64,000 nt of DNA from Corynespora cassiicola (taxonomy: Eukaryota; Ascomycota; Dothideomycetes; Pleosporales; Corynesporascaceae), in assembly GCA_022059125.1 (NCBI GenBank), contig JAEUWY010000001.1, positions 4,526,001 through 4,590,000 of the forward strand, in the 5' to 3' direction. Under the pieces are notes generated by a model, which did no database searches, was not told the origin of the DNA, and was given only the letters and a program-made list of their open reading frames with translations. Below are positions 1-64,000 of the stretch, piece after piece; the stretch's first letter is position 1, and the number at the start of each line of letters is the position of its first letter. A program made the position numbers and the translations under genes.

Positions 1-847
1 ACGGATAGATCAGTAGCTAAGGCCTGTGGCACCGATAGGCGGGAAGAACGCACGGATACGATGGGTGACAACTTGGGCAATGTGCGCGATATGTGCGATA
101 TGAGCGGTATAGAAAACGTAGGTAATGTCATAGGGTAGAACAACTATTACAGTTGTTCTTTTCCCCCTGTATATGTTATAGGAATTTGTCTAATTTCTGC
201 ATTTTGATTGAATGTGAACGCACGTCCTCCGTCTTGAAAATGGAATTAGATGGCAAGTACCCAAATCGACTTGTCCAGAACCTTGCGCCGAGGCAGATGT
301 ATCAAGGTACCCATGAGCGGCAGTGCCCGGAATGTTCTCGGTACTTTTTAAAATGTACTCGGGGTACGCTTTACATTAACCACAATTACCATCAAAAAAT
401 AATGTTTTTATAGTTTAAACAATTTTTCTACTACTTTTGATTATAGTGGTTGCTCCAGTTATTAGTACTTTAAACAACTATAATGAGCTGTTTTGCGGCT
501 AGACTGTGGCTTGTGATTTGTGGTGCGGGCCCGCAATCATTAGTTCCATCTATACCAAAGTTCCTTACACCTCAGAGCAATGTGTACATGCTAGAGTATA
601 TATTAAGCAGCATATCATGCTTTTTTTTCCGGGGGGTGTTTCATGTGGAAAGACATAGATGTATATATCACGGCATAAAGAGATCGTGAGGGATATATTG
701 GAGGACCATGTGAACAAACACATTGGGTATTATGGAACAATATACATCATTTATATATCTTTGCTACCGAAACATCAACGTTGTCATAATCAAAAGGCTT
801 CATAGCTCCAAACATCTAGTAGTCTCAGCTTTCGCAACGACGGTGCC
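1..847. other. AT-rich stretch, no gene recognised
   Basis: Only short open frames (under 90 codons) without recognisable domains or plausible splice partners occur here. The DNA is visibly AT-richer than the core of the window. The last part is the 3' flank of the minus-strand gene ending at 848. Confidence 0.4.
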
Positions 848-2579
848 CTAAGCAAATATGTGTTTACAGGCAGGATCTTTCCTCATCCTCTCGAGTTGCT
901 CTTCGATGCCTTTCTTCTCCAACTCCAGTGTGGCCTGCAAATCAGCCAGAGAGTTACAGGCCCCAAGACCACGACTGCTGAAATGGTCTCGAAGATCTCG
1001 TATTTCTTGTGAATCCAACCCAACTCCATCACCGACTGCTGTGTGCGGTTTCGAAAAAACGATGAGCCATCCGCTAAGCTCCTGTACACGAGTGATCAGA
1101 TCCTGTATCTCTTCACTCTCTGTAGATGATGTATCAGCAAAATAGGAAAACAACCTGATGTGCGCTAAAATGTATGATAAACAGCATACCTGTCATCTTC
1201 TCCTTCCGTTTATTTTCACAATTTTGGCGAATGGGTAACTGTATGGCGTAACAGCAAGCCCCAACAACGCACAAACCTAGAGGTATCAAGATAGCTGATG
1301 GCTGAAGTCCAACAACACTGCTGGCAACAACTCCTACCGTTGATGATATAATTCCAGATTGGTTTTTTCCCAATGATTCCACAGTGTCTTTCATGATCGT
1401 GGAACAGGAAGCAATACAAATCCCGACAGCCCCCAATGTGGCATTCTTTGCTATCTGCTCCCTGTATTTTGCGCTTGACACGATTTCATTCCACTGATCA
1501 AGAATCTTCTGATTCGACACGAGAATATCAAAAGCCGCTTCGAGGACTTCGAAGGTAATCACAAAGAGCTCGACTTCAGCATCCGATGGAATGTCATCTT
1601 GGCCGCTAGTGCGTTGTGTGGTACATATCTGGGCTGATGGACCGATGTATCAGAAACTCGAGAGCCACTGCACATACGAACACGAGAGTATGTTATGGAC
1701 TTACTGGTTTGGTCCATATGCCGCAGCAACTTTTGTACCTTTCCATAGAACGAAATCGCCTTTGTCCTGGACTCCTTTTCGTCGTCCTTATCGACAGTTT
1801 GCAGTCCTAGCGTCTATAATCTGTTTTAGGCATTGCTGATTTTCTGACCGAGTATAATTGATTACCATGATATTTTTGAGGGAAATTCCAATATACTTTG
1901 CCAAATCCTTGGTCTCAGGGGTGCACGCCGCGGCGCAAATGGTCGAAACTGCTTTGAGCCTAATGCAGCCGTTAGCCGATTTAATCTCTCACCCAGTAGG
2001 CCTTAGTTACCACGGTGTGTAGATCTCTGTGTCGGCCAGATGGGCGTATAAAGGGATCTTTTGATGAATGAAAGTTTGTAAGAAGCCTTGTGTCCAATAC
2101 AGACTGAATATTTGATCCAGTGGTTCGATACCGAGCAGCGAGTGGGAGCTAAAGTGGCGCATTGTGGAGAAGATATCCCCAGCCGCCTTCAGAGCAAAGA
2201 CCCTAAGGCAGAAGCCTTTCACCGCTCTATGGACTGCGTCTGCGTCGGTATCCGGCGTGGAGCTGAGTCGGAATTGGATCTGTGCAGCTTGTCAATCTGC
2301 AAGCCATGGTATTATAAGGCTGAGGATATTTACTTGAACAGCAGGCTTCGATACAGCTCGGTATTTCATTCGGGAGTCTTTCACTTTGGCGACTTCCAGC
2401 CTTGCAGGAGCAAGCGTGGAACTATCGGTCAATCTATGGAGTCCAGGGTTATCGTCTTCATAAATTAGTGACAAAGCTAAGTTGGCTTTCTTTACATAGC
2501 TCTCTCTTTTTGAATCTGTACCGAGTTCCTGCTTGATAATGCACTGAATGTGCCATGTGTCAGGTAACGCAAAAGACAT
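848..2579 (-). CDS. Orphan six-exon membrane-associated protein (477 aa)
   Basis: I do not recognise this protein. The model joins six exons: 2579-2334, 2279-2011, 1959-1866, 1813-1705, 1633-1190 and 1119-848. All five introns (54, 51, 52, 71 and 70 nt) are GT-AG; four have a branch-like motif (GCTAAC, CCTAAA, two CTGAT) 10-25 nt before the acceptor, and intron 1 has only a weak TTGACA. The exons sum to 478 codons without an internal stop, which is strong evidence for the structure. The N-terminal half (from MSFALPDTW) is soluble-looking. Around residues 280-350 there are two hydrophobic stretches rich in Gly, Ala, Ile and Val (one begins with LGAVGICIAS, one contains ILIPLGLCVVGACC), consistent with a helical hairpin or two membrane segments. 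The C-terminus is charged and coiled-coil-like. It is divergent from the small two-TM gene at 3221 and lies a few kb from a HET gene, so a recognition-type role is possible but only inferred. Confidence 0.7.
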
Positions 2580-3220
2580 GTTGAAGGAGGAAACTGGCGA
2601 ATATTGATAGCTGAGAAGGCTTTAATGGTTCTTAAGAGACCTCGAGAACCGACTGGAAAGAAAATTGGCACCGACTGAGCCCAAGTACGCCATGAGGGAC
2701 ATACTCTGGCGTTTCTTTACCTGTCGTGCGACCAACGGGCCACACAGTTGGTGTTTTTCTTTTGTGTAAGCTGACGACTTGTGCCTGAAAAGCTTAGGCC
2801 TCCCATCACTTTCACTAAAACTGATCATCGAAGCAAATATGTCACAGTTCAAGGAACCTATAGCATCAACAAATGATACTGGGATAATTGGCCACATTTG
2901 ACATTATAGATGCATGGAATTGAGGTATCGAAACAACTTCGTCCGCGGAGCAGACTTGACGGGGCAGAAGGGCGTTTCGTTGCTACCTGTTGGTGGTGGG
3001 TCAATGGTGTTCTGTATGACCTGAGAGAGTGTACCCGTCTTGGCACTTACTTGTCATTGGTGCCACGCCCGCATTGCATAAATTAGAGCCCCAGCCACCC
3101 TGCCTATCCTGAACAGCGGAATCTCACGAGCTTCACATCCCCTCAATACCGCAACCATTTTCTTCCTGCGCTAAATATCCAGTACAATCACCACATACGC
3201 ATGTAGCCTCCCCCGAGAAG
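2580..3220. other. Divergent intergenic region of the orphan pair
   Basis: This is the shared upstream region of the genes starting at 2579 (minus) and 3221 (plus). A 91-codon minus-strand open frame (2622-2897) looks protein-like in part, but I could not join it to the downstream gene with good splice sites. It may be 5' UTR or a lost exon. Confidence 0.35.
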
Positions 3221-3953
3221 ATGAAACCGAAGGATCTTCTCCTTCAACCAGGTGGAGACTTCCATAGCCCGCGGATCACAAGATCCTACATTGTCTCCTA
3301 CCTTAAGCAGTACCGCTTATACCATTGGCGTGCAGCATCCCACGGGAAACTGCCTGATAATGTTCCTAAAGGTAAATGCATTCAATCGTTGAATGCGACA
3401 TTAAATAACGGTCTGTAGCTTCTCCAACTGACATTCCCACCGATGGTGATTATGACCCAGATCGGCTAGAAGAGGACGACGAGCTTATGATGGCACGTCT
3501 TCGCAAGGCACAGGTTTTGCTGAAGATTGAACTATCCAAGCTCAAGTCTGACCTGAAGAGATGGGGAGCTGCTCTAACGGCATCAAGGAAGAAGACTTGG
3601 GCCAGGACAGGTATCGTGTAAGTCATGGAGACTCCGAGTCATCACAACAATGCTTTATAAATACCAGATAGTTAAACTGACAAGAAACTAGAAGCCTGAT
3701 AGCCGGTATGATTTTGGCCGTTATCTTCGACCCACCCCATCGTGGAACACACATACTAGGTCTCTTGCAATGGCTTGTGCCTCTAGTACCTGTTTCCATC
3801 GGGGTATTTTCCATCGCCGCAAAAGAGAACCAGATCTCTAGAATAGCAGCTGCAGAGGCATGTCTGGATGATCTTGAAAAGCGCATTAGTTCTTTGTATC
3901 CCATCACAAGCCTGCACATCGAATGGATAGGGAGTGAAAAGTGGATTATATGA
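3221..3953 (+). CDS. Small two-TM orphan protein (203 aa)
   Basis: Three exons, 3221-3371, 3419-3617 and 3692-3953, are joined by introns of 47 and 74 nt. The second intron has a GTAAGT donor and a CTGAC branch motif before CTAG. The spliced frame is 204 codons including the stop. The N-terminal about 115 residues are soluble, with an acidic patch (DRLEEDDE) followed by a Lys/Arg-rich amphipathic helix. Two hydrophobic segments follow, around residues 117-127 (SLIAGMILAVI) and 137-157 (GLLQWLVPLVPVSIGVFSIAA), then a short cytosol-like tail with a possible coiled coil. No family is recognised. Its divergent neighbour also has a hydrophobic pair, so the two may be functionally linked; that is inference from position only. 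Confidence 0.65.
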
Positions 3954-5702
3954 ATTTACCTTGATTGCTTAATAGATACTATGCTGCATTTATATGCGCA
4001 ATTGAAAGTAAATCTCTAAGTAATTGGCGATAGTCTTTGTCGCTGGAATATGACGCGTAAGAGCACAGCAGATCTTGATGGAATTAAGTATTCACGTAGT
4101 GTGCAGCTTGCCAAATCTCTGAATAGTGAACAATAGACTAGTGATCAAGAATAGGGCAAAAGGCCATAATCAGGGATAGCGATCCCACTCGCCTTTATGT
4201 TTTCCTATAGCTTCTACCCAGCGGGTTGGACCTGTTTAGAATTAAGGGCGGGGAGAAAAGGAAAAGACTTAGATCAACTACAGTCCTCTCTTTAGCTCGG
4301 ATGTCTAGCGGTTCACAGCCTTTTTGAATCGGGAGAGTTAATTATAGAGCCGAAATAGTCGCTTCTGATCATTATAGGCCAGCAAATAATTTTGTAGAGC
4401 GAGCGTCGTGCGTGCGCTCTTTGTTGGGGTTGAGGAAACCCCACGATGTGGCTAGCGGAAACTAAACACGGATCATCGTCCATCATAGTTAAACCCAGGC
4501 AGACCGCTTTGAATGGAACTAACCAGAAGTCATTAATACTAGCCTTCTGAGTCAAATATGCTTGTTAAAAAGGGGGGAAGTACTTCGCCATCTTGTCTAA
4601 TATAGGCCGTGGTACCTAGCCTAATTCCACAGTCTTTTTCTGGCTGAGATGTCTGGTGTTTTTTTTATAGAAGCTACTTGATGCTTTTAGCTTTATAATC
4701 ACCTTTCCTAATACAAAAAATCTGTGTCCCGATAACTAAAAATCTAAGCCGGAAGGAAGGACTGTAGACCATGGACCTAGCGTTCCAGCAGCACACAGAA
4801 AAAAATGAGAATATTCTCATCAATTTTCTTCCGGCTGTTACACAACCAATCTGGCTGATGCCTAACATGTACATGGCCGGGTGTTAAGTTAGCCTAGCTG
4901 ACTCGAGCAAAATAAACATACGACAGTGGGTATTCGCTAGTAGTCACCCATCTAACTACTAATCTACTGGTACTGTGCTCAAGTACGCTTAAGTAAGCAT
5001 TTAATTTAGTTCTAAGTATAGGTTTTTCTGGAAACACACGGACGGGAAGGCTAGTATTTTCTCATCAGACCAACCTGGAGCCACCTTCAGTTTGCTGTTT
5101 ACGGATTCCCTAGAAAAGAACCTTCAAATCTACAAGTTTCAACCCTTATTTCCGTAAACAGGCTTTCGAACGTGGGCCGAGCGACCACAAAATGGCAGTG
5201 TGATACACGGTCCTTGCTTTACTTTCTCCCTTCCTGTCCTTCCGCCACCCCCAAACTCTCGCCCATTGCCTTCTCCCAGATTTATGTTTAGTTGAGACGC
5301 ACATAGGTATCTCTGGGTCATCAAATCAACGGCATAGGTTGATGAAGGACCAAATCGAATCATTTCTAGGGGCTGTATTTCGTGATAAGGCAACGAGGCT
5401 CATTTATTTCTTACCAAATAGGCAGCATTCGCGCTCCTGTAAGGTAACCAGAGTATCAGATCAGCCTCGAGGGGACAAGGTTGGTTTAGAAAGGGGGAGG
5501 CACAGCCTTGACTAACCAATTGTGGATGTTTCCAAGGAATCCTGCCACGACGCCAAGTTAAAGCGCGAAGGCAGCAGTAGACATTAAAAGGTAGATAGAC
5601 GAGCACCGAGATCTCTAATCACATCTCAGTTTTGTTTTATCCGCTGTCTCTTACAACTTCTTCTCATTGTCTTTGGTAATCTGGCTGAAGAATTCTGAGA
5701 AA
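3954..5702. other. AT-rich gene-free stretch with degraded elements
   Basis: No coding gene is supported. It contains the 5S rRNA relic at 4918-4990 and a short hairpin-like inverted repeat near 4424-4443 (GGGGTT...AACCCC). The stretch is probably a decayed repeat region upstream of the HET gene. Confidence 0.4.
4918..4990 (-). pseudogene. 5S rRNA relic (3' half, RIP-like mutations)
   Basis: Read on the minus strand, the segment resembles the 3' half of fungal 5S rRNA: a CGTACTTGAGC block, then TTAGTAGTTAGATGGGTGAC, then GACTACTAGCGAAT, ending in CTGTCGTATG and followed by a T-rich run. The usual fungal 5S has TTGGGTGGGTGACCACCAGCGAAT in this place. Several differences are CpA-to-TpA or the complementary TpG-to-TpA changes (ACCACCAG to ACTACTAG, TTGG to TTAG), the pattern expected of repeat-induced point mutation. 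The 5' half, with the rest of the internal promoter, is not recognisable in the AT-rich flank, so it is called a pseudogene rather than a functional 5S gene. Confidence 0.65.
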
Positions 5703-7775
5703 ATGACCAAAGTCACTAAGAGAGAGAGTGTGCATCCATCCCTCAGCAAAAGCCCAGTCCGACAAAGACGTGCCGATCAATACTGCGCGAGATGTCGTGT
5801 CTTGAACATCAAACAATGTTTTGAGAAGGAACCCAAAACTCGGTTGCACCTAAAGTCTCTCAGCATCCCCATATGCACTTTGGGTATCGTGCAAAAAAGC
5901 ATGCTGACTTCGCGTTGTCCACTCTGTCGTATGTTTGCCCAGCTTCTTCCAGGAAAGGGTATACAGAAAGAATACACGTTAAATGCATTCTCTGCCATCT
6001 CTTATCACTTCCCCCAACGATCCGAAAAGCGTATGCGCGATACAGTTGTTCTTTCGGTTGCTCCCGCAAAAGCCAGCTTATGGAAGGCGAGGTCGGCACA
6101 CAAATCCGGAGTCATCTACATTTTGGATGAGCAGAAACCTACAACCAAACAGGAAATATCCGGAAATTCGATTGACCCTCTCCGGGCAGATTACAAAATA
6201 GCCAGGAGCTGGGTTCACTACTGCAGAACGCATCATAAAGGGTATTGCAAGCTGCAAGGCCCTGCAAAAGAACATACAGTCGCAGGTTTCAAGTTGATCG
6301 ACTGTAAGACCCGCCGAATAGTTCCTGGCTCCCAAGAGTTCGAATACGTAGCTCTGAGTTATGTATGGGGAGAGAACTCTGCCCGTACAAGTATTCGATT
6401 ACTGCCAAACCCTGCGCCAAGAACAATCGAAGATGCGATAATTGCCACGACAAACCTTGGTTTCCGATATTTATGGATCGATCGCTATTGTATCTCTCAA
6501 ATGGATCCTTCCGAAAAACACCACCAGATTGCAAGGATGGATCGAATTTATGCAGACGCCATAGTCACGATTGTAGCCGCAGCCGGGGAGGGCCCACACT
6601 ATGGTCTACCAGGGGTTTCCAGAACGCACAGGTATCCTCAACCCAGTGCAGTGATTGGTAAACAACAGTTGGTATCATCACTTCGGTCACCACGAGATGT
6701 CATTATGTCTTCGAAGTGGGCCTCTCGTGGTTGGACCTTTCAGGAAGCGAAGCTTTCCCGACGGACAATATTCTTTACCGACGATCAAATATTGTTTGAA
6801 TGCGCATCTATGAGTTGCCAAGAGACAGTTAAAATGCCTTTAGAGGCTGCCCATCAGCATTGGAGTGGCAGCATGGGTCGTGAACATGATCCGATGCGTA
6901 TTTTCCCCCCAAACGGCCCTGGAAGGGCACCGTCCGATGTATTGAAAACTATCCGCGCCTATACCTTGCGTCATCTATCATATCCAGCCGATAACCTAAA
7001 CGGTATTCTCGGAATATTCAACAGCTTCAAACATGGCAAATCCACAGGTCAAGCCCGCTTAATCAAGGATTTGTCTTCGGGCGCCAATCTAAGCTTAGGC
7101 CTGCCAGGAGTTTTCCATCTCTGGGGGATTCCAATCATCTCAGACAAAAGTCATTGCGGGGATCGCTCACTTACAGACGAGTTTTGCCAAAAGCTCGTGT
7201 GGCGGAGCGAGTCGCCTTCAGTTCGGTCACTTGACCTCCCAAGTTGGTCATGGACTGGCTGGGTGCTTCCAATCAAACTATACTTTATTCCTGAATACTG
7301 GCCTGAAGTGACACGCAAATGCGTGAGGATTCGGCTACGTACTCGAACAGATAAGGTTGTCTCCATCCGCCGCTTATTGAAGCAATCGTATTATGAGGAT
7401 ATCATCCGACTTGGTTCACAAAGCTTGATTATTGAAGGTGCAATGTACCGTATGCAGTTTTTCCGGACCCAAAAAAAGCCATTCGATTTGAAACCAATCA
7501 TAGAAGATTGTAGTTCGACATTCTTCTGGCCGAACATCCAATTAGATACGGAAGAAAGTTTAAACCGCTTTGTTAGCCGTGCATGGGAAGTTATTATGGT
7601 TTGTTTTGATGGGATTGGGGCCAATATGTTAGTTTTAGACAAGAAAGGGAGTTTTTATGAGAGAGTTGGTGTTGTTGAGATACGCTGGGCAGGTTTGCGA
7701 CCGGACCTGAAACGGGTATCTAAATCGCTCAGCTCATTAGGCGAAGTATCTGTACGAACCATTGAACTGCGATAG
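5703..7775 (+). CDS. HET-domain (heterokaryon incompatibility) protein
   Basis: This is an intronless 690-residue protein with the HET domain (PF06985), the fungal module that triggers cell death in vegetative incompatibility. Visible signatures are YVALSYVWG near residue 214, LGFRYLWIDRYCI near 254, a block ending RIYADAIVTIVAAAGE, and SKWASRGWTFQEAKLSRR near 340. The N-terminal part has two CxxC motifs (YCARC, RCPLC), as often seen ahead of HET domains. I start at the first ATG of the frame (5703). In the second core motif the usual Cys-Ile-x-Gln is CISQ, as expected. The C-terminal about 300 residues have no recognised domain. It stands alone in an AT-rich segment beside orphan genes, typical of HET loci. 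Family assignment is firm; the biological specificity is unknown. Confidence 0.93.
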   Translation: MTKVTKRESVHPSLSKSPVRQRRADQYCARCRVLNIKQCFEKEPKTRLHLKSLSIPICTLGIVQKSMLTSRCPLCRMFAQLLPGKGIQKEYTLNAFSAISYHFPQRSEKRMRDTVVLSVAPAKASLWKARSAHKSGVIYILDEQKPTTKQEISGNSIDPLRADYKIARSWVHYCRTHHKGYCKLQGPAKEHTVAGFKLIDCKTRRIVPGSQEFEYVALSYVWGENSARTSIRLLPNPAPRTIEDAIIATTNLGFRYLWIDRYCISQMDPSEKHHQIARMDRIYADAIVTIVAAAGEGPHYGLPGVSRTHRYPQPSAVIGKQQLVSSLRSPRDVIMSSKWASRGWTFQEAKLSRRTIFFTDDQILFECASMSCQETVKMPLEAAHQHWSGSMGREHDPMRIFPPNGPGRAPSDVLKTIRAYTLRHLSYPADNLNGILGIFNSFKHGKSTGQARLIKDLSSGANLSLGLPGVFHLWGIPIISDKSHCGDRSLTDEFCQKLVWRSESPSVRSLDLPSWSWTGWVLPIKLYFIPEYWPEVTRKCVRIRLRTRTDKVVSIRRLLKQSYYEDIIRLGSQSLIIEGAMYRMQFFRTQKKPFDLKPIIEDCSSTFFWPNIQLDTEESLNRFVSRAWEVIMVCFDGIGANMLVLDKKGSFYERVGVVEIRWAGLRPDLKRVSKSLSSLGEVSVRTIELR

Positions 7776-8525
7776 GTAATGAAGCTTATAGATATAAACA
7801 TATAAAATCTATTTTACTATCTTAACTTAATTATATACAGTGTTTAGTTGGTAGTGGCTTGTGAGCTTTCGTTTCGTGATACCCCTTCGAGTATACCCTA
7901 TACCTAGCTAGTGCTTTCAGCTCAAAAAACACATCTATATTAGAAAATTTACTAGGTTCAACACAAACATGCAACTATAAAATGGAAACGAGCGTCCCCC
8001 ATACGACGCCCAACCTGCCTTTTTCAGCCCTTAGAATCTGCCGTCATATGCGTTAACCCAGTATTATGCGATGAACTATCGCCATATCTAAATTGGGCTT
8101 TGGTTCGTGCCACAAGTATTGGACCTTGGACATACTATAGCATTAATGCGTGCCCGGGCAGTTACTATCACATTGATCTAGGCTAAAGAGATTTATTATG
8201 CTAGGTCAATTAATTTGAATGTGCTTTAAATGGGTGTGTAGGGAAAAGAGGGAGGGGGATATTGGTTGAAGTGGGCTGCAAAAAGTCATTCCGACAGACA
8301 GAAGTTTAGATATACGGTTGAAACAGCAAGAGAGGCCAACTCACGCGTCGACTCAAACCAGCAACAAGACTAAATTTACAGGAAATGGAATGTAGCAGGA
8401 ACAAAGAACTGGAAACGGTTCCACGCCAAACGACCAGACGAACAAGAAAACTAATATTCACAGTCCTATGACCGTATGTGATAATTGGGTGTTGTTCTAA
8501 AATATATAATGAGCTACCATACTCC
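7776..8525. other. Convergent intergenic region, no gene seen
   Basis: This lies between the stop of the HET gene and the stop of the minus-strand gene at 8526. It is AT-rich, with no frame or RNA I can support. It marks the step from the AT-rich accessory segment to the GC-richer core. Confidence 0.4.
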
Positions 8526-10290
8526 TCAGCCCCGTCCTGCACCGCCATCCCTATCGGCCCTTCGGCCAGGATCTCCAACGTCAGCCGAGAGATTTCTCAA
8601 GATCTCATCAAAGCTACTACGAGACAAAAGTCTATGAGGTGCTCTAGACCCTTCGGAAGAAGTCAGACCAGTGGCATCTGTCTCGCTGGTATTGAGGCCC
8701 GTAGACACTAAATCGAACCCATTAGTTGCTCTGCACCAGAACACCATCGCTCCGATACATGACAAGGAACGAAAACAAAAACGAAATGAATCGACAGAAA
8801 AATGCCACCAGCCGCGCAACACCAACCCGCAAAAAAAAAAGAAGGCGAAAACACGTACCTGAGCCCCTCCTCCCCCCCTGCTCCCCAGACAAAACCCTAA
8901 GCTGCTCCACAAACTCCTCCGTAAAAAACCTCCCCTCACTCCCTCTCGCCTGAACACCAGCACCCCTCTCCTCCCCTGGATTCACCACAGATCCATCCCA
9001 CCACTCCTCCGACTCCATTGTAGACCCCGTCTGCCCCCGCCCCACGACATCCAAATACCGCGCCTCGGGCTCCAAACCGCCCATCTCGAGCGCAGAGACA
9101 TCCCCCTTGTCCCTGTGCGGCGCTTTGGCATAGTGGGTCGACAGGTCATCGGCGGCTTATGGGTCTGGCGTGTTATCTGTGCTCTGGGCCTGTGGATTCA
9201 TCCGGGACGTACCTGTGCCAGCGCTCGCTCGGGCCTGTGCGCGCTCGCGCTCTTCCACAGCCTGGCTGTGGGGAGTCTGGAGGTACGTGGGGCCTTGGAA
9301 TTGCGCATCCTGGGCGGCGGGCGGTGGTTGGTACTGCGCCTGTCCACTCCTACCAGGCCCCGCAACATCCCCATGAGCGGTGGCGGTGGGTTCGTTTGCA
9401 AACCGTACGTGGACGGAGGGGGCTGGGGCGGGGGGCGTCTGCGCCGCGTTTTCTGGAAGGGGGCATGGGGGAGCGGGATTTGCGAAACCTTGTGTGTGTG
9501 AGTTGTTGAAAGGTTGATGGGTTTTACCTTCTTGGGGGTTGCTTTTTGCGCGTTTGATTTCGCGACGTGTTGTTAGGGGTCCTCGTGATCTTCTTTCTTT
9601 CTTTTTGGCCTCCCAGTCATCCCTTTGTTGCACCCATTCGGTGCACTTCTGCCAGTGTTTGGCGAAGCCAAAGGTAGGGTCTATGTGAAACTTGTATTTG
9701 GGGGATGGACCGGGCGAGGGGTCACGCCATCCCCTTCTACCTTGTACCAGAGGTTGGCCGTCGGATCCAAGCCTCTGTTTTCTTTCACGTGAGGGGGGTT
9801 TATCACTTGGTTGAGGGTCATCGCCATGATGGGGCTCCTGGTGACTATTGCAGTATTCACCAGCAGTCCCTGGGGATCCAGCTCCTCCGGTCATGTACGG
9901 TAAAGTTAAGTCCGGATTTGATTTTCCTACCACTGGATACGGTATCACCGGACGCTGGTCTTCACCAGAAACATGTTCATGAGTAGGACTATGATCTCGC
10001 GATGGGGTCCGCTCGTAGTGTTCTGACATAGGAACTTCGTCGTCTGGCCCTTTATACAGCCCGTTAAGAGCTGCAGATCTAGCTCTACGACGAACCTCAG
10101 GGCGGCGTTCTCTGGCTTCGCGAGCCTGCTCTTGCTTCCTCAGTCTGTAAATCTTCAATTGTTCGACAAAGCTTTCCAAAAGAAGCCGAAATGTGCTGAC
10201 TCGGGTCAGTTCGAGGTTTCGAGAGCGTCGTTCTTTTGAGAGGTATGCAATGTGCCCCTGTGGTTCCCTGCGATACGGTAAGAAGCCCAT
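8526..10290 (-). CDS. Low-complexity uncharacterised protein (518 aa)
   Basis: Three exons, 10290-9213, 9155-8859 and 8707-8526, give 519 codons. Intron 1 is 57 nt (GTACGT donor, GATAAC branch, TAAG acceptor) and preserves the frame; if retained, it brings in a TAA stop at its end. Intron 2 is 151 nt (GTACGT donor, AACTAAT branch, TTTAG acceptor). The N-terminus (MGFLPYRREPQG) is followed by a basic helical region of Arg/Glu-rich sequence (residues about 40-75). The middle is disordered and rich in Pro, Gly and Ser, with one more structured stretch around FGFAKHWQKCTEWVQQRDDW. The second exon contains the repeat-like FTEEFVEQLRVLSGEQ, which echoes LESFVEQLKIYRL near the N-terminus. No known domain is recognised. 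The consistent splicing makes it a real gene; the function is unknown. Confidence 0.75.
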
Positions 10291-12800
10291 GGTGATTCTA
10301 TTGCGAGCTGCTTCATTAGTGTGTGAAGATTAGTGCAAGGGCAAGATTGAATATAGCAGGATGTGAATGCCCAACAGACATTGCTCCAGTGACACGCTTT
10401 CTCGTAGAAGACATCGCAAGACTCGGTTGATCGCATGCTGATGAGTGTATCTTGTTGTAAATGACAGCACTGAGGGAACAGTCGCTCATGAGCCGCTCAC
10501 ACTCAACCAACACGGGGAGGTCTGAAAACGTGATTGCTGAAGCACATGAGCTGTCCAACGGGTCGCATGAGTAATCAAAGTGTATGACGAAGGAAGTATA
10601 AACTTCATTAGAGATTGGCATTCTGCAGCACCACAAGCGGGCCACGCAAACAAGGACGCACAAACACGTATAAAATGTCTTGTGTAAGCTAGCTTGCCGG
10701 TAAGTTTGGGTGGAAATGTGCGGCGTGACGAAACCGGATGTTGGTATAACAAACTGGCCAAGTTTTTACGACCACGGCAGCTAGATCGTGATCGCTCATG
10801 GATTGTGGGAAAATTCCGGCTACATCAGGTTAGATGCCTATAGCGAGCGACTGCTTGGGAACTTAACGTAGAGATGATATACTCGCAGGTTGTATAGGGG
10901 ATGCTACGGGCTTGCATCGTGGGCCCTCGTCTCAGAAGCAAAATTGTTTTGAAGCGCGTGATGCACAAAAATCCTGCTCCTCGCAGTCTGCGCAATGCGG
11001 CAATGATGCGTGATGGCGTGTGCAGTCATCGAGGAAAAAGATTGTGGTTTTTGCTTTTTCTTTCGGTCCAATACTTGAGGCTTCGGGACAGGATGAATCC
11101 CGCCCGGCCTCTCCGCCGACGATAAAGTTGTGGTTGCATGCGGGGAACCCGTTGCAGATCCATCAGAGTGCTGACGCGGACCACTTGGATCGGGTCCACG
11201 CGAAGGGTGTGAGATCGCGGCACGATCTAGCATGAAGCGTATGCAGCGTGGGAGAAGACATTCCGTACTACACCCGGCCTCGCTCGGAGAAGGGCCCGGG
11301 AAGCGGCTTGTGAAATGCATGTGAAGCCCACGCGCGAATGCGTGCTTTTCCATCACACACATGGAGCCATGGATGCAGGATCAGCCCGACGAGCCGTGGA
11401 AAGCAAGGTGGTCGAGCCCAAAGGCCCCTCCACTGGCTTGGTGTTGAGGTCGGGGATCGGAGCTTTCCCGCCCCTGCAGCTGCATTTCTGGGTTAGCCTA
11501 ATGCTAGCGGAGGTGGAGATTGGACGAGAGCCACGACCTTTGACCAGTCTTGTCCAGACTTTGATCTTGACATTTTGCCTTTCTCCACTGCCCGCGGGCC
11601 CAGAGGGTGTCGTGTCTCACTCTGCGGTGGCTGGACTGCTGTCCTTGTCCGGTCCTTACCGTGGTGTTGTCTGCTGTACCGCTTGTACTTGCGCGCGGAG
11701 CATCCCTCCGATGCATCCTGCGGCCATGTACTTCTGGCCACCTCTTCCAAGCTCGCCATTCTGTCGGCATGCGGGGTCTGCATTAAGCTGCTCGATGAGG
11801 AGGCCCAGCAACAGACCCCCCTCCCCATCAGATTCTGTCACAACCCGCCCTCGGCACACACACACAGCCAGACCATCCCTCGAGGACTCAACTCAATTGA
11901 TCGAGCCGCGTGCCAATTGAGTCTTCGTTCCAAGTCCCCCTCAGCCGCAGCGCCTGCCGTTTTGTCCCTATTCAGTGCCGACAAGGCTTCACGGTATGGC
12001 GTTCGTCTGTTGCTGAGGCTCGAATGGGCTGGCGCATGTACTAACTTTAAAACCGTCAGCCCCAAAATTATATGGCGGCATGATTGGACCACATTGAATG
12101 AAACATGTGCGTACCCGACTCACCGTCTTCGTCCCGATGATCTGCCTCGTCATCCCGTGTGCTAAATCTCAAACCCAGCCATCCATCTATCCCTTACGAG
12201 TCGCTTGCAGGCCTCAGCGCAGATCACCATCCAAACCATGACCGACCTGACGCGGACATTGTGTACCGAAGGCTGGTCCTTTAACGGTAGCAGAGAGCCG
12301 CCAAAAAACACTATTTTGATCAAAGGCGCGCGCCAACTGCCCCTAAAATGGTCGTGCACCGCCGCCTTTTTTTCCCTCCCTATTACAGACCTGAGACACC
12401 CCCGTAGGGAGAGGGAGTCTGAAAGGCGGTGCCTTGAAAGTGACAAACCCCCATCCCCGACGAAAAGGTCCTGCGTGCGTACAATCTCAACGACAGCAGC
12501 ACTAGATCGCTCAGTGCTCGACGCCTATGCACAGCTAACCTGGCTGTGGCACCGCCGACAAGACGGTAACGCATGTTACTGCAAGGCCCGTAACACAGAT
12601 TCAGCTCTAAAACCTCAACCACCCAGGCATGGCTCCGATAAGCGGCTCCGCTAATGCAATCCATCGCCCGCCGGCAACTGGAAAGGGTCTTACATTATTG
12701 AAGGTGGATTGCAAGCCAGAACTTTGTAAGTTCAACCTCATTTCCTCGCTCCCTCTCCCGCGCCCCACAGTATAGGATTCGGTCTCCCGTCATCCTTGAA
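10291..12800. other. Divergent intergenic region, 2.5 kb
   Basis: Many overlapping frames exist on both strands (for example 11315-11920 plus), but none has protein-like composition, domains or consistent splicing. They are what GC-rich DNA gives by chance. The region holds the promoters of the genes starting at 10290 (minus) and 12801 (plus). Confidence 0.45.
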
Positions 12801-14861
12801 ATGCCCAACTCCAACTCATACCACTGCAATATCCTCGCACCTGCCTCTCCCGCACCCCCCGCGCCCGACTCTCCTCCCTCCTCAAGAAAGACAATGGCCT
12901 CAGCGACACCGCCTCTCCCCCATGCAGTCCTCCCCGAGAATGCATCTCTGACAAACCGCCAAGTGCTCCAGCAGCGGCGGCGAACGCTCCAGACCATCAG
13001 CGAGCTGTCCCCCCAGCACGCAGTATCTCCGGACTGGCATTTCTCCTCGACATCAGGCCCGGACCGAAACAGCGCGAATGCTTATGCCCCGAGCGCAAAC
13101 CGACCCAATGGCACTTCGAAGAGTAATCGGAGAAGGAGTCTCCCCCAGCAGGGTACACTCCTTGACAAAGTCGCGGAAAAGCAGCAACAGCAGTCGTCAA
13201 TCACAGTCACGTCAGTAGAACCTCCCAGTGTCCGCCGGTCATGGACCGCGCCCCTGGAGCGCGGAAGCAGAGATCTCAGGCGCATGAGCAACGGATCCAG
13301 CAGCTCTCACAGGAAAAGTAGCAGCAGCAATGAGGCGAAGCGCCTCTCCTCGAGCTCCGCGCGGAAACGGCACTCGCAGAAACCTTCTCTGTGTGAGGAG
13401 GAAGTTCCACGTGACTTGAACGTCCCCCAGCCCCAACCCATGAACCACGCCTACCCCACCATCTCCAAGACGCCGCCAATGGACCCCGCACAGAACGTGC
13501 TCGGCAGGTCCATGTCGTACGCGGGAGGGGGGTGGAACGCGCGGCGCGAGCGGGAGCGTATCAGGCGCGAGCAGGCCGCCATCGACGCGCGCATCCGGCG
13601 AGAGAGAGAAGGCCGCGGCATCAGCGTGGGCAGCTCTTCGACGCTGCCGTCCATGTCACCTTTCCCCTCGCAGAGCCCTAAACCTACCTTCTTGCGCGCG
13701 TCTGGGGCCCACCAGTACATGATTGAGCGCAGCCGGTCTATGGGTGGGATGCGCAGCCCAGACTACATGTACCGGACCAGCAGCTGGAACAATAAGGACC
13801 ACTCGCGCAACTACTCGGTCGATGTGCGCATGTTGACGCGGACGCACGCGCACGGCGGCGGCGGCGGGGGAGGAGGAGAAGGAGGAGGAGGAGGAGGAGG
13901 AGGAGGAGGAGGCGGAGGAGGCGGAGGCGGAGGAGGGACGTTGCCGCCCAATTCCTTTGTGGATCCGATTTCGCGCCCTCATTCGACGTCGTCGGCCATT
14001 TCGCGCGTCTCGCAAATGACCATCGCGGACCAGCAGCGCGGGCGCAACCTCAAGTCCCCGCCGCCGCGCTCCTTCTCAAGCCCCATCCCACCGGACCAGT
14101 ATCCGGGGAAGCAGGACCGATCTTCGAGCTCGCAGCAGGGAGGGGTCACGCCCAACTCGACACGGAACTCTTCGGCTCACTCGCTGGTGTCGGGCGTGTA
14201 CACGCCAAACACGATACCAGGGTCGAACCGGTCCAGCACTTCGCGGCAGGGCCGCTCGACGAGCTTGCGCCGCCAGAAGCCTGGGGGTGCCAGCGCCAGC
14301 GCCATCGGAGGCAATGGGGGTGCGGGTATACCGACCAAGGAGCAGCTCGACACACTGGCGGCACTCACAGGGCAATCCCAACCCCCACCGGATGCCACGA
14401 CCATGACGCCTGAGTCTCTCAACTTCCTCGAAACCCACCAGGCACAACTAGACTCTCACCTCAAGCGCGCAAGCTCGACTTCGGATACCCCAACGCGGTG
14501 GTCGCAAATCCAGACGCGCGCGTGCGAGCGGTCCAGGTCACGGCCACGCGCTTCCGGGAACCCCAGTCAACCCAGCCAGCCCAGCAACAACATCATCATC
14601 GACGAGAACCCCGACAAGCGCGGCAGCGCGGGGAACCAGAACGAGAGCGTGCGGTTGCTGCGCGAGAGGGAGAAGCTGGTGCGGTGGAAGGCAGAGAGGG
14701 AGAAGGCCGAGTTCGAAGGGAGGGAGAGGGCCAAGGTGAGGGAGAGGGTTAGGCGGGCGAATGAGCTGGAGGAGAAGAGAGAAAGGGAATTGAGTGGGGA
14801 GAAGGGGGGTAAGAAGGGGCGGTGGAGTTGCGGGATGTTTGGAAAGAAGAAAAAGGCGTAG
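12801..14861 (+). CDS. Disordered Ser/Gly/Arg-rich protein with polyglycine tract
   Basis: The frame is intronless, 686 codons from the first ATG; an in-frame ATG at 12894 (MASATPPLPH) is an equally good start. Most of the protein is low complexity: Ser/Pro/Arg-rich blocks, an Arg/Glu-rich helix near residues 245-275 (RRERERIRREQAAIDARIRR), a near-pure Gly run of about 28 residues encoded by GGA/GGC repeats (about 13850-13936), and a charged coiled-coil-like segment over the last 80 residues. It ends in a basic tail with one cysteine (WSCGMFGKKKKA), which could suit membrane association; that is inference. No enzymatic domain is seen. Confidence 0.7.
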   Translation: MPNSNSYHCNILAPASPAPPAPDSPPSSRKTMASATPPLPHAVLPENASLTNRQVLQQRRRTLQTISELSPQHAVSPDWHFSSTSGPDRNSANAYAPSANRPNGTSKSNRRRSLPQQGTLLDKVAEKQQQQSSITVTSVEPPSVRRSWTAPLERGSRDLRRMSNGSSSSHRKSSSSNEAKRLSSSSARKRHSQKPSLCEEEVPRDLNVPQPQPMNHAYPTISKTPPMDPAQNVLGRSMSYAGGGWNARRERERIRREQAAIDARIRREREGRGISVGSSSTLPSMSPFPSQSPKPTFLRASGAHQYMIERSRSMGGMRSPDYMYRTSSWNNKDHSRNYSVDVRMLTRTHAHGGGGGGGGEGGGGGGGGGGGGGGGGGGGTLPPNSFVDPISRPHSTSSAISRVSQMTIADQQRGRNLKSPPPRSFSSPIPPDQYPGKQDRSSSSQQGGVTPNSTRNSSAHSLVSGVYTPNTIPGSNRSSTSRQGRSTSLRRQKPGGASASAIGGNGGAGIPTKEQLDTLAALTGQSQPPPDATTMTPESLNFLETHQAQLDSHLKRASSTSDTPTRWSQIQTRACERSRSRPRASGNPSQPSQPSNNIIIDENPDKRGSAGNQNESVRLLREREKLVRWKAEREKAEFEGRERAKVRERVRRANELEEKRERELSGEKGGKKGRWSCGMFGKKKKA
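13850..13936 (+). repeat. GGA/GGC triplet repeat encoding polyglycine
   Basis: An imperfect GGC/GGA/GGG microsatellite lies inside the coding frame and encodes almost uninterrupted glycine with a single Glu or two. It is a likely site of length polymorphism. Confidence 0.85.
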
Positions 14862-17251
14862 GGGTGCATGTCAGGGGTGGCTCCTTTGGTCCCGTCTCTT
14901 TTCGTCTCTCTCCCATTCAGAAACCGGGGGTGAGGTTGCGGGAACGGCGGGATGATGTGCAGATGACCGTGGCTGACGTTGGCGGCATTTTTTTTTTTTG
15001 CGTTGTGGTGTGCGTGGGTGTTGTGTAGTGGTTGTGTCGTTACTGCCTTTTTCCATACATGGGCCTTGGCCTTTTTCGTATCGGTGGTGCTGGATTGAAT
15101 TTCCGCTTCGGTCCCTCTGCATCTTACCGTCTGATTCTACGTCACTAGTCCGCTTAGTCCGGCACCTCGATAGACTTGTAATCCATTGTCCCGAGGCTGA
15201 CTCCCGGCATTTTGTTGCACATCCTCACGTCGAGCGTTATGGTGCATTACTGCGGCCAAGGTGCAGTCATTGTCACCTGGGCAGCTATACGAGAGCGACC
15301 GCCTGGACCGAGATTGGATGACCCGCACCTCGCGAAAGGAGTGTGGGTACACTCGTTAGTCGTGCATCGTATACCATCAACATCATACGCTGTCGCAGAG
15401 TCCAACGGATTACGTGAGTGGGAGGCAGGCTAGTCAATGCACCAAAAACAGCACGTCTAGGCCTGGGCGGGTTGAGAGACGGGAGTCGCCGTGGCGCATC
15501 AGGGTGGCTCTCGGGTGAGGTGGATTGGCGGTGCGGCTTGCATGAACAGGTTCTCGTCTACGGTGGCGAGGCCAATGGCAGGGAGGGCTGGTCAGCCTTG
15601 TGGAGGCGCCGTGGTGCCCTCGATGTTGCATGCTCACCGCTACCCAGCAGCACAAGATGCGGTCAGGAGCAAAGGCGAAGAATGAGGAAAGTCGGGGGGA
15701 GCAGGGCATCGGGCGCCAGACGCAAGGGCGCAGCGAGGGAAGGTGTTGAGACGCGTCGAGAAGAACGGTAAGGTAGTGTCAAATGCGTGACAAGGCGGTT
15801 GACGCGTGGAAGATAGCCGGTTCCCCACGAGGCTACAGGGGAGGACTAGGGACATCTTGGGCCAATGGGGCAAGGGTCCACGGGGTCCTGCTCGCCAGGT
15901 AGCTCCCTAGGTACCTGTACCGTCTCCCCATGTGCTGACTTGACCGCGAGGCGAGGGCAGGCTAAGTTTGCCGTTCTGGCGCGTGCAGGCGGGCGAGTGC
16001 TGGGGAGTGCTGGGGAGCGCTGGAGGGGGGCAGCCGCGAGGGTCTGCGAGGGTCTGCGAGGGTGTGCGAGGGTGTGCGGCAGGTTGGGCCGAGCATCAGG
16101 CCGGTGGTCAGTGGTGGTCTGCGGTGGGCAGTGGTGGTGAGTGGGTGAGGTAGCGGTTAGGCGTGGTGGGCAGTCGAGGGCGGCAGTGATCGTCGTCGCG
16201 GGAAACCGAAGCGGGCGCGGTGATCGTCCTTTTGCTCGCGAATTGTCCGAACCGGGCAACTTGGTCTCGAGCAGCCGTGTTCGCGCGCTCCAGAAACATT
16301 CGAGCGACAGGCTACGTTTGCGGACAGGGAGGCCAGGCGGGCGGCCAGGGCCGTGGTTGGTGCGCTTTGCCTCCTCCAGGGCTGTCACCCAACGCCGCTG
16401 ATGGAGGAGGATAGAGTTTCGCACACCACGCTGCAGCACGCACGCTGCGTCGACGGCCAGCCCAGCGCTAGCCGGCCCAGGCGGTGCCTGAGGCAGAGCC
16501 AAGGCAGGGGGCGAATGTCACGGCCGGTGGAGAAGGGAGGCGGGCTCTTGGAGATTGCGCGCTGGAGACTGCTGCCGATTGCAGATTGCAAATTGCGAAT
16601 CGCGAATTGCGCTCAGGGGAGAGAGACGGTTTGCCCAGAGGCCGTCAGATGCGCCGCACGGGGGGGAGGGGGAAGGGGGGAGGGGAGAGTTGAGCATGCG
16701 TATTCACGCCCTCAGTTGCTTCATCGCGCAGCGCATGCGGCGAAGTGTGCCGGCACACTACACTACCCACTCGCCCTTCATGCCACACTCCACGCTTGCC
16801 TCCAGCTACCTACAGTAGGGCTCGCGCTTTGCGCTGCCCAGGGAGCACCCCCAGGCCTTGCGCTGGGCTCTGGCGCGCACAGACAGGCTTGGGCGGTCCC
16901 CATGGCCCTAAACCTTGTTCGTCTGTCGCTCTCTGCAATCACCACCTCTCCCCACGTCGACCGCTGAAATCCAGCGAGCCCCCATATCACCGCTCAAAAC
17001 ATTGGTCCTGCCCCCTTCCACCCTCCCCCCTCCACCTCCTCCCCCCCTCCGTCCCCAGTGCGCGCCCGCTGCGACCGCTGCGACTGCTGTCCCCTCCACG
17101 CCTCTCCCCGCGCGCCGCCCCTCTTCCAATGTCTGGCAGCAGAGCCCCGCTTGGAATTGCGCCCAGTGGCTCGCTGTCACAAGCCCGTCACGGCAGCCAT
17201 CACGTCGTACAGCACTCCGTCTAGAGCTCCTTCGATCGCCCTCGCGCCCAC
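14862..17251. other. Long GC-rich upstream region of the RasGEF gene
   Basis: No gene is supported over 2.4 kb. Open frames on both strands are GC-driven. It contains short tandem repeats (four 10-bp units around 16038-16077; a degenerate attgcga-type repeat around 16575-16612) and pyrimidine-rich DNA just before the RasGEF start. A long 5' UTR is plausible. Confidence 0.45.
16038..16077 (+). repeat. Four-copy 10-bp tandem repeat
   Basis: The unit GCGAGGGTCT/GT occurs four times in a row in non-coding DNA, flanked by GTGCTGGGGA-type repeats about 50 bp upstream. No function is evident. Confidence 0.7.
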
Positions 17252-20200
17252 ATGCCCTCGACTGGTCGTGCTGCTTGCTCCGCCGGCCAGGCCACGCGCA
17301 ATCCCAGGACGGCGTCGGCCGACCACCACCTGCACAGCGCCTCGAGGCGTTCAGACAAGGCCAGGTCCGCTCACCCCATGCCGCCGCCGCGCAGAGAGTC
17401 ACAGGGCGCCTCCGCCGCTGGCTCTCGTCCTCAGCGGCCCGCAATCCTCAACCGTGCCTATTCGGCCCCCTTGATCCCCAAGGCCCGCGGCGACGGGCCC
17501 GACGACGACCACATGGGCGACCTCGGCGAGCCTCCCGACGGCGACGAGATTGCCGGCGATGAGTTCTTCCAGCGCTACCACTTCCCACACTCAGCTGCCG
17601 CCCAGGCCACCGCCGAGCAGTCGGGCAGCTCAGTCGACTCGTCTTCCGATACCGAGGGCCCCCTTTCGCCCACCCACCTGAACATGAAGAGCCGCCAGAC
17701 AGGCCTCACAGATGCCCTCCCCAGCCCGCGCTCCCCTGCGCCCTCCATTGCCGTGAGTCGTTGGTTGCTTTTGGCGTTTCGGCGTTTCAGTACACTGACC
17801 TGTTTTCATCTAGTCTGGCAACAGCGATTCCTCCTCCGCCATGCAGGACATCAACATCGTTGTGCTGGGTGCCCCCGGCTCGGGCAAGTCCTCCTTCATT
17901 CGCCGCACCCTGGACTATCCCAACCCGAGCACCTCGCAGATCTTCTCCCGCAAGATGACCATCGACGGCTCCAACTACATTGTTCGCTTCCTGGAGCTCA
18001 CATTTGACGACGTGCCAATTGGCGAGAATAACAACATCAAGTGGCCTGATACCGTTGGTGACCTTGCGACACCGCGAATCGACGGAGCTGTGGTTATATA
18101 TGATGTCACGAGTCAAGAGAGCCTGGCTAAAGTGCCTGAGATGCTTAGTTAGTCCAACCCGACCGGCCATCCTGACTGCGTTTTATTTTATTTTTCTTTG
18201 GGAGAAGCATGCTGACTCCGCTTCAAATAGGCGTGCTGTCCAAATCCAGTCTGCCCTTTGTTCTCGCTGCGTGCAAATGCGACCAGCATCCCACCCACCG
18301 TGAAATCGACCCCGCCGTAGTCAAGCAAAGAGCAAAGTCGTTCCTTGGCGATGTAAACACTTTTCAGACGTCGGAAGCTTCACCTGAAGCGTATCGGGGA
18401 TGTCTGTCTGTGATAACGCGTGCCGTCATAAGCTCTAAGCGACGTGAGTATCTTCCCTCCACTATACCCACCCTTGTCATAGATAAAACATCACGAGAGA
18501 CCCATTCCAAAACCCCCCTTTGCCCCGTAAACATGTCCCAGCCCTCCTGCTCATGTCTTCAACATGGTGTTAACCCCAGAGTTAGCTCGGTCACAAGCAT
18601 CATCAATGGCCCGACGACGCGCGAATTCCTCCGCTGTGCGGAACGTCGCAAAGGACCAGTGGGGGCGCAGGCACGAACGAGCAAGCTCCGAATTCTCTGC
18701 GAGATACCGTCCACGGTCGTCGGATGTCAAAGGACACCGATACAAGTCTAGCGAAGCGGGGAAAACCTTCCTCGACCTCGAAGAGTCACCCGGTTATGAT
18801 TCGTACGAATCGGATGGCCAAGCATCCGATGCCGAACAAAGCATTGTCTCCGAACAACCATCGAACGAGAGTGGATATACTTTCGACCAACTGGTGGACC
18901 GCTTGCTGGCCCAGCCAATGTCGAAGAATGATTCCAAGTTTGTGTCGATATTCCTAGCCCTGTACCGCAGGTTCGCCACTCCGCACCAACTCTTGGACGC
19001 AATGCTCAAACGCTTCGATGCACTCAAGAGAGAAAGAATACCCCAGATGGTCCGAGTCATTGCCCAACTGCGATACTTGGCCGCTTTGCAGCAATGGGTC
19101 AGCTATTATCCGGGTGATTTTGCCTACCCAACCACGAGGAAGGCTATTCGAAGGTTTGCTAGCAGTCTATCAAGCAATCGTGAGTTCTCAGTGGCAGCCA
19201 AGGAGATCATGCTTGACCTTGAGGCTGTCACCGAGGATGACGATACGGATTGGGCGTGCAGTGATCGCGCAAGGTTTCAGAACGACCAGCTGCCCACGTT
19301 CCACAACACTGTGCTGGACGAAGACTCTGAGGACGACGACTTTACAAGAGCACTCGGTCACATGTCGATGGGATCAGATGTAACCTCCATTGCGCGCAGC
19401 AGCCTGACTGGAAACTCGCGGAACACACAGTCGACGATTGGAGCAGGAAGCGCAGCCCAGACGTTGCTTCATCAGGTTGAGAAGAACGAGAAACTCGCCA
19501 AACAGCTTGTACCAAACCCCATCCGACCTCTTTCCAAGATCCAATGGCATCAACTCATGAACGAGTCTGACGAAGCTATTGCCAAAGAGCTGACTCGCAT
19601 GGACTGGATCATGTTCTCGTCAATTCGACCACGAGATCTCGTCCGACACGTCAGCATGAATGCCGATGAGAAGAAGCGATGCAAGAACCTGGAGAATGTC
19701 AACCGCATGATCGACCATTTCAACCATGTGGCCTATCTTGTCACCAATTACATCTTGCTGCGGGAGAAGCCCAAGCATCGGGCCTTGATGCTCGAGAAGT
19801 GGATGAACGTCGCCCGCGCCCTGCGGCAACTGAACAACTACAACGCCCTAGGCGCTGTATTGGCTGGAATAAAAGGCACAGCAGTCCACCGTCTTGTCGC
19901 AACTCGCGACCTTGTCCCACAGACCAACAGCAAGGACTTTATGCGGTTGGAGATTCTGATGGGAACGCAAAAGTCTCACTTTGCCTACCGTCTAGCATGG
20001 GAAAACAGTTCGAACGAGCGTATCCCATATATCCCCTTGCACCGTCGCGACCTTGTGTCGGCTTCAGAAGGTAATTCAACTTTCGTTGGTGACAAGTCGA
20101 AGCCAGCGCCCGTTCTTGCTCCTCATCCTGGCGTCAGTGTATTTCCAGGAGCTACAGGAAGCAGAGACTCTCGAGAAGCGCCGCCGGGAGGGGTGACCGG

Positions 20201-20487
20201 AAAAGAGCGTATCAACTGGAGGAAATTTGAGATCATGGGAGATGTCATTGTTGGCGTACAGCGAGCACAGGGGACTCCGTACCCCAACTGGAAGCCAAAC
20301 GAGGAGATCAAATCTCTAGTCCTCGACCTCAAGATATCCAAGGACGACGACGTAAGTCTGCCAAGATAGTCGGATCATATCAACATTACTCACAAGCACA
20401 TAGGACCTTTACGATCGAAGTGTTGCACTCGAAGCCGCAGGCGCGGGTGAACGAAGGAGATTTGTCAACTGGTTCCGAGAGCGTTAG
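17252..20487 (+). CDS. RasGEF with N-terminal Ras-like GTPase domain
   Basis: A Cdc25-type guanine nucleotide exchange factor for Ras-family GTPases, 967 aa in five exons: 17252-17752, 17814-18147, 18231-18443, 18580-20351 and 20404-20487. The N-terminal 165 residues are disordered and Pro/Ser-rich. A Ras-like fold follows: P-loop GAPGSGKSS near residue 188, DTVGD in the switch-II place, and ACKCDQ where NKxD is expected, so the Asn is missing and nucleotide binding may be altered. The RasGEF N-terminal domain starts near 446 (GYTFDQLVDRLLAQP) and the catalytic domain runs from about 665 (KELTRMDWIMFSSIRPRDL; later NYNALGAVLAGI and NSKDFMRLEILMG) to the end. The last exon (DLYDRSVALEAAG) completes the domain. 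Exchange factor assignment is firm; the start codon is less certain. Confidence 0.9.
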
Positions 20488-22154
20488 TGCTCCTCAGTTC
20501 TTATTTTTCTCTTCTCACTGTGCATCATCATCGTCACCACTACTACCACTATATGATCTGCGAGAGATTTGGGCTAAGAAAGAGGTCTGTAGCTCGCCTG
20601 CCCCATCTGCCTCCCCCCCAGAACTACCAAACCGCGGCGACCAACTACGTGCGCATCTAACACCACACCCATCTACCCAACTATCCATTTACATATCCCC
20701 CCACCATGCGTATTTATCCTTGCGCTTCTTTACATCGAATACCCAGACCTTACCTATCTACTACGTCATTGTTTTTTTTTTTAATCCTTTGCCAACATAG
20801 CGTTCCCTGCCTAGCCTTCGTTCTTCCCTTTCGCTTCGATAGTTTTCTCTCTCATTTGTCTCGGCCAGCCCATACTACGAGCCGTGTTAGTTTATACTAG
20901 TACTCCGCTGCCGTCATTGTTGCTATATTCTTTTTTGGAAGGAAGCACACCTTCACCTTGCCATCGTCATTTATCATCTATCGCTTGTTTGTTCGGAATT
21001 ATTGTTTATCTGTTTTTTTGCGACGTTTTCGACCGTCACATGGCTGCTGTTGATTGGGATGCATATGATACCTCTATTTTGGATCTGTTTGGACGGATGG
21101 TCGGACGGACGGACGGGACGGACGGATGGGATGGACGGCATGAACAAAGAAAAGGGTTGGTAGACTCGTATGCGGATTTTTTTTTGGGGGGAGGGGGTTC
21201 TGCGGGTCGGTCGGTCTGTTGATCTGCTGGTTACGGGGCGGTTTCGGTCGGTCTAAGGAATGCTGAAAATTACCATGTTTTGGTGAGGGGGGGTGGGAGT
21301 GTTCCTGTCTCGTCTCGTCGTTTTTGTTTTTGTTTTGGGCCCTATCTCTCTTGATCTGCTTTTTTCTTATCCGGATGCATGTTTGGGGGCGGGTTGGGGG
21401 AGGGGCGTTGGATGCGCTGCCTGTCTTTAGCGATTCTTGGTGTCTTTTTTTTTTCTTCCTCCCTTGCTTTCTCGAAGCTTTGTGGTGCCTTCCAAGGGAT
21501 GAAGGGGCAGTGTTTGGGGTCCAAGGGACTGGGCTGGCCAAGGGAGCCTTTGAGGGCTATCTGCCTGCCTGCCTACCTGCATACGCCTGTCTGCGTGTGA
21601 GGGATGGGCAAGAGGCTTGGGGACGTAGTAGTGACGGCCGCCATCTTGAATGAAATATCACATCCTGTCCGAGTGCGTGCTCGGGTTTCGTTCTGCGGGA
21701 TCTTGCGAGGAAAAGAGGATGTTTGTCGCTCGTTGCATGGCTAAAAGCGTCTTGAGAGTTCCTGGCCATCTACCTGCGGGCAGAGAATTGCTGGCTTTTG
21801 GATTGGCCGATGGAAGTAGGCTATCCCGATAATAATTAGGTAAATAATGTAATATCTAGATTGACTACCACAAGCACTGGGATACCGGGATATTAGCTTC
21901 GTGTTCAGGGCCGAGTTCCTGTAGAAGCCTATAATTCAATAGAAAATGTCACAAGCATCACTTTTAGATTCACGAGAGAAAAAAACGAGCATCAATAGTT
22001 CAAAAAACTAAAGAGGATGAAGCAGACGTGCATTTGCCAATCGAGACGCGTTATGTTACAGGTAGTTCTACTGCCGTTTGCCTGTGTCCATGCATGGCTG
22101 AATCCTCCCGTGAAGCTAGGAAATCTTGGTCGCCGACCGTGGGATATTTGACAT
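20488..22154. other. Convergent intergenic region, T-rich, no gene
   Basis: This lies between the stop codons of the RasGEF (plus) and COX12 (minus). It is T- and G-rich on the plus strand, with a GGAC/GGAT tetranucleotide run near 21095-21135 and several poly-T tracts. Frames here are simple-sequence artefacts. It probably holds both 3' UTRs. Confidence 0.45.
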
Positions 22155-22739
22155 TTACTGGTCGAGCTTGCAAGGGAAGTTGCCGGCCTCTGTTTTTTGG
22201 GGTAGGTTAGTCAGGAACCGGCTTCTGGAGAGCTTTTTTTTTTTCTGCGGGGAAAAAGGGTCACGCACCACGCTGGTCGTCCCATCGCTGGGTCCAGCCG
22301 CTCGGGCAGAGGGATCGGTAGGCCAGGAAGAACTGCTCAAGCGGTGAGTCTCGGGGTCAATTGGGCGAAGAAGGCACTCGGGCCGGCGCGTACCTGGCGG
22401 CAGGGGGCAAAGTCCTCGCCCTTGGCGATGATGCACTTGTGGTAGTCGACGTAGTTTTGCCAGCAGTGCTTGGTCTGGTTCTGGTTCGGGAAGCGGGCGT
22501 CGAAGCCTGGGGCGGGAGTCAATTAGTCGGCCATCACCATGTCAAAATTGCGGCTCAGCGGGGCAATTGGAAGGGCGCGCTCGCGGGGTCACGGGCTGCG
22601 TGGACGGGCGGGCGTTCGGGGTGGTGCGTACCGGCTGTGGAGTGAGAGGTTAGCTAGAGCTTCGGGCGGCACACAGGGGCGGGGCGGGCTCACCAGTAAC
22701 GAACTTGAAGGGCTTGGTCTCGACCTCCTCGTCAGACAT
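22155..22739 (-). CDS. COX12: Cytochrome c oxidase subunit VIb (Cox12)
   Basis: A nuclear-encoded small subunit of respiratory complex IV on the intermembrane-space side, 86 aa. The exons are 22739-22694, a 3-nt exon 22634-22632, 22506-22394, 22332-22269 and 22189-22155, giving 87 codons with stop. Family hallmarks are [20 protein letters not shown] and KGEDFAPC, then SLCP with TQRWDDQR, forming the twin CX9C/CX10C cysteine pattern, and the end [11 protein letters not shown]. Intron 1 ends GCTAAC...CCACAG and intron 2 begins GTACGC directly after CCG and ends GACTAATT...CCCCAG, so the CCG microexon (giving Thr-Ala-Gly-Phe) is well supported; skipping it would keep the frame (Thr-Gly-Phe). It is divergent to the respiratory gene at 23002. 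Confidence 0.93.
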
Positions 22740-23001
22740 GATTGCGATGGGTGTCTTGGGGTGGGGTATGCGGGTGGGTGGGGTGCAATGGGTGGTCGGG
22801 GTTGAGGAAGAGAGAGAGGTGGTGACGAGTTGAAGTTGCGATGGTTCGATGCGAACGCTTTGTCCAATTAGCGACACGGCATTTGCCGGGGAGGCTCGGG
22901 CAGCTCGTCGAAGCAACTTCAGTGACGAACTCACCTCTTTCGCACACCCCCCGACCATCGCAGCAACACCAATTGAGCATCCACCTCCCCGATCGCACAC
23001 C
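22740..23001. promoter_or_regulatory. Bidirectional promoter of two respiratory genes
   Basis: Only 262 bp separate the start codons of COX12 (minus) and the MLRQ/B12D gene (plus), so the two nuclear respiratory genes must share upstream sequence. No specific factor site is claimed. Confidence 0.6.
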
Positions 23002-23616
23002 ATGTTCCGCTCCACCCGCGTCCTCGCCATGCAGCCCACCCGGGCGGCCTTCATGCGCCAGACCCCGCAGGCCTTCTTCAAGCAGACCGGCTTCAGGATG
23101 ACGCCCGTCCCTGTGAGTGTGACTGAGCGAGCTCGACCGGCCGCAGCCTGCTAACGTCCCCGCAGAAGGAGGAACACGGCGGTAAGCTGGTGCATGTGTG
23201 ACGACTGGGCCAGGCCAATTGACCTAATTTTTCGCAGCTCACACCATCTCGCAGCGCCTGCGCCAGCTCAAGAAGATTCCCGCTGAGTTGATACCCCTCG
23301 GTAAGTTGGCCATGTCACACCATCCGCCCCCCGTCGCGGTGGCAGCATCATCTGCATACCAGATTCGCGATCCCGGACCTCCCCCAAGAAGGGCAACTTT
23401 TTAGCTAACCACTATCGCGCACAGGTGTCGTCCTCGCGTAAGCCAGCTCCCCATTTCCCCAACAATTTCCCCGATTTCGCCCCAATTTCACAGGCCCTGG
23501 ACTAACGCGGCATGCCGCATCGCAGTGTCGCCGTCGGCGCCGCCATCTTCTCGCTCGGCAACAAGCTCGTCAAGGACAAGACGCTTCGCCTCAAGAGGCA
23601 GGCCGGTAACTCGTAG
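23002..23616 (+). CDS. MLRQ/B12D-family respiratory subunit
   Basis: A small single-span protein of the NADH-ubiquinone reductase MLRQ/B12D type, 97 aa. Five exons: 23002-23112, 23166-23181 (16 nt), 23238-23300, 23425-23437 (13 nt) and 23526-23616. All four introns (53, 56, 124 and 88 nt) have GT-AG ends and CTAAC/CTAAT-like branch points. The N-terminus is a mitochondrial targeting peptide (Arg-rich, no acidic residues). The family core is AELIPLGVVLAVAVGAAIF followed by the basic tail DKTLRLKRQ. The divergent neighbour COX12 supports a role in the respiratory chain. Family call is by motif; which complex it joins in this fungus is not shown. Confidence 0.85.
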
Positions 23617-24185
23617 ACGCCCTTTCTACTGCATTGATTGCATGGGTGTTGGGAACGGGGATGTAGAAGAAGGGAACTTGAGATTTTTTGGGGGGTCAAG
23701 GGAGGAAGCTGGTTGCTGGGCTGCGAAGCCAGAACTATGTACAAATCAGAGCGGAAGGTCCCCCCGTTGTCGTCCCGGGGGGACTCTGTTATCAGTATCA
23801 ATTCAAGCATCCGTTTCCTTTGTGCTGGGGCGTTGTCACGTCGATTTTTTGCTATGCTGGCTTTCGCTCGCTTTTGCGTGGTTCGACAGGCGAAGTAGAG
23901 AATCGATGAAGATCAGATATGTCTTTTTTCTCTTTTCCTTTTTGCCGAGCGCTCACGATGCTCTTCTACGCCTATCCTCCCTTGCTATCAAGATGCCGTC
24001 TCTTGTTGATTACGAGAACTCTCCAACATGGTGTCTAACTACGCTTACAATGTGTGGATATCTTTTACCGCACTTGATATGGTCTTCATATCAGAGCGAA
24101 TAGCCAAAACGCCAAACTCCATGTATGCCATATTCCCGTGACCTCCCAAGACCGAAATGAAGCAAACAAAATTCAAAACAAGAGG
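23617..24185. other. Convergent intergenic region, no gene
   Basis: This is the 3' flank between the MLRQ gene (plus) and the RRM gene (minus). No coding or RNA feature is supported. Confidence 0.45.
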
Positions 24186-24709
24186 TCAGACCGGCTTTGG
24201 TCCGGCCTCGTCCAGACCTTCGAGTCCTTGCATAGGATCCATAGGCCCGTCTTCTCGCTCAGCTGGCTTGCCTTCTGCCACCTGGCGGTCCTCCTCGGTA
24301 ACAGCATTTTCGGCCAGCCAGCCCTCCTACAGCACATGTTAGAAAACCCAGAATTCACTTTAGGCAACAGGAATTCAACGACACATACCTGCTCCCAGAC
24401 GGCCGTCTTGCTACCCAGACCTTCATTCTGCTGCTTCTGCGGCTTGGCGGCCGCGACTTTGATGACCTGGCCGTCAATCTCACTGCGGTCCATGTTGTCG
24501 ATGGCCTCGATGGCGTCTTCTGCACTCTCGAATTCGATGTAGCCGAAGCCCCGGTGCACCTCGTGCGAGTTTGGGTTCTCGGGCTTGGGCAGGTTGATCT
24601 CAACAATGTCGCCAAAGGGCATGAAGTAGTTCAAGAGATCGCTCTGGCGCACGCGGGGAGTCAGGCCGCCGACAAAGACAGTCGCCTTCAAACGCGAGGC
24701 GTCCGTCAT
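24186..24709 (-). CDS. RRM protein, cyclophilin-E (PPIE)-like RRM without PPIase domain
   Basis: A single RNA-recognition motif protein, 153 aa, two exons (24709-24389, 24326-24186), with a 62-nt intron. RNP2 is ATVFVGGL (residues 9-16) and RNP1 is HRGFGYIEF near residue 53. The RRM (VFVGGL, FGDIVEINLP, EDAIEAIDNMDRSEIDGQVIKV) is most like that of cyclophilin E, which joins spliceosomal complexes, but no cyclophilin domain follows: the second exon encodes an acidic 47-residue tail and a stop. The ATG at 24709 is chosen because the RRM begins a few residues later; the open frame upstream is not protein-like. Confidence 0.85.
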
Positions 24710-25115
24710 GATTTGTGAGAGTAGAAAAAAGGCGGTCGATTGTTTTCTGTATTTGCTAGGGCGTCGAGGGTGCCGGGCCGTGGTTAGCGGTATGGAATGG
24801 TAGGCCTGGGGGCGGGTCAAAAAAGGTCGAGTCACGTGCACGCGGCCCACAATGCATGCGCGCCAAGTCCGCGATGATGGCAGGAAGGACAGGTGGTAGA
24901 TCAAGTAGAGCTGCCTGAGACTCTCACTACAACCCAATAAGCTCCGACACACATACCCACGGCTCGGCCGCCTTCCACGTAGCTTTTCTCCCTTTTTACT
25001 CGAGGCCAATCCCCCATTACACTTTTTTTATCATAAACGTAGCCTCCCCCGCCCACCGTTTTGGTTTTGTTCGACCCTCTCCCAATTCCCCTCGCAGACG
25101 ACACCGCCGCTCGCC
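24710..25115. other. Divergent promoter of RRM gene and SEC31
   Basis: About 400 bp between the two start codons, with GC-rich and poly-T segments. No other gene is seen. Confidence 0.5.
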
Positions 25116-28100
25116 ATGGTCCGCCTGCGAGAGATACCCCGAACGGCGACCTTCGCCTGGTCGCCTGGCCCGACGCAGCCATTGATTGCTACTGGAACCA
25201 AGGCTGGCGCTGTCGATGCGGACTTCTCGAATGATACCACGTTGGAGCTCTGGGAGCTCAATTTGGACTCGGCCGACCAGGGCGTCGAGCTGCAGCCCGT
25301 TGCGTCTGTCAATGTGGACTCGAGGTACTGCCACAAAAAAAGATGCACCAAGTGCGACTAGTTGACGCTCTCGTAGGTTCAACGATATTGCATGGAGCCA
25401 GCCGAGCGAGCCATATCCCAAGGGAATAATAGCGGGCGCATTAGACAGCGGCGCATTGGTGCTGTGGGATGCTGAGAAGCTGCAGGCAGGCGCAAGGTCA
25501 GGACCCCAGGACCGGGCTCCCCCTCATAGCAGAGGTACTGAACGCATAATAGCGACGCCCAGATCGAGCAGATCGACAAGCACACGGGCCCCGTGCAGGC
25601 CATCCAGTTCAATCCTTTCCGACCACACATCCTTGCCTCGGCCGGTGCCAAGGGCGAACTGTACATTCACGACCTGAGCGACCAGTCCAAGTCGTTCCGC
25701 CTGGGCAAGGCCGGCGCGAACCCAGACGAATACACCACGCTGGACTGGAACAAGAAGGTCTCCCATATTCTCGCCACGGGCAGCAGCGGAGGTTTCGTTA
25801 CTGTGTGGGATGTCAAGGGAAAGAAGGAAAACCTCACTTTGAACAATTTTGGAAGGAAGACGGTCAGCGCTGTCTCTTGGGACCCCGATACCCCGACCAG
25901 GCTCATTACTGCCATTCCTACCGACCAGAGCCCGCTCGTCTTGGTGTGGGACCTCCGCAACTCCAATGCCCCCGAGAAGACTCTCCAGGCCCACGAGCAG
26001 GGTGTGCTCTCCCTGTCGTGGTGCGCCCAGGACAGCGACCTTTTGCTCTCGTGCGGCAAGGATAACCGCACTATCGCGTGGAACCCCCATACCGGAGAGT
26101 TCCTGGGCGAATTCCCCGTCGTGACCAACTGGACGTTCCAGACCAGGTTCAACCCGTCGAACCCGAACTTGCTGGCCACTGCTTCGTTCGATGGCAAGAT
26201 TGCTGTGCAGACGCTGCAGAACACTGGGGCTGCGGCGGATCAGTCGAAGGCTACCGCCCAGCACTTGGATGGCGAGGACTTCTTCTCCAAGACACATGTT
26301 GAGCCCCAGGGCGCATCTTTCACACTCAAGTCTCCCCCCAAGTGGTTGAAACGACGAGCGGGTGTGTCCTTTGGCTTTGGCGGCAAGTTGGTGCGGTTTG
26401 GATTTGCGGATAACAAATCCAAGATTAGCATTTCCACCTTTGCTGTGGATTCGGAAATTGGTGCTGCCAGCGAAGAATTCAACAAGGCATTGGAGAAAGG
26501 CGATCTCACTGAGATCTTCGAGTCGAAGATTGAAAAGGCTAGCACGGATGAGGAGAAGGCGGACTGGACCGTCATCCAGACGCTGACGTCGGAGAACCCT
26601 CGCACCAAGCTCGTCGAGTACCTCGGATTTGCGGACACCAAGGAAGACGAGAACGAGGAGCCCGCTGAAGAGACAGATGCTGCCGAGACGAACGGTGAGG
26701 ATGAGGGCGCCTCATTCTTCGATCAATCGACGGATAGCGGGAACTTCCTCTCGGATTTGGCTGCGTCCAAGGGCGCGAAGACAAACAACCCCTTCCAGGT
26801 GTACACCGGTTCCGAATCGGAGGCTGACAAGAAGATTTCTCGTGCCCTCATGCTCGGACAGTTTGACACGGCGCTAGATGTCTGTCTCAAGGAGAACAGG
26901 CTGTCTGATGCTTTTATGATCGCCATCTGCGGTGGTGACAAGTGCATTGCCAAGGCCCAAGCCGCGTACTTTAAGAAGCAGTCAGATGGCCCCAACTACC
27001 TCCGTCTGCTGGCTTCAATTGTCGGCAAGAACCTGTGGGATGTCGTTTACAATGCCGATCTCAAGGACTGGAAGGAAGTCATGGCGACTATTTGTACATT
27101 TGCCGACTCGTCAGAGTTCCCCGATCTCTGTGAGGCGCTCGGTGACCGGTTGGAAGAGGCTATTTCTGAGGAAAACTCATCCTTCCGCAAGGACGCGTCT
27201 TTCTGCTACTTGGCCGGCTCCAAATTGGAGAAGGTCGTGGTCAATTGGGCGCAGGAGCTCAAGGAGAGCGAGGAGGCCAAGGTCGAGGAGTCGACTGGCG
27301 ACAACAGCTTCTCGATCCACGCCCGTTCTTTGCAAGACTTCATCGAGAAGGTCACTGTTTTCCGCCAAGTCACTGGATTCAAGGATGCTGAGCAGTCTAA
27401 GGAGGAGGACTGGAAGCTTGGTCCGTTGTACGCCAAGTATGTCGAATATGCCGACATTGCTTCTGCTCACGGCCAGCTGTCTATTGCTGAGAAGTACCTC
27501 AACCTGCTTCCGGAGAAGTACCCTGCCGCCGACGTGGCGAGGGATCGCATTCAGCGAGCGACGAGGAAAGCCGCTCCTCAGCCAGCGGCGACGCAGAAGC
27601 AGCAACCCCAGCAGCAGCGGGGACAGCGTGTTGTACCCACATACCAACCCGTCCAGCCTGTCCAGCCCGCACAAACTATGCCTGCGCCTGCACAGCAGAC
27701 CAGCTCTCCTTATGCTCCAGTCAACCCGCTGTCGGCTCAGGCCCAGGCTCAGATACCCTCTTACCCGGCCGCGACTGGCCGGAACGCGTACACCCCCGCT
27801 GGAGTTTCGCCCTACGCGCCTGCGCAGCCCTCTATTCCCCAGCCTGGAGGCTTTGGCGGCTACGCACCTCCCCAGGCGAACCCGCTTGCTCCTCCACCGC
27901 GCAACTTCTCGAACTCGCCTTCACTGCCTCCAGCAGCTACCCAGAGGAGCATTCCCAACTGGAACGACACCCCAGACTTTGGTCCCCCCAAGCCCGCTTC
28001 TCGCCGCGGTACTCCTTCTGCAAGTGTCAGCTCTCCCTTTGTCAACCAGCCAGGTATTGCCCCACCTCCTCAAGGCGGCATGTCACCGTCGTATCCCACA

Positions 28101-29078
28101 TCGAGGCCGACTCCCCCGCCACCGCCAAAGGGACCTCCTCAGGGACCTCCACGGATCTCTTCGCCTCCCACGGCACAGCAGACGTCCACGCCTGTCAACC
28201 CATACGCCCCGCCGCAACCTTCAAACGCGTACACCCCCCCGCAAGCCTCTGGATTCGCCCCACCTCAGCCTCAGATTCCCCGGGGAGCTTCACCCTACCA
28301 GCCACCGCCCTCAGGAGCAGCTCCGTCTAACCGGTACGCCCCTGCCCCGGGAAGTCAGCCATCCGCGCCCCAGACGAGTATGCCTCCCCCAAGGCAGGTT
28401 GCTCCCCCACCGCCGAACCCGTACGCCCCTACGCCGCCTCCTCAAGCAATGCCACAGGCTGCGGCACCTCCGCCTCGGGGACCACCGCAGGGCCCCCCTC
28501 AAGGCCCACCGCGTGCTGGCCCGCCACCCGGAGGACCGCCCGGGGGACCTATCCTGAGCAGTGGACCGCCCTCCCGCCCTGGAACGGCACAGTCGCAGAA
28601 GGCAGCCGCAGCGGCCAAGTACCGTGAGTATTGTAAATGTGCGTTTGAATGATCGATATACTGACAGTTTCATAGCCCCGGGTGACCGCTCGCACATTCC
28701 CGACGAGGCGCGCCCCATCTACGAGATCCTCAATGCCGACATGCAGCGCGTCAAGGCCAAGGCTCCGTCTAACTACAAGACACACGTTGTCGACACGGAG
28801 AAGCGGCTCAACATCTTGTTTGACCACCTCAACAATGAGGACTTGCTCAAGCCCGACACGATCCAGGACATGAATGCGCTGGCGCAGCACATTCAGGCCA
28901 GGGAATACGACCAGGCCATTGCCATTTTCTCCGACTTGATGAAGAACAAGAATGATGAGGGAAGCAACTGGATGGTGAGTTTTTTCTTTATTCATTCCCT
29001 GCTGTTGTGGATCAAAGCTAACAAGTACGATAGGTTGGCGTCAAGAGGTTGATTCAGTTTTCCAAGGGTACGCCTTAG
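25116..29078 (+). CDS. SEC31: COPII coat outer subunit Sec31
   Basis: The WD40 and alpha-solenoid protein that, with Sec13, builds the outer cage of COPII vesicles leaving the ER; 1247 aa. Exons: 25116-25324, 25377-25496, 25553-28623, 28676-28974 and 29034-29078. N-terminal WD repeats (about residues 1-320) include GTGSSGG-like and [21 protein letters not shown] and [13 protein letters not shown] blades. An acidic linker and the helical solenoid follow (about 360-760, [24 protein letters not shown]). A long Pro/Gln-rich disordered region (about 770-1080) carries many PPP runs, the part that in yeast activates Sar1-Sec23. A helical C-terminal domain ([15 protein letters not shown]) ends at [12 protein letters not shown]. 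The introns are 52, 56, 52 and 59 nt. Assignment is firm. Confidence 0.96.
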
Positions 29079-29716
29079 ATGGGGGAGTGAATGAGTGAGT
29101 GAGGTGTTGGTATGCATACACTGGCATGTATTCGTCCAATGAATGCGTGGTTTGGAAGAAGAAGACGGTGATGATGTGACAAGAAAGGGGTGCATGGTGT
29201 GTTGGAGCACACGTTTTGATGCCAGCGTAGAATACATCTGGGACGTCATGAATTGAAAATAGCGAGATGGCTTTTTTTGCGATGTTTGGAGGTTTGCGTT
29301 GTGAGAAAGTGAGTGAATAAGGCGTGGTGTGGGTGATGTGTGTGATGTATACCTAGGTACCTAGTGCGAGGCATTGGGGGCACATAGAAAGCGGGGCAGA
29401 GTACAACCAGGCTTGTGACAAACGAAATGACACGCATACATAACGGGCAAGCGATGATTGATGTACATATTCTTATAACCGTATCCCAATACCTCCCACC
29501 CTATACTATAGCGTTCCAATCATTTCAAGTCGTGCAGTCATGTGTTATTATCCATCCCGGACATTGCCGTTCCAGATAGCTAAGTACCTTTCCAATCAAA
29601 AACCCGAATTCGAATCCAAACAACGCCCTCTTAGAGACTACTGAAAAATTTCCGATTTGGTAAAATCCTCCTCTTCCTCTGCTTTTTTTTTCGCACAGTC
29701 TGCCATGTACCACAAT
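29079..29716. other. Convergent intergenic region, no gene
   Basis: 3' flanks of SEC31 and of the minus-strand gene ending at 29717. It contains a short palindromic run TACCTAGGTACCTAG near 29350. No coding feature is supported. Confidence 0.45.
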
Positions 29717-32653
29717 CTATTCAAAATCCGCCCACTCAGCATCCAACTTCCTCAACTCCCTCCTCCCCGTCTCCCACTCCCTACTCTGCCTCTCCGCCCC
29801 CGCCATCCACTCCACCACCTCCCTCCTCTCCCTCGCAAGCTCAATCTCCTTCCCCTTCCTCTCGACCGCCTTGCGCGACAAATATTTGAAGTCGTCATAC
29901 TCTAGCGCCTTGGCCCAGACCTTGCGCATGCGGGGGCTCCAGAGACAGCACGAGGACCCCGCATCCGGGTCCTCGCCGGGGACGAGCTGGATTGCGCGAT
30001 TGAACATGTTTGGAATGTTGGAGGAGGGGTGTGTGGATTTGGACTTGAGGATGGGCCAGACGAGGTCGTCGTAGCACTCCTGGCAGACAGTGAGGTGGGG
30101 GAGTTGGGGAATGAAGTGCCAGGGCTTGCGGAAGGCGGGGGTGCCCTTGTTGCATTCCTGCTTGAAGGCGTTTTCGCGCGCAAGCTGGATGAAGCGGGCC
30201 ATGTCTGGGTGGAGGGAGCGCGTCTGCGCGTCCGTGTCGAGCTCGACGAGGAGATCAAGGTATTTGGGGAAGCGACGGGATGAGGTACGCAGGCTGCACT
30301 TGTGCCGATTGGGGGCGCCCAGGGCGTTTGTGCTAGGCAGTGGGGTGAAGTAGCCGCGCACCGTGGGGAACAGGGCTTCGATCATCTTGAGGTCGCGCGG
30401 GCATACGGCGAAGTTGGAGATGTGTAGGCCGTCGCGCAGGTCAGGGATGCCGTACCACATGCAGACGTCGGTGCTGATCTCGCGATCCATAGGGCATGGA
30501 CGCTCGGTTTCGAGAATGTCGGCCATGGCGTAGATCAGCTCAAAGCCCTTTCGCCGCTGTCTGAGGGTCATGAGCCAGGCGAGACGCAACCAAGGACTGC
30601 TAAAATCGCAGATGCGCTGTTGACGATCTTGACGTCGCTCGTACCGACGAGTTTGAGAAAAGTATACTGAAAATGGAGTATCCTCAAATACGCCTTCGAA
30701 GCAGCTGGGACAAATGTCAAAATTAGCACGGTTTTCTAGCATGTACCAATCATCGTATTTGTCCGACGGCTCACTTCGAGGGCAAGATGGCAGCGGCTTA
30801 TCCATGCTCAGAGGTATAGGCCCAGTCCTGCGTTCTGTTCGCCGTCCGTCGTGGCTGGACTGTGAGCGGATGCTGTTGGACCTCACTCGAGCCAAGCGGG
30901 GTATCTCCTCAGGGTTGGTCGAATGACGAGTGTTGGCTGAAGGGCGTGATCCCGCCGGTCGTTCACGGGGCGAACCTGGGGCCGGCGATGAAGTGAGCTT
31001 CGGGGAGTCTAGCAAGGGTTGCCTTGGCGATGCAGCGACAGGTGTACTGGAGTGGTCAAACTGGTATTTCTCTTCCGGTGGCATATAGACATCTCTAGGC
31101 CTATCATCTACGGGATACGGCAGTGGATTGTCGGCTCTAAGAGGCGGTCTAGCGGGTGATGGGCTCTGTACATCAATTCTAGGGTTAGGCGCTGGCAAAG
31201 AATCATGTCGATTCAACCTTGATGGCGGCCTTGGTCTATCAGCTGAGACAGGTGGATACGTCGAGTGCCAGTCTGTTTCAGTCACGGGTACTCGTGGAAC
31301 TGATGTGGGAGTAAATGTGGCTGAGGAAGGCAGGGGAGACGGGGGTCTGATTCCTGACCTAGAGGGTGGCCGGGATGTAGTCGGTGAGTCCACCGGGCGC
31401 CGTGGTGGTAGTTTAGGCGAACGCGGAGGAACTTGGGGTGGCTCATGATAACGAGGTGAGCTCGTTCGAGGCGAGGGCCTCGAGTCCCTCATTCCCGGGT
31501 CCACTGGCGGAGGCCTAGCTTTCCTGCGACCACCATCCTCCAATGAAGACGACGAGGAACGTGGGGACTGATAAGGAGGAGAAGAGTGCTTGGACGAGCT
31601 GGAGCTCCCGCTGTATGTGGCACGTGAGTTCGACGCCGCCGCATCCTGCCTCTTTTTATCTGGTCTCGGCTGAGACTCATGGAGGCTTGTGCGGAGATCT
31701 TCCTTTTGGAGATCACTCTTGACGAAGCTGTATCGTGCGGGCTTCCTCTCGGTCCGCAGGTGTGTAGTGCCCTCCGACTCGGGGTCGGAATCGTCAAAGA
31801 CGTCGTTTCTGTGCGCCCTTGGCGACTGTGCCTGCGACTGGGTGAATGAATCGTAGCGGCTATGGATGGGTATGGCTTTTGTATGGGTTGCATTTTGGTC
31901 TCGACTCGGGACGGACCTGGGAACGCTAGAGGCCGAGGCATGGGTAGCCTCTGGCGAGAGAGAGTACTCGTCGGGCGAAGGCAGGAGCGACTCCTTCTGC
32001 GGCTTGGTGTATGCGTAGGGGGTCGAGGTGCGTTCGGTAAAGACCGGGGGGTCGGCCATGTCAGTCTTGAGATGGGCCATGTTGCCCCGCTCGGCCACGC
32101 TCTTGCGGCGGTGATCGCGCCTTGGGGTTGACGCTGGCGGCTCGACGCCATCTGCACCGGGATCAGAGACGAGGACGAATCGCCGGTCATCGTTGTCGTA
32201 GGGGATATGGGGCTGCTCGATTTCCTCGATGATGGGGTACTGATCGACGCTGCCCCGCGATTTCACCTCACCGCCGCGCCCATGATCCGCATCCGACCCC
32301 GCTAGCGAGGGGAATTCTTTGCCCAGCGATGACACCTCGTCCTCGACGCTGGGCGGAGGCGGCCATCGCTTGCTCTGTGTGTGCCGGGTGTTGGGGCGGT
32401 ATGCGGACGTGGGTGGGTATCGCGAGGACGGGCGGGGAGGGACAGGCGAGTCGGAGTAGCGGGGCTCGAAGGAGGTGTAGGACGACGACGAGGGCGACGA
32501 GGAATAGGGATTTGTGCGGTCTCTCATGGCTGGGGTGTGGTCGTCGGGCCTGGGATCATGGCGGAGGGGTCTCGAGTACTGGTCGGAGTAATGGGAATCA
32601 TAGCGCGGGCGCGGTTGCGGGTGGTAGCGGTCGTGGTGGGAGAAGGAAGCCAT
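29717..32653 (-). CDS. Conserved-looking disordered protein with Cys-rich C-terminal domain (978 aa)
   Basis: A single uninterrupted frame of 979 codons starting at MASFSHHDRYHP. Residues 1 to about 620 are disordered, rich in Ser, Pro, Arg, Asp and Tyr, with many short SPR/PPS motifs. From about 640 the sequence becomes ordered: FDICPSCFEGVFEDTPFSVYFSQ, then SPWLRLAWLMTLRQRRKGFELIYAMADIL, CMWYGIPDLRDGLHISNFAVCPRDLKMIEALFP, and TVCQECYDDLVWPIL. The CPSC, CPRD and CQEC cysteines could bind zinc. The end is a charged helix. I infer a fungal-specific protein; SR-related nuclear proteins have such composition, but no function is shown. Confidence 0.8.
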   Translation of the reverse strand: MASFSHHDRYHPQPRPRYDSHYSDQYSRPLRHDPRPDDHTPAMRDRTNPYSSSPSSSSYTSFEPRYSDSPVPPRPSSRYPPTSAYRPNTRHTQSKRWPPPPSVEDEVSSLGKEFPSLAGSDADHGRGGEVKSRGSVDQYPIIEEIEQPHIPYDNDDRRFVLVSDPGADGVEPPASTPRRDHRRKSVAERGNMAHLKTDMADPPVFTERTSTPYAYTKPQKESLLPSPDEYSLSPEATHASASSVPRSVPSRDQNATHTKAIPIHSRYDSFTQSQAQSPRAHRNDVFDDSDPESEGTTHLRTERKPARYSFVKSDLQKEDLRTSLHESQPRPDKKRQDAAASNSRATYSGSSSSSKHSSPPYQSPRSSSSSLEDGGRRKARPPPVDPGMRDSRPSPRTSSPRYHEPPQVPPRSPKLPPRRPVDSPTTSRPPSRSGIRPPSPLPSSATFTPTSVPRVPVTETDWHSTYPPVSADRPRPPSRLNRHDSLPAPNPRIDVQSPSPARPPLRADNPLPYPVDDRPRDVYMPPEEKYQFDHSSTPVAASPRQPLLDSPKLTSSPAPGSPRERPAGSRPSANTRHSTNPEEIPRLARVRSNSIRSQSSHDGRRTERRTGPIPLSMDKPLPSCPRSEPSDKYDDWYMLENRANFDICPSCFEGVFEDTPFSVYFSQTRRYERRQDRQQRICDFSSPWLRLAWLMTLRQRRKGFELIYAMADILETERPCPMDREISTDVCMWYGIPDLRDGLHISNFAVCPRDLKMIEALFPTVRGYFTPLPSTNALGAPNRHKCSLRTSSRRFPKYLDLLVELDTDAQTRSLHPDMARFIQLARENAFKQECNKGTPAFRKPWHFIPQLPHLTVCQECYDDLVWPILKSKSTHPSSNIPNMFNRAIQLVPGEDPDAGSSCCLWSPRMRKVWAKALEYDDFKYLSRKAVERKGKEIELARERREVVEWMAGAERQSREWETGRRELRKLDAEWADFE

Positions 32654-34592
32654 GCAAAGGGTCGGGGTGGTGGCTGGGGTCAGGCGAGCAGCTCAACTGG
32701 CCGTGGGGCGCGCATGCAACGGGCAGCAGGAAGGGGGTTGTCGGAGGGGATCAGGAGGAGCAGGACGAGGGAGAGGCGTGTGTGCACGACGCAGCGGCAT
32801 GCGCAGCGAGGAATAATAAGAATTGCAGTGGCATGCCTCCCGCCCACAATTGGGTGCACCCTGACGCATTGCCAGACTGGCGACCTGCAGGCTGCGGCGC
32901 CATGCCCCCGCTAGCCACGGCTCACGACGCGCTAGGCCCTCCGCCGGCGCCCGGTTCCTGCGCGCAAGAGACGGCCAGCGACCGCCTGTTGGAGCCCTAC
33001 TTTTGGCTCCCTCTGCCCTTTGCCACGCCCTCCCCCAACGGGGCCCGTCTCCTGCTGCCCTGCCCGGATCCAGCGAGCCATTGCCCCATCCGTCGGCTGC
33101 TATTTGCGTCGCCATTATTGATCTTCCGGCCGTTGGCATTCCCGTCTGGCTTGCCCCCAGTGGCCCGCGAAGGAGCTCAACGCATACTGCCATGCCGTGC
33201 AACCGGCTCCTTGCGACGGCTCCCTCCCACGGCTCCCTCCCACGGCTCCCTCGCACGGCTCCCTGTCCGTTGAAGCTTGAGCAGCCGCGCGACAACCATC
33301 GGCCGCCCAGCCGTGGTGCCGCTGCCGCCGCTGGTGCAACCCCGTCTGGGCACAAGACCTGTGGCGAGCAATCGTTGCCGCCAACTGCTCGCTCGCCATC
33401 GCAATGAACCCCCGTTCATCATCCATCGAATGAACACGCAATCAATCGCTGCATGATGAGCTGTGTTGGACTCCCATCTCGGAACCCTCCGAAAGAGCGG
33501 TGGGAGCCCCAGCGCTGAGCGGCACAGCCACCACGGCGAGCCGCAACCACCACGCTGCGCCCTACAAAAGAGCCGCATCGCCCTCCCCAGCGCGCTTCGC
33601 TTCCCATGCGCAGATCCGGCCTTTGTCGTCCATTGCCCCCTCGACTCTGCCTTGTCCGAGTCCAGCTTACTAGCACACCACAGGGCTGGGCTGGCCTAAG
33701 CGAGGAGCAGCCCTATGGAGCACCTCTACCACCCTTCCGGTCAAAGCTGCATCCACCTCCAAACCTTCTTCCATGCACCTTCATCGTGTACGCCTCGCCT
33801 TTCGCATTTGGTCAACGACGAAGCCGCTCTCAGTCATCCTTCCTCAGCTGTTTGCCCCTCTATCTTCCACCCGCCTCGCTCTCGACCCTTCCGTCACCTT
33901 CTCCAGTCCCATGAATAATCCAACCAGAACCTTTCGCCCCATTGCCCTCGTGACACGCTAGCATGACTACACGGCCGCATATCCGCGTGCTGTCGACATC
34001 TCACCACTTTACACGTTTCCACGCAGACCCGATGCCGCTCCAAGCGGTGCTAACACAGCAAGTGGGCTCGTCTGGCTCGGCCCCTAGCCTACCGTACCGC
34101 TCGTTGCTCATGGTCTAAATCCCCGCAGCTTGGCCACAGCCACATTGACAGTTCGTTCGTCCGTCCTGGCCATGCCGTTCTAGGCCGTCCTGTGACCTGT
34201 GGCTAGCTTCTCCGCAACTACTATCCCTCTCCTGCCCGTACATGTTGCCATGCCATTATCTGTGCTCTCCCAGAAACCATGTTGACTATCTGTTTCTCAG
34301 ACCCACTAGGCTCGTCAGATACATATGCTGACTAATATAGTCACTTACTAATGCATGTCACAACGATTCCTACCCTCCAATGGTATCTGTGAGGCATTGG
34401 AACGTTTAGTTAATCAAGCCGCTCTATGCATCCTCAGTTGCTACAGGCCGGTTTGAGTGGGTTAGCAAGTGCCGAAGGCAGTCGAAGCTCGATGAGGTCA
34501 TTCATACAAACCTATAAATCCAGAGCATCACCACTAACCGACTTACACCAACATTATTCGCATCCATCCCTTTGCTTTTGCGAATACTAGCC
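32654..34592. other. Divergent intergenic region, 1.9 kb
   Basis: A GC-rich half (to about 33700) with chance frames on both strands, then a more AT-rich half. It contains a 14-bp tandem repeat at about 33219-33268. No gene is supported. Confidence 0.45.
33219..33268 (+). repeat. 14-bp tandem repeat (CGGCTCCCTCCCAC)
   Basis: About three and a half head-to-tail copies with one substitution, in non-coding DNA; earlier degenerate copies precede it. Confidence 0.75.
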
Positions 34593-35590
34593 ATGATGAT
34601 TGCTATTACTTCTGCGACAGGAAAATTGGGGTCTGCTGTCCTCGATGCCATCCTGTCCAACAAGCTTATTGACCCAAAGGAACTTGTCGTCTGTGTATGC
34701 ATCATCAATGCCGATCAACCACAGCTTTCGCTGACCTTGGGTCTTTGCAGACTTCGTCTGACCCCCTAGATGCAAAATTCGACATCCACCGCAACCAAAA
34801 CATCACCCTCCGATACAACAACTTCGACCAGCCCGAGTCGCTCGAGCGTGCCTTCACAGGATGCGACAAACTATTTCTCGTCTCGACGCCCCGCATCTCC
34901 ATGGACTACAACGACGCCCCGCTCTGGAAGGGAAGAGAAGCCCACCATCGCGCAGCCATTGACGCCGCCCTAAAAGTTGGAGTCAAGCACGTCTACTACA
35001 CCTCCCTTGGCTTCGGAAACCCCTCAAAGGCCGGCGTCATGAGGGCACACGTCCGCACTGAAAAGTACCTTCAGGAGCTGGCTGATCAGGGCAAGCTGAA
35101 GTACACGATCATCAGGGAAGGCCTCTACAACGAGTCGTGGCCGCTCTACTTTGGGTATTACTTCGGGCTCAAGGAGGAGGCGAGGAAGGAGGTCGTGGTA
35201 GCGGGTGACGGACCGGTTTCTTGGACCAGCATTCCGGACATGGCGTTTGGAACGGCCAAGGTCCTGGCCGCACCGAGCACGGAGTGGGCGGGGAGGACGT
35301 TTTATCTGTCGCAGAAGAAGACTTGGACTTTGGGCGATGTGGCTGCCATTGTTAGTAAGGTCAGAGGCGAACAGGTGAGGCTCAAGGTGGTTCCGAGGAA
35401 AGAGCACGAGGATTTTTATGTGGAGAAGATGGGGATGGAGAGGCCGGCTGTGGAGTGGTGGAGCTCGACGTATGAGGCCCTCGAGGATGGGGAGTGTGCG
35501 ATTGATGATCCGACTCTTGAGCGGATTTTGGGGGAGGCTGGAAGGACGCCAAAGCCGCTAGAGGATACCGTCGCCGAGATGTTGGAGTAG
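34593..35590 (+). CDS. NmrA-like NAD(P)-binding protein
   Basis: An atypical short-chain dehydrogenase/NmrA-family protein, 313 aa, two exons (34593-34694, 34751-35590; intron 56 nt). The N-terminus ITSATGKLGSAVLDAIL is the GxxGxxG-type dinucleotide site of a Rossmann fold. Later come KLFLVSTP, then VKHVYYTSLGFG with the YxxxK-like region replaced, and a C-terminal ILGEAGRTPKPLEDTVAEMLE substrate-side segment. The usual family resemblance is to bacterial QOR2/YtfG and fungal NmrA-like redox sensors. Whether it is an enzyme or a regulator cannot be told. Two consecutive ATGs (34593, 34596) are possible starts. Confidence 0.88.
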
Positions 35591-35976
35591 ATGCGCTTGT
35601 CAAATCGGCCCCTGGCTTGTCAATATCACACCATCGGCCTTTCTCCAAATCGGCCCCCATGCCAACTACATGCTGCATTTACCAACTCCCGTATGCGATA
35701 TATGAGACTCGGATGTGACGCTAAGAAAATGGACACACTCGCCAGCAGCAGGTTCCACGATTTGCACAACACGACCCCAATACAACAAATTGAGACCCGT
35801 TGTTTCGGGCGCCGCTCCATCCGTCGGATTCCTTTCGGCTATTCCTATGCCTTGAATTCCAAGTCGGTATTCATTTATTTTGCCCGTCCAGACGGGCAAA
35901 TACGCAGGTAAATACCACACGTTGTTTGGGCCGTTTTTTTTTCATTGAAACCCACGCTGACGAGCTTGCTCAAGCC
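35591..35976. other. Intergenic, no gene
   Basis: Short spacer between the NmrA-like gene and the glycoprotein remnant; nothing recognised apart from a T-rich tract just before 35977. Confidence 0.4.
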
Positions 35977-37200
35977 ATGCCCTGCCAAATGTTTTCTCCA
36001 GTCGTTTCAACAGCTATTTTGGCTCTCTTACTGGTGTTGAATGCAGTCACCCTCGAAGTCGCACCCGATTCTAGCTGCGCCAACTTCTCCCTTGACAGTC
36101 CACAATCGAACGCGTCCAATATCTACCACTTGTCAACCTTTGACAAAGATATAATTTGTCTGGGCACAGACTACGCTGGCGCCAACAGCACCGAAAAGGG
36201 GTGTCGGTTCAAGAGCTGTGTGGGCTGCGAGCAGACGAGCGATTGGGCTTGGGGCGGCGATGGTGATGATGGAGAGAATGACGTATATTGGTTCTTGTGT
36301 AAGTTAAATGGCTCGTGTATTACTGGGATTTTTGGTGGAATGTGCTAACGACTGAGTTGTAGTCGACCTCAAATCTATAATTGCTTGATGTGTCATTGGC
36401 TTTCTCGAATCGCAGTCCAACCCCAATGTCACCGAGGTGAATACGCTGTGTAGTGCCGACTGCGAGACCATTAGTAAGGCGATTAATGATCGACTGAAGC
36501 AAACAAATCAGAGGCTGCAGTACAACTACTGCAGTTCTGACAATGACGGGTTCATGAATGGCATCGATAAATGTGCGACATGCTTAAGTAAGGGTGAAAA
36601 TCTCCAAATACTTGCAAATTTTGAGTCAAGTCTTATCTTTAATGCACGCCTTGCAAAACTCACTCTGTGATCCCTACAGTCGCGTAAGCATTAAAGGCGG
36701 CTTGTGAGCAGATGCCCGATCCTGGTTCCACGATATCGCTTTCTACAAACGTTTTTGCAGTTGCTACCGCGACTACATCAGGGACCGCTAGCCCTGCTCC
36801 TGACCTCTCCTCCACCGAATCTTCGATGATCCCGAGGTCTAGTCCCAGCTCTATCTCTAGCCCTAACCTTAGCCTTAGCCCCAGCCCCAACTCTAGCTCC
36901 AGCTCCAGCTCCTTATCAGTTGCTTCCATAGCAGGGCTTGCGATCGGTTCTATTGCTGGCTTAGCCATAGACATAGCTTCTATCTTCGTGATACTACGTG
37001 CACATAGGAAACCCGTATCCGGAGATAATACGGGAGAGTTGATTGGGCGTCATTTGGCCAGCGGTCCCGAAACAGTGGTATATACGACGGCTCGGTATGA
37101 GGCAACACCTCAATCCCCTTTATTCCCGAGGGAACTCCCAGGGAACAACTCGCCTACTGAGCTGGCGAGCACGCAGGGGAAATGGATGCTGGCATCCTAG
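35977..37200 (+). pseudogene. Cys-rich secreted/TM glycoprotein gene with two in-frame stops
   Basis: The intact parent type has a signal peptide, a Cys-rich ectodomain, a Ser-rich stalk, one TM helix and a short tail; all parts are visible. Exon 1 (35977-36298) has signal peptide ILALLLVLNAVTLEV and GGDGDDGENDVYWFL. The intron 36299-36362 is well formed (GTAAGT, GCTAAC, TTGTAG). The next exon reads FDLKSIIA, then TGA at 36386-36388, then CVIGFLESQSNPNVTEVN and on to DKCATCL, all in one frame. Intron 2 starts at 36588 (GTAAGG); with the best acceptor (CTACAG, 36679) the frame reads Ile-Ala-TAA before ALKAACEQMPDPG. The stalk and TM (SVASIAGLAIGSIAGLAIDIASIFVIL) follow to 37200. An alternative acceptor (36688) avoids the TAA; nothing simple avoids the TGA. 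Confidence 0.6.
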
Positions 37201-37439
37201 TACACGCCAGGTGACCCTGAAGATGTGTCAAGCTTCGTGTGGCAAAACGCCAAGCCATTCTAACGCAAAGTCGGTGCGGTACGCGGACAATGACGAAATA
37301 GCTAAATACCGCATTCGTATGCAATTCTCATGTCACTTCTGATCGGCTTCTCCAAAACTGCGATCCCATAAGTAATTCTCCATGTCTCTTGATTCCTCTT
37401 TGTCCCTCACAACCCTGAGCCGCTCACGCCCGAGGCGAG

Positions 37440-38581
37440 ATGGCACCTTCCGCACGCTTCCATCTCAACTTCGTCGGGGATGTAATGTTAGGTCGTCTAA
37501 TCGACCAATTGCTCCCCAATCACGTCAAAAGCCCCGCAGAAGCTCAGCATGTGTCCAACTACGTCGGCACCGCCCTGGACCTGCAAAGATATGAGAAAGT
37601 TGTCTGCCTTCCACCCTGTTTTCAGGACTAACATCAATAAGCTTCAAATCGCCGTGGGGCAACTCGCTGCCCCTCTTTCGTTCTGCAAACCTCAACTTGA
37701 TCAACCTCGAGACTGCAGTCACAACTTGCGCGAAGCCATGGCCTGGAAAGACGTTTAGTTACCGGATGCATCCCGCCAATCTTCAATGCTTGAGAGAGGC
37801 ACATATTGACTATATCTCGCTCGCCAACAACCACACCCTGGACTATGGGGAAGAAGGATTACTGGAGACTGTAAAAATGCTGAAGGGGTCCAATATACCT
37901 TTTGCAGGCGCGGGAGTCTCTCCTGAAGAGGCACAACAACCTGCCGTCCTGGGATTAAAGGACGAGGGCAAAAACTATTCAGTATATGTATATTCTTGCG
38001 CTGACCATCCTACCGAGTGGTTCAATGTACCCAATCTCCACTCTATCGACTACTCGTCGGCCACGCGCGAGCGGCTGAAACAGCTGCTCATGTCGAATGC
38101 AATCAAGCCTGACCTCAAAATATTCAGTGTCCACTGGGGACCGAACTATTCTTGGGCACCGTCAGATGACATCCGCAGCCTAGCGCACTTCCTAGTCGAC
38201 GAATGCGCCGTAGACATTGTCCACGGCCACTCTTCCCACCATGTCCAGGGCGTAGAAGTGTACAAGGGCAAGCTCATCATCTACGGCTGCGGAGACTTCG
38301 TCGACGATTATGCCCTACACGCGGAATATCGGAACGATTTGTCCGCCGTGTGGAGAGTAGGGGTCGAGGCAAGCAACATTCCGGACGGATCAAGACTGCG
38401 CGTGACGCAACTTGAGATTTTTCCAAGCCGGATCAACCGTTTCCAGGCCAATTTGATCGGCAAAAATGACCCAGATCACTACTGGCTGAAGGAGACATTG
38501 CACCCGCTCTGCGAGGACTTGAATACCAAGATCCAAGAGGATCTGGGAAAAGATGATCAGATTATTGTCAAAGTCGTGTAG
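37440..38581 (+). pseudogene. CapA-family (PGA_cap) phosphoesterase-like, frame break near the 5' end
   Basis: This resembles the CapA/PgsA family (PF09587), a metallophosphatase-like fold named from bacterial poly-gamma-glutamate synthesis and present in many ascomycetes with unknown role. Part 1 (from 37440) reads NFVGDVMLGRLIDQLLP. Part 2 (frame open from 37595, clearly family-like from about 37650) reads SPWGNSLPLF, LINLETAVTT, DYISLANNHTLDYG, SVHWGPNY, VDIVHGHSSHHVQGVE and YGCGDFVDDY, including the conserved Asp, Asn-Asn-His and His-Gly-His-Ser-Ser-His positions. The two parts are in different frames; they overlap only at 37595-37628. The only intron-like candidate (37601-37643, GTTGTC...CAATAAG) has a length that does not restore frame. 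Either a one-base loss broke the gene, or splicing is unusual. Otherwise it would encode about 365 residues. Confidence 0.7.
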
Positions 38582-40267
38582 ATCGGATCAGATCCTCGTC
38601 GATCTTTCTTTTTTCCCGCCAGTCATCGGGGTCTTGGGGGCTAGATCGTGTAGGCTGACGTCTGAAGCTGGGTGCTATTCAGACACCGCATAGTCTGATA
38701 AGCCTCGGCATGATAACCCGTACTCGGCTCTGCGCCCCCTCGGTTACCTGGTATGTGGAAATTTTGTTTTCCGGCGATCATCTTGTTCCAAAGCGGCACG
38801 ATTAGTGACATTGCTGGAATACCACTGGGAAAAGTTGGCCGATGTGTCGTTTGACTGGTGCACAAAAGGGCCTTTTTACGGGTGCGGTCGAAACATTCGT
38901 TGGAGTATTCGCCGTTGGGGAAGTCTGAAGAGGGAGTTTTTCCAATCTCATCTGCGGTTTCGATCCTCTGTGGTAGCGAAGCTCGGATGTTTTTTTCTCG
39001 CTTGGGTCGGCATCTTCTAACGGGTGTCGTCCACGATGAAACAATAGCTCCGAAAGGGAGATTTTCTTTTCCTCGACTCCACATCTCTCGAAAACGCCTA
39101 GTTGTGTACTCGTACCCCCCAAAAATATCGATTTCTCATTTAGTCTTATTCAGGGCCTCTAACCGAATCGTTGGTGTTGGCACTATTCCTGCTAATCTCC
39201 ACAGCGTAGAGCTGTGTTCACAGCGATGACCCTTTCACGTTTCAAACAGCTTCGCCCTCAAAGTGGGCCATGCATTTGGTTTTCTGACTGAACAGCCGCG
39301 TTAGAGCAGCGATGCTCTGAAACGGATCCGAGATCGTCTAATGTGCCGTTCATCAGCCTTGGCCCGCCCGTGCAAAATGCTTGCCAACGTCGGCCATTAT
39401 AGTTCATTATTGACGGTTGCACGACGATGAAAAGCTTATTTTGCATGAAAGTGGACGGAAGTCGTTGTAACTGCAGGATCAACAACGACCACATCCCGAA
39501 GAGCGGGAAAGCCCCCTTTAGGCTTTCGGCTGTCGGCTGTCAATTGTAACATCGCTTCATCTGTAAGTATTCGCCTTGGAGCCCACTTTCTCTCAATGAC
39601 GAATTCTCAATGACAACTCGAGCACCGGCCAATCTAGTACCAGAGCCGGTTCAATGTGCCGCGGTATGAATAGCCAAGGATGTACATTCCGGGAGCTCCC
39701 TCGCGAGACCATTCCCACGGCGCCTGAAGATGTCGCAAGAGTGCCAGGGTGACCGGACGAAGCACTTCTTACATGACCTCACCGCGACCCAACTGCATAG
39801 ATGGTCCGTGAGTTGAGGGTGTTCGACGTCTGAGACCCAATCGACCAGAATGTCTTCCTCGGTATCTCAGCATGTAGCCAGATCTGCCCTCCAGATCGTC
39901 CCCAGGCATTGAGTCATGAGTTTCCTGATGTCCTTGGCATTGCTATTTGGGCATTACCTTTGCTCTTTGTGGAGGGATCTGCTACACATCTAGGTCCAGG
40001 CGGCCGAGAATTTCCAAATCCAATCTGCTGGAGGGAAGCCCAGCGAGAGAAGTGCCGAGGTCACAGGTAGACCTCCTAGATACAGCATGCTATAAAGACG
40101 TCTGGTCGTCGCCTTATGGTGTCTGTTCTCTACAAGTACATCAGTTCACACCTCAGGCAGACAACACTTGGAGCCGGGTCTCCTCTCCTTCTCGTACTCT
40201 CTTTAACTTTTTTTTGGCAATCGGTACCTGTTTATCAGAAGGGCACCTTACAATCTTTTCCACAATC
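38582..40267. other. Intergenic region upstream of the cutinase gene
   Basis: 1.7 kb without a supported gene. Short frames on both strands have no family resemblance. The cutinase promoter is at the right end. Confidence 0.45.
40091..40096 (+). promoter_or_regulatory. Candidate TATA box of the cutinase gene
   Basis: TATAAA lies 172 bp before the cutinase ATG, with a CT-rich stretch (TCTCCTCTCCTTCTC) between it and the start, as is common for inducible fungal genes. Confidence 0.4.
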
Positions 40268-41450
40268 ATGTTCACCAAGGCTTTCATGGCAGCGGCCCTC
40301 GTCGGCCTGGCTGCATCCAGCCCCCTAAGGTCCCGCCAGACTCGCTCCAGCTCCAGCGAATTCTCCCAAGGAGGTTGCAAGCCCGTCATGTTCGCCTTCG
40401 CCCGCGGCTCCACCGAGATAGGAAATATGGTACGAATCCATCTTCATCCTCATCAGCATCACTACCTCCTCCTCAGTCCCTCCCTACTAACCCCCCAACC
40501 AGGGAACAATCGTCGGCCCCCAAACCTCCGACGGCCTCAAAGCAAACTTCGGTGCCGACCAAGTAGCCACCGAAGGCATCGAATACGCCGCCGCCCTCGC
40601 CCCCAACGCCCTCCCGGGCGGCACCGACGAAAAGAGCAAGCAATCCATGCAAGACACCCTCAACGCCATGGCCTCCCAATGCGCCGACTCGGTCATCGTA
40701 GCCGGAGGCTACAGCCAGGGAGCAGCCGTCTCGCACCGCGCCATCGAGTCCCTCGACCCCGCCGTGCAGGACCAAATCGCCGGCGTCATCCTCTACGGCG
40801 ACACGCAGAAGCAGCAGGACAACAACCAGATCCCGAATTTCCCGCAGGAGAAGACGATGATTATCTGTCAGCCGGGGGATTTGGTGTGTGTGGGGACGTT
40901 GACCATCTTGCCGGCGCATTTGACGTATGGGCAGCGGGCGGATGAGGGGGTGCAGTTTTTGACTACGCAGGTTCAGGGCGCCATGGCGAAGATTAAGGCG
41001 AGGAAGGTTAAGAGGGAGAGTGAGGATAGGGAGAAGAGGCAGGAAGAGGAGTTGAGGGAGCAGCAGGAGGAGCTGGCTGAGGAGGAGCAGGAACAGGCCG
41101 AGGAGGATCAGGAGCAGCAGGATGAGCAGCAAGATGGTGCTCAGGGGGTACAGGAGGAACAGCAGGAGGCGCAGAATGAGCAGCAGGAGGAGCAGCAGGA
41201 AGAGCTGGATGAACAGAAGGAGGAGGAACTGGAGGCGAGGGCTACCAAGAAGCCCAAGAAGACGGGCAGCGTCGGGCAGCTCAAGAGAGAGCCTGCTAAG
41301 AAGCCAAAGAAGACTGGTAGCGTCGGTCAATTGAAGAGGGAGGCCGCGAAGAAGAAGCCCAAGAAGACCGGTGGTGTCGGCCAGCTGAAGAGGGACACTA
41401 CCAACATGGGCTCTAGGATGGCGAGGACTGGTGTGAAAATCATGGCCTAG
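40268..41450 (+). CDS. Cutinase with Glu/Gln-rich tail and KR-bounded repeats
   Basis: A secreted serine esterase of the cutinase family (PF01083), 369 aa, two exons (40268-40429, 40503-41450; 73-nt intron with CTACTAAC branch). Signal peptide at residues 1-18 and a basic propeptide-like stretch (LRSRQTR). Catalytic residues: Ser125 in GGYSQG, Asp180 in PGDLVC, His193 in PAHLTY; four Cys (37, 114, 176, 183) fit the two family disulfides. A typical cutinase ends near residue 220. Here about 150 more residues follow: a Glu/Gln-rich coiled-coil-like block (226-297) and three tandem units of the form KKPKKTGSVGQLKR (303-316, 320-333, 337-351), separated by EPA and EAA. Each unit ends in Lys-Arg, and two more KR sites lie at 224-225 and 232-233. 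The tail resembles Kex2-processed repeat precursors; Glu-Pro and Glu-Ala after KR suit a Ste13-type trimming peptidase. That is inference. Confidence 0.93.
41247..41393 (+). repeat. Three-copy in-frame tandem repeat in the cutinase tail
   Basis: Three units of 48-54 bp encode KKPKKTGSVGQLKR with small changes (third copy GGVGQ and an extra Lys). The DNA copies differ mostly at third codon positions, so the peptide seems to be kept. Confidence 0.85.
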
Positions 41451-43538
41451 ATGGCTATTTCACTTTCTGTCGCTACAAAGGGGCTCGACATGTTTCCTCC
41501 CTTGAGGGGAGAGCGTATACACGGCCGGTGATGTCTATATCCTGTATCTGTATTTTTTTACGTATGCTTTATTTTCTTATTCTCAGTCATGGTTTTCTTT
41601 GGTCTCAATGTTAATCGTTTGACCGACTCGACGACAGGTCTCCACAGCCCCTATGGGATCGGCATCTATGGTTGACACTGACAGCGCTCTGACGGCCGAC
41701 AGTCAGCCACAAAGGAACCTTGCGAAAAGCAGCATTCTCGAACTCTAGCTGGCAATTAGAACGGCTGTCTTCGTCTGCGGCGTGTTTTAGAATTTGAAAT
41801 CCCGCAAGGCGGAGTTCTGAAGCGTCGGGCTCCGCCAAGCGTTTGTGTTGATGAAACACAGGGTGTGAGATGGTGCGGTGCGGTGAGCCACCAGCCTGTT
41901 TTGAACAGATTTCTAGATGGTGCAGAGGGGCGTGGCTTTCGTTGAATGCCGATATGACAGCGGAGTCTCCAACTGTGGGAGCTGTATAACGGACGTGGCG
42001 CCGCTGTCACCTGATCAAAGCTTCTAACAGTATCGTCTCATATTGACGTTGGGTTCCTTGTCATTAATTATTTTAATCTATCCTCTTATTAAAATTCGGG
42101 AATCAGGTACGATGTAGACTGTGATTGATTACACTGCTTCCCTCTTTTATCTACGCTGCTGGGTCCTCCGTGTAAAGATCCATTAGAAAAAAATTGGAGC
42201 AAGATTAGATGGTCTATCGCAGACGGGACCATACTGAGTCAACCCCCGAGGAGATGTTATTTATGAATTCAGTCTCACCATGGGTAAAGATACATGGATT
42301 GGTGTGGTGGGTCTTGGTTCAGTGCATTCTACTTCAACCGTTCCCGTACAGCACGTCACAGCGCTGCCACGTCTACGAGCCAACAAATCCTTTATAGCAA
42401 CTCACATTGAATATTCAAAGAACCGTGTGGATTGACATTATTTCAGACTGCCTCATGGCGCAATTAAAACCGTAGAATAGTACGCAGAAAACTCTCAACC
42501 TACGTAGCACGCAGAGCCCTACCGAAGACGTACAGGTATTTCTCTTCCCAAAAAAGCATTTATCACGACAATGTCAACTTGTGAAGAGTTATGAAAATTG
42601 TTAGCACTATGCCCTGTATTAATGCCAAGGAATATGGGGCGTCTGTGTGGCGAGTTTTTGCTTTTTCGATGCTCAGCCCGCAAGACCGATTTAGGTATGT
42701 GCCAAAAAGGGTATAGTATGGCGGGCCCAGATTCACCCGTGGGCTGACGACAACCTGCACCAGCAAGCAGTCCACCGCCTGTGCCACGCTGTGCTGGCTA
42801 CCATCACTAACTACTTATCTCAGCCCTCTTCGCTTCATGCTCGGCCAATTTTTTGAGGCCCGCCGCTTGCTTACTTCTCAGCTCACGAGGCGAGGGCGTC
42901 CCAAGGCTCGGCCCCACGGCTGAGGGTTCACTGCATTAGTCCTCTGCTTCTCCTCTTCTGAGCTGCAGCGGTACGACGGACTTCAATTTAGCCAGAGAGA
43001 AAAAAGATGTCTTGTGCTCTGGTCCGACGCTGTGCCTCGTCCCCGCAAGGAGTAATGAGTAACTAAAGGATTCCTCGCGATATCGCTGATCTCTGATTCT
43101 CGCGTTCTGCCGCGCCGAATCAACAGCTGGCGTAGTGGCTGATCTTGATGTCTTGGCTGCTCTGCATACCTGAGTCTGAGCAAATCAACGCCCTATATGA
43201 TCCATAATTAATTCTGGGACCGAACGCTGGCTCGCGGCTTATCCTACGGGACGCCCTTCGAGACTCCAGAACGCTGTGAGGAGCCGTCGCCCTCATACCG
43301 AATTTAGCATGGTCACCAAGACCCTTCGCTACGCCCCCGCATGAGACGCAGCCTCCCACGGCATGTTGCGGATGACAGCTTAGACTAGGGTGTCTAGTAC
43401 CAATGGGTGGACTCAGCCCGGGCATTGATCATCTTGCAAGGCAGCGTGAGACTTAAGTGCTGGCTGCCTCCACGGCCGCGCTGCGTTGGAGTTTTATTCT
43501 GCGCAACTGAAACCCAGCCTCGTGTACAGTTCACCTCC
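41451..43538. other. Intergenic region, 2.1 kb, no gene
   Basis: AT-rich in the middle (42040-42500). No frame with domain or splice support. It holds the 3' flank of the cutinase gene and the promoter of the kelch gene. Confidence 0.45.
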
Positions 43539-45841
43539 ATGTATTTTCGTCAGGTAATGTTTAGTATCGCGGCGCTCCTCTTTTCTCTCATCTCCTTCTC
43601 GAATGGCCAAAGGGACCCGCTCAGAGACTTTTGCCGCATCCATGGCCATGCCACTACTCTCGTGGATCGGGAGATGTTCATAGATGGCGGACTTGTGAAT
43701 TGGGCCCCCCTCTCAGCAGACTCGGTCAACTACACGAGTAAGGATCCAAAACCCTATCTTGACGGCATAACATATGCTGACAATTCGGCGTCCAGGCACG
43801 TGGCTCAAATATGGAGACATGGATATCGACAACAAAGGCTTCCCACAGCAGTTCATCCTGGCGAAAAATGAAACAGTGCCTTCCGTCGTTGGAGGGGTGC
43901 TTTGGGCTGATGAGGTAAACAAGATTGTCTACCAGTATGGCGGAGAGTATGGAGATCAAAAGCCAGAAGACTTTAGACTCTGGTACTACGATGTGGTTTA
44001 CAAGACGTGGAATATTTCAAGTGTGTCTACCATAGATGTACGACGTGCATCGTGGGGTATGTGTCACCTTGCATTCATGTCAAGCATGTACTGACATTCC
44101 AAGGTGCTGGCGTCGCGGTACAAGATATGGCAAGAGGGTATTACTATGGCGGATGGCTGACAAACTATTCGGTCCCAAGCTATAACTCAAGGACAGCACT
44201 AAGGAACATGCTTGTCTACGATATGCTAGGCAATTCATTCCGCAACCAATCCGGCCCAGATGATGTCCCTCGCGCTGAAGGCGTAATGCTTTATCTTCCC
44301 GCAGGAGATGCGGGACTCTTGGTGTATTTTGGAGGTGTACAGCTGCCTTATGGGAACGATACCATAGAAGCAGTAAGTATTGTTCTCTGGAACATTTTGA
44401 TCATTCGCTAATTTTTCCAGTCACCAATGACTGTACGTCTTACGGGATTCAGATACTCGGGCAACTACTAATGTTCTACAGGAAATACACGTATACGATA
44501 TTGCAAATGACATGTGGTATAGAGAGACAGCAAGTGGCAGTGAGATTCCTGGTGATCGTAGGCGATTCTGCGCCGGTGCAACGTGGGCGGAGGACCGGAG
44601 CTCTTACAACATGTGAGTATGACGCAAAATTTATGAGTGACCGCACTAACAAGTCGTATAGCTATCTTTTCGGTGGCGCATCTGTAGGAGAAGGAGTCGG
44701 TTACGGCGATGTTTGGATTCTGAGCCTGCCTTCTTTCACATGGATAAAGGTTTGTAGACTGAGCCCTTTAACCGCGCTTGTGTATGAAAGATGCTAAGTG
44801 AAACAGTATTGGCCCAGGGCCGAAGACAACGTAGGGGCAACATTCCCACATCATTCACTCAGTTGCGATGTAATCGCAAACTCTCAGATGATCATCATGG
44901 GAGGGCACTTTACCAACTCCACTTCCGAATGCGATGTACCTGATATTTACGGACAACACGGGCTAGATCTCGGGAAAGCGAATGCCGAGAATGCTAAGTG
45001 GGCGTTATTCGATCCTGCTCTGACCACCTACAAAGTGCCAAGCGAGATTGCACAGACGATCGGTGGTGGAGCATCAGGAGGTGCAACCGTCTTAGCTCCA
45101 ACAAGTGGGTGGGCAGAGCGGGATTTGCAAGTGCAGTTCACCAGGGCATATACTCCATCAACTAGGACGCCAACCCGTTTTATTCCCACCGAAACAGCCA
45201 CCTCTCCCCCCACCGAAACAGCCACCTCTCCCCCCACTTCGAATTCTGACTCCAACAGAGGAGCCGTCATCGGTGGTGCTGTTGGAGGCGGTATTGGAGG
45301 TCTGCTATTGGTAGTTGGAATCGGCGTTGGCCTCTGTTTTTGGCGTCGGAAAAAGAGTAATAAGGAAGGCAGCCCACGCCCTCCATCAGAACTCCCTTCG
45401 AATTCCATGTCCCCACCAGTTCAAAATGGAGACAAATTCCCGACAACATCTATGAACAACATGGGAAACTCTCCCAATATGGCTCAATACGCTTTTACTC
45501 CTCAAGGCTCCCCTCCACCGCCTTCCGATGGGGCATGGTCACAATATGGAAATGCGCCGTCGTATCCGGGATCGCCTGGCCAGCCTGCTTATGGTACACC
45601 TATGGCGCATAGCTCTCCTCATTCACGTAACCCGAGTGATCAGAGCTACTACAATCCGTCGTTGCAGTCCTCACCCGTAGCTCGTGCTCAGTCACCTACA
45701 GCAGCCGCACAGGAGATGCCGATTGTTAGGAGTCCAGCAGGTTTCAATGCGGAGTCACAGATGCAGTCTTTGAACATTTCCGAGTTGGACCCATATTTTG
45801 CACGAAATCCACCCAAAGGAGCAGGGAATGAGGCTACGTAG
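43539..45841 (+). CDS. Kelch-repeat single-pass membrane protein
   Basis: A surface protein of the fungal kelch-repeat type, 664 aa, seven exons: 43539-43737, 43796-44056, 44104-44372, 44421-44432 (12 nt), 44482-44612, 44662-44749 and 44807-45841. The introns are 47-58 nt with CTAAC/CTGAC-like branch points. Signal peptide in the first 23 residues (MFSIAALLFSLISFSNGQ). The extracellular beta-propeller shows kelch motifs: FIDGGLVNW, YQYGGEYGD, YYYGGWLTN, LLVYFGGVQLP, YLFGGAS followed by DVWILSLPSFTWIK, and MIIMGGH. A stalk with a 27-bp direct repeat (TETATSPP twice) precedes the TM helix GAVIGGAVGGGIGGLLLVVGIGVGL and the basic stop RRKK. The cytosolic tail (about 170 aa) is Pro/Ser/Tyr-rich. 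Function is probably cell-surface or polarity related; this is inferred from the architecture. Confidence 0.88.
45185..45238 (+). repeat. 27-bp direct repeat in the kelch-protein stalk
   Basis: Two perfect adjacent copies of a 27-bp unit (CCCACCGAAACAGCCACCTCTCC plus CCC-type end) encode PTETATSP twice just before the TM helix; a recent duplication. Confidence 0.85.
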
Positions 45842-46066
45842 AGAGCAGAATGAGCACTTTACCACCTCTGTTAGCGCACATCGATCCTTCTAAATTAGAT
45901 TGTTGCTTTTTGAGAACTGATTCAAGTGTGTACATTGCGTCATCAGGGGATTCTTCGGTCCGTTAAGGACAAGTATATGGTGGAATCGCTGTGTATCTGA
46001 GCGCAAATAGTTTCCATTAGCCTGAACATCTTGTTCATTAGCATATTATTTGAAGCGCAAATCCAA

Positions 46067-47032
46067 TCACACTTCTGTAAAGAAGCTCTCGGAATCTGAC
46101 GTATCGTCCAGGTCCCCATCTGGGAATTTATTAACGAGAATGATAGCCCAAATGCTCATAGAAACCATTATGAATGAAGTGAGCCAGAATACAAACGCCA
46201 ACCAGCCCAATGCCATTCCAGTATTTCCGACGCTAGCCTTGACTGCTGATACTGCCGAGATCTCAAGGAGAGTGGCTGCTGTTGCTGCCGCTGTGTGCTG
46301 CCAGAGCGCAGAAGTGAGGGTAAATATTGCACCCAGCGCTGTGGCGCTAAGACAGCTAAGGATCAGGTTGTTGAGCGGATATGGCTCAATTATTATGCTC
46401 ACATCGGAACCTGTGTCTTCTTTTATCTCCTCTTGCCACCCTGCTTGCCATCCCGGGTAGCGTATGAGAAGGATTATAGCGATGAAGGCAAGCCCAGTAC
46501 TGGCAAGTCTAAACTCCAATATTAGGAAGTGAAAGAATGCTAAGATCTTCTTTACTTACAATAGACCTGGAAAAAAAACTTCACTTTTAGCATCTTCTGC
46601 CATCTTCGCTATACCCAACGGATCTGTGAAGCGGCGAGTCGCCATCAAGCTGGATACACTTCCCTTGCATATCCACTGGCCTTGATCATCACCTGAACCA
46701 CAGACACCAAAATAACCCACTCTTATACGCAATTTTGATTGACTCGATAATTTGAGTGCAGAGCGTGTGATGTTTTCCCATGGACCGAAATAGTCATTTT
46801 GTGTAGCTTCTGGGGTTGAGTAGCCAAACTGGACTAAGAAAACGCTGGCTCCTAGACTATTTGACCCCGCGCCCGCGAGCAAAATGATAGAAAATATCGC
46901 CGCTAATGCCACGGCAACAATGATCAGATAATGAAAGCCGATGTGTTCTGGATAAGTCAACAGCTGTTATCCGGGAGGCTCGAACACTATACCATATATC
47001 CAGCTCTTCTTATAGAATGAACGCAAGTTCAT
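46067..47032 (-). CDS. FIG1: Fig1-like Ca2+ regulator/membrane fusion protein
   Basis: A four-TM claudin-like protein of the Fig1 family (PF12351), which in fungi supports mating-type calcium influx and cell fusion. 289 aa, three exons (47032-46993, 46947-46560, 46508-46067); introns of 45 and 51 nt with TTGAC and CCTAAT branches. The first TM is LIIVAVALAAIFSIILLAGAG. The extracellular loop contains the diagnostic VGYFGVCGSGDDQGQWIC (G-x-F-G-x-C...C). Three further TMs are STGLAFIAIILLIR, LNNLILSCLSATALGAIFTL and ALGWLAFVFWLTSFIMVSMSIWAIIL, followed by an acidic tail. Splicing joins the loop to TM2 exactly where expected. It is convergent with the kelch gene. Confidence 0.9.
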
Positions 47033-47485
47033 ATCTGTCAGCTACTGGAGCCACTAGCCTTTGGCGATTGACAGTAAGGGCGTTATCTTTGACAGGGACA
47101 AAGCATACCAAAAGAAAAAAGGCGGATGCTGTTTAACCTTGTTTTCGTTTGACAGGGCATAGAATTGGGCACGCCACGTTTCGAGGAGGGGCTGCCTGAA
47201 AAGTGTCCGAAAAATCATCTGACAGAGCTAATGGGTGCGAAAGTTGTGGGGGCCAATTACTTCCACAATTATAGGACGAGCAAGGGTGATTGCATAAGCT
47301 CGGGGTACATGATTGGACCAGTATCTTAGTCATGATTTCTGGCTTCTTCGATCTGCGCATCCTTTCCCCGTCACCTGAAAAACCCGAACTTGTGTCGGAC
47401 AAAAGGGATTGGATTGTCCCTTAATGAATAACACATTTTTTTTTTCCAAATAACACCACCAGCGCTTTGACTATCAGTTTCCGTA
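47033..47485. other. Divergent promoter region of FIG1 and the CorA-like gene
   Basis: About 450 bp, moderately AT-rich, with no other gene visible. Confidence 0.45.
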
Positions 47486-50400
47486 ATGGATGCTTACGAA
47501 CGCACCTCCTTGGAAGATCTTCTGAATCAAGCTGCTTCTACCAAGGCTCACCAGCGACAACCATCTACTTCTATCACGGCCAACATACATCTTCCAGATT
47601 CTCCAACTACTTCTATCTTAGGGGATGGTTCGATATGTGTCTCCAATCAGGCAGAAACTATTCATGCCGAAAGACGGGTGGAACGGTCGCCATCGCTTCA
47701 GCCTCGTACAGGCAAGACTGAAAAATCAAAAGGCGATTGTGAAGACAGGAACTCAAACGATATGGGTGATGACTCAAGGCCATCATGGCTAAGATCTCAT
47801 ACATTCCCGCTGCGACGACCCTCGCCCAAACGAAAACCGTTGGTAAACCCGCCAGAGCGTGCGAGTACATTTCGAATCGGCCTATTATCACATAAACAAA
47901 CTTCAGGGATGGGAAAACTCAAGAAAGATCTTGGGATGATCACCAAAGCTGGTTCTAGTATGCGCCGTACAGATCCTCAGACAGTCTCGCGGGGAAGAAG
48001 GGGCCTAGCACAAGCAAAGGGAAACCTGCGAAAAATTTTAAATTTCGCCGAGTCCAGTACGAAACCTACAGGTAAAGTATCCATCAAACGCAGTTCACCT
48101 CCAGAGGTAAGAGATGAGATGCTCGAGGATGACGCCGAATTACCCGCAAACTTCGATCAAGATGGACCTCAGATGAATGATCCTCGTGATATGGACTTCT
48201 CAAAGAAAGCGAAAAGCTACGGTGACAAAGTTGATCTTCTATCATCACACATGCCGTACCTTTGCAACGTTCGTGGTACGGAAATTCGGCATCCCCACAG
48301 AGGAGAAATATACTGTTATGATACACCTCCAACTGGCGTCCACTATCCTTCCTTGACTTATCAAGTATCCTTACCGGAACATGCACTCTACCCATCAGCC
48401 TTATATTCAACATTTCTTTTATTGCAACCGGGTATCAAGGAGAAATTCAATCGCCGGCACATTTTAGTAGAGGACTTGTCTCCTCTCGCTATTGAACACT
48501 TGGGCAATACTTTTGGGCTTAATCCCGAGTTTTTTGAGGAACATCTCAACCAAAGTGGATATCGTGCCAGCTCCTACGACGATCCAAGTCCTCGTACTTG
48601 GATTACAAGTGCTGAGCCCAAAGACTACTGCTCTGTGCGATGGTTTCGTCCCGTCTACAGGAAAAACATCAAACCCCTTTCTGAAATCGATCGCAAGATT
48701 CTCCTTAGCGCTACCGATGAAGCTGGAGGATTGAAATGGAGATCTCTATATATCAGGGGAGTGGTCAAGACTATGCTTTTGATGACAAATATTTTTCGCA
48801 GTGAATGGGCGCTAGGTCCAGATCCAGAGCAAGCTCTAATAGAAGATGAAGACTCTCGTTTTCCGGGCGCCTGGGAAGAAAGGATCACGATACATGTGCG
48901 AGTAGATCATAGCAAATCAGTACTTTGTAAGTGTACATCTTAAAACACTCATACTGCACAGATCTCAATATGTATTACCAACTCATGTGCTTTATTTCCT
49001 AATGAAATCATACACCTAGTCTCGACTTTTTCATTACACATTCGCAAACTCTTACAACCCCAAAAGCATGTTATATCTCAGTTCCAACGCTTACTTCTTT
49101 TTTCAGACATTATTCTTCTCGATCCTAAGCCTGAACTCCGGATTACGAGTCAGTTTCATTCGACGAACAGCCAAGCATCAACAACAGTCACAGAGGTTCC
49201 ATTTGTCCAGGCATATAGCAGAGCCCCCACTGACACACGCTACGGACTAAGAAATATCTTCAGAGGGAACTGGTTCGAGGAGCAATCTATTCAGAAGTTG
49301 GGGGCCAAATTGGCTTCTACGAACAGCACTCGAGAAGATTTGACTCTTTGGTGGGAGAATTCCCAACCTAATCCCTACGGTCTAAAAGAAAGCCGCAACT
49401 CCGATATAATCACCGGTCTACTCTGGATAATACACCGAGATGTGATAGGATTTTTGTATCTCGTGAATAACGTACTCAATGAAATCGGGGCCCAATCAGC
49501 CGACGACTATCTACTCCAAAAACATCTCACACACTGGAGGCAGCATATAGCACGCTTCCAAAAGGAACTTCCAATCATGCGAGGGTCCATCAAGGATTTT
49601 TTCCAATTTCTGGAACAGTTTCAAGAGCTCGGCCAGGCAAAAACTTTCGTTCAGCATACTCTCGATGAGATTCAAAGCCTAATAGACCAGAATGAAAGGT
49701 CATACAATGCTCTAAGACAGGACATGGCCCTTCTGGAGAGCAAAAGAGGTATTGATCAGGCTGAGAGCGTTGGAAAACTTACAGAACTCGGCTTCGTCTT
49801 CCTCCCCATATCATGCATTGCTGGCATCTTCAGTATGCAAGTTGAGCCATTCGCGGAGCCCGTACCACTATACGCATTTTTTGTCACAACAACGATTACC
49901 ATCGGCCTGATTTTTATTGTACGACTGTCAATCCGCAGTTCGGCTTGGATGGAATACAAGCGAGAATTATCTAGGGAAATCAGACAGTACATGGGGCTGT
50001 CTCCTGGTGTTCCGATACCAACGCGTACTTTCGTTTTCTACATGACAGGAGATCTTGCTCTGCGGAAACTTTTACTAAGACGCATTTGGGAATATGGGTT
50101 GGTTATCCTGCTCATCCTATCGACTGTAGCTGTCTTGTTGTTACCAATCATCTTTCTCTGGACCCGAAACAAGCGTTTGGACATTGGTTATAAGGGAACG
50201 TTGACGATAATCATTTTGGTCTTTGAAGTCGGAGTTTTTGTTCCGTTTGTGTTCCGCTCATGGCTAAATTGGAATTTTCCAAGGTACGACCCTCAGACCG
50301 AGGAAAGCTTCCTAGGCCTTGGACTACTCGCAAGAATGGAACGAAGCTCTACCATCAACGAATCAAGATCCTGGCAAGGAAGCTCAAATTTGGATCCTCG

Positions 50401-51142
50401 AAAGACTCAAGCCATCTGGCAGCGAAGTTTGGTGGCAATAGCGAATTGGCTTTTCCGAAGGAAGAATAGAAGAAGCAACGACAGCGAATCGCTGAGTTAT
50501 ACTGCAGAGCACATTTCTGCATATGATAACTCACGTAGTCAGGCGCATGAAGGAACTATATTCTCGTCGGATAGGAGAAGTTCTCATCGACAACAGGCTC
50601 TTCCGACCAGTATTCGGGGAGAAAAAGATGACAATAGCAACAGCGATAACCAAACTCAAGAAAGAATCGGGGACGAAGAACATCATATAATTCGATGGAG
50701 AGATACTATTGAAGATGACTTTGGATCTGACAGGAACTCACCCCACTCGCCGGGAAAACAGGCCGCCTCGGTCCAAAGCATTAACAGCAAAGATGAAGTG
50801 TACAACGAACCTTGTTCAGCGGCACAACATCCAACAGTACACATTCCACAAGACCGTCTCAACTCACTCGCTGGAAGTTCCCCCCTCAGGCTAGATGCAA
50901 AAGATGGGGAATTGGATCTCAGTTCTACGCTTGTTCCAGATGGTACAACTAGGACCGAACAGAGCAACGATAACCCATCTAAGCAGGGCGAAAGATCAGC
51001 CGGCGGCAGAGCTAGCTCAAGTAACATGGCATCTTTCAATGACAACGGAAATTGTAGTATTCGGGATGGAAGTGGTGATTGCTCCTCAGCCGATGTACTG
51101 AAGTTAGACAAAGGAAAGGAGCGTGCGATGGAGACTGGCTAG
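47486..51142 (+). CDS. CorA-like membrane transporter family protein (1158 aa)
   Basis: A large fungal protein of the CorA-like Mg2+/Zn2+ transporter superfamily. Two exons (47486-48926, 49107-51142) with a 180-nt intron (GTAAGT, long pyrimidine tract, TTTTTTCAG). The N-terminal about 250 residues are basic and disordered. A cytosolic alpha/beta domain follows (about 330-600, ILVEDLSPLAIEHLGNTFGL), then long helices (FKDFFQFLEQFQELGQAKTF-like, about 690-760). The pore-like segment is ELGFVFLPISCIAGIFSMQVEPF, then YAFFVTTTITIGLIFIV. In place of the CorA Gly-Met-Asn signature it has Ser-Met-Gln, so selectivity is uncertain. Two further hydrophobic segments (LVILLILSTVAVLLLPIIFLW, LTIIILVFEVGVFVPFVF) are extra to classic CorA. 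The last 250 residues are disordered and acidic. Substrate is unknown. Confidence 0.8.
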
Positions 51143-51585
51143 GTGGATCATCTGCTGGTCTTCATTTTTCTTTCATATTCTCGAGTATGCTGACCAGTGA
51201 GGGCTTGGTAAGAAGTATAGAAGAAATGGCGCATCTGGAGGCAAGCGTGGCTCTCGAAGGTGGCCAGGGCCGCTCGAATTGTTATCACCTGGCACAGCAC
51301 ATGTGGCTAGATCGAGGAGCTGAGGGACACGCAAGGCAATATGACATATTATGCCAGGATGATGAAAGCCCAAGTCTTATGACCCATGCAGGGTGGAATG
51401 CCTAATCCTGTCCCAACAATCCTTGGATGTTGTGAATACGTCGCACGGCACGTGATAATTCAGATCGAACCAATCAAATGAGTAGATCTATGCCCCGCAT
51501 TATGCTTGGCATACCCCCACCACACCTGCTCAATCCCTACGTCACCGATCACATTATCGCAGCCGCAGCGGCAGCTTGTATAAAC
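51143..51585. other. Intergenic, no gene
   Basis: Short spacer. An in-frame extension of the next gene starts at 51478, but its sequence is not protein-like. Confidence 0.4.
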
Positions 51586-52204
51586 ATGGCTCCCAACCCC
51601 AATCATTCTGACATTCCTATCCACCAACTCGTTCAAGACTACTACTCAAATAAGCCAAATTTCGGTCAGCATATCGGCAAATCGGCTCAACCTTCGAAAG
51701 AAAACGAGCCTTCAAAAACTTCACCAGACGAGCTTCAGCAAGGCATCGAGAGCTTGCAAGTTGACAAGGACAAAAATCCCACTCTCGAAGAGCAGAAAGA
51801 ATACTTTTTCAAGTACGGCGGTATAGCAAAAGCTCGAAAAGCAAACATGCCTGTCCACCCAGCCGAAGAGAACGTCAGCGGCAGTATGTGATCTCTTGCC
51901 TTGCTTTATGGCCAGACATGGACAGGATGCTAATCATGCCAAAGGCATCACCGACCAGGTGGCAAAGGACTCGTCCGACTCTACCGCGTCATCAGCTCCC
52001 CAGCACCAAGTCCCGACCGGCGCCACGTCGGGTGGATCGATCGGTGCCCAGGCCCACAAGGCTAACTTGGTGAGTACCACGGTTGGCTTTCATGCGCAAA
52101 GGAGCGATGCTGATTGTTGATAGGGACCAGTCGTCGCAGAGAACATCGGCGAGCCAGCCAGCAAGGAGGAGCTCAAGAAGAGGGCCGAGGAGCTGAACAA
52201 GTAG
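51586..52204 (+). CDS. Small hydrophilic uncharacterised protein (167 aa)
   Basis: Three exons, 51586-51883, 51945-52069 and 52124-52204, give 168 codons. Intron 1 (61 nt) has a perfect ATGCTAAT branch before CCAAAG; intron 2 is 54 nt. The protein is charged and soluble: MAPNPNHSDIPIHQLVQDYYSN at the start, a helical stretch TLEEQKEYFFKYGGIAKARKA, a Ser/Gly-rich middle, and a C-terminal helix ASKEELKKRAEELNK. It looks like small hydrophilic stress- or conidiation-type fungal proteins, but no family is named. An in-frame upstream ATG at 51478 would add 36 residues. Confidence 0.7.
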
Positions 52205-52463
52205 AGGACCACACCAGGCTTACCATATTTAATAAACATGAGATTGGCGACACAGACGTGTATGGATATACAACATCGTGGCGAATGAGTGTCGTTGATG
52301 AGACGGCTCTCGCTTTTCATGTACAACTGTAGGGATAATTCATGGAATGACAATCATGATATGACACCACCGACCCTCCTATGCCCATAAACCCATGCAA
52401 AGTGACGATAGATGCAAAAACATCTCGAATGGCCAAAACTCGACTGAACAACCAAACCTCGAC

Positions 52464-53012
52464 CTACTCATGCCGAGAATAATGAGCGACAACGATCCAC
52501 CCGACCAGCAGCCCTAAACCCAACACCCAAAGACAAGTCACCAAACCCCTCACGCGACCCCCTCCTCCTCCCCGCCTGCTCCCTCCCTGCATCTCCAAAT
52601 CCCCCACCAGACCCACCGCCCCAACCTGACCCCCGCAGAAACGATCGCGATGCTGTAGTGCCGCCCTCTCGCGGGGGGATGCGCGCAGCAGCAAAGGAGG
52701 TGCGGAAATGGAGTGATCGTCGGCGAAAGGGCCGCCCCAGAAAAACGAGCTCGTGTCCCGCCTCTCCTCTTCCTCCACAAGAGTGGTCCCGGAAAGGAAG
52801 CTGAAGACGCTTTCCGCATCCGCGGCGGTGTCTGGCTCGGCGGCGGTGATGGTGGTTGGAGGAGTGTTGCTGTTGTGTGGTAGGCGTGGTGAGGGTGCGT
52901 GGGCGCTGCCGTGGGGGTGTGCGTTGTTGTGGGTGCGGTTGGCGAGGAGATGGAGGTTGAGGACTCCGGGTGGAGCGAGGTAGTCCATAGTGCCGTATTG
53001 TGTTACGGGCAT
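52464..53012 (-). CDS. Putative tail-anchored small protein (182 aa)
   Basis: A single frame from MPVTQYGTMDYLAPPG. It is Pro/Ser/Thr-rich with an acidic stretch (LVEEEERR), then a Gly-rich basic segment, and ends in one hydrophobic helix (LVTCLWVLGLGLLVGWIVVAHY) followed by SRHE, the layout of a tail-anchored protein. A TATATAAA box lies about 77-90 bp upstream (about 53093-53101). No family is recognised; being a single exon without homology, it is less certain than spliced genes. Confidence 0.5.
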   Translation of the reverse strand: MPVTQYGTMDYLAPPGVLNLHLLANRTHNNAHPHGSAHAPSPRLPHNSNTPPTTITAAEPDTAADAESVFSFLSGTTLVEEEERRDTSSFFWGGPFADDHSISAPPLLLRASPRERAALQHRDRFCGGQVGAVGLVGDLEMQGGSRRGGGGGRVRGLVTCLWVLGLGLLVGWIVVAHYSRHE

Positions 53013-53362
53013 TTTGGTGGTGGGGGTTTGGGCGAAATTGGGGGGGTATTGGTGTTGAAATGTGTCATGAGAAGGGAAGGGAGAGGGTGGCTTTTTATAT
53101 AGGACGGTGAAATTTGTTGGTGTCAGGGCGCTTTAAAGTTTTCGATTTTGGATGGGAGAGTGGGTTTTGTTGGTGACACCATGAGTTCAAAGCTATCATT
53201 TTTTTTATATAGGAAAATGGGTTTTGTTGGCAACATGGCATTTTGACATCACGGCATTTTTTTTTTTCGCATAGATAGGTAGGGTACCATGGTTGATTGA
53301 TTATTTGACAAGACTAAGCTGCCCCTTCGCTCCCCAATTCCTCCCACTCTACTCTTAGCAAT
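53013..53362. other. Intergenic, AT-rich; TATA box of the minus-strand gene
   Basis: It contains a TATATAAA motif on the minus strand near 53093-53101 and poly-T runs. A 40-bp phrase recurs imperfectly near 53100 and 53205 (the GGTTTTGTTGG-containing segment). No gene is seen. Confidence 0.45.
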
Positions 53363-54166
53363 TTAGAACTTAACGACGCCGCCGAAGCGCATCTCCACAT
53401 CGAACTTCTCGCCCACCACCTTGCGGATCTCCGGAACCACCACCTCCCACCACACCGGGAGGCCGGGAACCGGGGCCGTGATGATGATGGTGGGCTTGCA
53501 ATCGCTCTGCTTGGGCGTGAGGCCCCGTTTGTATAGGTCAAGGCTGGACCATTCCTCTCCGCAGCCCTCGAGGAGGTTGACGATCTCGCGCTTGGCCCTC
53601 TTGTACGCAGTGTGAGTGCGCTTGTCGGTCCGAAGGACTGGCAGCGTGTAGAGGCCACGGAAAGCCTGGCGGTCGATGATCTCTACGGCGAGGGTGAGGT
53701 CGTTTTCCTGGATGTAGGCGCGTAGGGCGTCGATGGCTGAGGTCCAGGCGTAGGCGTTGGTGTGGTCAGATTGGACACAGAGGGTGAGCTTGTCCTTGGT
53801 CTTCTCTTTCGCGACGTTCATGCGCCAGAAAACTTCGAGTTTGTAGACGGTGACAGTGTGCTCCTGCAGAATCTCGCGGAAATTGTGCAAGTGCGGTCCG
53901 AATGGCTTGAAGATCTTGGGGACGTCGGTGTGGGACGTGATGACGGGAAGAACTGGGAGGAGAGGCCATCCCTGACGATAGGCGACGCGCATGTCGATGC
54001 CGTTGTAGGCGCTCTTGGATTCGAGGGATGATGAGTCGGGAGGGGAGTCAATTTCCATGTGCTCTTCAGAGGACGAGTTGTTAGCGTTGCCTGATCTGTC
54101 GGTCGTGTACTTCTTGGGCAGCATACCCTCGAGGAGAGCTGCGATGTGCTCTCTAGTGAAAGACAT
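53363..54166 (-). CDS. Uncharacterised soluble protein (267 aa)
   Basis: A single frame from MSFTREHIAALLEGMLPKKY, with well-ordered composition: ITSHTDVPKIFKPFGPHL, YKLEVFWRMNV, TDKRTHTAYKRAKREIVNLLEGCGEEWSSLDLYKRG and a C-terminal PTIIITAP...WWEVVVPEIRKVVGEKF. The alternation of strand-like and helix-like segments suggests a globular alpha/beta fold. A TATATAA motif stands on the minus strand about 105 bp before the start (near 54272). No family is named. The protein-like sequence and TATA support a real, probably fungal-restricted gene. Confidence 0.7.
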   Translation of the reverse strand: MSFTREHIAALLEGMLPKKYTTDRSGNANNSSSEEHMEIDSPPDSSSLESKSAYNGIDMRVAYRQGWPLLPVLPVITSHTDVPKIFKPFGPHLHNFREILQEHTVTVYKLEVFWRMNVAKEKTKDKLTLCVQSDHTNAYAWTSAIDALRAYIQENDLTLAVEIIDRQAFRGLYTLPVLRTDKRTHTAYKRAKREIVNLLEGCGEEWSSLDLYKRGLTPKQSDCKPTIIITAPVPGLPVWWEVVVPEIRKVVGEKFDVEMRFGGVVKF

Positions 54167-55005
54167 GGTGTAGATTGATCGAAGGGCTCTAATTAAGGGA
54201 CTCTGACGGAAAATTCTAGTGGAGCGATGAGTCTGGAAGAAGATTGGAGGGCTATTATGGGGCGAGACGACTGTTTATATAGTCATGGCATCTCTTTCAC
54301 TGCGCCGTTGCGCTGAGTGAGGGGCCATCCACTTTCGCTTGCACCTTTACTCTTCCTTATCTTGCCAAGCCCAATTAGTCCTCAGGTCTTGCTGGCTCCG
54401 AGAGACTGAGGTGATGAGCTACTTTTTTGTAAAGCGAGTCTTGTTTTCGCAGTATTTCTCAAAGTTTAATGAAGAGGAGCTTGCAAGAGACTGTGATCGC
54501 TATCGAACAAGTTGACTTGTGCTAATGGCTTTGCTGAAGAACTGCCTCACTGATCAGTTGACACTATCCCTGGGCTAACAAAATAGAATCTTAGACTTCT
54601 TTTCTAGAGACCTTGAACTTGTGGTACTCTGCACTGAAATACATGATCACTCAGGGTCAGATACGTGGGGAATAATGAATTAAACTGCGGACCACATTAT
54701 AAAGTGATGCAGACAGAACATGTTTAACACTGAACTGTTAGGAATTCTTTGAACAACGTATTGTTGGCAGTGAATTGTAGTCACGACATCTAACAAACTG
54801 ATATCAGTAAAGGGCCTATGTCGTCAATTCTTATGTCTTTACGGGCACAACAGGCATATCACCAGTGGAGCCACACGACTAGAATAAAAGCTGAACGAAA
54901 AGTTCTTCTGGAAGGCATTATTAAATCTATCTACATGAAGCGTGGGAAGGGATCGAGTTTTGGTGACAATATAATCTTATAAAAACGACGACGTAGGCAT
55001 GCCTT
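54167..55005. other. AT-rich intergenic region, no gene
   Basis: About 840 bp between two minus-strand genes; AT-rich, no frame or RNA recognised. Confidence 0.45.
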
Positions 55006-57216
55006 TCAAAGACTGAAGCTCTCGGTGTGGAGGTAGATGCCCTGAGCTCCAGTCCCCTTGTGCACGGCGCGCTCGTCGCTTAACGAGCATACCACCTGTT
55101 TTACATCTGCAACAAGCCCTTGGGGCCCGCAAACCACAACCGCAGATTCACCAAGCGCCTGCTCCAGCGACCTCCGAATGATGTCCTTCGGATTTGGTCG
55201 GCCTGAGAAGACGCCGATTGAAGGGTGGACTAAGAGTTTCGAATTGGGGCCAAACGAGGGTGCTGACGATGAGGTGGAATAAGGCCTGCTAGACGCATTG
55301 GATTTGTCTTTGGAGCTGCCGCAGCAACAGGGCGCCGTTGCGCCCGCGGTTGCCGGCTCGTTGACAGATGTTCTACAACAGCATGTCTGGTCTGGACCGC
55401 AGGTGGTAATTTCGTCCGGTGATAATGACGCAACATCCGTGACTTCTCTGACATCCTTCTCCTTCTCGGTATATTTGCCGGTTTCGTCGGAGGGCGAAAG
55501 TCGGTTTCGGAGCTCCGGGACACCGTGAGGAACTTCGTTAGGCGGCCTCCGGGCGGAGTTAAGATTTGGAGCTGTTATAGACGAGAGCAACGTTTTGCGC
55601 TCCTCTGTAAATGATTCGTCGCAGGTGATGTAGACAGTCAATTCTAGTTTGATGTCTTTGGCATTTTCTTCCAGTATTTGGAAATCGGACCAAACGGACG
55701 AAAGCTGAGAGGAAAGCCAACCTAGTTGCCCTCGACTTTTAACTACCCACACAAAACGTATGTGGCGAGTTGCCGACCCCTCTGGTGATTTGAAGAGTGA
55801 GGTTGTGTTTCGCGATGAGCTCGCATTCTCTTTCCAGCCCTGCACGAGGTCCCGAAGAAGTGGCATGGTGTAAGTAGCGCCGGTGCTGCCCGCAAGTAAA
55901 ACAACGCTATCGAACTGGCGCAAAGGTCTTAGACATCCATATGGGCCCTCTATGGTGACGATTCTGGTGCATGACGGTGATGATGCGGGGAGTCGGTGTG
56001 CTTTCTCGGCATGTCTGAAGAAGCGTTTCGTGCCGCCCGTTTCAGCCTTTACCAAGAATTCTAATTTCCCATCTGCTGGAATCGACGCAATGGTGAAGGG
56101 ATGGCTCTGCAGAGGAACGACCGAGTGGCATGAAAGAAAGACATGCTGTCCTGGAGTCCAGCTAATGGGAGGGTTGGGTATCTCGATTCGCGTCGTGTTA
56201 TGCGGGAGAGGCGTGAATTCAGCCTTGCATGCCCAGAAACTTGACAGGTCGCTCCTTTGCTGTTTCGGATGTAAGAAGGAAATGTTTGCGTACAGGAGCC
56301 GTAGAAGGCGCACGACGCGGTCGAACCAAAATAGTGCGACGGAAATCCAGATGTATATGTGTACCTCGGCTGGGGTGTGGATATACACGAAACCGACAAA
56401 GACAGCAAACGAGGCCACATGCTGCAGAACAAAAATCTCGTAGCACCAGCCCCGGATGGGTGTCATGGAGCTAAAGACGATCCAGACCAGCATGGCCCAT
56501 GCAACGACACCTTTCCAGACGATGGTATTCTGTTTGAGCTGTGTCCCGATGTAATCGTACGGTGCCCAATCAGCGAAGAAGTAACCCATGTGAAGAGTGG
56601 CGGTAAGAAGCATACACCTGGCGCACCAGCGATGCAGCCAATTGAGACGCTCGTAGCTGATACCGGACAGATATCCGATGATGTTATTTTTTGCGGCAAG
56701 GAGGAAGAGCAGGGGAATCTGAGCAATGGTGACGAATCCGCACCTAAACCCAATCTGTTCTCGTAACCATCGGTCGCCAAGGTCATAACCATATAAGCAT
56801 AAAACAATCAAGATGACGAGGTTGGCCATGATTAAGCTGGTCCGCCCCACAGTTGGGAACCGCATCATCCGCGATTTCATGGGAATGGTGATGGAGTAGT
56901 TGGATGCTTCTCGCATGAGGGCGTACAGGGTTGCATTCCAGAGGGAGAACCATGACTTGGGCTTCGCAGGCTGGGGTGATGCTGCATGTGCTGCAGATAG
57001 CCTGAGGCAAAGAGTTAGTCGACCTTTCGGGGCTGAACAGCGAACAGATACCGACCTCTGCCTATATAACCCATGGTTATAGATATTCACGAGCGTGGCC
57101 ACGCCAACAGCGCTGCCCACGACGGCCCAGTAGTATTTTGGGAACTCTATGAGGGGCGGCAGTCCTCCCATGGACATGGAGCCCATGCCGCCCATGGAGG
57201 AGTGGTCATGGCTCAT
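55006..57216 (-). CDS. Ferric/cupric reductase (FRE-type transmembrane metalloreductase)
   Basis: A plasma-membrane flavocytochrome that reduces Fe3+ or Cu2+ with NADPH before uptake, 718 aa, two exons (57216-57056, 57001-55006). The 54-nt intron (CGACTAAC branch, CTCAG) preserves frame; if retained it adds 18 residues. The N-terminus is Met/His-rich (MSHDHSSMGGMGSMSMGG), like the copper-binding ectodomain of CTR transporters. The TM heme core has the paired histidines in LNWLHRWCARCMLLTATLHMGYF and LQHVASFAVFVGFVYIHTP. The FAD motif is HPFTIAS and the NADPH motif is LLAGSTGATYTMPLLRDL, with a C-terminal VVCGPQGLVADVKQV. An insert in the NADPH domain carries two Cys clusters (CGPDQTCCCRTS and APCCCGSS). 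The CTR and BIM1-like genes follow on the other strand, supporting copper as substrate. Confidence 0.92.
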   Translation of the reverse strand: MSHDHSSMGGMGSMSMGGLPPLIEFPKYYWAVVGSAVGVATLVNIYNHGLYRQRSVSVRCSAPKGRLTLCLRLSAAHAASPQPAKPKSWFSLWNATLYALMREASNYSITIPMKSRMMRFPTVGRTSLIMANLVILIVLCLYGYDLGDRWLREQIGFRCGFVTIAQIPLLFLLAAKNNIIGYLSGISYERLNWLHRWCARCMLLTATLHMGYFFADWAPYDYIGTQLKQNTIVWKGVVAWAMLVWIVFSSMTPIRGWCYEIFVLQHVASFAVFVGFVYIHTPAEVHIYIWISVALFWFDRVVRLLRLLYANISFLHPKQQRSDLSSFWACKAEFTPLPHNTTRIEIPNPPISWTPGQHVFLSCHSVVPLQSHPFTIASIPADGKLEFLVKAETGGTKRFFRHAEKAHRLPASSPSCTRIVTIEGPYGCLRPLRQFDSVVLLAGSTGATYTMPLLRDLVQGWKENASSSRNTTSLFKSPEGSATRHIRFVWVVKSRGQLGWLSSQLSSVWSDFQILEENAKDIKLELTVYITCDESFTEERKTLLSSITAPNLNSARRPPNEVPHGVPELRNRLSPSDETGKYTEKEKDVREVTDVASLSPDEITTCGPDQTCCCRTSVNEPATAGATAPCCCGSSKDKSNASSRPYSTSSSAPSFGPNSKLLVHPSIGVFSGRPNPKDIIRRSLEQALGESAVVVCGPQGLVADVKQVVCSLSDERAVHKGTGAQGIYLHTESFSL

Positions 57217-58238
57217 GATGTCGGTCTTGATCGGGGTCTCGTTCTCGCAACGGGTAAAGTTAGTCCGCGTTTCTCAAGCTACCCGCCCCAGATGGCTACC
57301 ATACGACTGTCGGTAGTGTTTGGGCCCGGGATGCTGTCCATGTGCTGTGGGATACGCTGAGATGGGAGTCGGCAAGCAGTGCAGCAGTCGGTCGCAAGAT
57401 TGGGTGCAGCTCAGCAGAGGCGAGATATGTATGCGGGAGTCAACACAGCCCCATGGTGAGCAAGTTTCCAAGACGAAGATATCCCCAAGCGTCGTCGGCT
57501 GCCGTCTCATCCAGGGCCGGCACAGGATCTGGATAGAAGATGGTGTAAGAGAAACGCGCTCATGTCACGGCGAGCGAGGTAGTTGCACGGGGTGGCGGGC
57601 AAGAAATGCCGGGAGCGGCTCGCCTTGTGTACTACTGCACGACGGCAGAAGGATAGAGGTGTCCGCAGTGAATGGGGCCTGGCTGGGCGTGGCGCTGGGG
57701 GCGCTGGGGGCGGCGGCCAATCAAAACTTGCTCAACCAACAGCAAATCCCACCACCATGCCACCTTCCACCGTCCGCTGCGAGCCCGCCATGGACCGCCC
57801 GGTGGGAACAAGTCGAACTGGCCTCGGCCCTGCAGAGCAGAATGCAGCTGACTCGATTTCATTTTCTTGCCCACGGCGGCGATCTGCGCTGAGGCCGCAC
57901 AGTCCCACGACCCCGGCAGGCCGTCTGGCCATCCTTTACATTCCATGCTTCATCCCCGATCTTGTCATTTCTTGACTGTCGCGAGCACGTCCGCATTTGT
58001 ACGTCTACGACCGCAAATCTGCGCGTTCCCCAGATCCCGTCCCCTGTGCGTCAATGCTAAGCCGCTGTCTCCCTTTACAAGACCAGAGCCAAGCTGTGCA
58101 CCACCGTGGCACCGGGCCACCTATAAACCGTCCGCTCCCGTCATCAGTGGCACGACAGTCTGGCACTCACTCGCTCCCGCACCTAGCTTCGACCTCAACA
58201 ACACACCTTTCCAATCACACCTGCTCTAATTCCAAACA
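57217..58238. promoter_or_regulatory. Divergent promoter of metalloreductase and CTR, with GCTCA motifs
   Basis: About 1.0 kb between start codons. GCTCA (the core of the fungal Mac1/Cuf1-type copper element) occurs at 57409 and 57558, as CTTGCTCA at 57727-57734, and inverted (TGAGC) at 57457; a GCTGA is at 57356. About two GCTCA matches are expected by chance, so this is suggestive only. A TATAAA is at 58122-58127, 112 bp before the CTR start. Confidence 0.45.
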
Positions 58239-58882
58239 ATGGTCGCCCACGGAGGAGATCACGACATGTCCGCCGGCGCCAGCGAGGCCATGGCAGGAAT
58301 GGAGGGCATGGACATGGGCCACGGCGGAGGCATGGCAATGGCCTTCTTCACTGCCACCGATACTCCACTCTACAGCCAATCTTGGACTCCGGCGAGCGCT
58401 GGCGCATATGCCGGGACATGCATCTTCCTCATAATTCTGGCCATCACGCTCCGCGCCCTCTTTACCGTAAAGTCCTATCTCGACGCAAAGGCACTCGAGT
58501 CGGCTTTGAAGAGGAGGTATGTCGTCGTTGCCGACCAACAGATGGTGACCGACAAGGCCATGAACGACGCAAACTCAGTCACCGGTATCCTTAGCTCGAA
58601 TGGCGTCGAAGAAAATGTTCGCATCGTCTCAGCACCTGTTAAGCACACTCAACCCTGGAGATTCTCCGTCGACCTTCCGCGGGCAGCGCTCGTGACCGTG
58701 GCCGCTGGCGTTGGCTATCTCCTGTAAGTACCACCTCTCTGCTTGCAAAACCCAGCTGACCATGAAATAGCATGTTGGCAGTCATGACATACAATGTCGG
58801 CTACTTCCTTAGTGTTTTGGCTGGTTCTTTTATTGGCGAGCTGGCTTTTGGCCGGTTTAACCAAGGTGGTATGAGCATGTAA
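58239..58882 (+). CDS. CTR-family copper transporter
   Basis: A high-affinity Cu+ channel subunit (PF04145), 198 aa, two exons (58239-58723, 58771-58882; 47-nt intron, CTGAC branch). The ectodomain is Met/His-rich (GMEGMDMGHGGGMAM). TM1 is GTCIFLIILAITLRALFTV. A cytosolic loop follows, then TM2 (AALVTVAAGVGYLLMLAVM) with the diagnostic MxxxM (MLAVM) and TM3 with GxxxG (GSFIG). The second exon starts exactly in the MxxxM motif and completes the domain. It is divergent from the metalloreductase and upstream of the BIM1-like gene, so reduction, surface capture and import of copper lie side by side. Confidence 0.95.
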
Positions 58883-59761
58883 TGTGTAGACGATGTTAAA
58901 TGCCACAAGCACTTTCTTTGCCCGGATAAATGGCGTCTTCGATTTATTTGATAGCGGCGGAGCTTGGCGTCATATTTGGGGTTCTATCGCATAGCTGGGT
59001 CCTATGGTTTGGATAGAGTAGCTGTACGGCGGGCGTCACACCCGGGCCGCACCTGTAATGCCATGCAAAATCAGTCTGCCACTGCCGTTAGCCAAAGCTT
59101 GATTGTTGGGCAGTATCGTGGCTACCCTCTCGGGAATCCCATCCATAACTCTGGTGGCAGCTCTCAGAATCGCTTGTGTCCGAGTTGGGTGTTCTACCAC
59201 GATGGTGTTGCGGGGATGCAGGCTTGCAGTAGCGTGAATGGACCCCTGTCGAGATCGCCCAAACTGGTGCCGTGGCGCTGGAATGTGCTCAATCTCTCTC
59301 AACCAAGTGCTCAGCACCCTGCGCCATTGCACACCTTGATGGGCTTCTGCCGCCGCCGGCCTTTCAACCATGGCTTCTCTGCTGCCGCCGTCCGATTCAC
59401 CTGCCCAAACGGTCTAGATTCGGAATTAGCATCAAACATGCTCATCGGGTTGGCCTGCGAGTTTTCCCACCCACGAGAGCCACGCGACGGCGCGGAATGT
59501 GGCGCGCAGAGCGGGGGAGGTTCCTGCGCGTGGAATAAGAAAGGTAGCTCCCCAGAGCTGCCTTAAAGCTGGATAATCGACCCGTTTGCCTGGCCGTCCG
59601 AGTCCTGACTTGACTCTCTCTCTCTCTCTCTCCTACAGCCACCTCAACCACTGCCCTGCATTGTATTCTTCCCAGTCCTGCAACGCCCTTTTCCAGCACC
59701 TCGCTCCCCAGCAGAACCTGATTGACCCTCGTCCGGCAGAGTCGGGCCACAAACACTCATC
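58883..59761. promoter_or_regulatory. Promoter region of the BIM1-like gene with copper-element candidates
   Basis: TGTGCTCA (59284-59291), AGTGCTCA (59306-59313) and GCTCA (59440-59444) lie on the plus strand 320-480 bp before the ATG; TGTGCTCA is the form I recall for the Mac1-type element in Aspergillus. A (TC)n microsatellite (59613-59632) lies near the start. No other gene is supported. Confidence 0.5.
59613..59632 (+). repeat. TC dinucleotide microsatellite
   Basis: An almost pure run of TC repeats in the presumed 5' leader of the BIM1-like gene. Confidence 0.85.
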
Positions 59762-60486
59762 ATGTACTCCAATGCTTTTGCGCTCCTCACCCTTCTCCCT
59801 TTTGCGGCTGCCCACTTCACTCTCGACTGGCCAACCGCACGTGGCTTCGAGGACGCGCAGGCACCGAGCTTCCCCTGCGGAGGGTTCAACGATGTCAAGA
59901 CGCCGCGAACACCATGGCCACAGACTGGTGCCCCTCTCCAGCTCAATATGCACCATACGCGCACCAACATCGCCGTGTACATGGCCATCGGAGATAACCC
60001 TGGCAGCAACTTCAGCATTGTCCTTCGCCCGCAACTTTCAGAGGAGGGTCCCGGTGATTTCTGCTTGGGAATGGTCAGCGTGCCCCAGAACCTAAACATT
60101 TCCGACGGCACTCCAGCAACGATTCAGGTCGTGACCAACGGCGACCCGGATGGTGGTTTGTACCAGGTGAGCATGCACGATCCCGCATACTAGCCATCAT
60201 TTTCCCGAGCCGCGTGGCTAACCGCAAACAGTGCGCCGACGTCACTTTGACCAGCGCTGCTCTTTCCGAGCAGGAGTACAACGATCACTGCGTGAATGGA
60301 ACCAATGTCAAGGCGACACAGGAGAACATCTCAGGCTTCCCAAATGGCACATCAACCGAGGGAGACAGCCCCAGTGGCACTTCGGGCTCAGCTGCAACTT
60401 CAAGCCCAACCGGGGCTGCCGCCCATCTCGGTCCCGCGTCGTGGGTCCTTGGTGGCATTGGGCTCGCCGGTCTTGCTTTGCTGTAA
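59762..60486 (+). CDS. BIM1-like copper acquisition protein (X325/LPMO-like), GPI-anchored
   Basis: An extracellular copper-binding protein of the BIM1/X325 family, relatives of lytic polysaccharide monooxygenases that in Cryptococcus work with Ctr1 in copper uptake. 219 aa, two exons (59762-60166, 60232-60486; 65-nt intron, GCTAACC branch). Signal peptide FALLTLLPFAAA is cleaved just before His (HFTLDWPTARGF), giving the N-terminal copper-ligating histidine. Core motifs are PCGGFN, then LNMHHTRTNIAVYM with the second His region, GDFCLG and YQCADVTL; the Cys residues fit family disulfides. The end is Ser/Thr-rich, with a hydrophobic tail SWVLGGIGLAGLALL of a GPI signal. Location beside the metalloreductase and CTR genes supports copper acquisition. 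Confidence 0.9.
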
Positions 60487-61212
60487 TGAAAAAAAAGGGA
60501 GGGATGCGGCGCGAAGTAGAACAAATGATACCAAATCAAACCATCATGTCTCCTTAATCTTCCAGTGGAAAGCTGCAGATGAGGCGGAGATTGCATCAAG
60601 TAACGGATATTTCATAACTGAGGCACTGCCATCAAGTGGCATGATCTTGACGTGCACAGATGGCGAGGAAAGGGGTGAAATGGCTTGCTCCAGGTCGAGA
60701 GAGGACTTGATATCATGTCAACCGCAGTCGGGAGGGATGGTCCACAAAATGACCTCGCTTCCAGAGCTTAGCTCCAGAACATCTCGGATGGCATCTGATT
60801 GGCCCTTGGTTCCTGCCTGAATGCTGGGAGCAGAAGGTCAGAATTGCCCATTTTGAGGCGTAGAACAGAAATACCAAGCCCAGAAAGTGTCTAAAGTCAA
60901 TTGAGATGCTCCATTAATGGCGGTCATGTGCTGGTTTTCGTCGTGAGGGTGCAGGGAATTTTGGACGTCACAAGCGAGGCACACAATCGGAGGGCTCGGC
61001 GCAGTTCCTCCGGCAAGAAGCCCTCAACTCCATCACCAACTTCACAGTTGCAGCTCCCTCCCACCAGTCTCGATTTAGGTGCGTATCCGACCCCGCGCTC
61101 CCCTCGAATCGCCTTCCTGCCAGACTCGAGGGCCTTCCGCAATTGCAAGCTAACCGCAACCCCGCTGCAGCCTCCTCCTCCCAGCCTTTTCGACTCCCCC
61201 ACAACCGCAAAC
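60487..61212. other. Intergenic, promoter of EGD1
   Basis: About 730 bp, no separate gene supported; the right end is GC- and pyrimidine-rich, typical of a highly expressed gene's leader. Confidence 0.45.
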
Positions 61213-62010
61213 ATGGATCAAGCAAAGCTGGCGCGCATGCAGGCGTCGGTGCGTATCGGTGAGTTGCAACCCCGCAGCTGCTTTCAGGCGCTTTTTGTCG
61301 ACCTTTTCTTGTATCATCAACTCAGCGACAGACTGCTAACATGTTGGTGAACAGGGTAAGCAAATCCCCTCTCTCTCTGCGTCACCCCACCCACTCTTCG
61401 CGACCGCCGGTACACCGCCACCTCAACATGAATGCATTCTCGTAAATCTTGAAGCGTCTGCGATGGAAGGTCATGAGTTCAGCTGTTGGACTGGGCTAAT
61501 GTGCATACAGTGGCAAGGGTACGCCCCGCAGGAAGGTCAAGAAGGTCCACAAGAGCGCCGGTACCGATGACAAGAAGCTCCAGACGTCGCTGAAGAAGCT
61601 GAACGTCCAGCCCATCCAGGCTATTGAGGAGGTCAACATGTTCAAGAGCGATGGAAACGTCATTCACTTCTCGGCGCCGAAGGGTAAGTCGAGTCTCGCA
61701 TGTTCTAGCGCTGTAGCGGGCGCCTCCGAGCTTTCACCACTCACATTACGTAGTTCACGCCTCCGTGCCCGCCAACACCTTTGCCATCTACGGCAATGGT
61801 GAGGACAAGGAGCTCACCGAGCTCGTCCCCGGCATCCTTAACCAGCTCGGCCCCGACTCGCTTGCTTCCCTGCGCAAGCTCGCCGAGAGCTACCAGAGCA
61901 TGCAGAAGGAGAAGGGCGAGGATGGCGAGAAGAAGGACGACGAGGACGATGACGACATCCCCGACCTCGTTGCTGGCGACAACTTCGAGACCAAGGCCGA
62001 GGTTGAGTAA
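61213..62010 (+). CDS. EGD1: Nascent polypeptide-associated complex beta subunit (NAC-beta)
   Basis: The ribosome-bound NAC beta subunit (BTF3/Egd1), which guards nascent chains, 158 aa. Exons: 61213-61258, a 1-nt exon at 61355, 61511-61683 and 61754-62010, summing to 477 nt = 159 codons. Exon 1 ends ATC-G and exon 3 begins T-GGC-AAG. Direct joining shifts the frame; adding the single G gives Ile-Gly-Gly-Lys-Gly-Thr-Pro-Arg-Arg, the conserved ribosome-binding motif (RRKVKKVHK). Intron 1 (96 nt) ends GCTAACATGTTGGTGAACAG; intron 2 (155 nt) begins GTAAGC immediately after the single G and ends GGCTAAT...TACAG. The NAC domain ([30 protein letters not shown]) and the acidic tail complete the family length. 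Confidence 0.95.
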
Positions 62011-63036
62011 ATTATCACCAGATTCATGTCGGTCGGTGGAATAGGGTAGCGTTACGAAGATGATTCACTCATGTGTTCCGATACGAAAGACTACGGACGC
62101 TCTACATCTTCCTTTCAGTCTTCATCAATTGGCAGTCGCGGCGGATACTGTGACATACGGACACCGGGCTGGCGTTAGCTTGAAAAGATATGGAAATGGA
62201 AAAAAAAGTCCCTGCATACTTGAACGCGTTGTGAAGTGGCTTCTCGCCATCTGTCGGCTTATCGTTGAGTGCTCGAGCTGTGTTGGCTTGCGCAAGTGTG
62301 ATGTTGCGCCTAGACCGATGGCTTGGTGAATGACTCCAGCCCTGTCCTCACCCCACGGTTATTCAACGACATTGGCGCATGCTGTGACCGTTCCAGCCTG
62401 CCGCTGCCCATGGCTCCAATGGGAAGGCCCCGCACTTCAAGGGTGGCGCGGAATTAGATGGCATTGGTGCCATGCTCGGCCCGTCATAAACTTCTCTGAT
62501 TTGACCGTACCAGGGGCGTCCCCTTGATTCCTTGAGTTGTGCCCGCATTGTCGACGAGGATGCTCGCAGGGTGATTGTCAGCAACAGGAAGGCCGGGACG
62601 ATCGACAGCCGAGATAACGGTTAAGGCAACAGCTAGACTGCAAGGGGCTAGAATCATCTGAAATGGTCATAGCTTCAATAGCTCTCGAAACTCTGGAGAG
62701 CCGTGCGGTTCCTAAGCCACTGAGTTGTGTTGTGCTCAGCTTATACTCTTGGGCAAGGGGTTTGCAGGTCATCCCATAAAACCCGGGGACATCCGCACAC
62801 TGCTGCGACTGACACTTTTGCCCACATATCCCTTTGTCAGGTCAGTGAATGAGTCTACAACTCCGTTTCGGTTCCCCACCAAAGTCCTAACGCGTTTGAA
62901 GGATTCTGGTGCTACGCCACACCTTGTTATAAGCGGCCCCCCTCCAAAACATTTTATTCATCCCCTTCTCGACTCTCGCTCCTTGCGTCGTGCTTTTCTC
63001 TTTTGTTAGATACCCCGTTTATCCTTTGACTTCACA
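62011..63036. other. Intergenic region, 1 kb, no gene
   Basis: No supported frame or RNA; the right part contains the promoter of the flavoprotein gene. Confidence 0.45.
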
Positions 63037-64000
63037 ATGAGCACCGAAACCATTCTCATTCTAGGTGGATCCTTCGCTGGCATCAATGCCGCCCACTATG
63101 CCCTGAGGCACACTGTTCCCAAGCTGCCCAAGAAGGATGGCACAACGTACACCGTTACGCTAGTGAACCCCTCCAAGGACTTCTACTGGAGGATTGCTGC
63201 ACCCCGAGCTACTGCTTCAGGGGAGCTCATGCCAGCGAGCAAACTCTTTTATCCCATCGAGCCCGCTTTTGCTTACGCCAAGGATCAGTTCACCTTTGTC
63301 CAGGGTACTGCAACACATGTAGACTCGGCTGGCCAAACCGTCTCTGTTACTACGGCCACTGGCGAACAGCAATCGATTCCATACGTCGCTCTGATCATTG
63401 CGACCGGAATCAGCACGCCGTCCCCACTCTTCACTCAGACGACGGGCGCCGATGAGCTCACCAACACCTACGATGCCTTCCACAAGGCTCTTGCGGAGGC
63501 CAAGACAGTCGTGATCGGAGGTGGAGGTCCGGTCGGCGTTGAGACGGCAGGAGAGATTGCCGAGTTCCTAAACGGAAAGCCCGGCTTCTTGGCTTCAAAG
63601 CCGAAGGATCCCAAGGCCAAGGTCACACTCATTTGCGCTGAGAAGAAGCTGCTTCCCATCTTGCGCGAGGCCATCGCCAAGAAGGCAGAGAAGTACTTGA
63701 ACAGGCTCGGAGCCGACGTGGTCTACAACACCAAGGTGGTCTCCGCGACACCGGCAGGAGAGGGCGAGGCATACAAGAGCATCGTGGAGCTGTCCGACGG
63801 CAAGTCTCTCGAAGCAGACATCTACATCGATGCCACTGGCGCCCGCCCCAACACCTCATTCCTGCCCAAGGAGTGGCTCGACAACCGCAACAAGGTTGCC
63901 TGCAACCCCAAGACCCTCCGCGTCGAGCACGAATCTGCCGGCGCGCGCGTCTATGTCATTGGCGACGCTGGATCCTACACTCGCGGCGGCGTGCAGGACC
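63037..64000 (+). CDS. AMID/FSP1-type FAD-dependent oxidoreductase, 5' part
   Basis: A pyridine-nucleotide-disulfide-oxidoreductase-fold flavoprotein of the AMID (AIF-like) type, open to the window end (321 codons seen of an expected about 370-400). The first FAD-binding site is ILILGGSFAGINAAHYAL (residues 5-22), with the conserved GGSFAG. The middle has IPYVALIIATGIST. The NAD(P)H site is VVIGGGGPVGVETAGEIAE (near residue 161), then DIYIDATGARPNTSFLP and VYVIGDAGSY near 306. No mitochondrial presequence or TM segment is visible at the N-terminus. The gene is intronless as far as seen; its 3' end is outside the window. Confidence 0.9.
   Translation, partial: MSTETILILGGSFAGINAAHYALRHTVPKLPKKDGTTYTVTLVNPSKDFYWRIAAPRATASGELMPASKLFYPIEPAFAYAKDQFTFVQGTATHVDSAGQTVSVTTATGEQQSIPYVALIIATGISTPSPLFTQTTGADELTNTYDAFHKALAEAKTVVIGGGGPVGVETAGEIAEFLNGKPGFLASKPKDPKAKVTLICAEKKLLPILREAIAKKAEKYLNRLGADVVYNTKVVSATPAGEGEAYKSIVELSDGKSLEADIYIDATGARPNTSFLPKEWLDNRNKVACNPKTLRVEHESAGARVYVIGDAGSYTRGGVQD

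Follow-up and report, generated by a model that had tools for sequence, protein, structure and literature searches.

A Corynespora cassiicola cutinase with a repeat-bearing tail as a candidate Kex2-type substrate

Gene model, cutinase domain and neighbouring genes

The 64-kb stretch of Corynespora cassiicola DNA analyzed here (C1:4526001-4590000, the window) contains a cutinase gene at 40268-41450 on the forward strand, with two exons encoding 369 residues. Exon 1 (40268..40429, +; residues 1-54) provides a hydrophobic N-terminus, a short basic pro-segment and the start of the cutinase domain, and is separated by a 73-nt intron of the form GT...TACTAAC...CAG (40430..40502, +) from exon 2 (40503..41450, +; residues 55-369), which encodes the remaining cutinase domain, the tail and the stop. 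The gene model was made by hand. Its splice joint reads GNM|GTIVGP at a point where the relatives are unbroken, as in GNMGTVVGP of P0001, and the hydrophobic N-terminus resembles that of the relatives, the putative signal peptide being assigned by position.

Cutinases are fungal enzymes that attack the waxy coat of plants. The Pfam Cutinase match spans residues 37-210 (156.2 bits against a cut-off of 25.9; E 1e-45), and the PDB yields 44 distinct sequences with matches at E <= 0.001, the best being cutinase 5x88 over residues 29-208. All the residues that the first-pass annotation had named in claiming a complete enzyme were located: the triad Ser125 (the GYSQG nucleophile, codon 40713..40715, +), Asp180 and His193, invariant in a 38-sequence alignment, and four cysteines at positions 37, 114, 176 and 183. 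As judged by these features, the gene encodes a CE5 cutinase with an intact triad.

Upstream of the cutinase lies an open reading frame of the poly-gamma-glutamate capsule synthesis type (PGA_cap; 37595-38581, +; E 1.6e-67). The window also holds a HET-domain (heterokaryon incompatibility) gene (5619-7775, +) and a ferric reductase with FAD and NAD domains (55006-57273, -). A 328-residue stop-to-stop open frame (40473-41459, -) runs antisense to exon 2; it probably arises from codon bias together with the Leu-rich complement of GAG/CAG.

Closest relatives

Relatives were taken as the best 120 of 314 matches, with scoring that covered the 7993 candidates sharing most words. The longest of the 120 has 312 residues and none is identical to the query; the best match listed, P0001 of Aaosphaeria arxii, has 77% identity over 62% of the query, and P0002 of Melanomma pulvis-pyrius 77% over 58%. 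Both species belong to the Pleosporales, while Zopfia rhizophila, a lower match, is placed in Dothideomycetes incertae sedis; the remaining named close matches we take to be mostly from Pleosporales. P0001 and P0002 share with the query the CE5 enzyme, a tail beginning KARxxKR and a hydrophobic tail end, but have neither the Glu/Gln block nor the repeat units that distinguish the query. In a tree of 75 cutinases, its bootstrap not quite settled, the smallest well-supported set around the query has 18 members (96/97), and 17 of 17 companions there have short tails without units and without a Glu/Gln block.

Organization of the tail

The tails of related cutinases were sampled from the first 65 listed relatives together with P0075 and P0093, two visibly tailed proteins from the other 55; P0038 and P0057 were left out for short tails, so that 65 of 67 were used, 64 of them distinct. 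These tails mostly begin KARxxKR, and a hydrophobic pair, for example Val-Ala, closes 27 of the 65. The start of the query tail, AMAKIKARKVKRESEDREKR (40980..41039, +; residues 214-233), resembles them and holds KR224-225 and KR232-233, the former standing at a column occupied by KR or RR in 51 of the 65 relatives. At the other end, the C-terminal remainder DTTNMGSRMARTGVKIMA (41394..41447, +; residues 352-369) closes with 11 residues, RMARTGVKIMA, whose mean BLOSUM62 score against the 65 tails is 9.2, a value reached in 2 of 2000 shuffles; other windows of the query tail score at most 2.5 by the same comparison. The likeness is closest for P0001 among twelve listed (KMAKKAVKIMA, 34); some relatives, such as P0008 (-14), show none. 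Counted from one residue beyond the KR pair, the relatives' tails have a median of 21 residues (range 5-34), against 143 in the query.

Because the first ~20 and the last ~11 residues of the tail resemble the relatives' ordinary tail, the extra residues most likely represent an in-frame insertion inside a pre-existing tail. The terminal fusion originally claimed for this gene was thus not borne out, since the new residues lie between two ends that relatives already possess. The insert is absent from all 120 relatives listed. P0031 has the longest tail past the KR pair among the 65 relatives (34 residues), which is another hint that the cutinase tail tolerates insertions.

The same comparison bears on whether the tail is translated together with the enzyme at all. 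With a hand-made model, an error of gene model or assembly could in principle have joined the two; but a single open frame runs through to the relative-like C-terminal end, and the differences between the repeat units described below are nearly all synonymous, which makes such an artefact highly improbable.

Dibasic pairs in the tails of related cutinases

Kex2-type proteases release fungal peptide hormones. At the column of KR224-225, 46 of the 65 relatives have KR, 5 have RR and none has KK or RK, and the 51 KR/RR pairs are followed by EA (28), DA (6) or AA (4) in 38 cases. In the central tail stretch, [KR]R pairs are enriched (70 against 45.2 ± 5.4 in shuffles) and [KR]K pairs depleted (31 against 68.4 ± 6.8), with [KR]R present in 58 of the 65 tails against 35.7 ± 3.9, these shuffles modelling neither helix nor shared ancestry; the other 7 tails have no KR or RR there. 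When whole tails were thinned to 43, 33, 21 and 17 unlike sequences, the observed [KR]R count was reached by 0 of 1000 shuffles each time, and KR or RR stood at the column in 30, 21, 11 and 10 tails, KK or RK in none. The [KR]K shortage fades with thinning: 21, 60, 253 and 175 of 1000 shuffles have counts as low. Neighbouring basic columns show almost the same degree of fixation (K in 61 and R in 2; R in 59 and K in 5).

The KARxxKR tail was not seen at eight other cutinase regions of the genome, taken as unspliced frames with cutinase-like motifs. Two other cutinase-family genes of the genome (L034 and L036) have S/T/N-rich stretches and a hydrophobic end, like wall- or GPI-anchored proteins. 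A reading of the relatives' tails as amphipathic helices was weak, the hydrophobic moment exceeding that of shuffles by more than 2 s.d. in just 15 of 65.

In the yeast α-factor precursor, KR is followed by EA or DA spacers (PMC6339444), and by analogy the KR-then-EA/DA column of the relatives reads as the α-factor layout. The α-factor precursor differs in containing no enzyme and in releasing the repeated pheromone as its peptide.

The Glu/Gln block and the repeat units

The insert contains a Glu/Gln block (41040..41234, +; residues 234-298; net charge about -28), built of imperfect GAG/CAG-rich repeats of 9-33 nt, of the sort that slippage makes. It is followed by a basic block of charge +18 carrying three units of consensus KKPKKTG[S/G]VGQLKR, which start at residues 303, 320 and 338: unit 1, KKPKKTGSVGQLKR (41247..41288, +; residues 303-316), followed by EPA; unit 2, again KKPKKTGSVGQLKR (41298..41339, +; residues 320-333), followed by EAA; and unit 3, KKPKKTGGVGQLKR (41352..41393, +; residues 338-351), in which Gly replaces Ser and which is followed by DTT. 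The conserved block stops exactly at KR in all three units, with variable residues at the following three positions. Three 14-mers alike within one mismatch occur in the tail, whereas even two were found in 0 of 300 shuffled tails, so that the Glu/Gln-rich block with three near-identical units ending in Lys-Arg stands as first described.

Units 1 and 2 have identical amino acids and differ at 8 of 42 nucleotides; units 1 and 3, like units 2 and 3, are 7 nucleotides and one amino acid apart. Nei-Gojobori estimates for the pair 1-2 and then the other pairs give pS of 0.79, 0.63 and 0.64 and pN of 0.03 each (Fisher P 1e-5, 2e-4 and 1e-4), in a comparison of 14 codons and three non-independent pairs. 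Since synonymous differences have accumulated while the amino acids stay nearly unchanged, these values point to an old duplication kept at the protein level, and the direction of the effect is plain.

These numbers weigh against the view that the tail is a largely idle expansion, produced by GAG/CAG slippage and tandem duplication and tolerated as low-complexity sequence where the end of a helix is uncritical. The repeat structure of the Glu/Gln block, the variable tail lengths of the relatives and the confinement of the insert to the query, among the relatives listed and the further proteins searched, all agree with this view, but the units have retained their amino acids, and the reading frame and the C-terminal residues past the insert are kept. 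We regard an idle tail as unlikely.

No protein with the units was found at E up to 10 among 425 + 584 word-sharing candidates (~203-645 and 60-190 residues long, the range 191-202 lying between the two sets, with shared exact five-residue words required), and in the 44.35-Mb, 23-contig genome the gene itself alone matched. As to cutinases with KR-repeat tails elsewhere, the search proposed with the first description, the units occur in none of the relatives listed, and the short tails of 51 of 65 have KR or RR at one column. An origin of the units from the tail's own end was considered as a candidate, on the likeness of GSVKRVA in P0017 to GSVGQLKREA.

There is no KR ahead of unit 1, the sequence there being EELEARATKKPKK, so that KR stands on both sides of two units only. 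Cutting at KR would accordingly free two units and leave unit 1 on the Glu/Gln block, which restricts the multiple-copy release first envisaged.

Predicted structure of the tail

AlphaFold2, run on exon 2 with 37 relatives, gave a model of mean pLDDT 81.7 with a single helix over residues 191-300 and disorder beyond. In this model the Glu/Gln block prolongs the C-terminal helix, KR224-225 and KR232-233 lie within confidently predicted helix, and the three unit KR pairs lie in the region predicted to be disordered (pLDDT under 50), and for that reason should be accessible. P0001 is predicted to have one helix at residues 191-249.

The long helix with its disordered end keeps alive a different reading, in which the enzyme keeps its tail: the C-terminal helix, ~16 nm if straight, would hold out a disordered Lys-rich anchor for acidic plant or fungal surfaces, and the units would stay alike since each is a binding repeat. 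The predicted helices of the query and of P0001, the separation of the tail into an acidic and a basic block, and the KREAE sequence, which favours helix, fit such an arrangement. AlphaFold2, however, readily draws helices for Glu/Gln-rich stretches. Nor would a charge anchor give an obvious reason to keep TG[SG]VGQL or the order K-R, for the conserved units to stop precisely at KR, or for the relatives' tails to prefer KR and RR over KK and RK. We regard an uncut anchor as the main alternative, less probable than cutting of the tail.

Comparison with known precursor types

We compared the protein with the KEPs surveyed by Le Marquer et al. 2019 (PMC6339444, section 24), for which the criteria given there include a signal peptide, at least four KR/RR fragments, at least three similar fragments and repeats making up at least 15% of the protein. 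Cutting the query at KR/RR gives six fragments of 207, 8, 83, 17, 18 and 18 residues (signal = 18). Two of these are similar (17 and 18 residues, compared without FIMO), unit 1 forming the end of the 83-residue acidic fragment. The repeat share is 11.4 or 13.8% of 369 residues, for units of 14 or 17, or 14.5% of 351, below 15% although near the line. On this reckoning from sequence, the query works like a KEP in part, yet is not a KEP by the 15% rule. With KEPs (PMC6339444; Umemura 2020, PMC7329392) it shares near-identical KR-ending repeats behind a hydrophobic N-terminus and variable residues after KR, in part X-Ala or X-Pro; it differs in that the precursor is mostly enzyme, the repeats occupy 11-14% of its length, only two units are flanked by KR on each side, and the window contains no UstYa gene. 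Neither paper uses the word cutinase in its main text (0 occurrences).

The ustiloxin-type layout proposed initially was not upheld. UstYa (DUF3328) has 26 matches in the genome and none within the window, which speaks against a cyclic product of the ustiloxin type, and the units contain no Tyr, a residue described as common though not obligate in dikaritin cores (PMC7329392).

The closest parallel noted for Kex2-site repeats combined with a folded domain is Hum3 of Ustilago maydis, a single secreted precursor whose repeats, with putative Kex2 sites, are linked to a hydrophobin domain (PMC4617103). Hum3 differs from the query in coming from a basidiomycete, in having 17 amphipathic repeats of 31-36 residues ahead of the domain, and in that the domain is non-enzymatic (PMC4617103). 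The suggestion that an enzyme and a repeat peptide in one precursor would be a new architecture is thus narrowed by Hum3 as regards folded domains in general; for enzymes, the titles and abstract starts listed from the openly licensed PMC literature yielded none joined to Kex2-site repeats. The same titles and abstract starts yielded no cutinase with such a tail, and the term C-terminal occurs 0 times in a main text describing four Neostagonosporella sichuanensis cutinases (PMC12011716).

A Kex2-type reading of the tail

Based on these observations, we propose, with a probability of about 0.5, that the cutinase tail is a Kex2-type substrate to which the insert adds cationic repeat peptides. 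Kex2 would cut after the KR pairs of the tail, and Kex1- and Ste13-type peptidases would trim the peptide ends. The expected products are (i) a mature cutinase of ~21 kDa, (ii) an acidic fragment retaining unit 1, (iii) two free cationic peptides of ~13-16 residues, (EP)AKKPKKTGSVGQL and (EA)AKKKPKKTGGVGQL, and (iv) a small C-terminal peptide. Before cutting, the acidic block may offset the charge of the basic units; afterwards, the peptides would be freed next to the enzyme at the plant surface and would be able, through their charge, to bind acidic walls or membranes there. Any biological role for them is a guess, and we know of no recognised pheromone motif in the unit.

For the proprotein-convertase P domain the genome gave a single match, which is what a Kex2 gene would produce. 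Published descriptions of Kex2 place Arg at P1 and Lys at P2 and give a preference for aliphatic residues at P4 (PMC8528282); P4 in the query is Q in the units and K and R at the two upstream sites, rather than a favoured aliphatic residue. That KREAE also suits a salt-bridged helix counts against a Kex2 reading. The kexin-precursor layout first recognised is supported in part, in that KR closes the conserved block of all units, the units are conserved as protein and the relatives' tails are enriched in KR/RR, and is weakened by the repeat share and by the position of the upstream KR pairs in a helix. Ste13-type removal of X-Pro and X-Ala likewise fits EPA and EAA, but DTT is neither.

A wider proposal, which we consider rather doubtful, is that cutinases of Pleosporales and close kin are two-product precursors, in which Kex2 would cut at the conserved KR(E/D)A to free a helical tail peptide, so that each secreted enzyme molecule would come with one peptide, which the array multiplies here. 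For the Paraphoma match P0009 we compute 21.1 kDa to the KR and 23.7 kDa uncut. A review lists a 19.7-kDa cutinase for the Paraphoma-related strain B47-9 (PMC9603655); this figure was not counted as size evidence, since P0009 may be another gene.

Implications

If the tail remained uncut, the protein would be a cutinase with a long-helix anchor, a less surprising outcome, though one useful for enzyme engineering. If it is cut, a single gene would deliver, in fixed ratio, an enzyme acting on the plant surface together with a small cationic peptide, which would link the opening of the cuticle to a signalling peptide or a product used in defence. As the tail is common to related cutinases, the idea is testable in several named species.
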